From assembly GCA_003712055.1 (NCBI GenBank), contig RHLJ01000003.1:62001-126000 (forward strand): a stretch of 64,000 nt of DNA, read 5' to 3'. The notes under the pieces were generated by a model. The model was not told the origin of the DNA, ran no database searches, and saw only the letters and a list, made by a program, of their open reading frames with translations. This document shows positions 1-64,000 of the stretch, one piece after another. Made by a program: the position numbers and the translations under genes. The stretch is from Balneola sp. GTDB lineage: Bacteria; Bacteroidota; Rhodothermia; Balneolales; Balneolaceae. Positions within the stretch are counted from its first letter, which is position 1, and each line of letters opens with the position of its first letter.

Positions 1-1131
1 CATACCAAGGGGATTGAAGGAATCTCCATCTCGCCAATTTCTTATTGTAACTGGCCAACTCAAACAATCAGCGTCAAGATTTAATACCCCTGGCTTCGAT
101 TCTGAGGAGAAATAAAAACTGAATCCATTTAATACCAATCCATCTTCTATCTCATTTTTTTGTATTAAACTCTGATCTTTTTGTTTTAGGTCGGAAAGTT
201 TGAAAAAGATTTGTTCTCTTTCTTTATATAAGTGGCCGCACTCACCAAGCTCAATGGATGTACCTGTTTGAGTATCTCCTATTTTTTTAAGCTCCAGTAA
301 TTGGCCTTTAGAAAGTGGTACATCCTCATTCAAAGTGAGTATGTATTTCTTTAGCACTTCTGCCTTCAGCACTTCATCCAACATATTATATGAATCAAGC
401 TCAATCCCTGAGCCATTGAAGACTTTTTCAAAAACTATATCAAGAGCAGCCTGATAGGACTTACTTCGTTCTTCAAGTTCCAGGATATTATTTCTCCATC
501 CAGGGAAGAATTCTTCAAATTCTTCAAACACTTTATTTCTAAGAAGATTTCGAGCGTATTTGTTTTCTTGATTACTTACATCTTCTCTAAAAGGAACCGC
601 ATTCTCTTCGCAAAAAGTATAAATCTCTTCTTTGCTAATTCTTAAGAGAGGTCGAAAAATATCCTTTTCAACAACTTGCATTCCATCCCAGGCACCAATC
701 CCGCTTCCTCTCAATAGTTTTTGAAAAATAGTCTCAAGTTGATCGTCTTGATGGTGAGCAGTTGCTATAAAATCGGCCTTCTGATAGGCTTTAATATCCC
801 TGAAAATCCGATAGCGTTCATCCCGTGCCCATTTCTGAAAATTCTCCACTTTTGCATGAGCCGACTCTAGACGTACAGAACAACACTCAATGTTCCATTC
901 CGTGCACATTCCTTCAACAAGTTCCTGGTCCAGGTCTGAATCTTCGCCTCTTAATCCATAGTTGATATGTACAACAAAGAGCTCTGCTTCAACTTTTGAA
1001 AGCAGATACAAAAGAGCCATTGAATCAGCTCCTCCACTAACCCCTATAATGAAGCTGGGGTTTTTCTTTTTTAATGAAGAAAGGTGATTGACTAAACTTT
1101 GTTTAATCGATTTGGACACGGATTTGTTCAT
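1..1131 (-). CDS. tilS: tRNA(Ile)-lysidine synthase TilS (3' end cut by window)
   Basis: TilS ligates lysine to C34 of tRNA-Ile(CAU), so that the tRNA reads AUA. Translating the minus strand from ATG 1131 gives an N-terminal PP-loop, VSGGADSMALLYLL (about residues 28-41), the ATP-pyrophosphatase signature, followed by HINYGLRGEDSD and ATAHHQDDQLETIF, all typical of TilS. The reading frame stays open to base 1 (about 377 codons). The part ending in RNWRDGDSF resembles the start of the C-terminal TilS domain, so the stop lies just outside the window. The start overlaps the 3' end of birA by 29 bp, which suggests translational coupling. A tRNA with a CAU anticodon lies at 45210-45283, but it may be the Met elongator rather than the substrate. 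Confidence 0.93.
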   Translation of the reverse strand, partial: MNKSVSKSIKQSLVNHLSSLKKKNPSFIIGVSGGADSMALLYLLSKVEAELFVVHINYGLRGEDSDLDQELVEGMCTEWNIECCSVRLESAHAKVENFQKWARDERYRIFRDIKAYQKADFIATAHHQDDQLETIFQKLLRGSGIGAWDGMQVVEKDIFRPLLRISKEEIYTFCEENAVPFREDVSNQENKYARNLLRNKVFEEFEEFFPGWRNNILELEERSKSYQAALDIVFEKVFNGSGIELDSYNMLDEVLKAEVLKKYILTLNEDVPLSKGQLLELKKIGDTQTGTSIELGECGHLYKEREQIFFKLSDLKQKDQSLIQKNEIEDGLVLNGFSFYFSSESKPGVLNLDADCLSWPVTIRNWRDGDSFNPLGM

Positions 1132-1885
1132 ACGAAAAAGTATCCACTTCAAGATCCTTATTCAATACAACTAACGCACCATGTTCATTAACACCCAGAA
1201 ATTTAAAAGTCCCTTCTCTTAGGTCGTTGTTCACAAATATCTTTGCCCATTGTCCATACCCAATCATATTTTTATTGATCGTGCGGACTAACTCGATTTC
1301 TCTGGTTTCCCATAGCCGGTAGTAGTATTCTATTTTCGTTAGAATACGGGCTAATATTTGCTCTCTTGAATATTCTTTATCTGTTATTTGGGCAAGTGAA
1401 ATTGCAGAGTCACTTAATTCAGCTTCAAATTCACGCTGATTTATATTAATCCCAATACCAACAATTACTCTATCCAACACATTTCCATTGAATACTGCCT
1501 CTGTAAGTAGACCACATAGCTTTTTCCCATCGATCAGAACATCGTTAGGCCACTTTATATCAAAACTAGTTTTAGCATAATCGCTACATACATCCGCTAC
1601 AGCAAGTGCACATGAAAGAGTTAGTATCGTTAATCTATGTTGATTAGTCGGCTCAAATATCAGACTGAACATCAAGTTGCATTCTGACTCTGACTCCCAG
1701 GCGCGTTCATACTGTCCTCTTCCTTTAGTCTGTGAATCAGCAATAACTAAAGTGCCATGTAAGCTATCCACCCTGCTCATTCTTTTAGCATATGAGTTGG
1801 TGGAATCCAATTCAGAGAAATAAAAATTGCTACGTCCTAACCAGGACGTAGCTAATTGATCTTCAAATTGCTCGGTTAAAAACAA
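1103..1885 (-). CDS. birA: Biotin--[acetyl-CoA-carboxylase] ligase (BirA catalytic type)
   Basis: Biotin protein ligase makes biotinyl-AMP and attaches biotin to the carboxylase carrier protein. The protein is 260 aa with no N-terminal winged helix, so it is a class I enzyme without repressor function. Visible motifs are STNSYAKR, the biotin-binding GRGQYERAW (GRGRxxRxW type), KWPNDVLIDGKKLCGLL and VIVGIGININ. The start appears to be TTG at 1885, because no ATG lies upstream of the STNSYAK motif and a GGAAAG tract sits just before it. The gene follows the CBM48 gene by 5 bp and overlaps tilS by 29 bp, so the three probably form one transcript. The fold and motifs are clear; the TTG start is less certain. 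Confidence 0.92.
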   Translation of the reverse strand: MFLTEQFEDQLATSWLGRSNFYFSELDSTNSYAKRMSRVDSLHGTLVIADSQTKGRGQYERAWESESECNLMFSLIFEPTNQHRLTILTLSCALAVADVCSDYAKTSFDIKWPNDVLIDGKKLCGLLTEAVFNGNVLDRVIVGIGININQREFEAELSDSAISLAQITDKEYSREQILARILTKIEYYYRLWETREIELVRTINKNMIGYGQWAKIFVNNDLREGTFKFLGVNEHGALVVLNKDLEVDTFSYEQIRVQID

Positions 1886-1890
1886 AGGGA

Positions 1891-2190
1891 TTACTTTCCT
1901 ATTGTAACCAGAGAATCTTCTGTGCCAAATTCGTTGGCAACATAGGCATCGGCTTCATAGTCGTTTTCCCATGTTTCGCCATCAATTAAATACTTGAACC
2001 GATACTCTGATTCTGGTTTCAGACGAAGCTCAGTTTCATAATATCCGTTCTTCTTTTCAAGTTTAATTGCGGTAGCATCCCAGTCGTTAAAATCTCCGGC
2101 TAGTGATACTTCTTTTTCAACAATCTCAGAAGGAACAGTAAATGTTACCTTACATACAGTTCTCTTAGGGGTAAATTTCTTTTCTAACAT
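1891..2190 (-). CDS. Stand-alone CBM48/AMPK-type glycogen-binding domain protein
   Basis: This 99-aa protein is almost entirely one immunoglobulin-like early-set domain of the AMPK-beta/isoamylase (CBM48) type. Visible hallmarks are VSLAGDFNDWD near residue 30 and YRFKYLIDGETWENDYEAD, which match the carbohydrate-facing loops of this family. There is no catalytic domain, signal peptide or membrane segment, so it is probably a small cytoplasmic glucan-binding protein or adaptor. It lies immediately upstream of birA (5 bp) and is separated from ptsI by 230 bp that must hold its promoter. In this bacterial group such single-domain proteins are common and uncharacterised. Binding to glycogen is inferred from family membership only. 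Confidence 0.8.
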   Translation of the reverse strand: MLEKKFTPKRTVCKVTFTVPSEIVEKEVSLAGDFNDWDATAIKLEKKNGYYETELRLKPESEYRFKYLIDGETWENDYEADAYVANEFGTEDSLVTIGK

Positions 2191-2420
2191 TTCAACAATC
2201 AGTTTGTTTTAGTTTAATTAGGAGAAGCTGCAAATTTACTTTTATTATTTAATTGAATCAATAAAAATACCGTAAACAAATTTATACAATCACATTGTTT
2301 GACTTATTTATTAAATAAATAATAGATAAATACCTTACTGAATTAATATGGAACCGTTTCCTTACCAAACCAGATTAAGCATATGCTTAGAACCACTTAA
2401 AAACTTAGATAAATAGTCTC
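2191..2420. other. AT-rich spacer between ptsI and the CBM48 gene
   Basis: This 230-bp, strongly AT-rich gap separates two minus-strand genes. I see no ORF, no strong GC hairpin and no convincing terminator. It probably carries the promoter of the CBM48-birA-tilS group. Confidence 0.4.
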
Positions 2421-4133
2421 TTAATCCCAGGCTCGATATAACTCTCTAACCTCTTCACTGGTAGAACAGTTGAGCACTGCTTTCGAAAATTTATGGAGCT
2501 CCTCTTGAGAACGCTGAATAAGCAGACCTTTAATTTTTGGTATAGATGAAGGAGACATACTCAAATCGTTAATCCCAAGCCCTAGTAAACAAGCAGCGCC
2601 TATTTCGTCTCCAGCTAATTCACCACATACACTGATTTGAATACCATTGTTTACTGCGGCATCGTAAGAAGTTTGTATAAGCTTCCAAACAGCCGGATGA
2701 TAATGTTGATACATCGAGCAAATGCGTTCATTACCTCTATCTACAGCTAATGTATATTGAGTAAGATCATTTGTACCAATACTTAAAAAATCTACTTTTT
2801 TTGCTATATGATCAGCCATTAAAGCAGCACTTGGAACCTCAATCATAACCCCAAGCTGAACACCTTCATCAACAGTAAAACCCTGATTTTTCAACTCATC
2901 CTGTAAAATATTGAGCTCAGTTCTTACTTCTTCGATTTCTTCTACAAAGCTTATCATTGGAACCAGAATCTTAATCCTACCTGGGTATTTACCTGCAGTT
3001 TTAAGAATAGATCGGAGCTGACTTTTAAACATCTCCCCTTCATCAAGTAGCATTCGAATGCCTCTCCAACCTAAAAACGGGTTTGCCTCTTCGTGTGTAT
3101 GAGAAATTAACTTATCGCCCCCAACGTCAAATAGACGTATAGTTACTTCCCCTTCACTTTTTGAGAGCACCTCTTCATAAAACTTATCCTGCTCAGATTC
3201 ACTTTTATTGGCAATTCCCCCAAACAATAATGCCTCAGTTCTGAGTAGCCCGATACCAGTTGCATTAAATTTTTTGGCCAGTTTTAACTCCTGAACAAAT
3301 TCAATATTTGCTCTAATCGTAAAATCTTTACCATCCTTTGTTGTTGAAGGCTTACTTGTAACCGCAACGGCATTCCTCAGCCTTTTCTCTTTTTTTTGAG
3401 CTGTTTTGTAGTCTGATGTAGTTTGAGATGAGGGATTAAGTATAAGCTCTCCGTTATTTGCATCAAGTATTGCTTTCTTTGATAAACCCGAAGAAGAAAC
3501 GGCATCTTTAGTGCTTACTAAACATGGTATTCCGAGTGACTGAGCAATAATAGCTGCATGTGAAGTTATTCCTCCTTTATCCATAACCAATCCACCTATT
3601 CCCTGTTCGAAATAATGTATCAGGTCGGTTGGACTAATATCTTTCACTATGAGTATTGTCCCCTTCTCAACAATAAGAGCGTTTCTATTTTCGCAGGACA
3701 ACCCAATTAAGCGGTCCCTAATATTTTCTATATCTACAATACGCTGCTGAAATAATTCGGAGCCGCTCTCTCTTAATCGCTCAATAAATTCGTTAAACAC
3801 CTTATAAATGGAATAATCAACGGAGTATTGCTCCACTTCGATAGAAGCATTAATTCGTTTTTCAATTTCAACATCAGAAACAATATGCTTTTGGGTTTCT
3901 AAAATACCCGCTGTTTTTGTATCAAGATTTGTTGAGAGGGTGTCAAGTTCTTTAAGAAATAGCTGCTTTGATTTCGCAAAGCTTTTAAGATGACTAAGAA
4001 TTGATTCCGAATTAATCTTTTTTGGCTGAACCTTTCTCTTCTTGTTGTCAATAACAAGAACATCTCCAATTGCTATACCTTCGCTACCCGGAAGACCTTT
4101 TATCGATATTTCTTGAGTCGCTAACTTTTCCAT
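2421..4133 (-). CDS. ptsI: Phosphoenolpyruvate-protein phosphotransferase (PTS enzyme I)
   Basis: Enzyme I takes phosphate from PEP onto a histidine and passes it to HPr. The protein is 570 aa, the usual size for EI without the GAF domain of the nitrogen paralogue PtsP. The N-terminal HPr-binding domain is followed by the phosphohistidine domain, with GGITSHAAIIAQS placing the active His at about residue 192. The C-terminal PEP-binding barrel has LLRTEALLFG, ANPFLGWRGIR, GVMIEVPSAALMAD, SIGTNDLTQYTLAVDR and the catalytic Cys in SVCGELAGD. It sits 5 bp downstream of the HPr gene. No EIIB, EIIC or sugar-specific EIIA gene is present in the window, which suggests a regulatory rather than transport role here. 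Confidence 0.97.
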   Translation of the reverse strand: MEKLATQEISIKGLPGSEGIAIGDVLVIDNKKRKVQPKKINSESILSHLKSFAKSKQLFLKELDTLSTNLDTKTAGILETQKHIVSDVEIEKRINASIEVEQYSVDYSIYKVFNEFIERLRESGSELFQQRIVDIENIRDRLIGLSCENRNALIVEKGTILIVKDISPTDLIHYFEQGIGGLVMDKGGITSHAAIIAQSLGIPCLVSTKDAVSSSGLSKKAILDANNGELILNPSSQTTSDYKTAQKKEKRLRNAVAVTSKPSTTKDGKDFTIRANIEFVQELKLAKKFNATGIGLLRTEALLFGGIANKSESEQDKFYEEVLSKSEGEVTIRLFDVGGDKLISHTHEEANPFLGWRGIRMLLDEGEMFKSQLRSILKTAGKYPGRIKILVPMISFVEEIEEVRTELNILQDELKNQGFTVDEGVQLGVMIEVPSAALMADHIAKKVDFLSIGTNDLTQYTLAVDRGNERICSMYQHYHPAVWKLIQTSYDAAVNNGIQISVCGELAGDEIGAACLLGLGINDLSMSPSSIPKIKGLLIQRSQEELHKFSKAVLNCSTSEEVRELYRAWD

Positions 4134-4138
4134 GCTAG

Positions 4139-4411
4139 TTACTCATCGTGCATACCAAATTTATTATTTACCAATTCAGTAATACTTTCCATGGCTTCTT
4201 CCTCGTCAGGACCATTAACTTCAAATTCCAGTTCTGCTCCTTGTTCCGCGGCTAATGTCATCACCCCAAGAATACTTTTTCCGTTGATTCTGTATCCGTA
4301 CATATGAATATAGAATTCAGATTCAAACTTGCTGGCTAGTTTTACAAGCGCCGCTGAAGGCCGTGCATGCAAGCCTGAACTATTTAAAATGGTCACTTTT
4401 TTCTTTGTCAT
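4139..4411 (-). CDS. ptsH: HPr phosphocarrier protein
   Basis: HPr relays phosphate from enzyme I to EIIA domains. The 90-aa protein has the active-site motif SSGLHARPSA with His15, and a second conserved site NGKSILGVM with Ser46, the residue phosphorylated by HPr kinase in many phyla. Both sites are intact, so it is a true HPr rather than Crh. It is the first gene of the operon with ptsI, 5 bp apart, and is divergent from gatC across a 147-bp promoter region. No HPr kinase gene is seen in this window. EIIA-like domains fused to two permeases at 20008-24364 are possible local acceptors (inference). Confidence 0.95.
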   Translation of the reverse strand: MTKKKVTILNSSGLHARPSAALVKLASKFESEFYIHMYGYRINGKSILGVMTLAAEQGAELEFEVNGPDEEEAMESITELVNNKFGMHDE

Positions 4412-4558
4412 GATCTAATATAGTATTCTTCGTCAAAGAAAAACCCAATGATTCCTAAATTTATGTGGTTAAACTTATTCCACAATTTTATTAAGTAAAT
4501 ACATTACCCTTTAGGGCTTTCTTTCTTACCTTAAGAAATCAAAAAAGAGAACAATACA
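4412..4558. promoter_or_regulatory. Divergent promoter region between ptsH and gatC
   Basis: This 147-bp AT-rich gap lies between two genes transcribed away from each other, so it must hold promoters for both. No operator-like palindrome stood out. Confidence 0.5.
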
Positions 4559-4846
4559 ATGTCTGTTACTGAAAAAGATGTTCGATATGTAGCCAATTTA
4601 GCTCGACTTCAATTGTCTGAAGAAGAAGTTAAAAGTCTAGCCGGAGACATGAATAAAATTCTTGGTTATATGGAGCTACTTAATGAATTAGATACTACTG
4701 AAGTAGAACCATTAGAGCATGTTATTGAAATGGAAAGCCGTTTAAGAAAAGATGAAACCAAGCACCCTCTTTCACATGAAGACGCATTAAAGAATGCTCC
4801 CGATGCCGACTCTGATTATTTCCGTGTTCCAAAAGTAATTGAATAA
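4559..4846 (+). CDS. gatC: Asp-tRNA(Asn)/Glu-tRNA(Gln) amidotransferase subunit GatC
   Basis: GatC is the small scaffold subunit of the GatCAB amidotransferase, which converts misacylated Asp-tRNA(Asn) or Glu-tRNA(Gln) to the amide form. At 95 aa it has the family's usual length. Recognisable features are the N-terminal VTEKDVRYVANLARLQLSEEE helix, the middle DMNKILGYMELLNELDTTEVEP, and the C-terminal tail ending in YFRVPKVIE. GatA and GatB are not adjacent and must lie elsewhere, which is common in this phylum. It is 9 bp upstream of the YfhO-like gene, so it may be co-transcribed with the polysaccharide genes without a functional link. Confidence 0.95.
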   Translation: MSVTEKDVRYVANLARLQLSEEEVKSLAGDMNKILGYMELLNELDTTEVEPLEHVIEMESRLRKDETKHPLSHEDALKNAPDADSDYFRVPKVIE

Positions 4847-4855
4847 CCCATATCC

Positions 4856-7327
4856 ATGTCTTCAAATACTCCTTCTTCAGACTTCTTCTACAAGCTTCCA
4901 AAATCCCGACAACACATAATAGCACTTCTGGTTCTGTTTGTTGTTCCTTTCATCCTCTTTTATGCCACTACACTTGGAGGAAAAGAACTTCAAAGACATG
5001 ACATTACCCAATGGAGAGGAGCTGCGGAGTCTATTATAGAATACCGCGCTGAATTTGGAGAAGAACCTCTTTGGGCTTCAAATATGTTTGGGGGAATGCC
5101 TTCTTTTGTTATTTCAACATTACCACAAACTGTCCACCTGGATTATTTTTCTCGTTTTTTTAGAGACATATATCCAGCCTTTCAGTATTGGGTACTTTTA
5201 GGTGGGATGTACTTTTTTCTGACTCTAATGGGCTTTAGATCGCTAACAGCCTTATTCGCAAGTTTGATGTACGGGCTCACCTCCTATTTTGCAGTAATAA
5301 TTATTGCAGGCCATACCTCCAAGTTCTTCGCGCTAGCACTTATTCCCTGGATGTTTTCTGGGTACTGGCTCATTGCTAAAACCAAAGCAAAATTATGGGG
5401 ACTACTCATATTCACCGCGGCAATGGCTCTTGAAGTACGAGCGGGACATATTCAAATCACATACTATTTCATCTACTTGCTAGGGTTTCTCTGGCTCTAT
5501 GATGGTTGGTTATTATTAAAAGAAAAGTCATATAAAAAATTTGCCATTATTACGGGCTTCCTGGTTTTAGGTGGTTTGATGGGAGCTTTTGGGAATGCAG
5601 AGCGTATGCTCTCTCAGCAAGAGTACGCCAAGCACAGTACCCGTGGAGGTTCAGCAATCACTAATACCGATGGATTAGATTCCAATTATGCTTTCTTATG
5701 GTCTCAAGGTATCTCTGAAACACTAACCATTTTTATGCCCAATATTTATGGCGGAGCTTCACCAGACTATTGGGGGCCAAAAACTTCCACAAGCGGACCA
5801 CACTATTTTGGAGCCCTGTCTCTGTTGCTACTAATTCTGGCCCTTTCGAGGGTTAGAGAAAAGCAGATGTACGTATTTTTTGGAGCTGGAGCCTTAGGGA
5901 TTTTATTCGCATGGGGGGAGAATTTTGCCTTCTTCAACCAATTAGCGTTCGATATTATCCCTCTCTACAATAAGTTCCGAGCACCTGAAACATGGCTGGT
6001 ACTACCTGCATTTGCCTTCTCGGTTGTAGCGGCTTATGCGCTTGCCTGGTTACTGGATCGAACTGATAAGACAGAAAGGAGCTTCAAGCAAGTACAAAGT
6101 CCTGTGATAATAACTGCTGTTCTGTTTGTAGGCATCTTCCTACATGTTAATTCTTTTGATTTCAAAAAAGACGGAGAGGTGGAACGGATTGCGTCACAAA
6201 TTGCACAACAAAACCGGGTTAACCCACAAAATCCTCAGGTAATCCAACAGGCCAATAACTTTGTAAATACTCGTCTGGTGCCTGGGAGAGAAGAAAAAGC
6301 CAAAAGTGATTTACTACGATTCGGAATTATTTTAGTGATAGGAGGAGGAGTTGTTTATTTGCTCTATACTTCCAGGATAGCTACTGGACTTGCCGGGCTT
6401 ATTCTTGTTACCACTATTGGCGGTGACATGATTTTAGTGGGGCAACGATATATGCCCGAAACCAGCCTTGTGAATTCCAATGTAGGAGCAGAAGAAACCA
6501 TACTATCTAAGAAACGAGATTTAGATCAATTCCTGATTGATAACACTGACTCAGGAGAAGGCTATCCTTACCGGGTACTTCCTCTTCTGGATAATGCTTT
6601 CAGCAACTCGGAGCCAAGCTATTATTACCCATCTCTTGGAGGGTATAGCGCTGCAAAACTGAGTCTTGCTCAGGATGTATTCATGGTTAATGAAAATCCT
6701 CTTTTTAGTGGAAGCCAAGGGATAAATCTTGACCTATTGAGAGTTCTAAATACAAAGTATATCACTTATACCCCAGGCTTAAATCTAGCCGGATTGACCC
6801 CTGTTTTTCAAAGTAATAGCGGTGTGGTTTATGAGGTTTCTAATGTGTTGCCTAAAGCATTTTTTGCAGACTCAACTGTTACTGCAAACTCTCCAAATGA
6901 GGCTTATGAATTGATTTATAGCGGAAGAACCGACTTCTCAAAGATGGCCATTGTTGAAGGCTTTGATGCTGAAACGTATATGGATAGTACCAGTACCGTA
7001 GAAGTACTCACCTATAATTATGGTGCAGAAATGAGCTTCAATTTAAAACGATCTGAACCCGGCTTTTTGGTAATAAGTGAAATATTCTATGATGATGGAT
7101 GGGTGGCTTTGCTGAACGGTGAAGAAGTTCAGATACATAAAACGAATTACTTGTTGCGCGGTATCCAGATACCAGCTGGAGAACATACTCTTGAACTAGA
7201 TTTCAGACCCAGATCCTTTTACGGAGGTGTAATGCTTTCAAGAATTTCACTGGGTTTTCAGCTGGGGCTCCTTCTGTTAATAGGATTTTTAAAATTCAGG
7301 AAGAAACCTGAGGAAGGTGAAGAATAA
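4856..7327 (+). CDS. YfhO-family multi-spanning membrane protein (probable GT-C type glycosyltransferase)
   Basis: This 823-aa membrane protein belongs to the bacterial YfhO family, whose members resemble GT-C glycosyltransferases that use polyprenyl-phosphate sugars to modify cell-surface glycans. A first membrane segment at about residues 20-40 is followed by a periplasmic loop containing LQRHDITQWRGAAESI and ASNMFGGMPSFV, the conserved first loop where GT-C enzymes carry acidic catalytic residues. About a dozen further membrane spans follow. A large soluble C-terminal part contains the YfhO-typical GDDGWVALLNGEEV-like region (EIFYDDGWVALLNGEEVQI), and there is one last membrane helix. The 3' end overlaps the next glycosyltransferase by 11 bp. 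The exact donor and acceptor cannot be read from the sequence. Confidence 0.85.
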   Translation: MSSNTPSSDFFYKLPKSRQHIIALLVLFVVPFILFYATTLGGKELQRHDITQWRGAAESIIEYRAEFGEEPLWASNMFGGMPSFVISTLPQTVHLDYFSRFFRDIYPAFQYWVLLGGMYFFLTLMGFRSLTALFASLMYGLTSYFAVIIIAGHTSKFFALALIPWMFSGYWLIAKTKAKLWGLLIFTAAMALEVRAGHIQITYYFIYLLGFLWLYDGWLLLKEKSYKKFAIITGFLVLGGLMGAFGNAERMLSQQEYAKHSTRGGSAITNTDGLDSNYAFLWSQGISETLTIFMPNIYGGASPDYWGPKTSTSGPHYFGALSLLLLILALSRVREKQMYVFFGAGALGILFAWGENFAFFNQLAFDIIPLYNKFRAPETWLVLPAFAFSVVAAYALAWLLDRTDKTERSFKQVQSPVIITAVLFVGIFLHVNSFDFKKDGEVERIASQIAQQNRVNPQNPQVIQQANNFVNTRLVPGREEKAKSDLLRFGIILVIGGGVVYLLYTSRIATGLAGLILVTTIGGDMILVGQRYMPETSLVNSNVGAEETILSKKRDLDQFLIDNTDSGEGYPYRVLPLLDNAFSNSEPSYYYPSLGGYSAAKLSLAQDVFMVNENPLFSGSQGINLDLLRVLNTKYITYTPGLNLAGLTPVFQSNSGVVYEVSNVLPKAFFADSTVTANSPNEAYELIYSGRTDFSKMAIVEGFDAETYMDSTSTVEVLTYNYGAEMSFNLKRSEPGFLVISEIFYDDGWVALLNGEEVQIHKTNYLLRGIQIPAGEHTLELDFRPRSFYGGVMLSRISLGFQLGLLLLIGFLKFRKKPEEGEE

Positions 7328-8624
7328 AAAGGTACTTATAGTAACCTATTATTGGTACCCCTCAGCAGGAGTAGGGACTTACAGAGTCTCTAGGTTCGCA
7401 AAATACCTTTCCAGATTAGGGTGGGATGTAGTTATTCTCACCACCGAAAAAGCAGTAGCTGGGATGGAGGGTAAGCCGGACGACCCTGCTTTAGATAACT
7501 TAAAAGTTTACCGGTCTCGAATAATCGAGCCAACGAACCTTCTTAATAAAAAAAATAAAGATCAGGGTAGTACTAGTAACCCGGGGATTTTCTATCAAAA
7601 GGATAAAAAGCTTCTCGATAGGTTTGCGGTTTGGGCAAGATTAAATTTGATGGTACCTGATGCTAAATTCACCTGGAAATGGTTTGCTGTACCACTCGGT
7701 AAAAAAATAATCGAGTTAGAAAAACCAGACCTCATCTTTTCTACTTCTCCCCCGCCCACTACCAGCCTAATTGCTAAGAAACTAGCGGAATGGAGTAACC
7801 TGCCATGGCTGGCCGATTTTCGAGATCCGTGGACCAATATTTACTACTACGATGATAACCCTCAGAGTCCGTGGGCAAGAAAAAGAAACAAAAGATTAGA
7901 ATCCTCTGTGCTTGATAGAGCCGATAAGATTACGATGGTAAATCACGGCTTTTTTTCTGATTCCAAGAACATCATTGAGAAGAAATCCACAAAAATCCCA
8001 AACGGATTTGACCCTGATCACATCGTAACTGAACAAGCCGCTAAAGAACCGAGCGATAAATTCTCTATACGATATTTTGGGAGCTTGAAGGCAAATCAGT
8101 ATCCCAAAGCCTTTGTTGCTGCATTAAGGAATATTGAAATAAGCCACCCTGAAATAGCAGCACAAATACAAGTTGAGTTCTTCGGAAGTATTGATCCGAT
8201 TTTTAAAAAGGATCTAGCAAATTCGGTAAAGAACATTACCTGTACATTTACAGGGTTCATCCAGCATGACGACATGATGAAAAAGGTCAAGAATACTGAT
8301 CTGCTTTTACTTGCTATTGGAAGGACTAAGAACAGCAAATTCGCCTTATCTACTAAGGTGTTTGAATACATGATTTCAGGAAATCAGGTTCTAGGAATAG
8401 GTCCAATAGACGGAGCTGCTGCTCAACTAGTAAATGAAACAAATATTGGATCCTTCTTTGAGCATGATGATATGGAGGGTGTCACAGAGTTTATCCTAAA
8501 AAGTTATACCAACTCAAAAACGAACCAGGGATCGATACCCCCAAACAAGAGTGCAATAAGCTCCTACAGCTTTGAGAAACTTACCGAGAGCCTGGAAAAA
8601 ATTATGCGTTCTCTTTTGGATTAG
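7317..8624 (+). CDS. GT4-type glycosyltransferase
   Basis: This 435-aa protein looks like a retaining GT-B (GT4) enzyme that adds a sugar from a nucleotide donor during surface polysaccharide assembly. The N-terminal VLIVTYYWYPSAGVGTYRVSRFAKYL is the usual GT4 opening. ADFRDPWTN resembles the WxxDFRDxW motif of one GT4 subgroup. The C-terminal half has KIPNGFDP, IRYFGSLKANQYPKAF and a late ALSTKVFEYMISGNQVLGI segment, where GT4 enzymes bind the donor. The start is GTG 7317, inside the end of the YfhO-like gene (11-bp overlap, GAGGAAGG upstream). Its last 23 bp overlap the convergent acyl-activating enzyme gene. The specific sugar is unknown. Confidence 0.87.
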   Translation: MKNKKVLIVTYYWYPSAGVGTYRVSRFAKYLSRLGWDVVILTTEKAVAGMEGKPDDPALDNLKVYRSRIIEPTNLLNKKNKDQGSTSNPGIFYQKDKKLLDRFAVWARLNLMVPDAKFTWKWFAVPLGKKIIELEKPDLIFSTSPPPTTSLIAKKLAEWSNLPWLADFRDPWTNIYYYDDNPQSPWARKRNKRLESSVLDRADKITMVNHGFFSDSKNIIEKKSTKIPNGFDPDHIVTEQAAKEPSDKFSIRYFGSLKANQYPKAFVAALRNIEISHPEIAAQIQVEFFGSIDPIFKKDLANSVKNITCTFTGFIQHDDMMKKVKNTDLLLLAIGRTKNSKFALSTKVFEYMISGNQVLGIGPIDGAAAQLVNETNIGSFFEHDDMEGVTEFILKSYTNSKTNQGSIPPNKSAISSYSFEKLTESLEKIMRSLLD

Positions 8625-10080
8625 ATTTCAGTTGTTCTCTCTGTTTTTTCCCCGACTTTGTATATGGTATGCTTTCCGCAGATTTGAATATTCTTGGAAT
8701 TTTATAGGGCTCCAGCTTATCCGATAAGAACAATACAAGCTCTTTATCTTCTATTTTACTTCCATCTTCGAACTGAATAAACGCCTTAATCTTTTCACCG
8801 GTAACTTCTTTTCCATCGCTAACTGAAATACAAGCACTATCTTTGATAGCAGGATGTTGATTTAACGCATACTCGATTTCAGTAGGGAATACTTTTTTAC
8901 CCCCTACATTAATTACATCATCTTTGCGCCCACTTAAAAAGACAAAACCTTCTTCATCTAGATAACCTAGATCACCCGTTTTGAACCAGCCATTTATAAA
9001 AGAGTCACCGGAAAGCTTATCATTTTTCCAATAGCCAATGGTCTGTATTTCTCCTTTAACAGAAACTTCCCCTACTTCATAATTCTTACATGGATTACCC
9101 AATTCGTCTAGGATACTTACACTTACATTTGGACTGGGCTTTCCCAAAGATTCCAGCTTTTCATTGAAGTCATGAAACTCCGTGAAAATGTTAGCAGCTA
9201 CTTCAGTTAAGCCATAGTGCATACAAATTCTGGTAGTAGGTAAACTTGCTGCAATCTCTCTTTTATCTTCAATATTCATTGACGAACTACCAAATTCGAT
9301 ATACTTCAATTGCCGGAAGTACGGAATATATCGATCCTTGATAAGTTTTTTGATTACCAGAAAACCTGCAGGAACCAAACAAATACCTGTTGCTCCCCAA
9401 TGCTCAATAGCCTCAAAAAAAAGCTTGGGAAACATAAAGCCATCAACCAAAATTATGGTAGCTCCCAAATAAAGATTTGTGCGAACACGCCTTAACCCAA
9501 AGGCATGGTGCAAAGGAAGTGGGATTATTTCCGTATCTGAATGATCATTCCCTATAAATTCATTAGAGTTGGTTGCTCCTGCTAAAATATTCTGATGTAT
9601 AAGCTGTACTCCTTTACCAGAACCTGTTGTTCCGGTTGTAAATAGAATATCTGCTAAATCGCTCCTATCCGGAAATTCATATTCAACTAAAGGTTCAGTA
9701 CCCAGTAATTGATCATCAAATGGAAACTGAAGTAACGAAAGCTCATTTTGAGTAGGATGTAGGATTATTTTAGGCTCTGTAATACTAAATACGTCTTGTA
9801 CAGCTGTTTTAGGAAGTTTGACATCCAAAGGAATGGCAACTGCTCCCAACAAATGAGTTGCTAAATAAGCATATACGAATAGTGGACTCTTCTCCCCATA
9901 AAAGCACACTCTATCACCTTTTGAAATACCATTTTTTTTTAAAAAGGCAGCTACTTTTCGAGTGTTGACCGACACTTCCTCATAGCTCAGAGTCTCACCT
10001 TTCCAGATAATCGCAGTTTTTTTGGGAAACCTTTCTGCACTTGAAAAGAAACCTTCAACAATAGAGTTAGATTGATTCAA
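8602..10080 (-). CDS. AMP-dependent acyl-activating enzyme (acyl-ACP/CoA ligase-like)
   Basis: This 492-aa member of the ANL superfamily adenylates a carboxylic acid and transfers it to a thiol. The P-loop is LFTTGTTGSGKGVQL (about residues 147-160). The later motifs GLTEVAA (A5), YWKNDKLSGDSFINGWFKTGDLGYLDEEGF (A6/A7 region, partial), SGRKDDVINVGGKKVFP (A8) and YTKSGKKQREQL (A10, catalytic Lys) are all present, so it should be active. It starts with TTG at 10080, 2 bp after the acyl carrier protein stop. That arrangement implies it loads this dedicated carrier rather than free CoA (inference). An LpxD-like acyltransferase follows in the same operon. The substrate acid cannot be predicted. 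Confidence 0.9.
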   Translation of the reverse strand: MNQSNSIVEGFFSSAERFPKKTAIIWKGETLSYEEVSVNTRKVAAFLKKNGISKGDRVCFYGEKSPLFVYAYLATHLLGAVAIPLDVKLPKTAVQDVFSITEPKIILHPTQNELSLLQFPFDDQLLGTEPLVEYEFPDRSDLADILFTTGTTGSGKGVQLIHQNILAGATNSNEFIGNDHSDTEIIPLPLHHAFGLRRVRTNLYLGATIILVDGFMFPKLFFEAIEHWGATGICLVPAGFLVIKKLIKDRYIPYFRQLKYIEFGSSSMNIEDKREIAASLPTTRICMHYGLTEVAANIFTEFHDFNEKLESLGKPSPNVSVSILDELGNPCKNYEVGEVSVKGEIQTIGYWKNDKLSGDSFINGWFKTGDLGYLDEEGFVFLSGRKDDVINVGGKKVFPTEIEYALNQHPAIKDSACISVSDGKEVTGEKIKAFIQFEDGSKIEDKELVLFLSDKLEPYKIPRIFKSAESIPYTKSGKKQREQLKSNPKENA

Positions 10081-10082
10081 CC

Positions 10083-10316
10083 TTAATCTTTGAGTTTTTT
10101 GTTCAGTAATTCCTTGATGTCAGCAATAGTACTGATTTCAATAATCTCCTCTGGATCCATTTCGATTTCGAATTCATCTTCTATTGCTGATATGATATTA
10201 ATATGCCCCAATGAGTCCCATGAATCAATATCATTAGGCCCCATACTATCAGTCAATGTAATTCCCTCTTCCAGAAATAATACTTCCTTAATAAGTTTTT
10301 CTACATCTATACTCAT
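10083..10316 (-). CDS. Acyl carrier protein (dedicated to the glycan locus)
   Basis: This 77-aa acidic protein has the phosphopantetheine attachment motif WDSLGHI, with Ser at about residue 35, and the four-helix pattern of acyl carrier proteins (EDEFEIEMDPEEI in helix III). It is not the fatty-acid AcpP: the motif is WDSLG rather than ADSLD, and no fab genes are near. It lies between an acyl-activating enzyme (2 bp) and an LpxD-like acyltransferase (10 bp). The simplest reading is that it carries an activated acid from the first to the second. An unlinked phosphopantetheinyl transferase would be needed. Confidence 0.93.
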   Translation of the reverse strand: MSIDVEKLIKEVLFLEEGITLTDSMGPNDIDSWDSLGHINIISAIEDEFEIEMDPEEIIEISTIADIKELLNKKLKD

Positions 10317-10326
10317 TATCCCATAA

Positions 10327-11229
10327 TTAACTCTTAGGAAGAATCTTTCTTCCTAGTGCCTGAAAGTTGTCTTTAATATCCTGGGTAACTGTTGCGCCCA
10401 ATGAGATAAACACATTATTCCCAATATTGATCTTGTTCAGTATAGTGGCGTTAGGACTTATCCAAACATCATTGCCAATAGTTGTTGAACCCGCAATTGA
10501 AACACAACCTGTTATAAGGCAATTTGTACCAATTTGAACATTATGAGAAATATGAACTGACTTTGATATCTTAGTTCCTTCCTTTATTACGGTGTTTTCC
10601 AGTGTACCTCTATCAATAGTAGTTGCTGCTCCCACCTCAACCCAATCAGCTATTTCTAATCCGCCCAGGTGCGGCATACGTTCCCAGGTTCCATGTTCGG
10701 TTTTGGCCATTCCAAATCCTTCTGCCCCTAATATTGCTCCTGCCTCGATGAGAACATGGTTACCAATTTTGGTTCCATTATATACATAATTATTGCCATG
10801 AAGTACGGTATCATCCCCTATCACACATTTGCCGATATAACTATTAGGACCTATGTGGGCTGTTTTAGAAATAACTGCTTCGGGGTGAATAGTTGAGGAT
10901 TCATGAATTCCGGGTTTAAAATTTGACGGGATAATGGCTCTAAGCAATCTTGAAAAAGCAAGCTTGGGATTTTTGACAATGAAAAACCCTTTTCGCTCTA
11001 AAAGATCACTGGTTAATTCAATGGACTCGTCACAAATAATTACCCTTGCTTCAGTTTGTTCTACCAGTTTTTGTTTGTCCTCTCGATTGGGACTGCACCA
11101 AACTAAAGACCGTTCATTAGCATTATCAATACTCCTCACATTATCGAGGAAATCGAAATTCTCACTTCCCTGAAAAATGAATTCTGCTGGAGAGTTCTCC
11201 ATCAAAAATTTTGGAGTCCACTTATTCAT
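10327..11229 (-). CDS. LpxD-like left-handed beta-helix N-acyltransferase
   Basis: This 300-aa protein resembles UDP-3-O-acylglucosamine N-acyltransferase (LpxD). The N-terminal 95 residues look like the LpxD nucleotide-binding domain. From about residue 100 many hexapeptide repeats follow (IGPNSYIGKCVIGDDT). LpxD signatures include LGAEGFGMA, WVEVGAATTIDRGTLENT and ISKSVHISHNVQIG, the last holding the catalytic His, then VSIAGSTTIG. It lies outside a lipid A operon and next to a private ACP, so it is more likely a paralogue that acylates an amino sugar of the surface glycan. The deacetylase upstream or the DegT aminotransferase could supply the free amine. True LpxD function remains possible, because no other lpxD is visible here. 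Confidence 0.85.
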   Translation of the reverse strand: MNKWTPKFLMENSPAEFIFQGSENFDFLDNVRSIDNANERSLVWCSPNREDKQKLVEQTEARVIICDESIELTSDLLERKGFFIVKNPKLAFSRLLRAIIPSNFKPGIHESSTIHPEAVISKTAHIGPNSYIGKCVIGDDTVLHGNNYVYNGTKIGNHVLIEAGAILGAEGFGMAKTEHGTWERMPHLGGLEIADWVEVGAATTIDRGTLENTVIKEGTKISKSVHISHNVQIGTNCLITGCVSIAGSTTIGNDVWISPNATILNKINIGNNVFISLGATVTQDIKDNFQALGRKILPKS

Positions 11230-11283
11230 GACTGGCCTTTATATCTAATCTCACAGACGAAACGGAGTATTTATTTTTTTTGA

Positions 11284-11913
11284 TCATACTTTGAATCGTA
11301 CTACTTCAAATGCCTCAGCATAAGCTTCTTTTATTTGCACGCCTCTTACCCTTGCAAGGCCTTCCATAAATTCTTTTGTAAAATAAGCTCTCTGTTTCTG
11401 GAACTGAGATTCGTATGTCGTCATCATTTCCCATTTCTTATCCAGATGCTTTTGAGACAACGTCACAAAGGCCTGAGTGGAAAAAGAAACATGGTTCCAC
11501 GGAAGTTCATAACCCCAAATACTTACCTCTTTGAAAGCACGTAACGCCTCATTATATACTACCTGATGATCCTGATGTAAGTCGCTCCCCGATGGTACCA
11601 GTACAAGATCAGGATTGATCTGCTGCTTCAGCTTTACAATTTCTTCCAATACCTCCTGCCTGTGATAAGAAAGCATTCGTACTTTGTAATCGTAGATAAA
11701 TAACTGCTCTTCGGGTACCCCTAAGGTTTTCATAGACGCCAAAAATTCATTCTTTAGCATATCGGGATCAGCACCCTCAGGAAGAGACGCCCGTGCTGTA
11801 GAAAATGCAGCTACATATATTTTCTTTCCTTCTTCGAAAAACCTGGCCATGGTGCCTCCACAACCTAACTCGGCGTCGTCAGTGTGAGGGGCTAGAATTA
11901 GAATTTTTTCCAT
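11284..11913 (-). CDS. PIG-L family N-acetylglucosaminyl deacetylase-like protein
   Basis: PIG-L/LmbE-type metal-dependent hydrolases remove the acetyl group from N-acetylated sugars. The N-terminal Zn site APHTDDAELGCGGTMARF matches the family pattern P-H-x-D-D-x-x-x-G-x-G-G, with Thr in the variable position. The second motif PSGSDLHQDHQVVYNEA supplies further His ligands. I place the start at ATG 11913 rather than the TTG two codons upstream, giving 209 aa. It sits in the minus-strand polysaccharide operon just upstream of the LpxD-like acyltransferase, so deacetylation followed by re-acylation with another acyl chain is a plausible two-step modification (inference). Other substrates are possible because the family is broad. 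Confidence 0.9.
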   Translation of the reverse strand: MEKILILAPHTDDAELGCGGTMARFFEEGKKIYVAAFSTARASLPEGADPDMLKNEFLASMKTLGVPEEQLFIYDYKVRMLSYHRQEVLEEIVKLKQQINPDLVLVPSGSDLHQDHQVVYNEALRAFKEVSIWGYELPWNHVSFSTQAFVTLSQKHLDKKWEMMTTYESQFQKQRAYFTKEFMEGLARVRGVQIKEAYAEAFEVVRFKV

Positions 11914-11985
11914 ACTCAAATATACACGTTGTTCAGTTCAAGGATATGGAATTTTGAAATCGTTTATTGAGAGAAAGTTATACTA

Positions 11986-13038
11986 TCAATTCACGAATGA
12001 ATTGATAGTATTTAGCAGTAGTTCTTCTTTTTTCTTCAAGCTAAAATTGTCCATTATATGCTTTCTTGCTTTTTGACCAAGTTCAACTTTATTCTCTACT
12101 GCATCAGCCTTTTCTATGACATCGGCTAATTGAGCCATATCCTTTTTTTGTAAAATAAATCCTGTATCTCCAATAATTTCAGGAATGATATTTACTGATG
12201 AACCTATTGGAATACATTCACAAAGCATAGCTTCGCAAAGGGCTAATCCAAATCCTTCATACATTGATAATTGAAGATGAAATGTAGACTTTTCAAATTC
12301 TTCTCTTAGTTCTTCCTTTGATAACTTTCCCAAAAAATGAACATTTTTTGAGGTATTACTTAAATTCTGTGGTGCATCAATTCCAGCTATATAAAAATTT
12401 CGATCGGGAAATTTTTCAGCCAAAGCCATGATTAAGTCTCCACCTTTTAAAATGAATTGAGCCTGACTGAATACAGCAATAAAACGATTATCCTCTCTGA
12501 TTACATTCCCGATAGGCTTCCAGAATTCGGTATCTAAACCGTTATGAATAACCTCAAAAGGAGTCTTAGTATTTGGGAAATGGTGCCTTACCCCTTGGTA
12601 TATGTCTTCTGTATTATAATCGTTTTTAGTGTAGATAAGAGAATCACTTACCGGCAAAAGGGCAGTGGCTAAATTATAAGATACCTTACATGCTAATCTG
12701 AGTACTTTCTTTCTTAGGTTTCCATATTGAATATGCGGCATGCTTGCACAATCTGTTCCATGCAGTACAATCAATACTGGAATATTAAAAACCTTCCCAA
12801 GGATGGAAGGAACTAATGCCCAATAACCACCAAACTCTATCAGTATTAGCCTGGCTCTTCTTAAATATTTGAACATTGCCAAGAACTGTAAGACTAAAAA
12901 AAAAGGAACATAGAATTTATTTTTCCAATTATATGAGTTCAATATAATATCATATTGACTAGATATAATTTTAATATCATTCATTATAAATGAACTTTTA
13001 TAGGGAATTACTACTAATATTTTGTCCTTTTTCGCCAT
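11986..13038 (-). CDS. GT4-type glycosyltransferase
   Basis: This 350-aa GT-B enzyme has the usual C-terminal donor-binding signature of glycosyltransferase family 4. Motifs include VIHNGLDTEFWKP, FSQAQFILKGGDLIMALAE (in place of the common GRLxxxKG), HFLGKLSKEEL and SMYEGFGLALCEAMLCECIPIGS, which contains the E-x7-E donor-binding pair. VLHGTDCASMPHI lies in the acceptor half. There are no membrane segments, so it acts at the cytoplasmic face on a lipid-linked intermediate. It is separated from the upstream GT2 gene by 109 bp and from the downstream deacetylase gene by 72 bp. Base composition here is more AT-rich than in flanking housekeeping genes, as is usual for polysaccharide loci. Confidence 0.92.
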   Translation of the reverse strand: MAKKDKILVVIPYKSSFIMNDIKIISSQYDIILNSYNWKNKFYVPFFLVLQFLAMFKYLRRARLILIEFGGYWALVPSILGKVFNIPVLIVLHGTDCASMPHIQYGNLRKKVLRLACKVSYNLATALLPVSDSLIYTKNDYNTEDIYQGVRHHFPNTKTPFEVIHNGLDTEFWKPIGNVIREDNRFIAVFSQAQFILKGGDLIMALAEKFPDRNFYIAGIDAPQNLSNTSKNVHFLGKLSKEELREEFEKSTFHLQLSMYEGFGLALCEAMLCECIPIGSSVNIIPEIIGDTGFILQKKDMAQLADVIEKADAVENKVELGQKARKHIMDNFSLKKKEELLLNTINSFVN

Positions 13039-13147
13039 AAAATAAACTATAATTTATTTTATAAATATCTTGGAAAAATACCCTCGATTTGAGCACTTAT
13101 AATTAAGTTACTCAATGTGATTGAGGATAATCCTTATTCTTTTGTGC

Positions 13148-14095
13148 TCAATTCTTATCATGATAATTATTGTCCCCAATCACTTTTTTAATCAATTTTC
13201 CTATAAAGCTAGTGGATATAGCTCTTTTGACAATAGACTTTCTATCGTTAAATATTACTCTCTTTTTTTCTTTTCCTACTTCTCTCTGATACTCAAATTC
13301 AGTGTATTTATTAAACTCATCCAACAGCTTTAAAAGACCTTGTACAACTTTGCGCCTTTTTTCAAATTTCATGGTCGAACTCCATGACGAAGAGGCATTA
13401 ACTCTATAAACAGATCCCACGAAATCTAAATATCCGTATTTGCCTACCGTACCGAGAAAAAGTGAAAGTGGCATATCACCTACTGGTGAATCATAAAACC
13501 ATTTGGGTAATTGATGAGCATATTTTGTTCGAAAAAAAACAGTAGGAGTAGGCATAAAATCTCCTGCCTTATAAATACTCTCTGTGAGGCTATATTTCTT
13601 TGTCTCTTCGTAGTTAACAGGTTTCTTTATAAAACTTTTGGATGGCTTTGCATCATTTCTGTATAAAGCAGCAGTAAAGCAAACAGAACAATCCTGATTG
13701 GCTTCCATAAAATCATATTGCTTTTGAAGCTTATTGGGATCTTTCCAATAATCATCTCCCTCACACAGGGCTATATAGTCACCAGCAGCTCTTAGATAAT
13801 TAAATTCCACATTTATGACCGGCCCTATCTTACTTCTTTGGTTTTCTTTTTGATATATCGGCTTTATAAGTCTCGGATATTTTTCTTCGTAGCTTTTTAT
13901 GATCTCCTGGTTTCTATCTGTTGATGCATCATCATTGATAAGGATTTCAAAAGCAAAACTTGTCTTCTGGCTAAGAAAACCATCTAATGTGTTAGATATA
14001 TATTCCTCCTGATTATAGGTAATGCAACAAATGCTCACCTTAATACTATCGGAATACCAATTTGATATTATTTCTTCTTCTGAGAGTTCAATCAC
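13148..14095 (-). CDS. GT2-type glycosyltransferase
   Basis: This 315-aa inverting GT-A glycosyltransferase has the N-terminal VSICCITYNQEEYISNTLDG, the nucleotide-binding EILINDDASTDRNQEII, and the metal-binding DXD-equivalent LCEGDDYWKDPNKLQKQ, which resembles a subgroup of GT2 enzymes in capsule and O-antigen loci. The likely start is GTG 14095, one base after the stop of the upstream sulfotransferase (TAAGGTG), so translation is probably coupled. The C-terminal 60 residues are basic. The sugar and acceptor are not predictable, but its place between sulfotransferase and GT4 genes marks it as part of the same repeat-unit assembly line. Confidence 0.92.
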   Translation of the reverse strand: MIELSEEEIISNWYSDSIKVSICCITYNQEEYISNTLDGFLSQKTSFAFEILINDDASTDRNQEIIKSYEEKYPRLIKPIYQKENQRSKIGPVINVEFNYLRAAGDYIALCEGDDYWKDPNKLQKQYDFMEANQDCSVCFTAALYRNDAKPSKSFIKKPVNYEETKKYSLTESIYKAGDFMPTPTVFFRTKYAHQLPKWFYDSPVGDMPLSLFLGTVGKYGYLDFVGSVYRVNASSSWSSTMKFEKRRKVVQGLLKLLDEFNKYTEFEYQREVGKEKKRVIFNDRKSIVKRAISTSFIGKLIKKVIGDNNYHDKN

Positions 14096-14096
14096 C

Positions 14097-14981
14097 TTAG
14101 TTCATATCGTATTTAAATTTTTTTAGCATAGGGCCTGCAATAGTTTCAAATTCGATAATCTCATCGGGTGTGAGCTCAAATCTGAATTTCCCAATATTCT
14201 TAACATCAGGTTTTTCCTGTGTTTTTTTCTTCCATGCCAGCAGCTCATTTGGCTCATTATTGCTTTTATAGTAGTCCAGCATTTGTTTTTCAAAAGAAAT
14301 GTCAAGGAAAGAAGTAATTCTTGATAACTCTTCTTCAGTATTTGTGATTAAATCTTCATACCTAACCCAGATCGAATCTTCCACCTTAATCTTATCTAGA
14401 AAAAGCTTAATACGATTTATATTGCTTGACCACTCTTCAGCAATTTCTTCAATTGAGCTCGCTAATTTGGGTTTGTAATCAGAATTAGAGTGTACCTTCT
14501 TCATCGAGAGATATGAGCAAGCTACATCTCTGCCATCTCGAATAATAGATATATACTTTGCATTTGGAAATAGCTCTCCAATTAACTCGAGGTAACTAAG
14601 ATAGTAGTTGTTCTTATCACCTAAGTACCTAACCATTTTATTCTTCTGAATAGCATAAGCTTCAATCACTAATAAACATAGCTCGGAATAAGTAGATGGC
14701 CTTTTCTTATTGAGAAACTGAGTAAGTAACTCAAAATCAAAATCCCAGGTTTCGATTTTCCTCGATGTCTTTAAGTCTTCTACATATTGTAAGACCTTTC
14801 TTTCATAGTGTATGTCTGAAAGCTGATCCGACCAATCCTGATACTTATCAAACCACCATTGAATAAACCCACATTCGGGGGGTATAATCATGGATTTATG
14901 CTCAGTAAGCATGAGCCTCAATAGAGACGTGCCTGATCTTGGATTCCCAAGAATGAATAAGGGAGTCTTTATTCTATGCAT
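14097..14981 (-). CDS. PAPS-dependent sulfotransferase family protein
   Basis: The 294-aa protein carries both PAPS-binding signatures: the 5'-phosphosulfate loop FILGNPRSGTSLLRLML (about residues 9-25) and the 3'-phosphate motif ISIIRDGRDVACSYLSM (about 144-160). The C-terminal WVRYEDLITNTEEELSRI is also typical of the family. It should transfer sulfate from PAPS to a hydroxyl or amine, most likely on a sugar given its neighbours. It overlaps the DegT aminotransferase by 13 bp and abuts the GT2 gene, so all three are co-translated. It has no membrane segment and therefore acts in the cytoplasm before export. Non-carbohydrate acceptors cannot be excluded. Confidence 0.9.
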   Translation of the reverse strand: MHRIKTPLFILGNPRSGTSLLRLMLTEHKSMIIPPECGFIQWWFDKYQDWSDQLSDIHYERKVLQYVEDLKTSRKIETWDFDFELLTQFLNKKRPSTYSELCLLVIEAYAIQKNKMVRYLGDKNNYYLSYLELIGELFPNAKYISIIRDGRDVACSYLSMKKVHSNSDYKPKLASSIEEIAEEWSSNINRIKLFLDKIKVEDSIWVRYEDLITNTEEELSRITSFLDISFEKQMLDYYKSNNEPNELLAWKKKTQEKPDVKNIGKFRFELTPDEIIEFETIAGPMLKKFKYDMN

Positions 14982-16042
14982 CCAGATATGATATCACAAA
15001 TTTTAGCTTGCTCACTATTTTTAAGATCGTGGTAAAGGGGTAAACATAAAATCCTTGCTGCTATATCTTCTGAAATGGGTACTTCTCCTGATAAATAATC
15101 GAGAGTATTCAAAGAAGGATAGAAGTAACGGCGAGCAAAAATTTCATTTTCTGCTAATTCCAGTTCTAGTTTTCCGGTTACTTCTTCATTACTTAATACA
15201 ATTGGAAAATAAGAGTGATTAATTTCAGCTTCAGACTCTGGTTTTTGAAACTCTAACTCTAATCCCTCCAAACATTCTTTATAAAAAAGAAATTGCTGTT
15301 CTCTTTTATGAAGAATTTCATCGATATATTTTAAATTCGTCAGCCCCATTGCTGCATGTAGTTCAGAGTTTTTTCCGTTTATTCCGACCCCATTAAATTT
15401 GTATGGACCATCATGTCCAAAGTTTCTCATGTATCTCATCCTCTGAAACAAATTACTATTCGAGGATATTACTGCCCCACCTTCAACCGTGTGATAAATC
15501 TTGGTAGCATGAAAGCTTGCAGTTGATATATCACCCCAATTAAAGATTGATTTACCCTTAAAAGTAGTTCCAAAACAATGTGCAGCGTCATAAATAACTT
15601 TTAGGTTATTTCTTCTCGCTATTTCACCAATTCTTTCTACTTCACAGGGATTTCCGAATACGTGGGTGGCCAAAATTGCAGAGGTCTGATCAGTAATCGC
15701 GCTTTCAATCTTGTCAGAGTCAATATTAAATGTACTATTGTCTATGTCTACAAAAACAGGAGTGCACCCTTCCCAAAAAATGCTGCTTGCCGTAGCTACA
15801 TACGTAAATGGAGTAGTGATAATCTCCCCTTTTAATTCCAATGCTTTTATGGCAATCTGCAAAGCTATCGTACCATTTCCGGTAAAAAGGAGGTTATCAA
15901 TTCCAAGATAGCTTATGAGTTCTTCTTCCAGCCTATTCACCAGAGGTCCATTATTAGTGATCCACTCTCTGTCCCAGGCGCCTTTAAGATATTCTGAATA
16001 TTCTTCTAAAGGAGGGAAAAAAGGTTTTGTTACCTGAATCAT
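14969..16042 (-). CDS. DegT/DnrJ/EryC1-family sugar aminotransferase
   Basis: This 357-aa PLP enzyme makes an amino sugar nucleotide from a keto sugar, using an amino acid as amine donor. Family features are ITTPFTYVATASSI near residue 76, YDAAHCFGTTFKG, and the catalytic Lys (about 181) in ASFHATKIYHTVEGGA. The NFGHDG and GINGKNSELHAAMGL motifs follow. It is the first gene of the minus-strand glycan operon and overlaps the sulfotransferase gene. No dehydratase or epimerase for the keto sugar is in the window, so its precursor pathway is encoded elsewhere. The amino group it adds could be the site acylated by the LpxD-like enzyme in the same operon (inference). Confidence 0.93.
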   Translation of the reverse strand: MIQVTKPFFPPLEEYSEYLKGAWDREWITNNGPLVNRLEEELISYLGIDNLLFTGNGTIALQIAIKALELKGEIITTPFTYVATASSIFWEGCTPVFVDIDNSTFNIDSDKIESAITDQTSAILATHVFGNPCEVERIGEIARRNNLKVIYDAAHCFGTTFKGKSIFNWGDISTASFHATKIYHTVEGGAVISSNSNLFQRMRYMRNFGHDGPYKFNGVGINGKNSELHAAMGLTNLKYIDEILHKREQQFLFYKECLEGLELEFQKPESEAEINHSYFPIVLSNEEVTGKLELELAENEIFARRYFYPSLNTLDYLSGEVPISEDIAARILCLPLYHDLKNSEQAKICDIISGCIE

Positions 16043-16438
16043 TTTTTACTTCTATGTAGAAATTTTATGGCAGAAAACAGAAGATGGGTAACATTTGTAA
16101 GGATATAAGACCTATTCAATAAATTTATTCCTGTTTTAATCCAATCCTGTAAAATAGGATTCTGCAATCTTACCAACAGTATTTAGTTAGGTTAACATCT
16201 TAAATGAGATTGTAAAAAAGTACCAATTTTAGTTTTTAATTGCTCTTACCTCCAGTACTTCGAAAATCTTTCCGTTCATTAAGACATTTTTGAAATAGTA
16301 GTTCAATAAATACTGTTTTTTGAAATCCTCTTTTTCGAATAGGATTTGCCATATTTTCTTTCTCTCTTAAAAAAATAAATGCTTAGCTTCGCACCTTCCG
16401 CGGAATTGTTGTCAACACTTTTTTAATAGTTTTTAGAA
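16043..16438. other. 396-bp divergent intergenic region in the polysaccharide locus
   Basis: This AT-rich gap lies between the minus-strand DegT operon and the plus-strand sulfotransferase gene, so it should contain both promoters. A small hairpin AATCCTGTAAAATAGGATT lies at about 16142-16160. A 38-codon minus-strand frame (16236-16352) is too short and featureless to support as a gene. Its unusual length in a tightly packed locus suggests a lost gene or a regulatory leader. Confidence 0.4.
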
Positions 16439-17167
16439 ATGTTTCTAAAGAAAATGCTCCACCCATTAAATCGAATACGGTTAAGGTTTTTAAACCGGTT
16501 AAAGTGGAAAAACACCTCCAGGATCTTCTGCATTTCTATGCAAAGAACGGGTACAACTTCTGTTGGTGATTTTTTCACCTACTTTGGCTACCCCGTAGCG
16601 CGTTGGGACGATTCGAAAAGGAATAAATGGTCAGGCTCATGGTTTGATGGAGATTTCGAATCCATATTCAATTCGAAAGATTTCTTATCCTTTCAAGTAT
16701 TTGAAGATGACCCATGGTGGTATCCCGAGTTTTATAAGGTGTTATATCATAGATTTCCGGATGCTAAATTTATCTTATTTACCAGAAATGCAGATGACTG
16801 GTTCAGGTCACTAAAATCTCACTCTAACGGGAAAACGTTAGGCAATACGAAAAGGCATTGCAAGGTGTATCGACGTGAACAGGATTTCTATGAAAGGCTT
16901 GATACAGACCCACAGTTTAAACCTAAAGTATTCGAGATTGATAACCTGCTTAATCTAGAGGGATTTGGTGATCATTATAAAAAAATCTACACATTACGTA
17001 ACAGGGAAGTTGTAGATTTTTTTGAAGAAAAAAGCTCTGGATCACTCTTCTATTGTGATTTGTATGACGACAAGAAGTGGCAGAAACTGGGAGCCTTCTT
17101 CAATATAGATGTTCCAGAAAATTTTGAACTTCACTCAAACAAATCTTCGAGTAAGATCAAACCTTAA
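16439..17167 (+). CDS. Sulfotransferase-like P-loop protein
   Basis: This 242-aa protein has a sulfotransferase-type P-loop, IFCISMQRTGTTSVGDFF (about residues 29-46), and a 3'-phosphate-like motif AKFILFTRNADDWFRSLKSH. These resemble the broad family of sulfotransferase-like proteins distinct from the one at 14097. It is transcribed opposite to its neighbours and stands alone. Its 3' end overlaps the convergent flippase gene by 11 bp. PAPS-dependent sulfation of the same glycan at another position is the likely role, by context only. The SMQRTGTTS core is intact, so there is no sign of decay. Confidence in the fold is good; the substrate is unknown. Confidence 0.8.
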   Translation: MFLKKMLHPLNRIRLRFLNRLKWKNTSRIFCISMQRTGTTSVGDFFTYFGYPVARWDDSKRNKWSGSWFDGDFESIFNSKDFLSFQVFEDDPWWYPEFYKVLYHRFPDAKFILFTRNADDWFRSLKSHSNGKTLGNTKRHCKVYRREQDFYERLDTDPQFKPKVFEIDNLLNLEGFGDHYKKIYTLRNREVVDFFEEKSSGSLFYCDLYDDKKWQKLGAFFNIDVPENFELHSNKSSSKIKP

Positions 17168-18617
17168 TTCTATTTAGCATTTTAAATTTAGGCCTTAAAA
17201 TATAAATCATATTTTTGAAGAAAATTGGCTTCAAAATAAAACTAGTACCTAGATAAGTTCCTGCTCCCACGAGAATAAGAATTATCAATCTGACCCAGAT
17301 TAATTCGAATTGAATACCATCAATAACGAATACTATTGCAATCATTGGTAATGAATATAGTAGAACGTGTATTATATCTTTAATTTGATCCGCTATTGGG
17401 TAAATAATCAACTTTGCAGTGTATCTCATATTCAAGAATAGAGAAAAATATGAACTGATTACCTGCCCAATTATCAATCCCCAAAAACCATATTGAATTC
17501 CAATAATAATTGCGATTAGTACCCCAGTCTTCTTTATAATTTGCAATTTCAGCAACAGGCCTGAATGCCCAAATATTTTTAGTACATCGGTATTCAAAAC
17601 CTGTAAATGATTAATCATTCCAGCTATAGCTATTACCTGTAGTATTGGTACGGAGGGAGCCCATTTAGACCCTATTAACGTAATAATAAATGGTTCTGCG
17701 ACTAATATCAGACCGGTCATTATGGGAAAAACGAAGTAAGACGTTACCTGAACTGTTTTTATGTGAGCGTCTGTTATTCTCTCTTGGTCGTCTTTTACTT
17801 TCGATAGTGTTGTGTAATTAGCTCTTGTCACAGATCCTATTAAATTTTCTGAGATCGAATTTTTAATGTTTTCAGCCTGTGAGTAAAAGCCCAGAATACT
17901 AAACTGGAAGTATTTGGCAATTAATACTTTGTACAAATTTTTAAAACTGATATCCAACAACCCCGACAGCATTAACTTATAACCAAAGCCAAAAAGCCTT
18001 TCAAAGGATTCCTTCCTTATAAACCCTTTGGGTATCCATGGATTGACTATCCAGAATAACAGTGAAGTAAAAAAAGCCATACTTACATATTGTATAGCTA
18101 AGGCCCAAACACCCAGGCCTTCTACTGCTGCATAAATAGCGAGTACCGAGCTTAACAAAAAAGCGACCAGATAAACAAAAGCATGCCCTTTGAAATTAAT
18201 TTGATGTATGAATTGCGCTCGCTGGATAATTGAGAGGGAAGAAATTAATGGGGTAACTGCCATTAATTTTGTCAAGTTTATCAGTGTATCATTTTCATAA
18301 AACACACTAATGGGCTCAGCCGAAAACCATATAAGAATTGATAACAGAAAGGCTATTATTAGATTAACATAAAAAGTAGTAGCCCTGTCCTGGTCGGTGA
18401 TATTCTTTTCTCTAATTAAAGCCTGACTAAATCCACTATCTATTAAAACCTGGGCAACGGCAAATACAATAATTATGGATGCTATTAATCCATAATCTTC
18501 AGGAGTTAAAATTCGAGCTAATACAATAGTTGAAGCAAACTGTATGGCCTTTCCACCGAACTTTTCAACACCAGCCCAAAAGACTCCTACTACTGCCTTA
18601 TCTGATAACGATGACAT
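17157..18617 (-). CDS. Wzx-type polysaccharide flippase (MOP/PST superfamily)
   Basis: This 486-aa integral membrane protein with about 12-14 predicted spans moves lipid-linked oligosaccharide units across the inner membrane. The N-terminal LSDKAVVGVFWAGVEKFGGKAIQFASTIVLARILTPEDYGLIA is the classical opening of the polysaccharide-transporter (Wzx/WzxC) family, and MFSQALIREK-type loops (DSGFSQALIREKNIT) follow. It is transcribed convergently with the sulfotransferase-like gene (11-bp overlap) and sits at the edge of the locus, next to hisS. With sulfotransferases and glycosyltransferases alongside, it implies that a sulfated repeat unit is exported. No Wzy polymerase or Wza/Wzc gene is visible, so these must be elsewhere or another polymerisation route is used. 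Confidence 0.9.
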   Translation of the reverse strand: MSSLSDKAVVGVFWAGVEKFGGKAIQFASTIVLARILTPEDYGLIASIIIVFAVAQVLIDSGFSQALIREKNITDQDRATTFYVNLIIAFLLSILIWFSAEPISVFYENDTLINLTKLMAVTPLISSLSIIQRAQFIHQINFKGHAFVYLVAFLLSSVLAIYAAVEGLGVWALAIQYVSMAFFTSLLFWIVNPWIPKGFIRKESFERLFGFGYKLMLSGLLDISFKNLYKVLIAKYFQFSILGFYSQAENIKNSISENLIGSVTRANYTTLSKVKDDQERITDAHIKTVQVTSYFVFPIMTGLILVAEPFIITLIGSKWAPSVPILQVIAIAGMINHLQVLNTDVLKIFGHSGLLLKLQIIKKTGVLIAIIIGIQYGFWGLIIGQVISSYFSLFLNMRYTAKLIIYPIADQIKDIIHVLLYSLPMIAIVFVIDGIQFELIWVRLIILILVGAGTYLGTSFILKPIFFKNMIYILRPKFKMLNRIKV

Positions 18618-18744
18618 TCAATTTTTACATAAAATTCGAATCGAAATGTATACTTTTTTTGAAGTAAAAGGTTCGCAAATCTAAAATCAGAATTTCACTT
18701 CCATGAATCTTATCTTCTCTCCTCATAAATTTTGCGATTAATAC

Positions 18745-20004
18745 ATGGCTAAAACTACCTACTCTACCCATCATGGAATGTTCGACATTCTCCCTGATGA
18801 AACACCAACCTGGAGAGCTCTCGAGCAGATTATCCATGAAGAAGCAGCTAAATTCAATTTCGAAGAGATTAGAACTCCCATTCTTGAACAAACAGAATTG
18901 ATTAAGCGTGGAGTCGGTCAATTAACAGATATAGTAACTAAAGAGATTTTCGCATTTACAAAAGGAGATAGCAATTACGTACTCCGGCCTGAGCTTACCG
19001 CTCCTGTAGTACGTTCATTCGTACAACATCACCTGGCACAACGAGGAGGGACTCAAAAACTCTATTACATCGGACCCATGTTTAGAGCTGAACGACCACA
19101 AAAAGGCAGGCAGCGTCAGTTCCATCAATTTGGTGTAGAAATTATTGGAACTGATAACCCGGTGGCCGACGTAGAATGCATGGCATTTATGATGCGTATT
19201 TATCAGCGTATTGGAATCAAAAATTTCAGTTTGAAGATTAATTCTGTTGGAGATCCGGAAAGCAGAGATGCTTATAAAACGGTACTCCGAGATTACCTAA
19301 AACCACACTTCGATACATTAAGCGAGCTTTCGCAACAACGATTTGAGAAAAATCCGATGCGTATCCTGGATTCGAAAGAGCCAGAAGACCAAGAGTTTAT
19401 AAAGAATGCCCCGATAATTAGTGATCACCTAAATGAAGAATCTAAACTTCATTTCGAACAAGTGTGTGAATACCTTACGGCGCTGGATATTGAGTATACC
19501 ATAGACCCACTACTGGTTCGTGGTATGGATTATTATACCCGTACTGCTTTTGAGCTAACAAGCCCGGACCTTGGTTCACAGGATGCACTGGCTGGTGGTG
19601 GTCGCTATGATTTATTGGTTGAAGAAATTGGAGGGCAACCCACTCCAGCAGTAGGATTCGCGGCAGGAATGGAAAGATTACTCATTGCCTGTGAAGAACT
19701 GGGAATTGGCCTTGTTGAAGAGAAAGCCATTGATGTTTATATCATTACCCTTGGCGATACCGCCAGAAACTGGGCTATAAAAACTCTTTCCAAGTTTAGA
19801 GAAGTCGGCGTTTCTGCTACAATGGATTACCAGGGCCGGTCAATGCGTGCACAAATGAAAGATGCCAACAGAGAAAACGCCATGCATACATTGATTGTAG
19901 GAGACAATGAGCTGGAACAAGGATTATTTACTTTTAGAAATATGAAGGAAAGCAGCGAAGAATCTCTTTCATTAGATCAAATCCTCTCTTTCTTATCGAG
20001 CTAA
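18745..20004 (+). CDS. hisS: Histidyl-tRNA synthetase
   Basis: HisRS charges tRNA-His. The protein is 419 aa, standard for bacterial HisRS. Class II motifs are visible: motif 2 region MFRAERPQKGRQRQFHQFGVE, the HisRS-specific LVRGMDYYTRTAFEL (HisA motif) and motif 3 AVGFAAGMERLLI. The C-terminal anticodon-binding domain begins near KAIDVYIITLGD. It has its own promoter in the 127-bp gap after the divergent flippase gene. It converges on the permease gene at 20008, with the stop codons only 3 bp apart. Confidence 0.97.
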   Translation: MAKTTYSTHHGMFDILPDETPTWRALEQIIHEEAAKFNFEEIRTPILEQTELIKRGVGQLTDIVTKEIFAFTKGDSNYVLRPELTAPVVRSFVQHHLAQRGGTQKLYYIGPMFRAERPQKGRQRQFHQFGVEIIGTDNPVADVECMAFMMRIYQRIGIKNFSLKINSVGDPESRDAYKTVLRDYLKPHFDTLSELSQQRFEKNPMRILDSKEPEDQEFIKNAPIISDHLNEESKLHFEQVCEYLTALDIEYTIDPLLVRGMDYYTRTAFELTSPDLGSQDALAGGGRYDLLVEEIGGQPTPAVGFAAGMERLLIACEELGIGLVEEKAIDVYIITLGDTARNWAIKTLSKFREVGVSATMDYQGRSMRAQMKDANRENAMHTLIVGDNELEQGLFTFRNMKESSEESLSLDQILSFLSS

Positions 20005-20007
20005 GTT

Positions 20008-22113
20008 TTAGCTTATCATTTTCTGGAGTGCTTTTATATCCTCCTTATCTCCAATAATGGAAAGTTCATCTCCTTCTTGAAGTACTGTGATACCGTGGGG
20101 TATTTCAATATTACCCTGCCTGTGAATGATAGTAATCAAACTCTGACCTGGAAGTCTGATATCTTTGATCATCTGCCCGATAAACAGATTCGTTTCATCT
20201 TCAGGCTTTAGAGTAATACGAATAAAACGTTCGTCTCTAAGTAAAATCTCCCTCAATTCAACTTCAGTTTCTGCGCCATTCCATCTCTCTATGAAGTTAT
20301 GAATCCCAACTTTTTGAGCAATTTGAGCAAGCATTCGCAAATGTTGACCCGTGTTGTTTTGAGGACTAATTAAGAACAGGATTGCACTAAGCGTTTCCGA
20401 CCCCGATTGATCAGAGGCCAAATGCTTCATATCCTCAGTTTCGAGTCCTTTTTTAATTCTCACCAAAACCATCTCTGGTTGGATATCACCTTCCAGCTTA
20501 GCATGATTTAATGCCACTCCTTCTGCGATAGGTATGATATGCTCCTGATCAAAATCCTTAAAAAGTGTTTCTAGTTCTTCTAAAGGGGTATTTAATTTTT
20601 GAGCAAAACGCTCCGAGACTTTGTCTACAATTGCCGAATACTTTGCATTATTCGTTATATCCAGCACTTCAGATCGAGAAATCATCTCTTCATACTGGTC
20701 CTCTTGCCGTAAGCCTTTTTCCTTCAAAATACCCCTCATCTCTCGCTCAAGGCCTGAGTCTTTGTTTTCTCCTAATCGAGCATGCACGTGAAAAATAGCC
20801 CCTTGCCTATCTACTTTCTCAGCGGCATAATACTTATACCATACCACTCCAAAAACGCACACAATGATGGTAAACAGAATGGATAATCCACCCATCTCAA
20901 AGATGAGTACAATAGAAAGGATCATTCCCGCTATCTGAAGCCATGGGTAAAAGGGAGAATGGAATCCGGGATCATATTCTTCGATCCTACTTTCTCTCAT
21001 TACTATAACCGCCAAATTTAGAAGCAGGAATAATAGTAACTGGAATGCACTAGCGAGCTTTGCTACTTCTGCTACATTAAGGGCTAATAAAATAATCAGC
21101 ATCATAACCACTGTGCCTAATACTGACCAATGCGGAGTACCAAGCCTTCCGATTTTAGCAAACCGTTCGTTAATCAGTTTGTCTCGAGCCATTGCCATCG
21201 GGTATCTGGAAGCTGACATAATCCCTGCATTTCCAGTAGATGCAAAGGCAGCTACTGCCGCTATTACAACCAGAATCAGGCCTGTTGGCTCGGGCAACCA
21301 GTTAAGGAACACATCCCCAGCAGTAGCTACGGGGGTAAGGTCTTCGCGAAACTCGTTGGGGTCTAACACTGAAACCATTATAAACACCCCAACCACATAT
21401 ACAAACACAGCGGTGATGATTGCGAGAAACATCCCCAAAGGAATATTCCTATCCGGATTTTTTACTTCCTCTGCTATACTGGCAACTTTTGTAAGGCCGG
21501 CATAGGAAACAAATACCATCCCTACGGTTGCAAAAAATCCATAGTATCCATCTGTAAAAAGAGGAGTAAATCGATCGGAAGTTTGTTCCATCATTCCCGG
21601 TGAAAATACCGCGAACAAACCCTGAAGCACATAGAAAATCATAATTGTAACTAGTGCTGCTACAAGTACCTTTTGCAAAAAGGTAGTCTCTTTAGCTCCA
21701 ACCACGTTCAAAATCCCAAAAATAATAGTCAGAATTACTGCTACCGGAATAATGGGCACATCATAGAAAATAGCGATATAGGCGCCCATACCGATCAACG
21801 CGAAAGCACTTTTCAGAACCAGTGCAATCCAGGAGCCAAAGCCCCCAATTGTACCAATCATTGGTCCTAAACTTCTATCGATAATATAGTAGGTCCCACC
21901 GGCTTTGGGCATAGCTGTCGCCAACTCAGCTACACTGAACATGGTAGGCAGTACGATAATACCTGAAACGAGATAGGCCAAAAATACGGATGGCCCTGTC
22001 TCAGCAGCAGCTAAGCCCGGAAGCAAAAAGAATCCTGAACTAAACATTGCCCCTGTAGCGATTGCATATACGTCGGAGAGACCAAGTTCTTTAGCTAATT
22101 TGTCGTGGGCCAT
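20008..22113 (-). CDS. APC-family amino-acid permease with EIIA-like and RCK_C domains (copy 1, His retained)
   Basis: The 701-aa protein starts with about 420 residues of a 12-span APC amino-acid/polyamine permease (SSGFFLLPGLAAAETGPSVF; AMPKAGGTYY; FVSYAGLTKVASIAEE). A cytoplasmic region follows. Residues about 480-630 resemble a PTS EIIA type-2 (PtsN-like) domain: EGVALNHAKLEG places His537 where PtsN has its phospho-accepting His (GVAIPHGKL), and AILFLISPQNNTGQHLRMLAQIA fits the second half. Residues about 630-701 resemble an RCK_C/TrkA-C ligand-binding domain (SLITIIHRQGNIEIPHGITV; GDELSIIGDKEDI). It is tandem with a paralogue, and ptsH/ptsI are in this window. Regulation of transport by phosphorylation and ligand is inferred; the substrate is unknown. 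Confidence 0.88.
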   Translation of the reverse strand: MAHDKLAKELGLSDVYAIATGAMFSSGFFLLPGLAAAETGPSVFLAYLVSGIIVLPTMFSVAELATAMPKAGGTYYIIDRSLGPMIGTIGGFGSWIALVLKSAFALIGMGAYIAIFYDVPIIPVAVILTIIFGILNVVGAKETTFLQKVLVAALVTIMIFYVLQGLFAVFSPGMMEQTSDRFTPLFTDGYYGFFATVGMVFVSYAGLTKVASIAEEVKNPDRNIPLGMFLAIITAVFVYVVGVFIMVSVLDPNEFREDLTPVATAGDVFLNWLPEPTGLILVVIAAVAAFASTGNAGIMSASRYPMAMARDKLINERFAKIGRLGTPHWSVLGTVVMMLIILLALNVAEVAKLASAFQLLLFLLLNLAVIVMRESRIEEYDPGFHSPFYPWLQIAGMILSIVLIFEMGGLSILFTIIVCVFGVVWYKYYAAEKVDRQGAIFHVHARLGENKDSGLEREMRGILKEKGLRQEDQYEEMISRSEVLDITNNAKYSAIVDKVSERFAQKLNTPLEELETLFKDFDQEHIIPIAEGVALNHAKLEGDIQPEMVLVRIKKGLETEDMKHLASDQSGSETLSAILFLISPQNNTGQHLRMLAQIAQKVGIHNFIERWNGAETEVELREILLRDERFIRITLKPEDETNLFIGQMIKDIRLPGQSLITIIHRQGNIEIPHGITVLQEGDELSIIGDKEDIKALQKMIS

Positions 22114-22212
22114 AAAAAAAGTTAAGTCTGATGATATTGCTTATCTATTCAACAGTATAAAGAAGTATGAGTAAACAACCATTATCTACTCACTTCTTTT
22201 CCAGATAGTGCG

Positions 22213-22236
22213 AATTTGATAAGTACCAATCAAATT
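22213..22236. promoter_or_regulatory. Dyad AATTTGAT-N8-ATCAAATT between the two permease genes
   Basis: A perfect 8-bp inverted repeat with an 8-base spacer lies about 100 bp upstream of the copy 1 permease start. The same half-sites, with a 4-base spacer, recur at 27583-27602 upstream of the His-rich gene. Could be an operator or a weak hairpin. Confidence 0.35.
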
Positions 22237-22273
22237 TAACTTTTAAAAAAACAGAATCAGATTGGATAAGTAA

Positions 22274-24364
22274 TTATTCTTCAAGGCCTTCCTTGAGTAC
22301 CTTTATATCGTTAGGATAACCTAGAATAGATAGTACATCTCCGGATTCTAACTTGGTTTTCCCTTTTGGAATAACGATTTCCCCGTCTCTCTCAATAATG
22401 GCAATCAAGCATTCCCCGGGTAAGCTTACATTCATAATCTCTTTTCCTATCCACTCTTCTGACTTTGTATGCTCCTGAAGGCGAATATGGATAAAACGCT
22501 CATCAGTCAGAAGTACATTCTTTAGCTCCTTTTCACCCTCGGCCTGTTTCCACCGCTCCAAAAATTCTTCCGCTTCAATTAGCTCTGCTAGATGACCGAT
22601 AATCCGCATGTGCAAAAGAGGACGGTCAGCGGGTGTAACCAAGAAAATCATAGCATGTGCCTTATGCTCTTCTTTTCCAATGTTTAACACCATTCCCTCT
22701 TTTGATTGTATAGCAATCATCTCAGGAATCTTCACTTCTTCTACTTGTACATACTTGAAGAATACACCTTCTTTTAACTGGGTAAAATTCTGTTCGAAAT
22801 TAGAAAGGCTATCTTTTAAGACTGTTCGCTCCACACTTACCTTGCGATCAAGATTTATCGTGGCTTTCATCAATAGCCGTTCAAAATTCGTTTGCTGATC
22901 GGTAGCCTTTATTATCGTCGACCTTGCTATTACTTCTTCATAGGTAAGAGCGGTATTAAGGTTTTTCTCATTAATGATGGTCATTAACTCATGTTCCAGC
23001 GCCTCATATCTTAACTGACCCAACCGGGCATGAATATGGTAAATAGCTCCTTGTCGCTTCACCTTTCCATGAGAATAATAGAAATACCAGCCAATGCAGA
23101 TTATAATTAATGTGCCAGTAAGACCTACGGCCAATAATCCCATCTCGGCAACCAGCCACAATGAAATAATCATACCTGCAATTTGAACCCAAGGATAGAA
23201 TGGAGATTTATAGCCAGGTTTATAAGCCTCAATCTTACTTTCTCTCATCACTATTACCGACAAATTAATCAGGAAGAAAAGTAATAGTTGAAATGCACTG
23301 GCAAGTTTCGCTACAGCCTCTACATCAAATAGTATGAGGACTAAGAGCATGACCCCGGTAGTAACTAATACCGAAATGTGAGGGGTTTTGAATTTTCCAA
23401 TCCTGCCAAACTTAGAACTAATCAAATTATCCCTACTCATTGCGAGAGGATACCTGGAAGCAGACATAATTCCTGCATTCCCGGTTGATGCAAAGGCAGC
23501 TATTGCTGCAATTACTACTAATAAAAGCCCTGAATTACCGGGCAGAAAGTCTAAAATCACTCTCCCAGCATCGGCTACCGGGGTAAGACTTGAAAATAAT
23601 TCATCAGCGGGTAACACATTTACCATGATATATACCCCAACTACATACACAATACTTGCAGTCAATAGTGACAATATCATTCCTAAAGGAATAACCTTAT
23701 CCGGATTTTGGACTTCCTCAGCAATACTGGTTGCCTTCGTTAAACCCGCGTACGAAACGAATACTAATCCAATGGTAGAGATGAAACCATTTATTCCGTT
23801 AGTGAAAAAATCTTGTTGTCTGAGCTCTGGTAAAGGATTCTGAGCTATATACATGTAATTCAGGCCCTGAATTACAAAGAAGGCCATAATCACTACTAAT
23901 GAAGCAACAAGTATGCGTTGTAGTAATGCGGTTTCCTTAGCGCCAAAAATGTTAAGCAATCCAAAGGCTACTGTTAATACCAGTGCAAGGGGAAGAATTG
24001 GAAGATCGACGAATAAAGTCAGATATGCTCCCATCCCAATCAAGGCGAAGGCACTTTTAAAAACTAATGCTATCCAGGAACCCAGCCCTCCTATTGTTCC
24101 AATCAATGGACCTAAACTACGATCAAGAAAATAGTAAGTACCACCAGCCTTTGGCATTGCTGTAGAAAGCTCTGCTACACTAAACATTGATGGTAAAATT
24201 AAAAAAGCAGCGGCGAGGTATGCTAAATACACTGCACTACCTGTTTCCATGGCAGCAATACCGGGCAAAAGGAAAAAGCCCGAACTAAACATAGCTCCCG
24301 TACTTACTGCATAGAGGTCAAAAAGCGTAAGCTTTTTAGATAGTTTTTTTTTCGATTCGGCCAT
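22274..24364 (-). CDS. APC-family amino-acid permease with EIIA-like and RCK_C domains (copy 2, His replaced)
   Basis: This is a 696-aa paralogue of the 20008 gene with the same layout: about 425 residues of APC permease (SSGFFLLPGIAAMETGSAVY; FVSYAGLTKATSIAEEV), an EIIA-2-like region, then an RCK_C-like C terminus (CLIAIIERDGEIVIPKGKT; GDVLSILGYPNDI). At the position equivalent to the phospho-accepting His it has Tyr538 (EGVFFKYVQVEE), so if the EIIA assignment is right this copy cannot be phosphorylated. It is separated from copy 1 by 160 bp and is divergent from lysA across 212 bp. Placement beside lysA/lysC hints at lysine or a related amino acid as substrate, which is speculative. Confidence 0.87.
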   Translation of the reverse strand: MAESKKKLSKKLTLFDLYAVSTGAMFSSGFFLLPGIAAMETGSAVYLAYLAAAFLILPSMFSVAELSTAMPKAGGTYYFLDRSLGPLIGTIGGLGSWIALVFKSAFALIGMGAYLTLFVDLPILPLALVLTVAFGLLNIFGAKETALLQRILVASLVVIMAFFVIQGLNYMYIAQNPLPELRQQDFFTNGINGFISTIGLVFVSYAGLTKATSIAEEVQNPDKVIPLGMILSLLTASIVYVVGVYIMVNVLPADELFSSLTPVADAGRVILDFLPGNSGLLLVVIAAIAAFASTGNAGIMSASRYPLAMSRDNLISSKFGRIGKFKTPHISVLVTTGVMLLVLILFDVEAVAKLASAFQLLLFFLINLSVIVMRESKIEAYKPGYKSPFYPWVQIAGMIISLWLVAEMGLLAVGLTGTLIIICIGWYFYYSHGKVKRQGAIYHIHARLGQLRYEALEHELMTIINEKNLNTALTYEEVIARSTIIKATDQQTNFERLLMKATINLDRKVSVERTVLKDSLSNFEQNFTQLKEGVFFKYVQVEEVKIPEMIAIQSKEGMVLNIGKEEHKAHAMIFLVTPADRPLLHMRIIGHLAELIEAEEFLERWKQAEGEKELKNVLLTDERFIHIRLQEHTKSEEWIGKEIMNVSLPGECLIAIIERDGEIVIPKGKTKLESGDVLSILGYPNDIKVLKEGLEE

Positions 24365-24576
24365 CTCGATATAAAAGAAACGTTCGTTTTGCTAAAAAGG
24401 CTTAGCTCTTTGTGTAGAAATCAACTTTATCATGTTCTTAGTTCCATAAAAAGAATGCAATAGCTAAAAACAGTAAAAAAATACACTCTTTCCCTTTTGG
24501 ATTGCTAAATTTGTGCCTCATTTAACTAGTTATACTCACTCGAACTATCGAAGAAGGCGGCGTAGCCGAATATATA

Positions 24577-25734
24577 ATGTTTCCAAACGAAATTGTTGAC
24601 TCTTTCAGGGGGTTAAAAACCCCATTCTATTATTATGATCTTGATGTACTAAATGCCACATTATCTCAAGTCGAGAAATATGGAACAAGCAGAGGGTGTC
24701 ATATCCATTATGCCTTGAAAGCTAATCACCAGGTCAAGGTGCTTGAACACATAAAAGCGGCTGGATTAGGTGCTGATTGTGTAAGTGGTGGAGAAATCGA
24801 ACGAGCTTTGGAAGCTGGATTTTCGCCTTCTGAAATTGCTTTTGCGGGAGTAGGAAAAAGTGATGATGAAATCCTTTTAGCCTTAGAGCATGACATCTTT
24901 TGCTTCAACTGTGAATCTCCTCAGGAAATTGAAGTGATAGATTCGCTGGCGAGAAAGCTTGGAAAGAAAGCACGAATTGCACTTCGCCTGAATCCCAATG
25001 TGAATGCAGATACACATCACTACATTACTACTGGATTGAATGAAAACAAATTCGGGATTAATGAAGAGGATTTAGATACGGTTTTAGATCGGCTGCCTCA
25101 ATTTGAGAATCTTAAGCTTATAGGAATCCACTTTCATATTGGTTCTCAAATAGAAAACCTGAGCCCTTTTGAAGAGCTTTGCGCCAAAGCAAATCAACTA
25201 AATCACTATATCGAAGATAAAGGCTTCAAGCTTAGTGTAATTAATGTTGGTGGAGGATTTGGTATCAACTATTCTCACCCAAACGAACATGCTACTCCTG
25301 ATTTCAAAGGCTTTTTTGATTTATTTGAGAAACATATCCAGTTAAAAGGTCATCAGAATCTACACTTTGAACTAGGTAGATCCATCATTGGGCAGTCAGG
25401 AAGCCTCATCACTAAAGTGCTATTTACCAAAGAAGGGCGAACCAAAAACTTTGCGGTTGTTGATGCAGGCATGACTGAGCTTATACGTCCTGCCTTATAT
25501 CAGGCCAAGCACAGAATTGACGTACTAACCAGCTCTCAGCCTACCAAGAAATATGATGTAGTAGGCCCTATTTGCGAGAGTTCAGATACCTTTCGAAAGG
25601 ATATTGATATCCCGGAAGTAAAACGGGGTGATATCATTGCAATAAGAAGTTGCGGTGCCTATGGTGAGGTAATGAAGAGCCAGTACAACCTCCGTCCTCA
25701 TATTGCTTCCGTATTCTCAGAAGATTTGGGGTAA
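24577..25734 (+). CDS. lysA: Diaminopimelate decarboxylase
   Basis: LysA decarboxylates meso-diaminopimelate to lysine, the last step of lysine synthesis. The 385-aa protein is a fold-III PLP enzyme: the PLP Lys is in HYALKANHQ, a Gly-rich phosphate-binding loop in NVGGGFGINYS, the dimer active-site Cys in PICESSDTFRKD, and the terminal RSCGAYGEVMKSQYNLRP. The upstream aspartokinase-type gene, 250 bp downstream on the same strand, supports a role in the aspartate pathway. The start ATG 24577 is preceded by a GAAGAAGG tract. Related decarboxylases of other substrates are possible, but the motifs fit LysA best. Confidence 0.92.
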   Translation: MFPNEIVDSFRGLKTPFYYYDLDVLNATLSQVEKYGTSRGCHIHYALKANHQVKVLEHIKAAGLGADCVSGGEIERALEAGFSPSEIAFAGVGKSDDEILLALEHDIFCFNCESPQEIEVIDSLARKLGKKARIALRLNPNVNADTHHYITTGLNENKFGINEEDLDTVLDRLPQFENLKLIGIHFHIGSQIENLSPFEELCAKANQLNHYIEDKGFKLSVINVGGGFGINYSHPNEHATPDFKGFFDLFEKHIQLKGHQNLHFELGRSIIGQSGSLITKVLFTKEGRTKNFAVVDAGMTELIRPALYQAKHRIDVLTSSQPTKKYDVVGPICESSDTFRKDIDIPEVKRGDIIAIRSCGAYGEVMKSQYNLRPHIASVFSEDLG

Positions 25735-25750
25735 TGCCAACCAATATTTA

Positions 25751-25843
25751 ACCCACCCCTCAATCCCAAGAGGGGAACTCTTTACTTGAAGAAAATCTAT
25801 AACAGCGAGCCTCCCCTCCCACGGAGGGGATTGAGGGGTGGGT
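25751..25843. repeat. REP/MITE-like palindromic element, copy A
   Basis: The 93-bp element between lysA and lysC has perfect 17-bp terminal inverted repeats, ACCCACCCCTCAATCCC at 25751-25767 and its reverse complement at 25827-25843. Internally a hairpin TCCCCTCC-CAC-GGAGGGGA (25812-25830) overlaps the right end, and AACAGCGAGC (25801-25810) is conserved with copy B at 53530-53626. Confidence 0.85.
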
Positions 25844-25983
25844 CAGAAGTAAGTACTCGACTAGATCCTTCGGAAGTATCCTTAGGATGACTTTTTAAAA
25901 TAAAAAGGGGATGGAACAAAACTTCTCTTTGTTAATGGAATAAGATTTTAAACCCTTTATTTTCAGAACTTCATAAAGACTAG

Positions 25984-27345
25984 ATGAACATACACGTACT
26001 CAAGTTTGGCGGAACCTCGATGAATGATCATCACACCTGGAAACAGGTATTGGAGATCATTCGCGGATATGAATACCCAGTAGTTATTGTATCCGCAACA
26101 GCAAGAACTACGCGGCAGCTCATTGAAGCTGCGGAACTGGCAGCAAATGGTGACCTGGAGAAAGCCTTAGTTACCGGGGAAGCAATAAAACTGAGGCATT
26201 TGGGTCTCCTCCATAATTTTCTAAAGGAAAATCCGCATCCGAAGAATCCGCTTATTGAAGAAAGTTGCGAGCACAAACTTGATCAGAAAATTGGACTCCT
26301 TTTTAAGCTCTTAACCTATACGCATAAAGCTGGTGAACTTACTCCGGCAATGAGAGATTCTATTGCAAGTATTGGGGAGCAAATATCCTCCTTTTTACTT
26401 GCCCAGTGTGGTTTAGCCGTCGACTTACTCACCCAGTTCATTGATGCCAAAAAGATTATCAAAACAGATAGCGAATATGGAAGGGCTAATCCAAACCGCG
26501 GACTGATCAATCAAAAATCAGGGGCACTTGAAACTGTACTGGATGGAGGCTTTACTCCTATTATTGGTGGATTTTATGGAGAAGCACCAGATGGAACCAC
26601 AACCACACTAGGCTTCGAAGGCTCAGATTATACTGCCAGTTTAATTGGTGGAGCATTACATGCACAGGCTATCGAAATCTGGACGGATGTAAGCGGTATA
26701 TACACCAGCGATCCTCGTTTTATTTCTGATGCCAAACCCATTGCTGAGCTCAGTTATTTTGATGCCACCGAAATGGCTTATTACGGAGCTAAAGTGTTGC
26801 ACCCTTCGACTCTTAAACCTGCCCAGGAAAGAAATATCCCTGTTTTTGTGAAGAACATGTTCCAGCCCGATGATGAAGGAACACTAATTGTCAGAGACTC
26901 AGATCATAAACGAGATGTATTGGCCATGTCTTTTAAAGAGAACATGGTCTTGCTCACAGTAAGTGCTTATGAAACCGTAATGGGCTTCTCTTTTCTTACT
27001 AAAGTATTCCAGGCCTTGGAACAGCTTCGCCTTCCGGTAGACGCCGTAAACACTACTGAAGCTTCTGTAACCATCTGCCTTTCTGATTCCACTAATCTGG
27101 AAACTCTTTCAAACGCTTTAATAGAAGTGGGAACAGTGACCATAGAAAAACATAAAGGACTTGTTAGTTTAATCGGCTGTACTATTTCTAACATAGAAGA
27201 GCTAAACAACAAGGTATTTTCAGCGATCGAAAATGAAGAAGTGGATATGATCACCTTCACCAAGGAAAAGAGAATATTCAGTTTTGTAGTAGCCGAAAAC
27301 CGAATGATAGAATCGGCACAAAAAGTGCACTCAGGGTTATTCTAG
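25984..27345 (+). CDS. lysC: Aspartate kinase (monofunctional)
   Basis: Aspartokinase phosphorylates aspartate, the entry step to lysine, threonine and methionine. The 453-aa protein has the N-terminal VLKFGGTSM kinase motif, GFEGSDYTASLIGGAL, and IWTDVSGIYTSDPR, all class-defining. The rest holds two ACT-like regulatory segments (MVLLTVSAYETVMGFSFLTKVFQAL; LVSLIGCTIS), where end-product feedback would act. There is no homoserine dehydrogenase domain, so it is monofunctional. It lies 250 bp after lysA, separated by a palindromic repeat, so the two probably have separate promoters. Confidence 0.94.
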   Translation: MNIHVLKFGGTSMNDHHTWKQVLEIIRGYEYPVVIVSATARTTRQLIEAAELAANGDLEKALVTGEAIKLRHLGLLHNFLKENPHPKNPLIEESCEHKLDQKIGLLFKLLTYTHKAGELTPAMRDSIASIGEQISSFLLAQCGLAVDLLTQFIDAKKIIKTDSEYGRANPNRGLINQKSGALETVLDGGFTPIIGGFYGEAPDGTTTTLGFEGSDYTASLIGGALHAQAIEIWTDVSGIYTSDPRFISDAKPIAELSYFDATEMAYYGAKVLHPSTLKPAQERNIPVFVKNMFQPDDEGTLIVRDSDHKRDVLAMSFKENMVLLTVSAYETVMGFSFLTKVFQALEQLRLPVDAVNTTEASVTICLSDSTNLETLSNALIEVGTVTIEKHKGLVSLIGCTISNIEELNNKVFSAIENEEVDMITFTKEKRIFSFVVAENRMIESAQKVHSGLF

Positions 27346-27524
27346 CACCAGGTTTTGACTCTTAACAAAAAATTTGACCATTCGTCCACGCCCCTCTATC
27401 CGACTAAACCACTGGCTTGCATGGGCTTTAGCTTTAATGGGTAATTGCACATCAAATTTAGAACCATTCTACGTTTTATTGACCTGTTAAAAAATGTAAT
27501 TTGGAAGCATAACTAACACGAAAT

Positions 27525-27570
27525 AGGTCGACATATCTCAATTTTTAATGAATTGAGACATGTTGATCCT
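27525..27570. promoter_or_regulatory. Imperfect 19-20 bp inverted repeat upstream of the His-rich gene
   Basis: Arms AGGTCGACATATCTCAATT and AATTGAGACATGTTGATCCT flank a 7-base spacer, with two mismatches and one gap. It lies about 75-120 bp upstream of ATG 27644 and could be a repressor operator or a transcript hairpin. Confidence 0.45.
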
Positions 27571-27582
27571 GTTTGATTTGCA

Positions 27583-27616
27583 AATTTGATAACCATCAAA
27601 TTCGGCTTCTTTTTTT
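27583..27616. promoter_or_regulatory. Dyad AATTTGAT-AACC-ATCAAATT followed by a T-run
   Basis: A perfect 8-bp inverted repeat (27583-27602) is followed 7 bases later by seven T (27610-27616), 28 bp before the start of the His-rich gene. It fits either a metal-regulator-type operator or a weak intrinsic terminator/attenuator. The GC-poor stem argues against a strong terminator. Confidence 0.4.
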
Positions 27617-27643
27617 ACACGCAATGATTGAATCTTGTTAATA

Positions 27644-28450
27644 ATGAAAAATCTACCTTTCAAAGTTTTTGGAATTGTTTGTGCAATCGCGGTTATGCTC
27701 TACATTTTCAATTCTAATGATTCAGTAGCCAAAAGTGCCGAGTCGGTAGCAGCAATGGCTAAAGAACTCCATGATCATCATCACGGGGACGATGGACATG
27801 CCAACGAGCATGAGCATCATCACTCAGAAGATGGGCATGCAAATGAACACGAACATCACCATGGCGATGATGGGCATTCCAGTGAACACGAGCACCATCA
27901 TGGAGAGGACGGGCATTCGAATGAATACGAACATCACCATAGTGAAGGCACTCATGATTCTAATCATGGTCACCATCATGCAGAAGATGCACATTCGGAC
28001 GAACACGATCATCATCATGGTGAGGATGGGCACTCGGGAGATCACGAACACCACCATGGCGACGATGGACACGCCAATGAACATGAACACCACCACGGAG
28101 ACGATGGGCACGCGAACGAGCACGAACATCATCATGGAGACGATGGGCATGAAAATGAGCACGATCACCATCATGGAGAAAATGCAGAAGCCCACCATCA
28201 TCACGCAGAAGATGGACACATGAATGAGCATGATCACCACCATGGAGATGATGGACACGCAAATGAGCATGAGCACCACCACGGAGACGATGGACATGCG
28301 AACGAGCACGACCATCACCATGGCGACGACGGGCATGAAAACGAACATGAACACCATCACGATGAAGACGGTCATGACAATGAACATGATCACCATCATA
28401 GTGAAGGCGGCGATGAGCATCATCACCATCATGATGATTCTGACAACTAG
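27644..28450 (+). CDS. Histidine-rich 13-residue tandem-repeat protein (putative metal binder)
   Basis: This 268-aa protein has an N-terminal hydrophobic segment (MKNLPFKVFGIVCAIAVMLYIF), a signal peptide or anchor, so it is probably periplasmic or membrane-tethered. From residue 43 almost the whole chain is about 18 copies of a 13-residue unit, consensus HEHHHGDDGHANE. By my count about 87 of 268 residues are His, with abundant Asp/Glu and no Cys or Lys in the repeats. I chose ATG 27644 over the TTG three codons upstream. Such sequences bind Zn, Ni, Cu or Co in other proteins; sequestration or transport buffering is inferred. I recognise no named family. Two dyads lie just upstream and a terminator-like hairpin just downstream. 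Confidence 0.85.
   Translation: MKNLPFKVFGIVCAIAVMLYIFNSNDSVAKSAESVAAMAKELHDHHHGDDGHANEHEHHHSEDGHANEHEHHHGDDGHSSEHEHHHGEDGHSNEYEHHHSEGTHDSNHGHHHAEDAHSDEHDHHHGEDGHSGDHEHHHGDDGHANEHEHHHGDDGHANEHEHHHGDDGHENEHDHHHGENAEAHHHHAEDGHMNEHDHHHGDDGHANEHEHHHGDDGHANEHDHHHGDDGHENEHEHHHDEDGHDNEHDHHHSEGGDEHHHHHDDSDN
27770..28447 (+). repeat. 39-bp coding tandem repeats (about 18 units)
   Basis: Near-identical 39-bp units encode the His-rich repeats. Most are 13 residues. One is shortened (HDHHHGENAE, followed by AHHHHAEDGHMNE), and the last two are degenerate. The most similar units are central, which suggests recent expansion by slippage or unequal recombination. Confidence 0.85.
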
Positions 28451-28452
28451 TT

Positions 28453-28512
28453 AATGCAATAGTTTTTTATGGCACCTGGCTTTAAAAAATAGTCAGGTGC
28501 TATTTGCATTAA
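28453..28512 (+). terminator. Hairpin terminator after the His-rich gene
   Basis: The stem GCACCTG (28472-28478) / CAGGTGC (28494-28500) is extended by outer arms TAATGCAA...TTGCATTA around it. It lies between the convergent His-rich and CorC-like genes and could serve both strands. Confidence 0.5.
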
Positions 28513-28526
28513 GTTGTTAGAGGAAT

Positions 28527-29612
28527 TTATCTGTCTCCACTCTTTTCAACATCCTCGATAGGCGGGTCGGGCATTACAATACCCAATCTTTTGGCTCGAT
28601 TCTTCCATTTCTCTCTAGCCAGTTTCTGCATGTCCTCAATGGCATCAATTTCATCTACTATTTCAATGCCCAACAATGTCTCTACTACGTCTTCCATAGT
28701 TACGACCCCTGCTAACCCTCCATATTCATCCACAACTACCGCAATGTGTTCTTTGTTTTCCAAAAGCCGTTCAAGGAGCATTTTTACGGTTGTTCGCTCA
28801 GGTACGATAAGTACATCACGCTTTATCTCTTTAAGCGTTTTAGACTCATTTCCATTAGCCAAATTAGAATACAAATCGATCTTGAGGATGTAGCCTGTAA
28901 TATCCTCTTCGGTCTCACCAAATACAGGAATCCTGGAAACTTGTATTTCCTCTCCCCCTGATAAAACCTCTGCTATGGTGGTTTCCTGTTGATACTTCAC
29001 CACTACAATGCGTGGGGTCATAATATCCTCTACTCTCAGAGAGCTAAAACGAATAAGGTTTTTAAAGATATTTGATTCTCCCTCTTCGAAAATGCCTTCC
29101 TGAACTCCCTGGTCAGCCATAGCTGAAAATTCTTCTCTACTCAGGGAAGGTTCTTTCTCTCCTCTGCTTAGCAATATTGTAATCCCTTTCGAAAGCTTCA
29201 CAAATGGATAGGTCAGCCATATCAGAACACGGATAATCCGCGCTGCAAATAAAGCCATAGATTTCCAGTAAATCGCTCCTAATGTTTTTGGGATGATTTC
29301 AGAGAATATTAAGATCACAAGAGTAAGTATAGCTGAAGTGATACTCACATAAGCATTCCCAAATACGACCTGTGCCTGAGCACCTACTCCAGCAGCCCCT
29401 ACCGTGTGTGCAATGGTATTAAGTGTGAGAATAGCAGAAAGTGGCCGGTCGATGTCTTCCTTTTGAGATCGAAGCAATGCCCCCTTCTTTGGCTGTTCCT
29501 GCTCTTTTAGCGCAATAAAAGACGGAGTAACAGAAAGAATGACTGCTTCCAGAATCGAACAGAGAAAAGAAACCGCGATAGCGAGTACTAAATAAAAGAT
29601 GAGTAATCCCAT
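28527..29612 (-). CDS. HlyC/CorC (CNNM-like) family membrane protein with CBS pair
   Basis: The 361-aa protein has an N-terminal DUF21 transmembrane domain (about residues 1-170, with the Gly/Pro-rich EIIPKTLGAIYWKSMALFA region typical of CNNM/CorB proteins). A pair of CBS domains follows (FSSLRVEDIMTPRIVVVKY; IPVFGETEEDITGYILKIDLY; IAVVVDEYGGLAGVVTMEDVVETLLG). The C-terminal CorC_HlyC domain of longer members is absent, since the chain ends about 45 residues after the second CBS. Family members take part in Mg2+ or other divalent cation transport or homeostasis. Its neighbour is the His-rich putative metal binder, convergently transcribed, which may or may not be a functional link. Confidence 0.9.
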   Translation of the reverse strand: MGLLIFYLVLAIAVSFLCSILEAVILSVTPSFIALKEQEQPKKGALLRSQKEDIDRPLSAILTLNTIAHTVGAAGVGAQAQVVFGNAYVSITSAILTLVILIFSEIIPKTLGAIYWKSMALFAARIIRVLIWLTYPFVKLSKGITILLSRGEKEPSLSREEFSAMADQGVQEGIFEEGESNIFKNLIRFSSLRVEDIMTPRIVVVKYQQETTIAEVLSGGEEIQVSRIPVFGETEEDITGYILKIDLYSNLANGNESKTLKEIKRDVLIVPERTTVKMLLERLLENKEHIAVVVDEYGGLAGVVTMEDVVETLLGIEIVDEIDAIEDMQKLAREKWKNRAKRLGIVMPDPPIEDVEKSGDR

Positions 29613-29718
29613 ACCCTTAAAACTAGCACTAAAATTGGTATCTATTTATAAAATTTTTGTTGAGTATCATTTTCTCTTGGTTTGATTTTATAGGTATTTT
29701 CTGCGCTTACTTTTCTGA

Positions 29719-31710
29719 ATGCTTCAACTAACTAACATAACACTATCACTTGGCGATCGGAATCTGCTCGATGGGATTAGCACGATCGTAAATCCTGGAG
29801 AACGAATTGGACTCGTAGGACCTAATGGCGCAGGTAAGTCAACGCTCTTGAAAGTGATTATGGGACTTCAGGAAGTAGACAAAGGCCAAGTGTCGATGGC
29901 CGGAGAAGAGAGCCTTGGTTATCTGCCTCAGGATGGAGTGGAGCCTGATTTTTCCCTTACCATTATTGAAGAAGTAGAAACAGCTTTTAAAGAGCTGTTT
30001 GATCTGGAGATGCAGGTCAAATCGGTACAGCAAAAGCTTTCTATTACCGATTCCCAATCATCGGAGTATGAGAAATTAATGGAGAGATATGGCTCTCTTC
30101 AAACACAACTGGAAACTTCAGGACTCTACAGTCTGCGCTCAAAGATTGAAAAAGTATTGATGGGCCTGGGCTTCTCAGAATCGGATTTTGATCGACCAAC
30201 AACAGAATTTAGCGGGGGATGGTTAATGCGAATTGCCCTTGCAAAACTACTACTTCGAAATCCTACTTACCTCTTGCTGGATGAGCCCACCAACCACCTT
30301 GATATAGAATCGCTTCAATGGATGGAGAATTTCCTTAAGACCTATGATGGAGCGGTCATTGTTGTTTCTCACGACCGGGCTTTTCTTGATATGCTCACGA
30401 ATAGAACACTGGCTATTCGACAGGGAACCATGAGCGATTACGCAGGAAACTATTCTTTCTATGAGCGAAAGTGGGAGGAGGAACGGGAGCTGCTAATTAA
30501 TGCACAGAAGAACCAGGAGAAGCAGATCAAAGAGACGGAGCGGTTTGTAGAACGATTCCGATACAAGGCTACCAAAGCACGTCAGGTACAAAGCCGGGTT
30601 AAGCAGCTTGAAAAGATTGATCGTATCGAGGTAGAAGACGAACTAGCTAGCGTTTCTTTTCGCTTCCCTCCTCCCGAACGAAGCGGACAAGTGGTGATGA
30701 ATCTCAATAATATCACTAAGAGGTATGGAGATTACACCGTTTTTGAAGGCCTGGATTTCGAGATCGAACGAGGAGATAAAATTGCGGTGGTTGGACCAAA
30801 CGGAGCAGGGAAGTCCACACTTATTCGCATCCTTTCGGGAAATGAACCTATTCAGGCTGGAGAAAGAAAGGAAGGACATAAGGTAACCACCTCCTATTTT
30901 GCTCAGCATCAGGCTGATGAACTTGATCTCACAAAAGATCCTCTGGAAATCATGTTGGAAGAAGGCGCCGGACAAAAAGAAAGTCATTTACGTTCCATAC
31001 TTGGAAGTTTCCTGTTTATCGGGGATGACGTATTCAAGAAAGTGAAGGTGCTTTCAGGTGGAGAGAAAAGCCGGTTAGCACTCGCCAAAATGCTTCTATC
31101 TCCTGCTAATTTTCTCATCTTTGACGAACCTACCAATCACCTGGATATGAGCAGTAAGAATATCTTGCAGCAGGCCATTCAACAGTATGAGGGTACCTGC
31201 ATGATTGTTTCTCACGATAGAGCTTTCCTTGATACCATTGTAAATAAAGTGTTGGAAGTACAGCCTGGTAGAATCCGAACTTATTTGGGGAACGTGTCTT
31301 ATTTCCTGGATAAGAAGAAGGAAGAGGAAGAACAGGGCAAGACCGATTCACAATTAACTAATAACAATAAGGCACTAGCAACCAGAGACACTGAAAGTGT
31401 AACTCTTTCAAAAAAGGAGCAGCGCCGCCAGGAAGCCGAACGCCGGAACGAGCTGAATCGACGGGTAAAGCCCATCAAGAAAAAGCTGCAGAAAGTAGAG
31501 CAAGAAATTGAATCCTCTGAGTTTCGTAAGATTGAAATTGAAGAGCTTATGGCTCAAACCGATTTCTATGAGGATAATGACAAGGTGAAGGAAGTCACCC
31601 TGGAATACGAGGAACTCAAAAAATCTCTGGTCGAGCTCATGTACAAATGGGAGGAATATTCCATGCGCATTGAGGCCGTAGAAGAAGAGCTAAAAAGCGA
31701 AGCCCCATAA
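29719..31710 (+). CDS. ABC-F family ATPase (Uup/EttA-like)
   Basis: This soluble 663-aa protein has two ABC ATPase domains and no membrane segments. Domain 1 has Walker A GLVGPNGAGKSTLL, signature FSGGWLMRIALAKLLL and Walker B LLLDEPTNHLD. Domain 2 has AVVGPNGAGKSTLI, LSGGEKSRLALAKMLL and LIFDEPTNHLD. The charged linker between them (residues about 240-310, rich in Lys/Arg/Glu) is the P-site tRNA-interaction motif of ABC-F proteins. A C-terminal coiled-coil of about 110 residues resembles Uup. Family members act on ribosomes to relieve stalling or mediate antibiotic resistance. No antibiotic genes are near, so a housekeeping translation role is likely. Confidence 0.93.
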   Translation: MLQLTNITLSLGDRNLLDGISTIVNPGERIGLVGPNGAGKSTLLKVIMGLQEVDKGQVSMAGEESLGYLPQDGVEPDFSLTIIEEVETAFKELFDLEMQVKSVQQKLSITDSQSSEYEKLMERYGSLQTQLETSGLYSLRSKIEKVLMGLGFSESDFDRPTTEFSGGWLMRIALAKLLLRNPTYLLLDEPTNHLDIESLQWMENFLKTYDGAVIVVSHDRAFLDMLTNRTLAIRQGTMSDYAGNYSFYERKWEEERELLINAQKNQEKQIKETERFVERFRYKATKARQVQSRVKQLEKIDRIEVEDELASVSFRFPPPERSGQVVMNLNNITKRYGDYTVFEGLDFEIERGDKIAVVGPNGAGKSTLIRILSGNEPIQAGERKEGHKVTTSYFAQHQADELDLTKDPLEIMLEEGAGQKESHLRSILGSFLFIGDDVFKKVKVLSGGEKSRLALAKMLLSPANFLIFDEPTNHLDMSSKNILQQAIQQYEGTCMIVSHDRAFLDTIVNKVLEVQPGRIRTYLGNVSYFLDKKKEEEEQGKTDSQLTNNNKALATRDTESVTLSKKEQRRQEAERRNELNRRVKPIKKKLQKVEQEIESSEFRKIEIEELMAQTDFYEDNDKVKEVTLEYEELKKSLVELMYKWEEYSMRIEAVEEELKSEAP

Positions 31711-31713
31711 AAA

Positions 31714-31844
31714 TCTCCCCTCAAGGGGAGACCGATAAATCAAGCGTTCTTGATTTATCGCGTGGGGTGTCAAAACCTCCGGCCGGGGTTTGACACCCAC
31801 CGTCATTTGAGCTTAGCTCAAATTGACACCTCCCTCGAGGGAGG
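31714..31844. repeat. Array of five consecutive hairpins next to the DUF559 gene
   Basis: Five palindromes follow one another: TCTCCCCT-CA-AGGGGAGA (31714-31731); CGATAAATCAAG-CGTT-CTTGATTTATCG (31733-31760, perfect 12-bp arms); GTGGGGTGTCAAAACC / GGTTTGACACCCAC around CCGGCCGG (31763-31800); GTCATTTGAGC-TTA-GCTCAAATTGAC (31802-31827); and CCTCCCTCGAGGGAGG (31829-31844). The last two lie inside the 3' end of the DUF559 gene. Confidence 0.9.
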
Positions 31845-32252
31845 ATTTTTACGGGGCTTTAATTCGTCTTTTTCGAGCTCTTCGATGCGTGCTTCTACTT
31901 GTTGTTGGAGAAAACTGATTACCGAGTCCATATGCATTTTTACATCCCAGTCAGCAATCCGGATAACTTTTACTCCCAGCTTCTTGAGGATGAAATCCCT
32001 GATCGCATCTTTTTCTTGTCTAATGGGATGATCGTGGGAACTTCCATCCAATTCAATGGCGAGTAGGAGTTCGTGGCAGTAGAAATCGGCGATGTATTGA
32101 TGAATAGGAACTTGTCGGTGAAACTGTACCCCAAGCCTCCTTCTCCTGATTTGCTGCCAAAGCAGTACCTCACCTAATGTGGATCTCTTGCGTAGAGCGC
32201 GTGCGTATTCTTTTAATTTCGGGTTGTAAGGGATGATTACATTTCTTGCCAT
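31818..32252 (-). CDS. DUF559 endonuclease-domain protein (Vsr-like PD-(D/E)XK fold)
   Basis: This 144-aa protein of the DUF559 family is related to very-short-patch-repair (Vsr) endonucleases. Conserved features are the N-terminal RKRSTLGEVLLWQQIRRRRLG, then FHRQVPIHQYIADFYC with Asp56, and LLAIELDGSSHDHP with Glu67 and Asp69, the likely metal-binding residues. EKDAIRDFILKKLGVKVIRI completes the family block. The last about 13 residues (KNPPSREVSI) are encoded by the terminal hairpin of the palindrome array, so the C terminus has been extended through the repeat. It is 36 bp from the upstream gene on the same strand. Nuclease activity is inferred, and its biological role in this phylum is unknown to me. 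Confidence 0.88.
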   Translation of the reverse strand: MARNVIIPYNPKLKEYARALRKRSTLGEVLLWQQIRRRRLGVQFHRQVPIHQYIADFYCHELLLAIELDGSSHDHPIRQEKDAIRDFILKKLGVKVIRIADWDVKMHMDSVISFLQQQVEARIEELEKDELKPRKNPPSREVSI

Positions 32253-32283
32253 ACCGGTTAGACCGGTGAAGGAGGGAGTCCTT
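32253..32283. repeat. Small palindromes upstream of the DUF559 gene
   Basis: ACCGGT-TAG-ACCGGT at 32253-32267 is directly followed by AAGGA-GGGAG-TCCTT (32269-32283). The GGAGGGA tract echoes the hairpins at the 3' end, so the DUF559 gene is bracketed by palindromic sequence. Confidence 0.55.
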
Positions 32284-32288
32284 ACAAA

Positions 32289-33314
32289 CTAATCTTCCTT
32301 TTTTAATTTTCTTCCAGTAATTGCTTCGAACCTTCTAGTCAAAATATCTCTTAACTCTGTGTTACTCCTATATTCTGGGACATTATGAACCGATAGGTCA
32401 AAATGAAGCTTTTCACCTTCCTTCCTTATCAAGATTGGCCTTTTACCCTTTGAATGAGCATATCCTACTTCGTAGTAAACATTTGGTCTTTCACCTGATA
32501 AATCAGCGATAATGAACTCAGAACTATCGATCTTATTCAATATGACATCTGTAATTTTATCCTGATGTTCTATTTCATCAGCCCTTTGTGCAACAATATT
32601 AAATTCCTTACAAACCTCTTTTATTGTATTTAGAACATCTTCTAATTCGTGCTTTTCTTTATCAATCTGCATGATTATAAATGCAGTATCTTTCTCTGTT
32701 CTTTTAATTTCGACCTGCTCTTCAGAAATAGTTACCTGATGGGGTGATCCCTTGTGTATATTCCTAACTACCCGTCTGTTAGGGGATTTTGTTTGTTTTA
32801 AAATATGCCTAGCAGTTATCTCCAATTCCTTCTCTACAGAAACAAATCTCTTGAACTTTCGAACCTGATGAAATGATTTAACTATTTCAAAGTTATCTAC
32901 ATACTCATAACTCCCTCCAAATGATCTTATGAATCCATTTAAATCATGAAAAATGAATTGAATAATTTTGCTTATCTCTTCTAGGGAAATATTTAAACTA
33001 TCTGAGAGCTCTTTTGTCGAAAACTCTTTCCTTTTGCTTTTATCTAAAACCAGTTTTTTAAGTTCAATTATTACTTTTTCGATCTTTTCAAAAATATTGT
33101 TATCTGGATCTACCAACCAAATTCCTAAAAGAGTTATACCATCTGGCCTAATTAAACTCCTATTGAGATCTTCTGGCATAAATCCTTTAGAAAACTTATC
33201 AAAGTTGGCTTCATAAAATATAATCGGGTCATAAACCTCACCTTTCTTAAAAATGTTATAGGCCTCTTCAAGCCAAGTTCTCTCATCATTACTAATTTTT
33301 AATTCATTTTTCAT
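32289..33314 (-). CDS. Protein with a C-terminal nucleoside-deoxyribosyltransferase/TIR-like domain
   Basis: This 341-aa soluble protein is of unknown function. The N-terminal about 200 residues are helical and charged, with an HTH-like stretch (FSTKELSDSLNISLEEISKI, about 98-117). The C-terminal domain starts at DTAFIIMQID (about 209) and contains ADLSGERPNVYYEVGYAHS (270-288), the signature of nucleoside 2-deoxyribosyltransferase-like/TIR-fold enzymes, with a candidate catalytic Glu282. Relatives include base- or NAD-cleaving enzymes, some in anti-phage systems. It is probably co-transcribed with the DUF559 nuclease 36 bp downstream. Both stand between housekeeping genes, so a transferred accessory patch is likely. 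A defence role is inference from context and fold, not demonstrated. Confidence 0.7.
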   Translation of the reverse strand: MKNELKISNDERTWLEEAYNIFKKGEVYDPIIFYEANFDKFSKGFMPEDLNRSLIRPDGITLLGIWLVDPDNNIFEKIEKVIIELKKLVLDKSKRKEFSTKELSDSLNISLEEISKIIQFIFHDLNGFIRSFGGSYEYVDNFEIVKSFHQVRKFKRFVSVEKELEITARHILKQTKSPNRRVVRNIHKGSPHQVTISEEQVEIKRTEKDTAFIIMQIDKEKHELEDVLNTIKEVCKEFNIVAQRADEIEHQDKITDVILNKIDSSEFIIADLSGERPNVYYEVGYAHSKGKRPILIRKEGEKLHFDLSVHNVPEYRSNTELRDILTRRFEAITGRKLKKED

Positions 33315-33325
33315 TTTTCCGAGAA

Positions 33326-33739
33326 TTACTTAGCAAAAATCTGGCTTTTATCTCCAAAGGCTTTGAATTCGAGGGCGTTTCCACTGGGGTCTAGGAAGAA
33401 CATGGTGGCTTGCTCTCCGGGCTCGCCTTTGAAGCGCACATAGGGTTCAATGATGAATTCAATTCCAGCAGAAGTTAATTTTTCAGCTAGCGTCTTCCAT
33501 TCATTCATTTCCAGGATGACTCCAAAGTGGCGTACCGGAACTCCTTTTCCATCTACCGCATTTTTTGCAGCTTCACCCGCTTCTTCGGGACTCAAATGTG
33601 CCACTACCTGGTGCCCCCACATATTAAAGTCGATCCAGTGATCGGAAGTGCGACCAGTTGAACAGCCTAATATTTCGGTGTAAAAGGTGTAAGTTTCATC
33701 TAGATTTTTAACTGGAAAAGCGAGGTGAAAAGGATTCAT
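33326..33739 (-). CDS. VOC-family (glyoxalase/dioxygenase-like) protein
   Basis: This 137-aa single VOC domain made of two beta-alpha-beta3 repeats begins [26 protein letters not shown], a typical opening, and ends [17 protein letters not shown], with Glu as a usual metal ligand and His in the first strand (FHLAF). It resembles the uncharacterised bacterial VOC subgroup containing [17 protein letters not shown]. The reaction cannot be assigned, as VOC proteins include glyoxalases, extradiol dioxygenases and antibiotic-binding proteins. It lies 11 bp downstream of the NDT/TIR-like gene on the same strand, so readthrough is possible, but the gene looks like normal chromosomal content. Confidence 0.88.
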
Positions 33740-33897
33740 ATGATTTCAGGTTTGTTTGCCGCGGAATCACTAAAACACAAAATTTTAGATCGCGTTTTAT
33801 ATTAGCCAGGAATTTCTGGTGTTGGAAATTAGTTTATTTTGCGAACCAATCACACTCACTTTTTGTGCTTTCGCGCTTTAGTGGCAACCTTCAAATT

Positions 33898-34656
33898 ATG
33901 CCGTCAAAAAAAGTTCAATTTACCGGGGCCTTTGGAGATACCTTAGCTGCAAAAATGGATCTCCCTGAGGAAGAAAACATCAAGGCTTATGCGCTTTTTG
34001 CACACTGCTTCACCTGTTCAAAAGACCTTAGAGCAGTAGGAAATATCACCCGTCAGCTAGCTGAGGTTGGAATTGCAACCCTCCGCTTCGATTTCACGGG
34101 CTTAGGTGAAAGCGCCGGCGATTTTGCCAATACCAATTTCTCATCCAATATCGATGACCTTATTGCTGCCTGCCGTTTTATGGAACGAGAATACCAGGCT
34201 CCAAGCATTTTAATCGGTCATTCATTAGGAGGAGCGGCTGTACTTCAAGCTGCCAATCATATGGATTCGGTGAAAGCTGTAGCTACAATAGGAGCCCCTG
34301 CAGAACCTGAGCATGTAAAACATAATTTTGCCCTAAACCTGGATGAGATTGTGGAAAAGGGAGAGGCTCAGGTAACCCTGGCAGGAAGACCCTTCACCAT
34401 TAAAAAACAGTTCGTGGATGACCTGGAAGAAATTAAGATGAGGACCTATATCAAGAATTTAGATCGAGCGCTCATCATCTTTCATTCTCCCCTCGATAAT
34501 ACTGTTGGCATTGAAAACGCCACTAAGATTTTTGTAAATGCTAAGCACCCAAAAAGCTTTATCTCCCTGGATAAAGCCGATCATCTGCTTCGTGAAAGAG
34601 AGGACAGTGAATTTGTAGGGAAGGTTCTGGGTACCTGGGCTGAGAAGTATATTTAG
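33898..34656 (+). CDS. Alpha/beta hydrolase (OsmC-partner type, without OsmC)
   Basis: This alpha/beta hydrolase is about 252 aa from ATG 33898; an upstream GTG 33865 is possible. The oxyanion-side loop FAHCFTCSKDLRAVGNI, TLRFDFTGLGESAGDF, and the nucleophile elbow ILIGHSLGGAAVLQA (GHSLGG) are clear, and DKADHLLRERED near the C terminus carries the catalytic His. The sequence matches the hydrolase half of the widespread bifunctional alpha/beta hydrolase-OsmC proteins, but the C-terminal OsmC domain is absent: the chain stops at LGTWAEKYI. Substrate unknown. A palindromic element begins right at its stop codon, so it is possible, but unproven, that the OsmC part was lost. Confidence 0.88.
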   Translation: MPSKKVQFTGAFGDTLAAKMDLPEEENIKAYALFAHCFTCSKDLRAVGNITRQLAEVGIATLRFDFTGLGESAGDFANTNFSSNIDDLIAACRFMEREYQAPSILIGHSLGGAAVLQAANHMDSVKAVATIGAPAEPEHVKHNFALNLDEIVEKGEAQVTLAGRPFTIKKQFVDDLEEIKMRTYIKNLDRALIIFHSPLDNTVGIENATKIFVNAKHPKSFISLDKADHLLREREDSEFVGKVLGTWAEKYI

Positions 34657-34737
34657 TCCGCGAACAAAGTGAAGCGGTCTCAGAAATAATGGCGGTAAAT
34701 TCTGAGATCACTTCGTTGTACTCGTGAATGTAGTCCG
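34654..34737. repeat. MITE-like hairpin element with possible 7-bp target duplication
   Basis: The inverted arms ACAAAGTGA...CTCAGAA (34664-34685) and TTCTGAG..TCACTTCGTTGT (34700-34719) form an interrupted hairpin. The direct repeat TAGTCCG flanks it at 34654-34660 and 34731-34737. The left copy includes the stop codon of the hydrolase gene. Confidence 0.55.
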
Positions 34738-34854
34738 TACGAAAATGAACAAATGTGTATCAAATCGAACAGTTTTAATATCAAAACCAATGATTTTACT
34801 ACTTATTTGTATTATTTCTCAGCTTGGTACAGTTCTTGATATTTGTAGATCAGT

Positions 34855-34866
34855 TACTAACTAATC
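34855..34866 (+). promoter_or_regulatory. TACTAACTAATC motif upstream of the 92-aa gene
   Basis: The 12-mer is identical to one at 48835-48846 upstream of the first TonB-like gene, and both lie 7-9 bp before the ATG. It is possibly part of a shared 5' leader or promoter element. Confidence 0.35.
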
Positions 34867-34873
34867 GCACACC

Positions 34874-35152
34874 ATGCATAATGTAAGAGTACAGTTTACC
34901 ATCCCAAATGTAGATAAAGTCGCTAATCTTGATGTTTATGTGAACGGAGAGAAACGAAATCTCCGTTTTCGCGTTGAAACCTTCGAATGGAACGACGAAA
35001 GCGGAAGTTCCGAAGATTTGGTCTCATTACTTAGATATCGGATATTGAATTATGACGCAGAATGGGAATTGTATCACATCGGAGCACCACAAGATGGTAG
35101 CATACCGGTTACTTTTAGGTTTAAAGGAGATAAAGAAGATTCAGAAGACTAG
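34874..35152 (+). CDS. Small acidic protein of unknown function
   Basis: I do not recognise this 92-aa protein. It has no signal peptide, membrane segment or Cys. The pattern VRVQFTIPNVDKVANLDVYVNGEKRNLRFRVE suggests beta strands, and the tail (KGDKEDSED) is strongly acidic. It is preceded by a short leader with the TACTAACTAATC motif and a repeat element. Its 3' end overlaps possible starts of the serine hydrolase gene, whose best ribosome-binding site (AAAGGAGA, 35123-35130) lies within its last codons, so the two are likely co-translated. Its reading frame is clean and its codon use is like that of its neighbours, which supports a real gene. Confidence 0.65.
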   Translation: MHNVRVQFTIPNVDKVANLDVYVNGEKRNLRFRVETFEWNDESGSSEDLVSLLRYRILNYDAEWELYHIGAPQDGSIPVTFRFKGDKEDSED

Positions 35153-36167
35153 TTTTCTAATTGCCCTTTTTCTACTACTCTTTCAAGCTCAGGGTATTTT
35201 AGCGCAACAATCGGCTTCCGAAAGTGCTCAACTTGAGAGCATTTATGAAGAGGCTAATTCTATCTCTTCAGTAAGGAGCCTGATCATCCAACAACATGGA
35301 GAGTTAGTTGGGCAAACTTACTTTAATGGCCGTTCTGCTGCCCAAGATTACAACATCAAATCAGCATCTAAAAGTATTATTGGCCTTCTTGTAGGTATAG
35401 CCGTTGAGGAAGGCTTTATCCCCTCAGTTGATGAACCAATCAAGACCTATTTTCCGGATTATTTTGAAGAAAACCCTGATCCAAGGAAAGAAGCCATCAC
35501 GGTAAAAAATTTGTTGAGCATGCAAGCTGGATTAGCTTCTACCAGCTCTGGAAATTATGGAGCCTGGGTGCTAAGCAACGACTGGGTTGGTTATGCCCTT
35601 GATCAAAACTTTGTATCCCGAATAGGTGGCAGAATGGTGTATAGCACCGGTACTTCTCATTTACTTTCCGTGATTATTACCAAAGCAACTGGTATGAGCA
35701 CGAAGTCATTCGCCGAAAGGTATCTATTTGGACCTTTGAACATTACGGTAGGCGGATGGGATAGAGATCCTCAAGGCTACTACATGGGTGGAAATAACAT
35801 GGCTCTATCTCCTTCCGATATGCTCAAGCTTGGACAAATGATTCTGGATGAAGGTGAATATGATGGAGAACAAATCATTTCAAAAGAATGGATAACTGAT
35901 TCATTCAAGACCTATACCTACAGCAATTACAATCCATATGGCTATGGATATCAATGGTGGAATACCAGAACCGGAGCATATACTACCTTTTTTGCCTGGG
36001 GGCATGGAGGGCAATACATCATGATGATTCCAGAGTTGGATGCGGTAGTTGTTATGACTTCTTCAGTTACCAATGCAAGCCGGAGAAGAACTTATAAACG
36101 TCCTGTTTTCTTATTGATTGAAGATCATATCATTCCTTTCCTTGAAAGCAGAACTATTTCAAACTGA
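35094..36167 (+). CDS. Serine hydrolase of the beta-lactamase/penicillin-binding class C family
   Basis: This secreted or periplasmic hydrolase of the beta-lactamase (class C) superfamily has the catalytic SxxK as SASKSIIG, the second motif Tyr in STGTSHLLSVI (YSTGTSHL), and a C-terminal WGHGGQYIMMIPELDAVVVMTS, equivalent to the HxG/KTG region. The signal peptide is QKTSFLIALFLLLFQAQGILA. The start is uncertain: ATG codons at 35052 and 35094 give long n-regions overlapping the upstream gene, whereas ATT at 35139, 8 bp after AAAGGAGA, would place the signal peptide right at the N terminus. Family members act as esterases, peptidases or peptidoglycan enzymes; the substrate is not predictable. 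Confidence 0.87.
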   Translation: MVAYRLLLGLKEIKKIQKTSFLIALFLLLFQAQGILAQQSASESAQLESIYEEANSISSVRSLIIQQHGELVGQTYFNGRSAAQDYNIKSASKSIIGLLVGIAVEEGFIPSVDEPIKTYFPDYFEENPDPRKEAITVKNLLSMQAGLASTSSGNYGAWVLSNDWVGYALDQNFVSRIGGRMVYSTGTSHLLSVIITKATGMSTKSFAERYLFGPLNITVGGWDRDPQGYYMGGNNMALSPSDMLKLGQMILDEGEYDGEQIISKEWITDSFKTYTYSNYNPYGYGYQWWNTRTGAYTTFFAWGHGGQYIMMIPELDAVVVMTSSVTNASRRRTYKRPVFLLIEDHIIPFLESRTISN

Positions 36168-36241
36168 TCAAGACTTAAAGGCTTTCCACAGGCTTTCCCT
36201 TTCCTTACCTTTCCGCAGAACTTCACTCAGACTTTACAACT

Positions 36242-37918
36242 ATGCGTCGGTTTTTTTCATTTGGGATAATACTAGGCATTCTGCTTTCCTCACCAGCATT
36301 CGCTTTCCAGGAGGCAGCTAATCCGAATTATCTGGATAACCCCCGAAGAGCAGTTCACACTTTTATGCATTGGCAGCAGCAAGGTCATGAAAATCTGGAC
36401 CGCATTATCCTACCGTTTGAGTTATCAGATGGAGATAAAGAAGAGAAAACCGAACTGGCAATCGAATTGCGACGAGTTCTTGATGCTCGTGGCTTACTGG
36501 TCGTATACGAAAACATCCCAAACAACCCCAACTATGCAGACACTCTTTCCGGGTTGAACCAGTATATCTTGTTCAATTCCCTACCAGAAGTATACCTGGT
36601 TAAACAAAATGGGAAATGGGTGTTTTCTGAAGCCACGATTGAACAAATACCTGATCTGTACCAGGCTACCTTCTCTGGAGTGATTGAAGCATTGATTGAT
36701 GAACTTCCTGAGTGGTCAAAAAATGAATGGTTTGGTGTTCAGATCTGGCAATACCTGGGAGTTTTTCTATGGTTGCTCATTGGCTTCATATTGCGCAGAG
36801 TTTTTGAATTCATACTGGATAATTACATCCGAAGAGTTACCCAGAAAACCAAGTTCACCTGGGATGATGACCTTTTAAATGGAATAGAACGGCCTATTGG
36901 CTTCATTTTCCTGATTGCCTTCTTTTATCTCACTTATACCAACCTGCAGCTCTCTGTACAGGTTAACCTGTACTTATCTAAAATTCTGGAAGTAGCTGTT
37001 TCTATCGGTTTTGTATGGCTGTTCTATAACCTTGCAGATGTGTTGGCCAAGTACCTGATGGTAGTTACTTCTAAAACGGGGAATAAGTTAGATGATCAAC
37101 TTGTACCTCTAGTCAGAAAAACACTGCGCTTTTTTATTGTAACGATGGGTGTGATCCTAATCCTTCAAAATAACGGATATAACGTGGCCTCCCTTATTGC
37201 TGGACTGGGGATTGGTGGTCTAGCCGTTGCCTTAGCTGCTAAAGACACACTTGCTAATTTCTTTGGTTCCATCACCATTTTTGCGGACAGGCCATTCCGA
37301 ATTGGCGACTGGATAAAAGTAGGAAATGTTGAAGGCGTTGTTGAAGAAGTAGGATTCCGAACAACCAGAGTACGAACTTTTTATAACTCGTTGGTATCCG
37401 TTCCTAACTCAAACATTGCCACCACTGATATTGATAACTATGGGTTGAGACAATATCGAAGATTGAAAACGGTACTCAACCTTACCTACTCAACTACTCC
37501 TGAACAAATGGAGGCTTTTGTAGAGGGACTCAAAGCAACGGTAAAGGCGAACAAGCATTTCCGGCAGGACTTTTATGAGATTCATTTCAACTCATTTGGT
37601 GCTCATTCTCTTGATGTACTGGTGTATGTATTCTTTGATGTTCCTGACTGGAGTACTGAGTTGCAACAGCGCCATAATTTCTTGCTAGAAATCTTACGAC
37701 TTGCACAGGAAGTTGGAGTGGAATTCGCCTTCCCTACTCAAACCCTGCATGTAGATTCTTTCTATAAAGAGACTAGCAGAGAAGTAGGAAACTCCAGAAC
37801 GGAAGAGGAACTCGCTACTGGTGTATTTGAATTTGGTCCTGGAGGAAGCAAAGGGAAACCTGACGGTCTTAAAATTTTCAAAGACGGTAAAGAAGTAGAT
37901 TTTGGAGCTAAGAAGTAA
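36242..37918 (+). CDS. MscS-family mechanosensitive ion channel
   Basis: The 558-aa protein begins with a signal peptide (MRRFFSFGIILGILLSSPAFAF) and a periplasmic domain of about 150 residues, followed by four to five membrane spans. The pore helix and beta domain read VASLIAGLGIGGLAVALAAKD, then NFFGSITIFADRPFRIGDWIKVG and GVVEEVGFRTTRVRTFYNSLVSVPNS, the hallmark block of the MscS family. A cytoplasmic alpha/beta domain follows to residue about 510. It is a larger, YnaI/YbdG-like type with an extra N-terminal part. Its role is release of solutes on hypo-osmotic shock. It stands alone; a 19-bp-stem hairpin lies directly downstream. Confidence 0.94.
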   Translation: MRRFFSFGIILGILLSSPAFAFQEAANPNYLDNPRRAVHTFMHWQQQGHENLDRIILPFELSDGDKEEKTELAIELRRVLDARGLLVVYENIPNNPNYADTLSGLNQYILFNSLPEVYLVKQNGKWVFSEATIEQIPDLYQATFSGVIEALIDELPEWSKNEWFGVQIWQYLGVFLWLLIGFILRRVFEFILDNYIRRVTQKTKFTWDDDLLNGIERPIGFIFLIAFFYLTYTNLQLSVQVNLYLSKILEVAVSIGFVWLFYNLADVLAKYLMVVTSKTGNKLDDQLVPLVRKTLRFFIVTMGVILILQNNGYNVASLIAGLGIGGLAVALAAKDTLANFFGSITIFADRPFRIGDWIKVGNVEGVVEEVGFRTTRVRTFYNSLVSVPNSNIATTDIDNYGLRQYRRLKTVLNLTYSTTPEQMEAFVEGLKATVKANKHFRQDFYEIHFNSFGAHSLDVLVYVFFDVPDWSTELQQRHNFLLEILRLAQEVGVEFAFPTQTLHVDSFYKETSREVGNSRTEEELATGVFEFGPGGSKGKPDGLKIFKDGKEVDFGAKK

Positions 37919-37921
37919 GAC

Positions 37922-37980
37922 TGGTTATTTGTTAATGGTTATTGGGAAAGTGATTCACCAAAACCATTAACAAATAACCA
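37922..37980. repeat. Long hairpin, family 'TTATTyGTTAATGG', copy 1
   Basis: It has perfect 19-bp arms, TGGTTATTTGTTAATGGTT (37922-37940) and its complement (37962-37980), with an inner TTGG/CCAA stem and a conserved GTGATTCA loop. It lies between the convergent MscS and response-regulator genes and is related to 41082-41136. Confidence 0.85.
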
Positions 37981-37988
37981 ATCAGGTA

Positions 37989-38363
37989 CTAAACCTCTAC
38001 CATTTCATTTACAGCTTCCGTGAGCTTCTTTTCAGAAATTGGTTTTATCAGAAATTTGGAGTTGGCAACCTTCGAAGCTCGTTCCACATGTTCTTTTCCT
38101 GAATTTCCTGTAATGAAAAGAATGGGGGCGTTAGAGAATTCACGTATGTGGTGCGCCGCTGTAATACCATCCATTTCCCCTTCCAACATTATATCCATGA
38201 TAACTACATCAGGAGAGTATTTTCTTACAAGATTTACTGCTGTTTCCCCGTCTCGAATCTCACCAATAGTCTTGAAAACCATTTCCTTCATTAGGTTTTC
38301 GTAGAGTATCGAGAGAATTAGGTTGTCTTCAACAATAATGGCTTTTTTTGATATCTGCTCCAT
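37989..38363 (-). CDS. Single-domain response regulator (CheY-like)
   Basis: This 124-aa receiver domain has no output domain. The acidic pocket (IIVEDN), phospho-accepting Asp in DVVIMDIMLEGEMDG, the switch Thr in ILFITGNSGKEH and the conserved Lys in FLIKPIS are all present, so it should be phosphorylatable. No histidine kinase is adjacent. In this phylum such stand-alone receivers can act as phosphate sinks or deliver signals by protein contact. It is convergent with the MscS gene across a long hairpin, and a terminator lies upstream of it for the neighbouring gene. Confidence 0.94.
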   Translation of the reverse strand: MEQISKKAIIVEDNLILSILYENLMKEMVFKTIGEIRDGETAVNLVRKYSPDVVIMDIMLEGEMDGITAAHHIREFSNAPILFITGNSGKEHVERASKVANSKFLIKPISEKKLTEAVNEMVEV

Positions 38364-38410
38364 AGTGCTTCTTTAGTATTTATAGCCACCTAATCCTTTC
38401 TCCCAATAAA

Positions 38411-38440
38411 AAAACCCGACACATGAATGTATCGGGTTTT
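38411..38440 (-). terminator. Rho-independent terminator after the bacilliredoxin gene
   Basis: The stem AAAACCCGA / TCGGGTTTT with inner ACAT/ATGT forms a hairpin that ends in a T-run on both strands. It lies 22 bp after the stop at 38463 (minus strand). Confidence 0.85.
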
Positions 38441-38462
38441 TAAAACTCTCGCCAGCAAATTT

Positions 38463-38936
38463 TTATTTTTCTTCTTCCTTGCCTTTAAAGGCTTCAAAAA
38501 CCATCTTTAAATCTGCGGCTACATCATGGCTGGTCCTTCCTTCAATACGATGACGTGGGATCATTGCCTTAATCTCGCCATTAACAAAATAGGCGAAAGA
38601 AGGAGACGAAGGAGGGAAATCGCTAAAATAAGCTCGCGCATGTGCTGTGGCTTCTTTATCCTGCCCGGCAAATACAGTAACCATATGATCCGGCTTTGCT
38701 TCAGAATGCTCGAGAGCAATTCCTAAACCAGGTCTCGCATTGCCTGCAGCACATCCGCATACAGAATTAATAACCATGAGCATGGTTCCTTTATACTCGG
38801 TCATTGCTCGATCAACATCTTGTACGGTAGTGAGTTCCTCCACACCAAACTGGGTGAGTTCTTCTCTCATCCACGAAGTATCGGGGCCAACACCAAATCC
38901 AAATTGCATATTTTCTCCTAAATTATTTTCTAACAT
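38463..38936 (-). CDS. BrxA/BrxB-family bacilliredoxin
   Basis: This 157-aa thioredoxin-like protein of the YphP/YqiW (bacilliredoxin) family has the CGC active site in VINSVCGCAAGNARPG, and MIPRHRIEGRTSHDVAADLKMVFE at the C-terminal end, both diagnostic. In Firmicutes these proteins reduce mixed disulfides between proteins and bacillithiol. Related proteins in Bacteroidota suggest the same thiol system, which the window does not otherwise show. It is preceded by a short repeat-bearing gap and followed by a clear terminator, so it is monocistronic. The start could be the internal ATG nine codons in (MQFGFGVG). Confidence 0.92.
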   Translation of the reverse strand: MLENNLGENMQFGFGVGPDTSWMREELTQFGVEELTTVQDVDRAMTEYKGTMLMVINSVCGCAAGNARPGLGIALEHSEAKPDHMVTVFAGQDKEATAHARAYFSDFPPSSPSFAYFVNGEIKAMIPRHRIEGRTSHDVAADLKMVFEAFKGKEEEK

Positions 38937-38971
38937 TAATGGGTAGACAAATGACGGTTGACAATCGACAT

Positions 38972-39379
38972 TTAAATATCAACCTCATAGTTTTTTGGGT
39001 CTTCTTTTATATAATAATTTTGATTCTTTTTTAGTGAGTTTCTCATCGCTAAAATTTTTGCTGAGAGCTTTTCAGCATCTCTATATAGCTGCTCAAAAAA
39101 ATCCTTATCAATATAATTATTCTCTTTGATTAGAATTAAGCAAGCAACTACTTCCATTAAAGAACGATGTGCATATCCTAAAAAACGAATTTGCTCCGGG
39201 TCTGTTTGAGAAGTAGAACCCTCAGCAATATTTAATGAAATAGACGTAACGGCTCTCCGCATCTGAGAACTAAGATTGTATCTCTCCTCGTCAGGCAAAA
39301 GCCTAATCAACATATAGACTTGTTTTGCCATTTCTTTTGAGAGGTTCCATATCTCTAATTTTTCAAACTTAAAAGCCAT
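38972..39379 (-). CDS. Four-helix-bundle protein (S23/IVP family)
   Basis: The 135-aa protein of the four-helix-bundle family is related to the 23S rRNA intervening-sequence (S23) protein and to Avd of diversity-generating retroelements. The family pattern is clear: FEKLEIWNLSKEMAKQVY, then LSSQMRRAVTSISLNIAEGS, then FLGYAHRSLMEVVACLILIKE. Arg/Lys-rich surfaces suggest nucleic-acid binding. No reverse transcriptase or variable repeat is nearby, so it is not a DGR. Short related sequences (TTGACAATCGACATTTA on one side and TTGTCAATAGTCGATATTTA on the other) flank the gene, which hints that it came in as a small cassette. Function unknown. Confidence 0.88.
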   Translation of the reverse strand: MAFKFEKLEIWNLSKEMAKQVYMLIRLLPDEERYNLSSQMRRAVTSISLNIAEGSTSQTDPEQIRFLGYAHRSLMEVVACLILIKENNYIDKDFFEQLYRDAEKLSAKILAMRNSLKKNQNYYIKEDPKNYEVDI

Positions 39380-39400
39380 ACTATTCTATAAATAAAACGA

Positions 39401-39442
39401 CCAAGAATTTTAGTCCATGGTCGCTTGTCAATAGTCGATATT
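39401..39442. repeat. Repeat flanking the four-helix-bundle gene
   Basis: A weak inverted pair, CGACCA...TGGTCG, lies in the gap upstream of the gene. It is followed by TTGTCAATAGTCGATATTTA, which is similar to TTGACAATCGACATTTA at about 38958-38974 at the gene's 3' end. Confidence 0.4.
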
Positions 39443-40047
39443 TACTTAGCTCTGTTGTAGAACTCAGATACTTTATCCCAGTTTACCACATTCCAGAAAG
39501 CTGCTACATAATCAGGTCTTCTGTTTTGGTAGTTTAAATAGTATGCATGCTCCCAAACGTCTAACCCGAGAATTGGCTTCATGCCATCCATAATCGGGCT
39601 GTCCTGATTCGCAGTAGAGATTACTTTAAGTGCACCGCCATCTACAACAAGCCATGCCCAACCAGAACCAAAACGGGTTGCTGCTGCTGCGCTGAACTGC
39701 TCTTTAAACGCATCAAAGCTTCCAAAGGTTGAATTAATAGCATCTCCAAGATCACCTGTTGGAGCACCTCCACCGTTTGGAGAAAGGATTTCCCAGAACA
39801 ATGAATGATTAGCAAAACCACCACCATTGTTGATTACAGCTTGTTTCTTATCGGCTGGTAATGCATTAATATTAGAAAGCACTTCCCCAATATGCTTCCC
39901 TTCAAACTCAGTTCCTTCCAGAGCCGCATTAACTTTAGTTGTATATCCCTGGTGATGTTTGGTATGATGAATCTCCATGGTTCGGGCATCAAAATGTGGT
40001 TCTAGCGCGTCATAAGCGTATGGGAGATCAGGTAATGTATAAGCCAT
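39442..40047 (-). CDS. Superoxide dismutase (Mn/Fe family, Mn-like signature)
   Basis: This 201-aa iron/manganese SOD converts superoxide to O2 and H2O2. Metal ligands are in [12 protein letters not shown] (His27), [15 protein letters not shown], and [22 protein letters not shown] (Asp and His). The metal-discriminating segment [10 protein letters not shown] has Gln in the position typical of Mn enzymes, so I favour MnSOD, although cambialistic activity is possible. There is no signal peptide, so it is cytoplasmic. It is monocistronic: a 62-bp gap with a repeat separates it from the four-helix-bundle gene, and the region upstream (40048-40284) holds its promoter. Confidence 0.96.
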
Positions 40048-40204
40048 AATAATCCTCTTTTTAAAATTTCTGTTTTGAAGTTGCAGGCAACTACTACTTG
40101 GTTGGTCTTCAACTATTTAAGGCTTGAAAGGTAAGCATAACCGCTCCTAAAATCGTTCCTGAAGCGATACAAAGAATCTATCTTTGTGATTTGTTAACCC
40201 TATT

Positions 40205-40274
40205 GAACATTGAACGTCAAATGTTGAACGCTGAACTTCAAAGTTCAATGTTGAAAGTTCAGTGTTCGACGTTC
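40205..40274. repeat. Imperfect inverted repeat built from GTTCA/TGAAC units
   Basis: Arms of about 34 bp (GAACATTGAACGTC... and ...GTTCGACGTTC) pair around CTTCAAAG, with several mismatches. It lies in the gap between the DUF429 gene stop and the sod promoter region. Confidence 0.6.
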
Positions 40275-40284
40275 TTACTCTGTT

Positions 40285-40992
40285 CTACACGAAGTGAACG
40301 GCTTTGGGTAAACCCTTGGAATCGTACTCTGCTTCTTCTGGAATAGTTTTGATCCCCTTTTCAATTGATCTTTTTGCAAACAAGGCCAGCGCCATGGCAT
40401 CTACAATGTCATCTTCTCCTACGTCGCTTCGTCTCCACTCTTCCTTTATCTCTCTGAAAAAATCATCGGCTATAGGTTCTTCTTCCCTAATCAATTCCAA
40501 TCTGTGACGAATACCTTTTTTGAGATTTTTCTTCTGAAAAATCATTCCTCCATTCAGTTTTTGGAACAGTAGCTCCGGATGACTTTCCATAATCTTCTCA
40601 CTCCAGCCTTCATTAGATGTAAGCAACTCATCAATTAGCTTAATTTTTGGGGTGATATTCCAAGCCTGAAGGGAAAGCTTCTTCTCGGTGTAATCAAAGC
40701 TGATCATATTTGCTTCCACATAACTCGGAGCATCTAAGGCTGGACGAATTGGGGGACTAAACACACTAGAGGCATAATCGCTGCCTAATTCTTTTCTGAG
40801 CAAAGCATCGCACTCTCGGGTGTAATCTTCATCCTCAAGCCCGATAGGCATATCGATGAATATTCGGTCGTATTCAGCAAAAGCAGCTTTCAAATCATCA
40901 TTGTTTTCAATGATCTGGTACTTTTCGCTTCCTTCATCAAAGGTGACTAATACCCATCCGATTTTACATCCGTCAATGCCTGCTGTTCTCAT
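40285..40992 (-). CDS. DUF429 protein (predicted RNase H-like nuclease)
   Basis: This 235-aa protein of the DUF429 family has a predicted RNase H-like fold. The N-terminal TAGIDGCKIGWVLV has the first acidic residue, DRIFIDMPIGLEDEDYTRECDALLRK the second, and VFSPPIRPAL is a strong family motif. GEDDIVDAMALALFAKR near the C terminus supplies further conserved Asp residues. Members are uncharacterised, and nuclease activity is only predicted from the acidic residues. The gene stands alone between two repeat-containing intergenic regions. The motifs match well, so family confidence is high even though function is open. Confidence 0.88.
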   Translation of the reverse strand: MRTAGIDGCKIGWVLVTFDEGSEKYQIIENNDDLKAAFAEYDRIFIDMPIGLEDEDYTRECDALLRKELGSDYASSVFSPPIRPALDAPSYVEANMISFDYTEKKLSLQAWNITPKIKLIDELLTSNEGWSEKIMESHPELLFQKLNGGMIFQKKNLKKGIRHRLELIREEEPIADDFFREIKEEWRRSDVGEDDIVDAMALALFAKRSIEKGIKTIPEEAEYDSKGLPKAVHFV

Positions 40993-41081
40993 GTTTATTG
41001 CTAATTAGTTTCCGCTCCCAAAAACACAACACTATTAAATCATTGTGGTTAAACATTTTTAGTAAACCTTATGAGTTATTG

Positions 41082-41136
41082 GTTATTCGTTAATGGTTTT
41101 TGGAAGGTGATTCACCAATAACCATTAACGAATAAC
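41082..41136. repeat. Long hairpin, family 'TTATTyGTTAATGG', copy 2
   Basis: It has perfect 17-bp arms, GTTATTCGTTAATGGTT (41082-41098) and its complement (41120-41136), with inner TTGG/CCAA and the same GTGATTCA loop as copy 1. At one stem position copy 1 has T:A where this copy has C:G, a compensatory change. An extra partial arm CCTTATGAGTTATT lies at about 41068-41081. Confidence 0.85.
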
Positions 41137-41227
41137 TCTTAAGGTCCGTGAATAACTAATGGTAATAATTTAATGTAATCTATTTATTCCTTTGAGTTTT
41201 AGGACTTCTGTGGCTAAATCAATAATC

Positions 41228-43000
41228 TTACTTCAACGTTCTTTTCAAGGTGATATGAAGTTCATTCAACTGCTCAGGCTCAACTTCTGATGGGGAATTA
41301 TCCATCATACTCTGTGCCCGCTGATTCTTTGGGAATGCAATCACATCTCTCAAGCTCTTGGAACCTGTTAGGATCATTAACAACCGATCTACTCCAAAAG
41401 CAATTCCCCCATGTGGAGGTGCACCATATTTAAAGGCGTCAAGAAGGAACCCGAACTTATCTTCCGCCTCTTCTTTTCCAATTCCAAGGGCATTAAACAT
41501 GGTCTCTTGCACTTTACGGCTGTGGATTCTTATTGAACCGCCACCAAGTTCAAAACCGTTTAACACAAGATCGTAAGCCCGGGCTTTCACCGAAGCGGGA
41601 TCGGCTTCGAGTTTCTCTAAATCTTCTTGTTTAGGAGAGGTAAACGGGTGGTGCATAGCATGGAACCGTCTACTTTCTTCATCCCATTCTAACAATGGAA
41701 AATCAGTTACCCAAAGCAGTTTAAACACATCTTCGTTTATTAACTCAAATTCTTCTCCTACCATCAATCTTAATTGCCCTAGTTGTTGCAGTACAGAGGG
41801 TTTTGGGCCTGCAAGAATAAACACAAGGTCTCCGGTATTTGCCCCTGAAGCCTCAACCATTTGAGTTAGAATCTCATCACTAAGGAATTTAGCCACACTA
41901 CATAATGGCCCTTCTTCCAGCATTTTGATGTAAATTAATCCTCCGGCGCCGGTTTCTTTTTTAACTCGTTCTGTCCACCGATCGATAGCGCCCCGTCCCA
42001 TTTCACCTTGTCCTGGGATAGTGATACCAACTACCGCACCGCCATTTGCAACCGTTCCAGAGAATACTTTGAATTCGGCATCTTTTACGATATCTGAGAA
42101 ATCGACAAACTCAAGCCCGAATCTGATATCCGGTTTATCTGAGCCATAGGTATTCATCGCCTGCTCGTAGCTCATTCTTGGGAACGGGGTTTCCAGATCA
42201 ACATCCACCGTTTCCTTGAATACCTGCTTCATCAACCCTTCATGAAGAGAAAACACAGCTTCTTCATCCACAAAGCTCATTTCCACATCAATCTGTGTAA
42301 ACTCTGGCTGGCGATCAGCTCTTAAGTCTTCATCCCTGAAACACTTGGTAATTTGAAAGTATCTATCGTAGCCAGATACCATCAATAACTGCTTGTAAGT
42401 CTGAGGACTTTGTGGCAATGCAAAAAACTTTCCGGGATTTACTCTACTTGGAACCAAATAATCCCGTGCTCCTTCCGGGGTGCTTTTCATAAGTACCGGA
42501 GTTTCTACTTCTGCAAAATTATGACTGTGGTAGTAGGATCGAATAGCCTGATATGCCTTGGATCTCATCATTAGTTTTTGCTGCATCTCGGGCCGGCGTA
42601 AATCGAGGTATCGATAGCGAAGCCGTGTTTCTTCATTAGTCGGAATTCCATCTTTGATCTCAAAAGGTGGAGTTTCAGCTTCTGAATAAATGATCATATC
42701 TGTAACCTCGATCTCAACTTCACCAGTTACAAGGTTTGGGTTGATATTCTCTTCCCCGCGCTCAATTACTTTTCCTTTTACCCCAATTACATATTCTGCG
42801 CGTAATCCCTCGGCGCGCTCATGTAATGCAGCATCTGTTTCTGTGAATACAATCTGAGTGATTCCATATCGATCTCTCAAATCGATAAAAATTAATCCAC
42901 CCAGATCGCGACGGGGACCTACCCATCCATTCAATATTACTTCCTGACCGATATCCTTAGCGGTTAATTCTCCACAGGTATGTGTTCTTTTTAAAGTCAT
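41228..43000 (-). CDS. aspS: Aspartyl-tRNA synthetase
   Basis: AspRS charges tRNA-Asp. The 590-aa protein has the bacterial architecture. The N-terminal OB-fold anticodon domain has LNGWVGPRRDLGGLIFIDLRDRYG, followed by the class II core with FAEVETPVLMKSTPEGARDYLVPSR, the flipping loop and motif 2 (CFRDEDLRADRQPEFTQIDVE). The bacterial GAD insertion comes next, and motif 3 is GGIAFGVDRLLMILTGSKSLRDVIAFPK. Since gatC is present in this genome, this AspRS might be non-discriminating and also make Asp-tRNA(Asn), which cannot be decided by eye. It has a promoter region of about 85 bp, divergent from the small membrane protein gene. Confidence 0.97.
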   Translation of the reverse strand: MTLKRTHTCGELTAKDIGQEVILNGWVGPRRDLGGLIFIDLRDRYGITQIVFTETDAALHERAEGLRAEYVIGVKGKVIERGEENINPNLVTGEVEIEVTDMIIYSEAETPPFEIKDGIPTNEETRLRYRYLDLRRPEMQQKLMMRSKAYQAIRSYYHSHNFAEVETPVLMKSTPEGARDYLVPSRVNPGKFFALPQSPQTYKQLLMVSGYDRYFQITKCFRDEDLRADRQPEFTQIDVEMSFVDEEAVFSLHEGLMKQVFKETVDVDLETPFPRMSYEQAMNTYGSDKPDIRFGLEFVDFSDIVKDAEFKVFSGTVANGGAVVGITIPGQGEMGRGAIDRWTERVKKETGAGGLIYIKMLEEGPLCSVAKFLSDEILTQMVEASGANTGDLVFILAGPKPSVLQQLGQLRLMVGEEFELINEDVFKLLWVTDFPLLEWDEESRRFHAMHHPFTSPKQEDLEKLEADPASVKARAYDLVLNGFELGGGSIRIHSRKVQETMFNALGIGKEEAEDKFGFLLDAFKYGAPPHGGIAFGVDRLLMILTGSKSLRDVIAFPKNQRAQSMMDNSPSEVEPEQLNELHITLKRTLK

Positions 43001-43085
43001 GCTTCGTTCGATGAATCGTAGAGTGAATTTTTTATGTTAGAAAGGCGCAGAAAATACGCATAATGAAAACGAATCGCTTGTTAGT

Positions 43086-43514
43086 ATGAGCGGAAACCTC
43101 ATATTTGTACTTAACCTTGGAGTTACTCTCTTTTTGACGGGTCTTATATGGACCATTCAATTGGTGCATTATCCCTCTTTTTATTTTGTTGATCGAGAGC
43201 GATTCAAAGAGTTTCACATTTTCCATAGCAAAAGAATCAGCATACTTGTTGTTCCACTTATGATCTTTGAACTAATAAGCTCAGGAATTCTATGGTGGGA
43301 GTCTTCAGCATTCAGCTTGAATAGCTTGGGATTTTATTTGGTCATAGCTATTTGGATATCAACCGCTGCCTTTTCGGTTCCTGCCCATAATAAACTAAGC
43401 TCCGAAATGGATAAAAAGACCATAAGGATTCTGGTGAATACGAACTGGATCAGAACCCTTTTGTGGACTATTAAGGCTTCAATAGGTGTGTATTTTCTTA
43501 GCCTTAGTTTATAA
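43086..43514 (+). CDS. Small four-span membrane protein of unknown function
   Basis: This 142-aa protein has four hydrophobic segments (about residues 5-25, 50-70, 80-100 and 120-140). A loop near the N terminus holds WTIQLVHYPSFYFVDRERFKEFHIFHSKRI, a His/Tyr/Phe-rich pattern seen in a family of uncharacterised bacterial membrane proteins. I cannot name a function. It is divergent from aspS and followed by a hairpin with T-runs, then by a LuxR-type regulator gene on the same strand. The conserved-looking His residues between spans 1 and 2 could bind heme or metal, but that is speculation. Confidence 0.75.
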   Translation: MSGNLIFVLNLGVTLFLTGLIWTIQLVHYPSFYFVDRERFKEFHIFHSKRISILVVPLMIFELISSGILWWESSAFSLNSLGFYLVIAIWISTAAFSVPAHNKLSSEMDKKTIRILVNTNWIRTLLWTIKASIGVYFLSLSL

Positions 43515-43526
43515 GCTCAATATTGA

Positions 43527-43545
43527 AGCAAAAAACATTTTTGCT
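43527..43545 (+). terminator. Hairpin AGCAAAAA-ACA-TTTTTGCT after the membrane protein gene
   Basis: A perfect 8-bp stem lies 13 bp after the stop at 43514, with more T-runs downstream. It is GC-poor, so it is only a possible terminator. Confidence 0.45.
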
Positions 43546-43609
43546 AAGACACTTTTTTCAAGTACTTTAGCAGTCCTTTTGAATATATAAGCAATACTCA
43601 TTAAGCCTG

Positions 43610-43616
43610 GGGAGGT
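43610..43616 (+). promoter_or_regulatory. Strong Shine-Dalgarno GGGGAGG of the LuxR-type gene
   Basis: GGGGAGG lies 5 bp before ATG 43622 and supports that start. Clear SD sequences such as this are not universal among the genes of this window. Confidence 0.7.
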
Positions 43617-43621
43617 CTTAA

Positions 43622-44263
43622 ATGGGGGCAATCAAAACGATTGTTGCAGACGGTAACGAAATATTTAGGCATGGACTAAGTACCATCCTCTCATCTGTTG
43701 ATTTCGAAATTTGCAGTGAGATTGATAATGGTGCATTAGTACTTAGCGCATTCGAGAATGTGATGCCCGATTTGTGCGTCATCTCATTTTCTATGCCTGA
43801 GATCAGCGGTATTCAGCTAGCCAATAAAATTATTCAAAAATACCCTAAGGCTAACATCCTTGTGATGGCCGATACCGATTCCGATGCCACCCTTAATGAG
43901 TTCCTTGATTCTGGAGCTACCGGCTTATTGTTGAAATCTTCCCATCGGATTGAATTAATTGACGCAGCTCAAAAAGTGGCAAATGGAGAAAACTACCTCG
44001 GAAAGCGTTTCTCAAAAATGATGACCCGTGAGTATTTACGACTTGCAAGGATAAAAAAATCCAAAAAGCATCTTACCAAAAGAGAGAAAGAGGTCCTGAA
44101 TTTATTGGTGGATGGATTGACCAGCATAGAAATTGCTCATCAACTATTCATAAGCCCCAGAACCGTAGATAAACACCGCACTAACCTCTTGAAAAAACTG
44201 GGGCAAAAGAACACCGCTGGTCTGGTCAGATATGCATTGCAAAATCGGCACATGCTTCACTAG
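43622..44263 (+). CDS. NarL/LuxR-type regulator with an atypical receiver lacking the phospho-Asp
   Basis: The 213-aa protein has an N-terminal receiver-like domain (1-125) and a C-terminal LuxR-type HTH (LTKREKEVLNLLVDGLTSIEIAHQLFISPRTVDKHRTNLLKKLG, about 146-190). In NarL proteins the phospho-accepting Asp lies in DLxLLDLxMPxxxG. Here the aligned sequence is DLCVISFSMPEISG, so Ser55 replaces Asp. The N-terminal acidic pair is also reduced (VADGN rather than VDDH). The conserved Lys (GLLLKSS) and the DNA-binding domain are intact. It therefore probably binds DNA without phosphorylation, perhaps controlled by a ligand, expression level or a partner. No sensor kinase is adjacent. A terminator follows at 44375. 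Confidence 0.92.
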   Translation: MGAIKTIVADGNEIFRHGLSTILSSVDFEICSEIDNGALVLSAFENVMPDLCVISFSMPEISGIQLANKIIQKYPKANILVMADTDSDATLNEFLDSGATGLLLKSSHRIELIDAAQKVANGENYLGKRFSKMMTREYLRLARIKKSKKHLTKREKEVLNLLVDGLTSIEIAHQLFISPRTVDKHRTNLLKKLGQKNTAGLVRYALQNRHMLH

Positions 44264-44374
44264 AACTACGTAATTCTACGTACACAAATTACATAAAAGC
44301 CATTATTGAGCAAGCGCTTTCTTTAAAGTAGTTTGTAATTGCAAATGGGGTAATAGCCGTCTGTAGATGATATT

Positions 44375-44409
44375 AGCCGACGCTCATTGAATTGAGGTCG
44401 GCTTTTTTA
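44375..44409 (+). terminator. Rho-independent terminator after the LuxR-type gene
   Basis: The stem AGCCGAC / GTCGGCT with an inner CTCA/TGAG is followed by TTTTTTATTTT, about 110 bp after the stop codon. Confidence 0.85.
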
Positions 44410-44420
44410 TTTTGGACAAA

Positions 44421-45071
44421 TCAGTAACTGTCCTGTTCCTTATCCCTACCTTCAGACAGCTGCTTCAACTTAACCTCTCGCAACTGATTCATATAATTTT
44501 GATCATCAACCATTCCCGAAAGAGCAAATAGATCATATATAGCTCCAAAACCAAATAAGCCCCAGGTGAAAAGCCAGCCCAAGCCAGTGCCTATTCTACC
44601 TAAATAAAACCGATGCAATCCAAGTATTCCAAAACCTCCAAAAAACCATAACAAATAAGCTATCAACTTGGATTTTTGTTCCGAGCTATATTGATTGGCC
44701 AGGCTTTTCCTAAGCTTTTTCTTCTTACCTCCAGTTTTAGCAATGAACTCTTCAATGCTTTGAAGTAAACGCTTTGCAAATCTTTTTAACTGAACATGGC
44801 TATCGGTCTGAATCTCCAATTCCCCTATAAGCATTTCTTTTTCAAAGATAAATTCATCCAGAAGCTTATTTAAATCAATATTCCCAAACTCGAATGCGCT
44901 GATTTTACGGTTTAAATTCTTTAAAGAGTCCGAAATAGTAATAGCCAATCCTGACTCCCTAACTGATTCCCCTTTATCCAGTTCTGTCAGGAGCCCCTCA
45001 TATCTTTTTGAAGCCTCCTGAAATACACGTTGTACCTGGTTTATTAATTCGTACTGATCTGATGTCCTCAT
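44421..45071 (-). CDS. TM2-domain protein with N-terminal coiled coil
   Basis: In this 216-aa protein the first about 135 residues are charged and helical (EASKRYEGLLTELDKGESV; LDEFIFEKEMLIGELEIQ), probably a coiled coil. Residues about 145-200 form a TM2 domain: two membrane spans with LLWFFGGFGILGLHRFYLGRIGTG and LFTWGLFGFGAIYDLFALSGMV. The HRFYLG-G-W-IYDL pattern is diagnostic of TM2. The molecular function of TM2 proteins is not established. The gene is convergent with the LuxR-type gene across its terminator and has its own promoter before 45071. Confidence 0.88.
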   Translation of the reverse strand: MRTSDQYELINQVQRVFQEASKRYEGLLTELDKGESVRESGLAITISDSLKNLNRKISAFEFGNIDLNKLLDEFIFEKEMLIGELEIQTDSHVQLKRFAKRLLQSIEEFIAKTGGKKKKLRKSLANQYSSEQKSKLIAYLLWFFGGFGILGLHRFYLGRIGTGLGWLFTWGLFGFGAIYDLFALSGMVDDQNYMNQLREVKLKQLSEGRDKEQDSY

Positions 45072-45172
45072 TATCTGTTAGATTTGATAGCGCAATTCAT
45101 TTCAAAAGCTCTTATCGAGTTTTTGAATACTAAGTTTCTTATCAATATCGAAAGATGTTGCTCAAAACAAAA

Positions 45173-45202
45173 AAAGCCCGACTCATTTATGGATCGGGCT
45201 TT
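45173..45202 (-). terminator. Terminator downstream of the CAU tRNA
   Basis: The stem AAAGCCCGA / TCGGGCTTT is followed by a T-run on the minus strand, 7 bp after the tRNA 3' end. It fits the tRNA transcript. Confidence 0.85.
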
Positions 45203-45209
45203 ACTCTTG

Positions 45210-45283
45210 TAGCGTGGGGCGGAATTGAACCGCCGACCTCACGATTATGAGTCGTGCGCTCTAACCATCTGAGCTACCACGCC
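45210..45283 (-). tRNA. tRNA with CAU anticodon (Met elongator or Ile2)
   Basis: The minus strand folds as a 74-nt tRNA: acceptor GGCGTGG/CCACGCT, D arm GCTC-AGATGGTTA-GAGC, anticodon arm CACGA-CTCATAA-TCGTG, T arm GGCGG-TTCAATT-CCGCC, discriminator A. CCA is not encoded (next bases CAA). The first acceptor pair is G-U rather than G-C. The anticodon CAU fits elongator tRNA-Met, or the tRNA-Ile substrate of TilS. The stem does not look like an initiator tRNA, because it lacks three consecutive G-C pairs in the anticodon stem. Which of the two remaining types it is cannot be decided by eye. Confidence 0.92.
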
Positions 45284-45408
45284 TTCGGAGAGCGCCAAAT
45301 ATACAGCTTTCCCAGCTTAAGAGTAACAGTTTTTTAGACATTTGTTCCCAATCTCAACCGGAAGTTTGTTACCTTCACTTCCCGCAAAACACAGATTATA
45401 AAGGTTAC
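45284..45408. other. Divergent region between the tRNA and proS
   Basis: This 125-bp gap must hold promoters for the tRNA (minus) and proS (plus). No palindrome of note was seen. Confidence 0.4.
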
Positions 45409-46875
45409 ATGGCGCAACGTATTACAAAAAGGGAACAAGACTATTCACAATGGTATCTGGATGTGGTGAAAGAAGCAAAACTGGCTGAACACTCACCAGT
45501 TCGTGGTTGTATGATAATACGCCCCAATGGAATGGCTTTATGGGAAAATATGCGCCAGGGACTTGATACTATGTTTAAGGATACCGGGCATGAGAATGCG
45601 TATTTCCCTCTTTTTATCCCAAAATCCTTCCTCTCCAAAGAAGCCCAACATGTAGAGGGTTTTGCTAAAGAATGTGCGGTTATCACTCATAGTCGTTTAA
45701 AAAGTGTGGATGGAGGAGTTGAAGTTGATCCTGAATCCAGACTGGAAGAGGAATTGATCGTTAGACCTACTTCTGAGACTATCATCTGGGATACTTATCG
45801 AAACTGGATTCAATCTTACCGAGATCTTCCAATTCTTATCAACCAGTGGGCCAACGTGGTTCGATGGGAAATGCGTACCCGCCTCTTTTTAAGAACTATG
45901 GAATTCCTATGGCAGGAAGGGCATACTGCTCACGCTACCAAAGAAGAAGCTGAAGCGGAAACCCTTCAAATGCTGGAAGTTTATCGAAGCTTTGCTGAAG
46001 ACTTTATGGCTATGCCAGTTATTACCGGAGTAAAAACAGAAAGCGAGCGTTTTGCAGGAGCTGAAGACACCTACTGTATTGAAGCACTTATGCAAGACGG
46101 AAAAGCACTTCAGGCTGGTACTTCTCATTTCCTTGGTCAGAATTTTGCCAAAGCTTTTGATGTGAAATTCCAGGATAAGGATGGGGATCATAAATTGGTT
46201 TGGGCCACCAGCTGGGGGGTTTCAACTCGTTTGATTGGGGGTTTGATCATGACTCATTCCGATGATAATGGCCTGGTAATTCCTCCTAAACTTGCTCCAA
46301 CACAGGTAATTATCGTCCCAATCTATCGCGATGATGAACAACGAGCTACCGTTGTTGAATATGGAAATGGTATTTATGATGAATTAAAGGCAATGGGAAT
46401 CCGGGTAAAGCTGGATGATCGTGATAACTATAAACCAGGCTTTAAATTTGCAGAACATGAAGCTGCTGGTATTCCACTAAGAATTGCTGTCGGGCCTCGT
46501 GATGTCGAAAACGGAAATGTGGAATTAGCGCGCCGGGATACTCTGCAAAAGAGTTTTGAATCCAGAGAAGGAATCGGGAGCCTGGTTTCGGGACTTCTGG
46601 AAACTATCCAAACAGATCTATTTGAAACAGCTAAAAAAAGACGCGATGAAATGACCTCCGAAGTGGAGACTTACGAAGAATTCAAATCGGTATTAGAAGA
46701 AAAGGGTGGATTCATTTACGCTCATTGGGATGGTACTCCCGAAACAGAAGAAAGAATCAAAGAAGAAACCAAGTCTACCATCCGCTGCATTCCTTTAACT
46801 GAAGGAGAAGCCGGAACCTGTATGGTTACCGGAAAGCCATCTACCCAAAAAGTTCTATTTGCAAAAGCCTACTAA
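45409..46875 (+). CDS. proS: Prolyl-tRNA synthetase, archaeal/eukaryotic-type (ProS type 3)
   Basis: ProRS charges tRNA-Pro. At 488 aa, without the large editing insertion of bacterial-type ProRS, it belongs to the archaeal/eukaryotic-like class common in Bacteroidota and some other bacteria. Motifs are [29 protein letters not shown] (motif 2 region begins with [27 protein letters not shown]) and [29 protein letters not shown] (motif 3). The C-terminal zinc-like domain ends with the class-typical terminal Tyr (LFAKAY). It is 9 bp upstream of nnr and probably co-transcribed. Confidence 0.97.
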
Positions 46876-46884
46876 CGTAGCCTA

Positions 46885-48378
46885 ATGAATATTCCACATT
46901 CATACCAATTATTTACGGCCCAAAGCAGCCGCGAATTGGATGAACGAACTATATCTGAATTCGGAATTGACGGCTTCACTTTAATGGAGATTGCAGGTAC
47001 ACGAGCCGCCGATTTTATCCTACAAACCATAGAATCTCAACACTCAGGGCTATTCCTTTGCGGAAAAGGTAATAATGCCGGAGACGCTCTGGTAGTGGCA
47101 CGAATCTTAAGCGAAGCAGGGATTAGTTGTACTATTTATTTTGTGTTCGGTACCGAAAACCTTTCTCCCGATTGTACAAAAAATCTTGACCTCCTAAAAA
47201 AGCTAGGGAATGACGTACATTTTTTGAGTTCTTTAGAAGAGCTGGAAAATTCTGCTTACGATTTTATAGTAGACGGAATATTTGGCACCGGGCTAAGTTC
47301 AGAAATAAAATCTCCTACTAAAGAGGTAATCGAGTGGGTTAATAAGCAGCACTCTACTACCTTTTCAATGGACATCCCCTCAGGATTAAATGCTGATACC
47401 GGAGAGATAGAGGGTGCTACCATTTCAGCCGATTACACCCTTGCATTCGGTACTTTAAAAAAAGGCTTTTATCTCGATAAAGCCTATGATGTGTGTGGGG
47501 ATATTGTCTTATGTGAACTCCCTTTTCCTTCCGGATATAAAACGTCATCTACTTTTTTGATCGACCAGGTATGGGTCGATCAAAATCGAGAGAACGTAAA
47601 GAGGGCGCACAAATATGACGGGGGTGTTGTATACATCATCGCTGGTTCAGAGGGACTAACAGGTGCTGCGGCATTGGCAAGTCAAAGTGCTTGGTCTTCT
47701 GGTGTTGGTGGTGTGGTCTTAATCACCCCAAAAGGGTTACTGGATGTATATGAGAAGAGCCTGGTTCAGATTATAAAAAGACCTTTGGGAAATGATAAAG
47801 ATGTATTCTTTGATTCCTCACATCTGGATTCTGTACTTGAAATCCTTCGGGAAAAACCGGGAGTACTTCTAATTGGTCCCGGACTAGGCCGATCACCGGA
47901 AACCGTCGCTTTTGTTCAATCCCTGCTTTCTCAATTTGAAGGAGATTTGGTTATTGATGCCGATGCCCTATTTGCACTTTCTGAACATAGTGATCTTCAA
48001 AAGCCGGAACGGGCAAACTGGATTTTAACTCCCCACCCTGGAGAATTAAAAAAACTGGCTGAGGGATTTGAGATGGAAGAAAAGAATCGACTAGAACTTG
48101 GCACCTCTCTTTCTACTAAATTGAATGCAACGATTCTCTCAAAAGGACTACCTTCTCAAGTTATAAACAATCAACAGGTGTTAATGACAGGTTATGATAC
48201 ACGAATATTTTCCCGGGCAGGTTTTGGGGATGTGCTAGCCGGGAAAGTTGCTGGTTTCTGGCTTTCAAAGAAAAACCGGGAACTTGCCTGCTGTTTTGCA
48301 CTTTTAGACGGTAAGGAAAAAGCAGATACCCATTCGAATACATCTACTACACCTTTGGAACCTATTCATCTTATTTAA
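46885..48378 (+). CDS. nnr: Bifunctional NAD(P)H-hydrate epimerase/dehydratase
   Basis: Nnr repairs hydrated NADH/NADPH. The 497-aa protein has an N-terminal epimerase (YjeF_N) domain with LFLCGKGNNAGDALVVARIL and FIVDGIFGTGLSSEI. A C-terminal ADP-dependent dehydratase (carbohydrate kinase-like) domain carries GGVVYIIAGSEGLTGAAALA, VLLIGPGLGR, VIDADALFAL, WILTPHPGEL and SRAGFGDVLAGKVAGF. Both halves look complete. It is linked to proS (9 bp upstream). Its stop codon TAA overlaps a possible ATT start of the VanZ-like gene (TAATT). Confidence 0.95.
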   Translation: MNIPHSYQLFTAQSSRELDERTISEFGIDGFTLMEIAGTRAADFILQTIESQHSGLFLCGKGNNAGDALVVARILSEAGISCTIYFVFGTENLSPDCTKNLDLLKKLGNDVHFLSSLEELENSAYDFIVDGIFGTGLSSEIKSPTKEVIEWVNKQHSTTFSMDIPSGLNADTGEIEGATISADYTLAFGTLKKGFYLDKAYDVCGDIVLCELPFPSGYKTSSTFLIDQVWVDQNRENVKRAHKYDGGVVYIIAGSEGLTGAAALASQSAWSSGVGGVVLITPKGLLDVYEKSLVQIIKRPLGNDKDVFFDSSHLDSVLEILREKPGVLLIGPGLGRSPETVAFVQSLLSQFEGDLVIDADALFALSEHSDLQKPERANWILTPHPGELKKLAEGFEMEEKNRLELGTSLSTKLNATILSKGLPSQVINNQQVLMTGYDTRIFSRAGFGDVLAGKVAGFWLSKKNRELACCFALLDGKEKADTHSNTSTTPLEPIHLI

Positions 48379-48776
48379 TTCTCCAGATTATTAAAGCAAT
48401 CATCCTCAAATACAGAAAGCTACCTTTCATTTTACTTCTATTAGCAACCGGAGTAATATTCATAGGTACTTTATATCCAGCAGATCGGCTTTACGAGATA
48501 AATATCTGGGACTATGACAAAATTGGTCATTTTCTTGCCTTTGCAATCTGGACCTTTTTGCTTGGGATTGTTTGGGCACTAAAGAAAAAAGAAACCCCAA
48601 GTCTCTTCTGGGTTTTTGTTTATGGACTTTCTTTCGGCCTTTTGATCGAGTTCCTGCAATTTATGCTCCCCACCAATCGTAGCCCCGAACTCTATGATTT
48701 TATTGCCGATGGATTGGGATCCGGTTTTGCCATTCTTATACTTCCTTTCTTTTTTCGCCAGCTTTTCAAGGATTAG
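48378..48776 (+). CDS. VanZ-like membrane protein with no canonical start codon
   Basis: The frame encodes a small VanZ-like protein with about four membrane segments. The conserved YDKIGHFLAFAIWTFLL is followed by FGLLIEFLQFMLPTNRSPELYDFIADGLGSG. The first canonical start in frame is TTG 48558, which would remove the first span and the DKIGH motif. Between the in-frame stop at 48312 and 48558 there is no ATG, GTG or TTG. ATT at 48378, overlapping the nnr stop (TAATT), or ATT at 48387/48390 are the likely starts, giving about 132 aa (IQIIKAIILKYRKLPFILLLL). VanZ itself lowers teicoplanin susceptibility, but most relatives are uncharacterised. A sequencing error is the alternative. Confidence 0.75.
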   Translation: MLQIIKAIILKYRKLPFILLLLATGVIFIGTLYPADRLYEINIWDYDKIGHFLAFAIWTFLLGIVWALKKKETPSLFWVFVYGLSFGLLIEFLQFMLPTNRSPELYDFIADGLGSGFAILILPFFFRQLFKD

Positions 48777-48834
48777 CTCCCCCGACATGATCATGTGATA
48801 TCTCTGCTACTTGAGTTCTGCTTTATTAGTTATG

Positions 48835-48846
48835 TACTAACTAATC
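48835..48846 (+). promoter_or_regulatory. TACTAACTAATC motif upstream of the first TonB-like gene
   Basis: This 12-mer is identical to 34855-34866, again just before an ATG (48856). It sits in the short palindrome TTAGTTATGTACTAA. Confidence 0.35.
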
Positions 48847-48855
48847 TTACACATT

Positions 48856-49500
48856 ATGATCAAAAAGAAACCACGGGCAAACTTGCGTGCCTACCACACT
48901 ATATTTACACAAATAGGAATTATATGTGCTCTTCTATTTCTAATTGCAGCAACAAATATTCGATTTGAAGTAATAGAAAAGCCATGTACAATATGTGAAC
49001 CACCTACTCCAGACCCTTTTGATGTTGTTGATGTACCAATAACTAAAGAACCTGAGAGGCCAGCTCCGCATAAGCCTTCCGTATTCATAGAAGTCCCAAC
49101 TGATGACCCCATTGAACCGGATCCGATTGTATTTCTTGATTTCGCCCCTGATGACCCCATTCCTTTTTCTGAGCCAGAGGCGACACCTCCGGAGGATACA
49201 TTTGAGCCTTTACCTGAATTTATGCCAGAAATGAAAGGTGGACTCAAAAAATTATATAGTGAAATCGAATACCCTGATATGGCACGGCAAATCGGCGTTG
49301 AGGGAAGAGTCACTGTTCAATTCATTGTAAATGAACAAGGAGAAGTAGAAGACCCAACTATAATTAGAGGAATTGGTGGCGGCTGTGATAAAGAAGTACT
49401 CCGTGTTATCAAAAAAATGAAGTTTACTCCAGGTATTCAAAACGGAAAATTTGTTAGGGTCCGAATGCATCAGACCGTGACCTTCAAACTTCAAAATTAA
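48856..49500 (+). CDS. TonB-family energy-transducing protein (first of two paralogues)
   Basis: The 214-aa protein has an N-terminal membrane anchor (TIFTQIGIICALLFLIAATNI), a periplasmic Pro/Asp/Glu-rich linker (about residues 50-125, with PCTICEPPTPDP and EPDPIVFLDFAPDDPIPF), and a C-terminal TonB domain (YPDMARQIGVEGRVTVQFIVNEQGEVEDPTIIRGIGGGCDKEVLRVIKKMKFTPG). TonB transmits proton-motive force to outer-membrane receptors. The two closely spaced Cys in the linker (CTIC) are unusual. A second paralogue follows 129 bp later. No ExbB/ExbD genes are visible, so the motor must be encoded elsewhere. Confidence 0.92.
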   Translation: MIKKKPRANLRAYHTIFTQIGIICALLFLIAATNIRFEVIEKPCTICEPPTPDPFDVVDVPITKEPERPAPHKPSVFIEVPTDDPIEPDPIVFLDFAPDDPIPFSEPEATPPEDTFEPLPEFMPEMKGGLKKLYSEIEYPDMARQIGVEGRVTVQFIVNEQGEVEDPTIIRGIGGGCDKEVLRVIKKMKFTPGIQNGKFVRVRMHQTVTFKLQN

Positions 49501-49629
49501 GCCCACAAACGATATCGATATTAATTTCGTTACAGAACAGTAATATTTAAATAAATGACTTGCGGACTTAGCAAAAAAACACGTTCTTTTTTAGTCCCTA
49601 AAAAAATCATTGAGAATTAAGGATAGGTT

Positions 49630-50286
49630 ATGATTACAGATAGAAAAAAGGCAGGAGTAGATCTACGTAGAACGTACAATATTACGCTCCAGGTGGGTTT
49701 AATTGTCGCACTATTATTTATTATTGGCTTAGTCAAGATCAATTTGTACAGTGAACCTCCAACTCCGCCACCCATTGAGGAACAAGAGGAAGTGGTGATG
49801 GAAGAGGTAATTCAAACCAAGCAAATAGAAACTCCCCCACCTCCACCTCGTCCACCGGTACCTGTTGAAGTACCTAACGATGAGATTATCGAGGATGAGA
49901 TTCTGGACCTTGATGCCGAATTAGATTTGGATGGTCCTCTCGACCTACCACCACCACCACCACCATCTGACGAGGAAGAAGAAGATTTCTTCGTAGTTGT
50001 TGAAACTATGCCTCAGTTACAAGGTGGACTTGCTGACCTACAAAGAAAGGTAAAGTATCCTGAGATGGCTCGAAGAGCTGGCATCGAAGGTCGTGTTACT
50101 GTTCAGTTTATTGTAAACGAGCAAGGAAGAGTTGAAAACCCACGAGTTATTCGTGGTATCGGCGGTGGTTGCGATGAGGCAGCACTTGAAGCAGTAAAGC
50201 AAGCTAAATTCTCTCCGGGAATGCAGCGTGGTCGTCCAGTACGTGTACAGTACAGTTTACCAATTGTATTCAGGCTTCAAAACTGA
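49630..50286 (+). CDS. TonB-family energy-transducing protein (second paralogue)
   Basis: This 218-aa paralogue of the preceding gene has an N-terminal anchor (NITLQVGLIVALLFIIGLVKI), a long Pro/Glu-rich linker including runs of Pro (TPPPPPRPPVPVEVPND; DLPPPPPPSDEEEEDFF), and a C-terminal TonB domain nearly identical in pattern to copy 1 (YPEMARRAGIEGRVTVQFIVNEQGRVENPRVIRGIGGGCDEAALEAVKQAKFSPG). The linker lacks the CxxC of copy 1. The duplication is recent enough that the C-terminal motif blocks align without gaps, while linkers have diverged, which suggests different partners. A strong terminator follows at 50310. Confidence 0.93.
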   Translation: MITDRKKAGVDLRRTYNITLQVGLIVALLFIIGLVKINLYSEPPTPPPIEEQEEVVMEEVIQTKQIETPPPPPRPPVPVEVPNDEIIEDEILDLDAELDLDGPLDLPPPPPPSDEEEEDFFVVVETMPQLQGGLADLQRKVKYPEMARRAGIEGRVTVQFIVNEQGRVENPRVIRGIGGGCDEAALEAVKQAKFSPGMQRGRPVRVQYSLPIVFRLQN

Positions 50287-50309
50287 TTTATTTTAATCAG
50301 TGAGGAATT

Positions 50310-50341
50310 AAAGGCGTGGTATTTATATCACGCCTTTTTTG
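50310..50341 (+). terminator. Bidirectional terminator between the TonB-like and NUDIX genes
   Basis: AAAGGCGTG / CACGCCTTT with a T-run on both strands lies between two convergent genes. A second, weaker hairpin, CTGATT-TATTTT-AATCAG, precedes it at 50283-50300. Confidence 0.88.
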
Positions 50342-50762
50342 TTTCCATCACATTTTGAAAACGTTGAAGCACCTGAACCAGGTTTTGATACCCTACCCTT
50401 TCAATAGCTTCTGATAACGGCACCCACTCAATCTGCTCTATTCCTTCTTCTAACTGGGGCTTTAGGGATTGAGATCTAGGAAACACCATGCTATACCAAT
50501 AGGTAGTTTTTCCAATCTCTTTTTCTTTCTCGATATACTCGTGGTATGTAGTTCCAAGGTCACTGATTATCATCGGTAATTGAGTACCTGTTTCTTCTGC
50601 AACCTCCCTTACTGCACACATTTCGATATGCTCACCCTTTTCGAGCTTTCCTTTAGGTAAATCCCAAATCCCATTCCTATAAATCAGAAGTACTTTTGCT
50701 TCTGAGCTTTGCCCGGAAACTCTAAAAACCACTCCTCCAGCCGCTTTTATTTGTTTACTCAT
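50328..50762 (-). CDS. NUDIX hydrolase
   Basis: This NUDIX protein is about 144 aa from ATG 50762. The Nudix box GKLEKGEHIEMCAVREVAEETG is complete (Gx5Ex7REVxEExG), so it should hydrolyse a nucleoside diphosphate linked to another moiety. The substrate is not predictable. I place the start at 50762, because ATGAGTAA overlaps the stop of the DUF1844 gene by 8 bp, a typical coupled start. A longer frame to 50813 exists but runs inside the upstream gene. It is downstream of the DUF1844 gene in the same minus-strand operon. The last 10 codons overlap the terminator hairpin. Confidence 0.9.
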   Translation of the reverse strand: MSKQIKAAGGVVFRVSGQSSEAKVLLIYRNGIWDLPKGKLEKGEHIEMCAVREVAEETGTQLPMIISDLGTTYHEYIEKEKEIGKTTYWYSMVFPRSQSLKPQLEEGIEQIEWVPLSEAIERVGYQNLVQVLQRFQNVMETKKA

Positions 50763-51075
50763 CCGAACTATTTTCGGAAGCGGAAGAGTCTGTATCTCCT
50801 TTTTTTGCTTCATCTGCGTAGTTTAAGCGCAGATTGGTCAACGTTTGATCGAGGTAACCTTCTAGTTCTTTTGGGAGATTTCCAGCCGTGAATTTCTTGA
50901 GAGCGTTCAATGTATCAATTGCATATTTAGCGGAAGCCAGTTCCCGCTCGATTTGATCCGTTGCCGGATTTTTAATCTTACCAAGCCCCATCATCCCAAT
51001 TTGCTGGTGCTGCTGAATCAACATCATTAACAATAGCTGATCTTGTTGGTCTGCACTGATGTTATCTGCTGTCAT
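50755..51075 (-). CDS. DUF1844 domain protein
   Basis: This 106-aa protein matches DUF1844, a small uncharacterised family common in several phyla: QQDQLLLMMLIQQHQQIGMMGLGKI near the N terminus, then RELASAKYAIDTLNALKKFTAGNLPKELEGYLDQTLTNLRLNYAD. The tail is acidic and Ser-rich. No signal or membrane segment is seen, and its function is unknown. It is the first gene of the operon with the NUDIX hydrolase, whose start codon overlaps its stop. The 101-bp gap to the divergent DUF1015 gene holds both promoters. Confidence 0.88.
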   Translation of the reverse strand: MTADNISADQQDQLLLMMLIQQHQQIGMMGLGKIKNPATDQIERELASAKYAIDTLNALKKFTAGNLPKELEGYLDQTLTNLRLNYADEAKKGDTDSSASENSSDE

Positions 51076-51176
51076 AATATTTACTGTTTAGTTCCTAAAT
51101 TTTAAGCTGATTTAAACTTAACAAAGTTCTTTTTTCTTTACCTTTTCTGCTTACAAAAATTTTATGTATTTACCCT

Positions 51177-52388
51177 ATGGCCACAGTCAAGCCATTTAGA
51201 GCATGGCGCCCCGATTCTGAGTTTATTTTTGATATCGCTTCTGTACCGTACGATGTGATTAACACTGCCGAAGCACGCTCTATGGCAAAGGGTAATCCAC
51301 TCAGCTTTCTACATGTAATACGGCCGGAAATAGACCTTTCGGAAGAAACTGACATCTATTCTGAAGAGGTGTATCAAAAGGGTAAGGAAAACCTTGAGCA
51401 TCTTTTAGCATCCGGTAAGATGATCCAGGAAGATCAGAACACCTTGTTCATTTACAGACTTTCGTGGCAGGGCAGTTCCCAAACAGGAATTTTCGGGTGT
51501 GTTAGCGTCGATGAATACGACTCTAATATCATTTTAAAGCATGAGCTAACACGTCCCGATAAGGAAGATGACCGCACCAAACATCTGCTAACTATGCAGG
51601 CTCACCCTGAACCCGTTATGTTCACCTTTAATGACGATGAACGTAATGTTTCTTCGATCATTGAAGATGAGTGTGAAACTGAGCCTTTGTATGATTTTAC
51701 AGCCGATGATGGTGTTCAGCACACTATTTGGAAAGCATCAAATGCTGAACGATTGAGCCAGGCTTTTCAGAACGTACCCGTTCTTTATGTTGCCGATGGC
51801 CACCATAGATGTGCAAGTGCATCTAGAGCTGCTCATATAATGAGGAAAAAAAATCCCGACTCGAATAAGCAACAAGAATATGACTTCTTCCCAGCTGTGC
51901 TTTTTCCGAAACATGAAATGAATATCCTGGCTTACAATCGTATTATTTATAAGATACCTTCTGATTTTAAAGCCCGACTTGCTGAAAATTTTTCGATAAC
52001 AGAAAATGCGCATCCGGTTCCAACAAAAAAAGGGGGCCTGTCGATATATTTAGATGGCAGTTGGTTCGGGATCACCCTCCCTGAAACGGAAAGAAATACC
52101 GTAGCTGATCATCTCGATGTAGCTCGATTACAAGAATTTTTATTGGAACCATTGTTGGGCATTACTGATCCTCGCAAGGACAAAAATATTCACTTTGTGG
52201 GGGGCATCAGAGGTACAGATGAACTTGAACGACTAATTGATTCCAGAGAAGCAGAACTAGGTATAAGCATGTATCCGACCAGTATCAAGGAGTTAATGGC
52301 TGTTTCAGATGCTGGTTTATTGATGCCTCCAAAATCAACCTGGTTTGAACCTAAACTTAGGTCAGGGTTACTTATTCACACTTTTTAA
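51177..52388 (+). CDS. DUF1015 family protein (serine-pathway neighbour)
   Basis: The 403-aa protein of the DUF1015 family has MATVKPFRAWRPDSEFIFDIASVPYDVINTAEARSMAKGNPLSFLHVIRPEIDL, the strongly conserved opening, VLYVADGHHRCASASRAA with a conserved GHHR motif, FPAVLFPKHEMNILAYNR, and a DPRKDKNIHFVGG-like C-terminal block. Members are uncharacterised but often sit beside serA/serC, as here (24 bp before serC). This supports a link to serine metabolism; in some archaea and bacteria related proteins are free-serine kinases (SbnI-like). Serine kinase activity for this one is inference. Confidence 0.85.
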   Translation: MATVKPFRAWRPDSEFIFDIASVPYDVINTAEARSMAKGNPLSFLHVIRPEIDLSEETDIYSEEVYQKGKENLEHLLASGKMIQEDQNTLFIYRLSWQGSSQTGIFGCVSVDEYDSNIILKHELTRPDKEDDRTKHLLTMQAHPEPVMFTFNDDERNVSSIIEDECETEPLYDFTADDGVQHTIWKASNAERLSQAFQNVPVLYVADGHHRCASASRAAHIMRKKNPDSNKQQEYDFFPAVLFPKHEMNILAYNRIIYKIPSDFKARLAENFSITENAHPVPTKKGGLSIYLDGSWFGITLPETERNTVADHLDVARLQEFLLEPLLGITDPRKDKNIHFVGGIRGTDELERLIDSREAELGISMYPTSIKELMAVSDAGLLMPPKSTWFEPKLRSGLLIHTF

Positions 52389-52412
52389 TCTTCACTCACA
52401 CTTACACTATAC

Positions 52413-53495
52413 ATGAAAAGAGTACATAATTTTAGCGCCGGCCCTGCCATTTTACCCTTAGAGGTATTGCAGAAAGCTCAAGAAGAACTTGTTGATTACA
52501 AAGGAACCGGTACTTCCATTATGGAGAAAAGCCACCGCGGACCTGAGTACACCGAAATAGACGCACAAGCCAGGCAACGCCTTTCTACCATCTTAGGGCT
52601 TGGGGATGATTTTGAGATCATGTTTCTTCAAGGTGGTGCCAGCACTCAATTCTTTAGTGTTCCTTTTAATTTCTTAAGTGAAGGTGAAACTGCAGATTAT
52701 ATCAATACGGGTGCATGGAGTAAAAAGGCTATTAAAGAAGCACAGCTATTTGGTGGTATAAACGAAGCCTTTACCAGTGCAGACTCTAACTTTAACAGAG
52801 TTCCTGGCAAAGGAGAATTGAACCTGTCTGATGGATCTAAGTATGTTCACTTTACTTCAAATAATACCATATTTGGAACGCAGTTCGATTCGGAACCGAA
52901 TACTAATGGAGTCCCTTTGGTTTGTGACACTTCTTCTGATTTTCTATCCCGCCCTATTGATGTTCAGAAGTATGGAGTTATTTATTCCGGAGCTCAAAAA
53001 AACCTTGGGCCTGCTGGTGTAACCGTCGCTATTATTAAAAAGGACTTCCTCCAACTTGCGACCAAAACCAATATCCCTACCATGGTAAGTTATCATACCC
53101 ATGCAAATGGAGCTATGTTCAACACTCCCCCAACCTTTGCTATTTATATGGTTAACCTGGTTCTCGAGTGGATTGAAAATAAGGGCGGGCTGGAATACTT
53201 CAAGCAATTCAATGAAGAAAAAGCATCTCTCATTTATAATGAAATTGATTCCGATGATTTCTATTCGGGTACCGCAGAACTGAACTCTCGTTCAAATATG
53301 AATGTATGCTTCCGGCTTTCTTCTGAAGAACTTGAGGCTGAATTCCTAAAAGAAGCTACTTCAAACGATTTAGTTGCCTTGAAAGGACACCGAAGCGTTG
53401 GAGGTATTCGAGCGAGTATTTATAATGCCTGCCCAAGAGAAAGCGTTGAAGCGCTCGTGAGTTTTATGAAAGAATTCCGATCCAAAAAAGGGTGA
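52413..53495 (+). CDS. serC: Phosphoserine aminotransferase
   Basis: SerC converts 3-phosphohydroxypyruvate to phosphoserine with glutamate. The 360-aa PLP enzyme has VHNFSAGPAILPLEVLQKAQ, GTSIMEKSHRGPEY, FLQGGASTQFFSVPFN, the PLP Lys in YSGAQKNLGPAGVTV, and GHRSVGGIRASIYNACP at the C terminus, all diagnostic. It follows the DUF1015 gene by 24 bp and is probably in one operon with it. SerA and SerB are not here. A palindromic repeat lies immediately downstream and may end the transcript. Confidence 0.96.
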   Translation: MKRVHNFSAGPAILPLEVLQKAQEELVDYKGTGTSIMEKSHRGPEYTEIDAQARQRLSTILGLGDDFEIMFLQGGASTQFFSVPFNFLSEGETADYINTGAWSKKAIKEAQLFGGINEAFTSADSNFNRVPGKGELNLSDGSKYVHFTSNNTIFGTQFDSEPNTNGVPLVCDTSSDFLSRPIDVQKYGVIYSGAQKNLGPAGVTVAIIKKDFLQLATKTNIPTMVSYHTHANGAMFNTPPTFAIYMVNLVLEWIENKGGLEYFKQFNEEKASLIYNEIDSDDFYSGTAELNSRSNMNVCFRLSSEELEAEFLKEATSNDLVALKGHRSVGGIRASIYNACPRESVEALVSFMKEFRSKKG

Positions 53496-53529
53496 TCCAC
53501 TGTGATTTGGGTGAATCTTTGACAATTTC

Positions 53530-53626
53530 ACCCACCCCTAACCCCTCCCAAGAGGGGAATGTCTTTGATTGAGTAAGAAATTTAACAGCGAGCGTCCCCT
53601 CCTTTGGAGGGGATTGAGGGGTGGGT
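53530..53626. repeat. REP/MITE-like palindromic element, copy B
   Basis: This relative of 25751-25843 begins ACCCACCCCT, ends GATTGAGGGGTGGGT, and contains AACAGCGAGC (53584-53593) and the hairpin TCCCCTCC-TTT-GGAGGGGA (53595-53613). The left arm has changed (TAACCCCTCCC), so the terminal repeat is imperfect. Confidence 0.8.
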
Positions 53627-53654
53627 CAACTTACAACGCAAAGATAAAGTTTTT

Positions 53655-54245
53655 CTAATAGGCTCCGATCATTGTGAGAAAATGGTCAATCGTATTTGGA
53701 ACAAAGGCGAACATATAAATGATGCCCCATGCAGCTCCCGCGATATGAGCCTCATGATTGATCTTTCCTTCTTTTTTACTAGCCCAAATGCTGTAACCGA
53801 TAAAGAGTATCCCCAGAACGAAAGCAGGAATTGGAATCGGCAATAATATTGAGACTAATTTTTCGAAAGGATACATAATTATATAAGCGAATAGCACACT
53901 TTCAACTGCTCCGGAAGCACCAATTGTTGCATACTCAGGATTATCTCTATGCTTGATTAGCGAGGGAACCGACGATGCTAATAACCCCGTAAAATAGAGG
54001 ATGAGAAAATGTTCCTGGCCAATAGTATGCTCGATTACCGGACCGAAAACCAAAAGAGTAATCATATTGAATAGCAAATGAGTTAAACCACCATGCAGAA
54101 AACCTGAGGTAATAAGCTCATACCAGGTATTATTTCTTACCGTCCTATAGGGAATAAACATTCCTACTTCCATAATCCTTGGCGTCTGGTAAACCGCAAT
54201 GAATACGAGAACATTAATACCGATAAGAATAAAAGTGATTGGCAT
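53655..54245 (-). CDS. Rhomboid family intramembrane serine protease
   Basis: This 196-aa protein with six membrane spans has the catalytic Ser in TIGASGAVESVLFAY (GxSG), the catalytic His in NHEAHIAGAAWGIIY, and the loop-1 motif YELITSGFLHGGLTHLLFNM, with the oxyanion-hole His and Asn. It cuts other membrane proteins within their transmembrane segments; substrates are not known. It is transcribed convergently to serC across copy B of the repeat and is divergent from rlpA. It is compact, without an extra cytoplasmic domain. Confidence 0.95.
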   Translation of the reverse strand: MPITFILIGINVLVFIAVYQTPRIMEVGMFIPYRTVRNNTWYELITSGFLHGGLTHLLFNMITLLVFGPVIEHTIGQEHFLILYFTGLLASSVPSLIKHRDNPEYATIGASGAVESVLFAYIIMYPFEKLVSILLPIPIPAFVLGILFIGYSIWASKKEGKINHEAHIAGAAWGIIYMFAFVPNTIDHFLTMIGAY

Positions 54246-54586
54246 TTTTCAAAAATTTAGGCGCTATTCAAAAGTAAGATTTAAGGAAAAAACAACTAGA
54301 GACATCCTTCTGCCTGCTTTCTGTCATTCCCGCGAAGGTGGGAATCTAGTTTCAGCTTTTACAAGCAGGGTTTTGCTTCTTGCTTAGATCTGGATTCCGG
54401 CTTACGCCGCGGAATGACTCTTTCAGTTTTCCAGAAAGTTTCTAACCTAAAACTGGCGCTAAGGTAGAAATATCCTCGTTCAGTTTTAAGGAATTAATGT
54501 TTGGAATACTTTTTTACTGGCATATAGTTTCCATTCTCTTTTTTTGAAAATATATTTACCGAACGGCGAATCTATCATCTACATCA
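54246..54586. other. 341-bp divergent region between rhomboid and rlpA
   Basis: No gene is seen. The left half holds the palindromic element at 54323-54418, and the right half is AT-rich and likely carries the rlpA promoter. Confidence 0.5.
54323..54418. repeat. REP-like pair GTCATTCCCGCGAAGG... / ...CGCGGAATGAC
   Basis: GTCATTCCCGCGAAGGTGGG (54323-54342, continuing AATCTAG) and CTGGATTCCGG...CGGAATGAC (54390-54418) are inverted copies about 40 bp apart. Each also forms its own short hairpin, and AAGCA...TGCTT pairs between them. This resembles the REP-like GTCATTCCCGC repeats found in many bacteria. Confidence 0.75.
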
Positions 54587-55276
54587 ATGACTTCTTATAA
54601 ACGAGTTCTCGGTATAGCTACTCTATTACTGATTTTTTCTGCTTGTGGCGTAAGTAATCGAACTGCTACAAATAATACCTCTACGCCCTCTTCAAGGACA
54701 TCTCCTGACGCTCCATCTGGTGATATAAACGCTATAGAAACAGGAGTGGCGAGTTGGTATGGACCTGATTTTCATGGCCGAGATACTGCAAATGGAGAAA
54801 AGTATAATATGAATGGACTCACAGCAGCTCACCGAACTCTTCCATTCAACACCGAAGTTCTGGTTGAAAATCTGGACAACGGGAAAACCGTTCAGGTTCG
54901 AATCAATGACAGAGGGCCTTACGCAAAAGACCGAATTATAGATCTTTCGAAAGGAGCGGCTGAAAAAGTAGATATGATTGGACCGGGTACAGCAAGGGTT
55001 CGCATTTACCTCATGAATAGTGATGATCCCATTCCCAAAAACTTAAAAACAGCAAAATATACGGTACAACTCGGATCCTATAATGACCGCGCCTCCGCTG
55101 AGAAAAAAGCAGCAGAAATCAGAAGCAGCAGGGTTGAAGAAGTTATTGTTGATGGACAAACCTATTACCGTGTATACTTTGGAGATTTCTATAACCCTTC
55201 CATTGCCCTTGAAGCAAAAGAGCGCTTAGAAGGATTGGGACACAAAGGTTTTGTGAAGCAAGTCGACAATATTTAA
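54587..55276 (+). CDS. rlpA: RlpA-like lipoprotein with SPOR domain
   Basis: This 229-aa lipoprotein (LLLIFSAC, lipid Cys at about residue 20) has a double-psi beta-barrel RlpA domain (GVASWYGPDFHGRDTANGEKYNMNGLTAAHRTLPFNTEVLVEN; VRINDRGPYAKDRIIDLSKGAAEKV) and a C-terminal SPOR domain (YTVQLGSYNDRASAEKKAAEIR...YRVYFGDF). RlpA family members cut or bind denuded glycan strands of septal peptidoglycan. The conserved catalytic-site residues (H in AAHRTLP, D in NDRGP) are kept. It is monocistronic or heads a run with the desaturase gene 58 bp later. Confidence 0.94.
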   Translation: MTSYKRVLGIATLLLIFSACGVSNRTATNNTSTPSSRTSPDAPSGDINAIETGVASWYGPDFHGRDTANGEKYNMNGLTAAHRTLPFNTEVLVENLDNGKTVQVRINDRGPYAKDRIIDLSKGAAEKVDMIGPGTARVRIYLMNSDDPIPKNLKTAKYTVQLGSYNDRASAEKKAAEIRSSRVEEVIVDGQTYYRVYFGDFYNPSIALEAKERLEGLGHKGFVKQVDNI

Positions 55277-55334
55277 GCTTCGGGATTGATAAGGCTTGAA
55301 TTTGGGTTACCTGCCTGAATCAAGATTATCATCC

Positions 55335-56813
55335 ATGAAAAAAGACATCATTATTATTGGTAGTGGCTTTGGCGGATTAGGTGCTGCATCGCGCCTGCTT
55401 TCCTCGGGTCATAATGTTACTATCCTAGAAAAGAGAGATAAGCTAGGAGGCCGAGCTTATGTTTATGAGCAAAACGGTTTCAAATTCGATGGAGGCCCTA
55501 CAGTAATTACAGCTCCTTTTATGTTCGATGACATTTGGGAAGCTGCCGGTAAAAAAAGAAGTGATTATGTAGAGTTTGTTCCTTGTGACCCTTTTTATAG
55601 AATTTTTGACCATACCGGGAAAAGCTTCGACTACAATAATGATCATGAATTTACGGTCAAGGAAATCAAAAAGAGGAGCCTTTCGGATGCAGATGGTTAT
55701 GAAAAATTCCTGGGTACCACTAAAGCTATTTTTGATAAAGGATTTACAGAATTAGCTGATCAGCCTTTTCTGAAGTTTACTGATATGTTAAAAGTGGCTC
55801 CTGATTTGATCAAGCTTCAGAGCTATAAAAATGTATACTCATATGTAAGTCAATTCATCAAAGATGAGTTTTTGCGACAATGTTTTTCATTCCACCCTTT
55901 ATTAGTAGGCGGTAACCCATTCGATACGACTTCCATTTACGCCATGATCCATTACCTGGAAAGAGAATGGGGCGTACATTATGCGATGGGAGGAACGGGA
56001 GCCATTGTTCATGCTTTTGAAAAATTAATTACTGAACAAGGCGGGAAATTCCATCTTGAAGCCGAAGTAGAAGAAATCCTGGTAAAAAACGGGAAAGCTG
56101 TAGGTGTTCGCCTTAAAAATGGAGAGCAGCTTGATGCTGATGTTGTAGTGTCCAATGCAGATGTAGCATTTACCTACAAAAACCTGATTAATCCTACCCA
56201 TCGAAGAAAATATACGGATAGCAAAATCGAGCGCACCAAATATAGTATGTCTCTTTTTGTAATTTATTTTGGAACAAAAAAGAGATATCTGGATTCAGGT
56301 CTTGCCCACCATAACATCATTCTTGGCAAAAGATATAAAGGCTTGTTGGATGATATCTTTCACAAAAAGAATGTAGCGGATGACTTCTCCCTATACCTTC
56401 ACATGCCTACCATTACCGATTCAAGTATTGCACCAGAAGGCCATGAGGGTTTCTATGTATTATCACCAGTACCTCATCTGGATAGCGGTACTGACTGGAC
56501 AGAATTTGCTCCAAAGTACAGGGATGCTATCATGAATTTCCTTGAGGAAAATTATTTACCAGGACTCCAGGATAATCTGGTAGCTGAGCATTATATCGAT
56601 CCGCTTCATTTCCAAAACGAGTTGAACTCATACAAAGGATCTGCTTTTTCGGTAGAACCTATTTTAACACAGTCGGCCTGGTTCAGACCTCATAATAAGT
56701 CAGAAGATGTGGATGGATTGTATTTTGTAGGAGCAGGTACTCATCCGGGAGCTGGATTACCGGGAGTTCTTTCCAGCAGCATTATTGCTCAAAACCTAAT
56801 TGGTAACGCCTAA
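55335..56813 (+). CDS. Phytoene desaturase-like carotenoid oxidoreductase (CrtI family)
   Basis: This FAD-dependent oxidoreductase is about 492 aa from ATG 55335 (a TTG 13 codons upstream is less likely). The N-terminal dinucleotide-binding loop is [53 protein letters not shown], and the C-terminal signature [28 protein letters not shown] is that of the CrtI/CrtN/CrtD group. It would introduce double bonds into a carotenoid backbone. No crtB, crtE or crtY genes are adjacent, so the exact substrate is uncertain. Other CrtI-like saturases are possible, but a bacterial phytoene desaturase is the best match. Confidence 0.9.
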
Positions 56814-56824
56814 TTATAGTACCC

Positions 56825-57379
56825 GTGTTATTCTCTCTTTTTCAATTTCCTTTTCTAATCCTTCTTATTAATGCTACAGGAGTTACTGATACCTCTTATG
56901 ACTTCGGAAGTAATAAGGATGGTAATAACTGGGTAGTAATTAATGACGGAGTTATGGGTGGGTTATCAAGAGGTGTAGCGACTCTTGACGAAAACTCCAT
57001 GGTATTCCAGGGAACCATTTCTTTTGCAAATAACGGTGGCTTTGCTTCATTAAGAAGTAACCGAATCCGACTCAGTGTTTCAGAAGTAGAGTATGTCGAA
57101 ATCAAATATCGGTTAAAAGGACTCTCTTTTTCTTTGATGCTTGAGCAAAGTTATCGGTATTGGCTCCCTTACTATTCCTACCCTCTTGAAACAACCGAAG
57201 ATGAGTGGGTAACCAAACGCATTCCGATTGGAGAATTTTACGAGACACGACTTGGTGATTACACAGGTAGATACCTAAATAAAAACCGAGCCAATGATGT
57301 TATCCGGGTAGGATTTATTTCAAGAGATAAAAAAGCGGAATCCTTTGAACTTGAGATAGACTATATAAAGATCAGCTAA
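56825..57379 (+). CDS. CIA30 family protein
   Basis: This 184-aa protein has a short N-terminal hydrophobic segment (GTG start, [19 protein letters not shown]), probably a signal peptide, then a CIA30 (NDUFAF1-like) jelly-roll domain: [51 protein letters not shown] and [23 protein letters not shown]-like ends. Bacterial CIA30 proteins are uncharacterised. The domain is related to a complex I assembly factor in mitochondria but also resembles carbohydrate-binding modules. It follows the desaturase gene by 11 bp, and its 3' end overlaps the convergent transaldolase gene by 8 bp. Confidence 0.85.
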
Positions 57380-58028
57380 AGCTAGCCTGAAGATCTTCCC
57401 AGTCTTTTAGAAAACGTGCTAATCCATTATCTGTTAATGGATGCTTCAACAATCCAAGAATTACATTAAGAGGCATAGTTGCGACATCTGCTCCAACTTT
57501 AGCACATTCAACAACATGCATTGGGTGGCGAATACTTGCTGCCAAAACCTCAGTTGGGTAGCCATAGTTGAGGTAAATCTGAACAATATCTCTAATTAAT
57601 TGCATGCCATCTGAAGAGATATCATCAAGACGGCCAAGAAACGGAGAGATATACGTAGCACCAGCTTTGGCGGCAATTAGTGCTTGAGTAGAAGAAAAAC
57701 ACAATGTGCAATTAGTTTTGATCCCCATTTCCGAGAAAGTCTTAATTGCCATAATACCATCTTTAATTAGAGGAACCTTGACAACCACATTATCTGCGAT
57801 TTTGGCAATTTTCTTTCCCTCTTCTACCATTTCGTTATAGGTTGTAGAAACTACCTCCGCAGAAACATCTCCTTCTACGATATCACAAATTTTCTTGATG
57901 TGCCCTTCGAAATCTCTTACACCGACCTTGGCACATAAGCTTGGATTAGTGGTAACACCATCTAAAACCCCCAAGTCATTTGCTTCTTGTATTTCTTCAA
58001 GGTTAGCTGTGTCAATAAAAAATTTCAT
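57372..58028 (-). CDS. Transaldolase/fructose-6-phosphate aldolase (TalC/Fsa family)
   Basis: This 218-aa class I aldolase of the small transaldolase family begins [36 protein letters not shown], then [12 protein letters not shown] with the Schiff-base Lys, [32 protein letters not shown], and ends with [29 protein letters not shown]. Members are either short transaldolases or fructose-6-phosphate aldolases. I cannot decide between them by eye, although for genomes without a full-length transaldolase this type is usually the transaldolase. It stands between convergent CIA30 and divergent RND operon genes. Confidence 0.93.
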
Positions 58029-58201
58029 GCGCTGCGTAATTATTGTTCAAGATTCGCGCAAAAATACAAAAACCCTTCATCCAATTCATTTCGAAATGTA
58101 AACTTAACATTTCGTTTTTTTACATCCTTAACTCATCTCGCACAAACTATTTACCGAAATTTGTTGTCTAACCCTCTGTAACAATAAACTACTTTAACAA
58201 C

Positions 58202-59632
58202 GTGAAAAAACTATTCTTTTCGGTATCAATCATATCGCTTTTATTATTGGGGTGTGGAGGCTCTGATGAATCTCAATCAAATAATTCAAGAGGCGGCTGG
58301 TCATCAGGTGGCTGGGCTTCAGGTGGATTTGGAGGAAGAGTAACTAGTGTAGAAACTCAAGCTGTAACATTAAGTCCCATTGCGGACCAGGTTCGCTCTT
58401 TTGGAACGGTAAAAGCTCAGGATGTCATCACTGTAGCACCACAGGTTAGTAACCGAATAACTCGTTTTTATGTCGACCTTGGAGACACTGTAAGACAGGG
58501 ACAGCTTCTTGCTAAAATCAACGATGTAACTTTTAAAGACCAATTAAACCAGGCTCAGGCTCAATTGGAGCAGAGTAAAATCGCCATGCAGAGAGATAGC
58601 TCTCAATTTGAACGGCAAAAACAGCTCGTAGAGAAAGCATTAATAAGTGAATCAGAATACGATATAGCTTTTGCTGCTTATAGAAACTCCATAGCTCAAT
58701 ATCAGTCAGCAATCGCTTCATTGACTCAGGCACAGGAGAATTTCGATTTCACCGAAGTACGCTCTCCTGTCAGAGGTGTAATCGTATCCAGAACTGGTGA
58801 AGAAGGAGATTTGGCTTCTAATAACCAGGCATTATTTGAAGTTGCCAACCTGGTGGGATACGAAACTCAAATTTTCCTTCCTGTTCAAGACTGGAGATTT
58901 ATTAAAATAGGACAACCTGTGGTGCTTCGTGTTTCTAACGAAGAGCAGGCAACAGCTACTGGTGTAGTTTCTAGAAAAAGTCCTCAACTGGATGCCACAA
59001 CCGGGTTAGGTGAAGTAGTTATCTCTCTTACTTCGGTAGGAGAATCTATTTATCCGGGAGTACTTACTGAAAATGTAATCGACATTGTAAATAAGCCAAG
59101 AGCAGTAGTTGTACCAAGAAGTGCACTTGTCGAAAAAGTAGAAACGGTAATCGAACCAGAGTCAAATACTATTCAGCTTGATCGAAAGTATTCTGTATTT
59201 GTATCAGTAGGTGATAGTGTTGTCGAGCTTAGAGAACTTCAACTAGGTATTGAACAAGGCGACCGCATTGAAGTAGTTGCAGGATTAAGACCAGGTGAAA
59301 GTTTTGTAGTTACCGGTCAGCAGACATTACAAGACGGTGGAAGAATCCGTGTAGCTTCTGGTTCTAATTTCTCTAATCCACAGCAAACAGTAGCCAGCGC
59401 TACTCCGGGAGGAGCAGGCGGAGGCTGGGAACGTGGTGGAGGTGAACGCCCTCAGGGTCAGACTGGTGCTAGGCAGGGTGGCAATCGTCCGGGAGGAGCT
59501 GGCGGAGCAGCATTTGCTAATATGAGTGAAGAAGACCGTCAGAAAATGCGCGAAAGAATACAGAACATGAGCCAGGAAGAGCGCCGTGCTTTCATGGATA
59601 GCCTACGAACTGCTAATGCTGGTAATAATTAG
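58202..59632 (+). CDS. RND efflux periplasmic adaptor (membrane fusion protein)
   Basis: This 476-aa lipoprotein (lipobox LLLLGC, Cys at about residue 18; GTG start) has the HlyD/MFP layout: a barrel-sandwich half with VAPQVSNRITRFYVDLGDTVRQGQLLAKI, an alpha-helical hairpin (QLNQAQAQLEQSKIAMQRDSSQFERQKQLVEKALISESEYD), then VRSPVRGVIVSRTGEEGDLA and a beta-barrel. It links the inner-membrane RND pump to an outer-membrane channel. The C-terminal 90 residues are Gly-rich and then charged (MSEEDRQKMRERIQNMSQEER), beyond the usual fold. It is 5 bp upstream of the first permease. The operon has no TolC-like gene before the window end. Confidence 0.94.
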   Translation: MKKLFFSVSIISLLLLGCGGSDESQSNNSRGGWSSGGWASGGFGGRVTSVETQAVTLSPIADQVRSFGTVKAQDVITVAPQVSNRITRFYVDLGDTVRQGQLLAKINDVTFKDQLNQAQAQLEQSKIAMQRDSSQFERQKQLVEKALISESEYDIAFAAYRNSIAQYQSAIASLTQAQENFDFTEVRSPVRGVIVSRTGEEGDLASNNQALFEVANLVGYETQIFLPVQDWRFIKIGQPVVLRVSNEEQATATGVVSRKSPQLDATTGLGEVVISLTSVGESIYPGVLTENVIDIVNKPRAVVVPRSALVEKVETVIEPESNTIQLDRKYSVFVSVGDSVVELRELQLGIEQGDRIEVVAGLRPGESFVVTGQQTLQDGGRIRVASGSNFSNPQQTVASATPGGAGGGWERGGGERPQGQTGARQGGNRPGGAGGAAFANMSEEDRQKMRERIQNMSQEERRAFMDSLRTANAGNN

Positions 59633-59637
59633 TAGTC

Positions 59638-62600
59638 ATGGGTGGATTATCTAAACTGGCTGTAGACCGGCCGATCACTTTTTTAATGATGAGCCTTATC
59701 CTTATTGGATTTGGCATCTTTGGAGTTTCACAACTCAGGTTAAACCTCTACCCTGACGTTTCCTTCCCTACCATTACTGTGTATACAAGTTATGAAGGGG
59801 TAGCACCAGAGGATATTGAAGCACTCGTAACTCGTCCCATCGAAGAGCAGATTGGAAGCATTAGCGGAATCCGCAGGGTACGTTCACTTTCCAGTCAAGG
59901 GGCTTCAGTAGTTAAACTAAATTTTAACTGGGGAACTGACCTTTATGAAGCCGAAAATGATGTTCGTAAACAATTAGGATTCGTTCAACGCTCTATACCA
60001 AGAGATGCCGAAACACCTTTGGTATTTAGTTATGATCCTAACCAAGAGCCCATTGTTGTCTTAACAGTTACATCTGGAGCCAGAAGTTCAAGGGAACTTA
60101 GAACCTACTCCAAGCAGGTATTAGAGCAACGGATCGAACGGGTAAATGGAATAGCTTCTGCAGAAACTTCCGGAGGATTGGAGCGGCAAATAAATGTCAC
60201 CATCGATAATGAACAGATGCGATTCTATAATATTGATATCGCAACCATTGCAAGTCGATTGAATGCTGAAAATATCCAGGTTCCTGCTGGGCAGTTGATC
60301 GAAGGGAATACCGTGTATTCATTACGAACTATTGGCGACTTCAAAAATGTAGACCAGATTGCGAATACTGTTGTTGCCGTTCGAAATGGGCAAACATTAT
60401 TCCTTAAAGATGTGGCTACTGTAGAAGATGGTATTGCTCAGCCAATTGGCAATGTTCATGTAGACGGAGAAGATGGAGTGATCCTCAACATCTACAGACA
60501 AAGCGATGCCAATGTTGTTACTGCAGCGGAATCAGTTATAGAAAGTCTTGAGGAAATAAAGCGAAGCTTACCTGCTGATGTAGAGATAAATGTACTCACC
60601 AACAAAGCAGACTTTATACGCCTTTCAATCAACAATCTTCTTTTAACAGGGTTACAAGCAATAGTATTAGTAGTACTTATCCTACTTGTTTTCCTTCGAA
60701 GTGGCCGATCAGCGCTTATTATTGCTATTTCAATCCCGGTTTCTATTGTTACCACATTCGCGGTAATGGACTTTGCGAATTTGAGTTTAAATATAATTTC
60801 TCTTTCTGGTCTTACCCTGGCTGTTGGATTGGTTGTTGATGATGCCGTAGTAGTTTTGGAGAATATCTTCCGCTTCAGGGAGCAAGGCTCTGATAAAAAA
60901 GAAGCAGCAGTCCTTGGTGCAAAGGAGGTAGCTGTACCGGTAGTAATATCTACCCTAACTACTCTTGTGGTATTCCTTCCAATTCTTTTTGTACCCGGAA
61001 TTGCAGGGTTCTTATTCCGTGACCTCGCATTAACTATTTCATTCTCCCTCACTGTTTCTTCGTTGGTGGCATTAACATTAATTCCAATGATGACCTCTCA
61101 GTTTTTTAAAGAGGGAACCGTTAATTTTGAAGCTGACAATGCATTTTTCCGTTTCTTCAAAACCAGGCTTGAAAGGCTCGAGAATTGGTATTCCAGAAAA
61201 CTAACCCAGGTAATCGATAGAAGCTGGGGAGTAATTCTGGCTGCTGTATTCCTATTTGTGGCCACCATGCCCCTCTTCAACCAACTAGGTGGAGAGTTTT
61301 TCCCAAGAGTTGATGAAAGTGCATTCAATCTACAGGTAGCAAGAGAGCCGGGTGTAAGCCTGCTTGAACTCGAACGCTCCATCAAGCAAGTTGAAAGCGT
61401 AATTCAACAAACCGTTCCGGAAGCTCGATTAGTTGTTTCTGATTATGGAGATAAAGAAGGGATTGAAGGTGCGGATAGTCCGGGAGGGTATCAGGGTATC
61501 GTTAGAGTGGAATTAGTGCCACAGGCTGAGCGAGACCGAACACAGTTTGAAATCGTAAGCAAATTGCTACAGGATGTTACCATTGTACCTGGTGTAGATA
61601 TTCAGGAAACCATACAAGACCCATTGAGCCCTGATGGTGAGAACGGGCTTATTGTACAGCTCTTTGGTTATGAAGGTGAGCAAAGAAAAGCCCTATCTGA
61701 TGGAATCAAAGAGCGATTGATTGAAATGGATGGTGTTGTAAGTGCCTATAGTACTGCTGATGAAGGCAGGCCTGAATTACGCCTTATTATGGATAGAGAA
61801 AGAATTTCGCTGGTTGGTCTTACGACTAACCAGGTTGCAAATGCATTGAGTAATGCTGTAAAAGGAAATGTAGCAACCAGTTTTGTAGACCAGGGAGTAG
61901 AATTTGAGGTGCTTGTTGAACTGGACCCAAGAGATAAAGCCCAATCTAACGACTTAGAGAATATTCAAATCCAGACCTCTTCCGGGGAATGGATGCCTCT
62001 AAAAAATCTTGCCAGAATTGAACGCTACAGTGGTCCGACAAATGTAACTCGTATTAATCAGGAAAGGGTTACTGAAATCCGAACGGAGTTAGATGGCATT
62101 GATCTAAAAACGGCATCTACTCAAGCCAGAGAAATTCTGGACACTATAGAATGGCCGGATGGATATCGTTATGAGCTTGCAGGCTCAGCAGAAGAGCAAG
62201 CAGAGTCGTTTAATTTCCTCATGATTGCTTTCCTGATCGCAGGTATTCTTACCTATATGGTAATGGCTTCCCAATTTGAAAGCCTTCTTGAGCCTTTCAT
62301 CATATTCTTTACCATTCCGCTTGCACTGTCTGGGGTACTGCTTGTTCTTTGGGTAACTGGAACGAGTATAAGTGTTACCTCCATGGTGGGATTGATATTA
62401 CTCTCCGGTATTGTAGTGAACAATGGGATTGTAATGATTGACTATATCAAAATTCTTCAAGCTCGTGGTAAAGATCGCAAAGAAGCCATTGTAACTGGTG
62501 CTACCCGAAGGTTACGCCCTATATTAATGACAGCCTTCACAACCATTCTATCGATGGTACCACTAGCACTTGAGCTTGGAGAAGGATCTGAAACTTGGAG

Positions 62601-62760
62601 CCCTATGGCCAGAACAGTAATTGGCGGATTAAGTATGTCCACCATTCTCATGCTTTTTGTAGTTCCCTGTATCTACAATGTAATTAACAAAGCAGTATCA
62701 AGCCTTGGCTTTGATGCTGTACACAAAGTTGACCCCCTAGCTGAAACGGAGCCAGTATGA
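59638..62760 (+). CDS. RND efflux permease, HAE1-like (first of two)
   Basis: The 1040-aa inner-membrane RND transporter has 12 spans, with large periplasmic loops after spans 1 and 7. The N terminus is LAVDRPITFLMMSLILIGFGIFGVSQL. Span 4 contains GLVVDDAVVVLENIFRFRE, with the two Asp of the proton relay. The C-terminal repeat has SMVGLILLSGIVVNNGIVMIDYI and TRRLRPILMTAFTTILSMVPLA. It exports amphiphiles by proton antiport. It follows the adaptor gene by 5 bp, and its stop overlaps the next permease start by 4 bp (ATGA), so both permeases are made together. Confidence 0.96.
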   Translation: MGGLSKLAVDRPITFLMMSLILIGFGIFGVSQLRLNLYPDVSFPTITVYTSYEGVAPEDIEALVTRPIEEQIGSISGIRRVRSLSSQGASVVKLNFNWGTDLYEAENDVRKQLGFVQRSIPRDAETPLVFSYDPNQEPIVVLTVTSGARSSRELRTYSKQVLEQRIERVNGIASAETSGGLERQINVTIDNEQMRFYNIDIATIASRLNAENIQVPAGQLIEGNTVYSLRTIGDFKNVDQIANTVVAVRNGQTLFLKDVATVEDGIAQPIGNVHVDGEDGVILNIYRQSDANVVTAAESVIESLEEIKRSLPADVEINVLTNKADFIRLSINNLLLTGLQAIVLVVLILLVFLRSGRSALIIAISIPVSIVTTFAVMDFANLSLNIISLSGLTLAVGLVVDDAVVVLENIFRFREQGSDKKEAAVLGAKEVAVPVVISTLTTLVVFLPILFVPGIAGFLFRDLALTISFSLTVSSLVALTLIPMMTSQFFKEGTVNFEADNAFFRFFKTRLERLENWYSRKLTQVIDRSWGVILAAVFLFVATMPLFNQLGGEFFPRVDESAFNLQVAREPGVSLLELERSIKQVESVIQQTVPEARLVVSDYGDKEGIEGADSPGGYQGIVRVELVPQAERDRTQFEIVSKLLQDVTIVPGVDIQETIQDPLSPDGENGLIVQLFGYEGEQRKALSDGIKERLIEMDGVVSAYSTADEGRPELRLIMDRERISLVGLTTNQVANALSNAVKGNVATSFVDQGVEFEVLVELDPRDKAQSNDLENIQIQTSSGEWMPLKNLARIERYSGPTNVTRINQERVTEIRTELDGIDLKTASTQAREILDTIEWPDGYRYELAGSAEEQAESFNFLMIAFLIAGILTYMVMASQFESLLEPFIIFFTIPLALSGVLLVLWVTGTSISVTSMVGLILLSGIVVNNGIVMIDYIKILQARGKDRKEAIVTGATRRLRPILMTAFTTILSMVPLALELGEGSETWSPMARTVIGGLSMSTILMLFVVPCIYNVINKAVSSLGFDAVHKVDPLAETEPV

Positions 62761-64000
62761 AAAAATTCAACCTAACCGGAGGTATCCTCAAGCGCCCAAT
62801 AACTGTGATTATGGTTACAATCATCACGGTTGGCTTTGGGATTTTCTCACTTACCAATTTAAGAGTAACACTCAATCCGGAATATAATATTCCAATACTC
62901 GCGGTATCTACTGGCTACACGAATGTAGCTCCGGAAGACATAAACCGGATTTTGGTAGAGCCTATTGAAGGTGCTCTTTCGGGAATTGAAGGAATTGAGT
63001 CTTTAGAAGCCCGAATTAGCAGGGGTAGCGCCTTTATTATCATGAGGCTCTATGAAGGGACGAACATCCGAAAAACCGAACTAAAGGTTCAGAAGGCTAT
63101 CGATCAAATACGGGATCAGATTCCTGAACAAGCGCGAGAACCGGTAGTATTCCAGTTCGATCCTGATAACCAACCTATTATGCAATTGAGCATCAATTCA
63201 GATATCAAAGGCCTGGATGAGCTACGGAATCTTGCTATTGATCTTGTAGAGCCTCGTTTAGAGCGTATTGTTGGCTTAGCTTCTGCTGAAACTCAAGGAG
63301 GGCTGGAACGACGAATTTATGTAGATGTTACCCCTATGCAATTGGCTCAGCATAAGCTGGTTCCTGATGATATCGAAAGTGCCATTCGAGATAACAATGC
63401 TCAGCTACCTGTGGGGAATGTAGTAGCTCAGAATATCAGCTATAGTGTACGTGCACAATCCATGTATAATAGTGTTGAAGAGATCGCTAATACTATTGTT
63501 ACGGTTACTGAGGATGGTATTCCGGTCCGGGTAAAGGATGTTGCTACGGTTTCTGATGGTTTTACGGAGGTAACAAATTTCGTAAGGGTTAATGGACGAA
63601 ATAGTGTATCTGTAGAGGTTCAAAAAAATTCCGATGCAAATACGCTGGATGTCGTAAATGCAGTAAAGGCTATTGTACCTGAGATAAATGAAATTCTTCC
63701 TCCGGGCACGGAACTACGGATACTTTCAGATCAGGGCAGGGTGATTGATGAGTCTATCAGTAATTTATCTCAGTCCGCTTTAATCGCTCTTTTTGTAGTG
63801 ATATTGGTAATTGTAATATTTATGGGAGGATGGCGTATTTCAGCTATTGTAGCAGTGACTATCCCAGTCTCTATTGCAGCAAGTTTCGCAGCAATGTACG
63901 CTACTGACCTCACCTTGAACACCCTTACCATATCAGCGTTAGCCCTTGCTATCGGTCTATTGGTAGACAATGCGATTGTTGTTACGGAAAGTATTGCACG
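62757..64000 (+). CDS. Second RND efflux permease (5' part only, cut by window end)
   Basis: The first 414 codons of a second RND permease start at ATG 62757, overlapping the previous stop (ATGA). The N terminus MKKFNLTGGILKRPITVIMVTIITVGFGIFSLTNLRV is typical, followed by the porter region and spans 2-4. In span 4 the sequence is LALAIGLLVDNAIVVTES, so the first relay Asp is present but the second is Asn. Two consecutive permeases with one adaptor resemble MdtBC-type heterotrimers. If so, only one subunit may need the full proton relay. The 3' part and any outer-membrane channel gene lie outside the window. Confidence 0.95.
   Translation, partial: MKKFNLTGGILKRPITVIMVTIITVGFGIFSLTNLRVTLNPEYNIPILAVSTGYTNVAPEDINRILVEPIEGALSGIEGIESLEARISRGSAFIIMRLYEGTNIRKTELKVQKAIDQIRDQIPEQAREPVVFQFDPDNQPIMQLSINSDIKGLDELRNLAIDLVEPRLERIVGLASAETQGGLERRIYVDVTPMQLAQHKLVPDDIESAIRDNNAQLPVGNVVAQNISYSVRAQSMYNSVEEIANTIVTVTEDGIPVRVKDVATVSDGFTEVTNFVRVNGRNSVSVEVQKNSDANTLDVVNAVKAIVPEINEILPPGTELRILSDQGRVIDESISNLSQSALIALFVVILVIVIFMGGWRISAIVAVTIPVSIAASFAAMYATDLTLNTLTISALALAIGLLVDNAIVVTESIA

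Follow-up and report, generated by a model that had tools for sequence, protein, structure and literature searches.

LacS, the lactose/galactose transporter of streptococci and lactobacilli, is a secondary transporter whose C terminus carries an EIIA-type domain that reportedly receives its phosphate from HPr, and a 2023 review regards LacS as the sole transporter in bacteria under control by direct phosphorylation (PMC10710835). In E. coli, the EIIA-Ntr protein PtsN acts on YcgO (CvrA), TrkA and KdpD, and unphosphorylated PtsN was proposed to block the RCK-mediated activation of YcgO (PMC11808508). An EIIA-like fold is also joined to a transporter in the cytoplasmic domain of band 3 (SLC4), a eukaryotic protein without PTS whose likeness lies in the fold. 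Many bacteria possess EI, HPr and PtsN yet lack a sugar PTS permease, and, to our knowledge, few outputs of that relay have been described outside Proteobacteria. A transporter equipped with EIIA-Ntr and RCK_C modules of its own would be a direct relay output and, if this is true, central carbon metabolism may directly control such transporters.

The window, by which we mean the whole stretch of 64,000 nucleotides analysed from a Balneola sp. genome, contains, at the coordinates given in the preliminary description, two ORFs that each consist of an APC permease followed by an EIIA-Ntr-like domain and an RCK_C domain (Table 1); the two copies are 53% identical. In contrast to LacS, which joins a GPH-family sugar transporter to EIIA-Glc, the present proteins join an APC permease to an EIIA-Ntr fold and RCK_C; Pfam gives APC plus PTS_EIIA_2 instead of the LacS-type layout. 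With the E. coli system they have in common an EIIA-Ntr module and an RCK-bearing transporter, but in E. coli PtsN is not fused to its targets, which are a CPA1 antiporter and further K+ proteins reached in trans, and YcgO has an additional CorC domain. The membrane part is like that of APC amino acid transporters, with GkApcT (5oqt/6f34), CAT4 and AdiC as the closest PDB structures, all of which lack the EIIA/RCK_C tail. Conversely, CPA2 antiporters of the Salinibacter type (families f5 and f8), of family f12 and of Ignavibacteria genomes share the EIIA tail, and those of f5 and f8 also RCK_C, but their membrane domain is Na_H_Exchanger, in many cases combined with TrkA_N or Usp. The preliminary description knew of no system of this kind; LacS in cis and PtsN on TrkA/YcgO in trans are precedents. 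A literature search for an APC–EIIA–RCK_C fusion found nothing describing it.

Table 1. Features of the permease pair and of the PTS genes in the window
Feature	Position	Strand	Evidence
Copy 1: APC permease, linker, EIIA-Ntr-like domain, RCK_C; 701 aa	20008..22113	-	
Copy 1 membrane part, residues 1-430, AA_permease_2	20824..22113	-	Pfam E 2.7e-43
Copy 1 linker, residues 436-480, without Pfam family; R436, G438, A439, G448, E458	20674..20808	-	Column conservation
Copy 1 EIIA-Ntr-like domain, about residues 481-625	20239..20673	-	Pfam PTS_EIIA_2 39.3 bits; Foldseek 1a6j, 2a0j, 3urr
Copy 1 His537, aligned with the PtsN phospho-His	20503..20505	-	
Copy 1 Arg552	20458..20460	-	129/129 His-bearing members
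Copy 1 His591, counterpart of the second conserved EIIA His	20341..20343	-	80/80 outside relatives
Copy 1 RCK_C / TrkA_C domain, about residues 630-701	20011..20226	-	Pfam TrkA_C 42.5 bits; Foldseek 3jxo, 5f29, 4ys2
Copy 2: architecture of copy 1, Tyr in place of His; 696 aa	22274..24364	-	
Copy 2 EIIA-like domain, residues 488-618	22511..22903	-	Pfam PTS_EIIA_2 31.5 bits; Foldseek top 1a6j
Copy 2 Tyr538 at the phospho-His position	22751..22753	-	
Copy 2 RCK_C / TrkA_C domain, residues 635-691	22292..22462	-	Pfam TrkA_C 41.6 bits
HPr, LHARPSAALVK, the genome's one HPr and putative donor of the phosphoryl group	4139..4411	-	
PTS enzyme I (EI), active-site motif GGITSHAAI	2421..4133	-	

Pfam assigned AA_permease_2 to the membrane domain of copy 2 (E 1.5e-43) as well as of copy 1, and no NCBIfam subfamily for the permease stood above its cut-off among the matches listed. 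In the tails, PTS_EIIA_2 (PF00359) was detected at E 7.8e-10 in copy 1 and 2e-7 in copy 2, both scores exceeding the curated cut-off of 27 bits, and TrkA_C was likewise above its Pfam cut-off in both copies. Scores for these two families reach up to 65.8 bits in one relative (L068). A profile search against the PDB returned the PtsN structures 4gqx, 3urr, 2a0j and 1a6j first and then TrkA_C proteins. Furthermore, Foldseek comparisons of the AlphaFold2 tail models of both copies ranked EIIA-Ntr/PtsN crystal structures first, with E 2.9e-9 (copy 1) and 2.5e-8 (copy 2) for 1a6j and a target TM of 0.81 for 2a0j. The cytoplasmic domains of band 3/AE proteins came next among the fold matches. The RCK_C tails of both copies matched 3jxo and the c-di-AMP-bound 5f29, and 4ys2, also bound to c-di-AMP, was matched as well. 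Judged from these comparisons, the EIIA-like resemblance in both ORFs exceeds chance, and both the EIIA-like and the RCK_C-like domain of the preliminary description are upheld. A UspA-type tail, as in KimA or the CPA2-Usp proteins, was rejected: the Pfam scan showed no Usp in either copy, and the fold is that of EIIA.

His537 of copy 1 lies within EGVALNHAKLEG (20488-20523) and Tyr538 of copy 2 within EGVFFKYVQVEE (22736-22771), confirming the His-to-Tyr exchange that had been noticed earlier. The His is kept in 33/33 members of the clade of copy 1 and, among relatives retrieved by membrane-domain motifs, in 80/80 from about 10 phyla, which rules out one of the two outcomes that the preliminary description had named as refuting it, the other being a tail fold without EIIA similarity; its position is occupied by Tyr or Phe in all 8 members of the copy 2 clade. 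The site of copy 1 reads GVALNH, in which the His aligned with the PtsN phospho-His is kept and Pro536 is changed to Asn, compared with the consensus G-x-A-x-P-H; some relatives, such as L096 from Ignavibacteria, have the PH motif intact. The Arg that lies 16 residues before the phospho-His of PtsN, Arg57 in that protein, is replaced by Phe in copy 1 and by Gly in most relatives; it is missing from nearly all fused members and present in the genome's own PtsN. The second active-site His is found in both copies. Another residue, Arg552, accompanies the His in every one of the 129 His-bearing members and is Gln or His in the copy 2 clade and in family f11, so that His and Arg552 have been lost together in two separate clades. 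Sequence comparison also showed that the EIIA domain is the fastest-changing region of the protein, with a median column conservation of about 50%; the linker columns named in Table 1 are at 100% in the 129 His-bearing members, and within the f1 clades linker and membrane part are equally conserved.

The architecture was found at no fewer than 555 loci in about 10 bacterial phyla. HPr and EI are encoded in 48/48 sampled Bacteroidota genomes with the permease, against a whole-sample background of 215/296 genomes for HPr and 210/296 for EI (Fisher p about 6e-8, in a test that ignores phylogeny), and HPr also occurs in 41/44 permease-bearing genomes of other lineages. The permease thus tracks with ptsH/ptsI, as the preliminary description had led us to look for. 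In addition, the contig that carries the permease has ptsH at a distance of 11-22 kb in 21/30 genomes of the window's own family, and the distance is about 20 kb in two genomes of another family. The earlier statement that HPr and EI stand without EIIB/EIIC holds as far as HPr and EI are in the window and, for the families searched, neither PTS_EIIC (PF02378) nor EIIA-Man is found in the genome; a sugar-PTS enzyme II was rejected on the latter ground. The pair is not an orphan, however: the genome encodes a standalone PtsN with intact AIPH (G000:C1:455297) and an HPr kinase, so the idea of a chain ending at the permease was discarded.

These findings enable us to propose a putative model, to which we give an even chance, in which the EIIA-Ntr/RCK_C tail gates the APC transporter in cis, copy 1 being switched by the PTS and copy 2 locked. 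The tail would gate transport through, in order, a conserved family-specific linker, the EIIA-Ntr-fold domain and RCK_C. In copy 1, phosphate would pass from PEP via EI and HPr onto His537, altering the grip of the EIIA domain on the RCK_C domain, which may additionally bind a ligand such as c-di-AMP; as a result, PEP supply would be read out on transport. If the action of PtsN on YcgO is a guide, inhibition would come from the unphosphorylated form. Copy 2 keeps the fold and probably cannot be phosphorylated, because Tyr538 replaces the His and Arg552 is lost; it would therefore be locked in one state. In the scheme that we infer, phosphorylation, RCK_C ligand, direction and substrate are all putative. 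The fusion would represent a cis version of the PtsN–YcgO interaction, the mechanism of which remains open (PMC11808508), and the natural His/Tyr pair would serve as a built-in control. More broadly, and a little more tentatively, these proteins may form a widespread APC–EIIA-Ntr–RCK_C family in which the transporter itself is phosphorylated by the PEP–EI–HPr relay and switch-dead paralogues stand beside switchable ones, a second case independent of LacS.

The invariant His (33/33 and 80/80), the invariant Arg552 and the tracking with HPr and EI support this model. On the other side, the site of copy 1 has drifted, as seen from the Asn for Pro536 and the Phe for the PtsN-type Arg, and the standalone PtsN with its intact site gives HPr an obvious other partner. 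Moreover, His-less EIIA tails persist in the copy 2 clade, in f11 and in CPA2-Usp-EIIA antiporters, and thus the EIIA domain can serve without phosphotransfer; f12 genomes in which neither HPr nor EI nor PtsN was found keep a His-bearing CPA2-TrkA_N-EIIA antiporter, which also counts against the model. The drifted site, the His-less tails, the f12 antiporter and the band 3/AE proteins as next fold matches would all suit a domain for regulation or dimerisation that takes no phosphate and, like band 3, has a ligand or partner to bind, with the His retained for structure or binding. We consider this unlikely, given that His537 is invariant in a domain of such modest conservation, that the joint loss of His and Arg552 is easier to reconcile with a phospho-site than with a scaffold, and that the tracking with HPr and EI is near-perfect.

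The tail might instead be where the standalone PtsN docks, pairing with the EIIA-like domain, so that the phosphorylation state of PtsN rather than of the permease is the signal. PtsN occurs in every sampled genome with an APC-type permease, and TrkA and YcgO are trans targets of unphosphorylated PtsN in E. coli (PMC13104625, PMC11808508), but the invariance of the tail His and Arg552 would be left unexplained, and we regard this reading as improbable. Main control by RCK_C, for example as a c-di-AMP receptor, with the EIIA part as a decaying relic, would agree with the c-di-AMP-bound matches 5f29 and 4ys2, the DAC-domain (c-di-AMP synthesis) protein encoded in the genome and the fast change of the EIIA region, but is highly improbable given that EIIA is kept across about 10 phyla with its active-site His unchanged in 80/80.

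Copy 1 and copy 2 belong to different clades (SH-aLRT support 99-100%) that diverged at the base of the family. The idea that the pair arose by tandem duplication in recent times was rejected on this ground, and the tree indicates that the copy 2 clade is an old paralogous clade. The suggested pairing of one responsive with one non-responsive permease would suit the His/Tyr pair of this locus and fails as a general rule, for some relatives have the Tyr/Phe form alone and others have the His form in two or three copies. There is an antiporter within 5 kb at 22/33 loci of the window's own family versus 2/80 outside loci; this neighbourhood is lineage-specific and was rejected as a general sign of cation function. 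Scans for promoters and terminators gave signals no greater than in shuffles. A lysine or histidine substrate was not adopted from the neighbouring genes lysA, lysC and hisS, which flank the locus in the window's family only. The placement of these genes beside the locus looks like chromosomal order.

The two neighbouring permeases share 53% identity, and their ORFs are separated by 160 bases. In each of them an APC membrane part (AA_permease_2, E about 1e-43) is followed by a linker, an EIIA-Ntr-like domain (PTS_EIIA_2, 39.3 bits in copy 1 and 31.5 bits in copy 2 against a Pfam cut-off of 27) and an RCK_C domain (TrkA_C/RCK_C, 42.5 and 41.6 bits, respectively). The motifs quoted for both copies in the preliminary description are exact in the window sequence. 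Searching the PDB with a profile built from 72 tails gave PtsN structures as the top matches (4gqx, E 2.3e-11; 3urr; 2a0j; 1a6j), followed by TrkA_C proteins. Similarly, EIIA-Ntr was the first Foldseek match of both AlphaFold2 tail models (pLDDT 76.7 for copy 1 and 84.2 for copy 2), with E-values to 1a6j of 2.9e-9 and 2.5e-8, respectively, and the same target TM of 0.81 to 2a0j. RCK_C structures came next, the c-di-AMP-bound 5f29 among them. The matches also included Band 3/SLC4 cytoplasmic domains, in which an EIIA-like fold is likewise carried by a transporter, but a eukaryotic one. The linker (copy 1 residues 436-480) matched no Pfam family; its R436, G438, A439, G448 and E458 are 100% conserved among 129 sequences, and in the copy 2 clade its conservation exceeds that of the membrane part. 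It is the likely coupling element.

Coordinates of the permeases, other window features and genes at the loci of relatives
Feature	Locus	Positions	Strand	Length
Permease copy 1	window	20008-22113	-	701 aa
Permease copy 2	window	22274-24364	-	696 aa
AMPK1_CBM/CBM48 glycogen-binding-type protein	window	1891-2190	-	99 aa
Repeat protein	window	27635-28450	+	271 aa
CPA2 + Usp + EIIA-like antiporter adjoining permease	L048	1502-3976		
CPA2 + Usp + EIIA-like antiporter adjoining permease	L058	6616-9090		
CPA2 + Usp + EIIA-like antiporter adjoining permease	L062	9803-11992		
CPA2 + Usp + EIIA-like antiporter adjoining permease	L063	1753-4218		
CPA2 + Usp + EIIA-like antiporter adjoining permease	L045	9649-11982		
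Nitroreductase-family gene (example)	L096	9046-9747		

Profile alignment placed His537 of copy 1 on the phospho-His of its own genome's PtsN. Full-length APC-type members occur in about 48 of 296 Bacteroidota genomes. On the tree, this position is His in all 33 rows of the copy 1 clade, Tyr/Phe in all eight rows of the copy 2 clade (SH-aLRT 100), Tyr in three rows of family f11, and Tyr, Gln or His in a third paralogue; parsimony requires three changes. Arg552 accompanies the His in all 129 APC members that bear it and in all nine antiporter fusions, but is Gln or His in the copy 2 clade (8/8) and f11 (3/3), and thus the two residues were lost together two separate times; the third paralogue retains Arg552. 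When 84,980 species genomes were scanned for membrane-domain motifs, at least 555 relatives were found. His537 and His591 are both present in all 80 retrieved, the best-scoring of these at least 555 for a query including the tail and hence biased towards complete tails. By title the 80, mostly from metagenome-assembled genomes, belong to Ignavibacteria, Rhodothermia, Desulfuromonadales, SAR324, Dadabacteria, Latescibacterota, Planctomycetota, Gemmatimonadota, Verrucomicrobia and Calditrichaeota. PtsN carries an Arg 16 residues ahead of its His, a position that is occupied by Gly in most of the fused proteins and by Phe in copy 1. An Arg is instead found 14 residues before the His in many relatives, where copy 1 has Gln, and position 536 of copy 1 is Asn instead of Pro. 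Given these changes, phosphorylation is less certain for copy 1 than for the PH-bearing relatives. The proposed pairing of one His and one Tyr permease is real in the window and two close relatives, which have adjacent His and Tyr/Phe copies, but does not extend to other relatives: G065, G171 and G046 carry a Tyr/Phe copy alone, G123 two Tyr copies, and genera g6 and g8 of family f1 two or three His copies.

The window's genome encodes one HPr, EI, HPr kinase and standalone PtsN; a search with PF02378 as the only EIIC family found no PTS_EIIC of this type and no EIIA-Man. The PTS here is regulatory with PtsN as its obvious acceptor, and therefore the relay is not the orphan EI/HPr pair initially supposed. 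HPr and EI are present in 48/48 Bacteroidota permease genomes versus 215/296 and 210/296 overall, respectively, and HPr in 41/44 genomes of other lineages (the three misses being metagenome assemblies of unstated completeness), although neither set is phylogenetically independent. Furthermore, of 30 genomes of the window's family, 21 have ptsH at a distance of 11-22 kb from the permease gene. Against the relay reading, however, stand three CPA2-TrkA_N-EIIA antiporters of family f12 (L091, L092 and L093), which retain the EIIA His in a family where neither HPr nor EI was found, PtsN being also absent in the three genomes tested. Either an EIIA-like module has outlasted its PTS there, or the donor escaped detection. 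Near ptsHI, the gene of the glycogen-binding-type protein is flanked by that of enzyme I and by a BirA-like gene.

The transporter-fused EIIA domain of LacS can receive phosphate from HPr (PMC10710835). YcgO, an RCK-bearing antiporter of E. coli, is bound by PtsN in its unphosphorylated form, which is proposed to block activation of YcgO by the RCK domain (PMC11808508). The permease tail joins both modules in cis; it would work like these systems, yet is identical to neither. The analysis shows the domain architecture and fold, the conserved residues and the co-occurrence with HPr and EI; phosphorylation and its direction, as well as the RCK_C ligand and the substrate, are inferred. In the most economical model, plentiful PEP would lead to phosphorylation of His537, relieving a putative EIIA-RCK_C clamp; copy 2 would be locked. 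No description of an APC-EIIA-RCK_C fusion was found in the searched literature, an absence that is no proof of novelty.

Of 33 loci of the window's family, 22 have a Na+/H+ antiporter (CPA or NhaA) no more than 5 kb away, versus 2/80 outside the family; PF00999 genes number only two in the genome of the window. For this lineage, these neighbours hint at a function in homeostasis of cations or pH, without fixing the substrate. Some of them also bear EIIA tails, with the His kept in Ignavibacteria but lost in the CPA2-Usp-EIIA antiporters, whose motif GVVLYDAH puts Asp at the phospho-His position; the EIIA of two of the latter is above the Pfam cut-off and that of L062 below. In two further families of the window's class (f5 and f8, L086-L089), the EIIA + RCK_C tail sits on a Na_H_Exchanger + TrkA_N protein; the tail module has therefore moved between transporter superfamilies. 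At 16 loci, mostly of Ignavibacteria, the permease is followed by a co-oriented gene of the nitroreductase family. The repeat protein of the window has an N-terminal signal or anchor and belongs to no Pfam family. A 39-base tandem repeat encodes its roughly sixteen units of 13 aa, in which His, Asp, Glu and Gly are abundant; the protein is possibly a metal-binding envelope protein.
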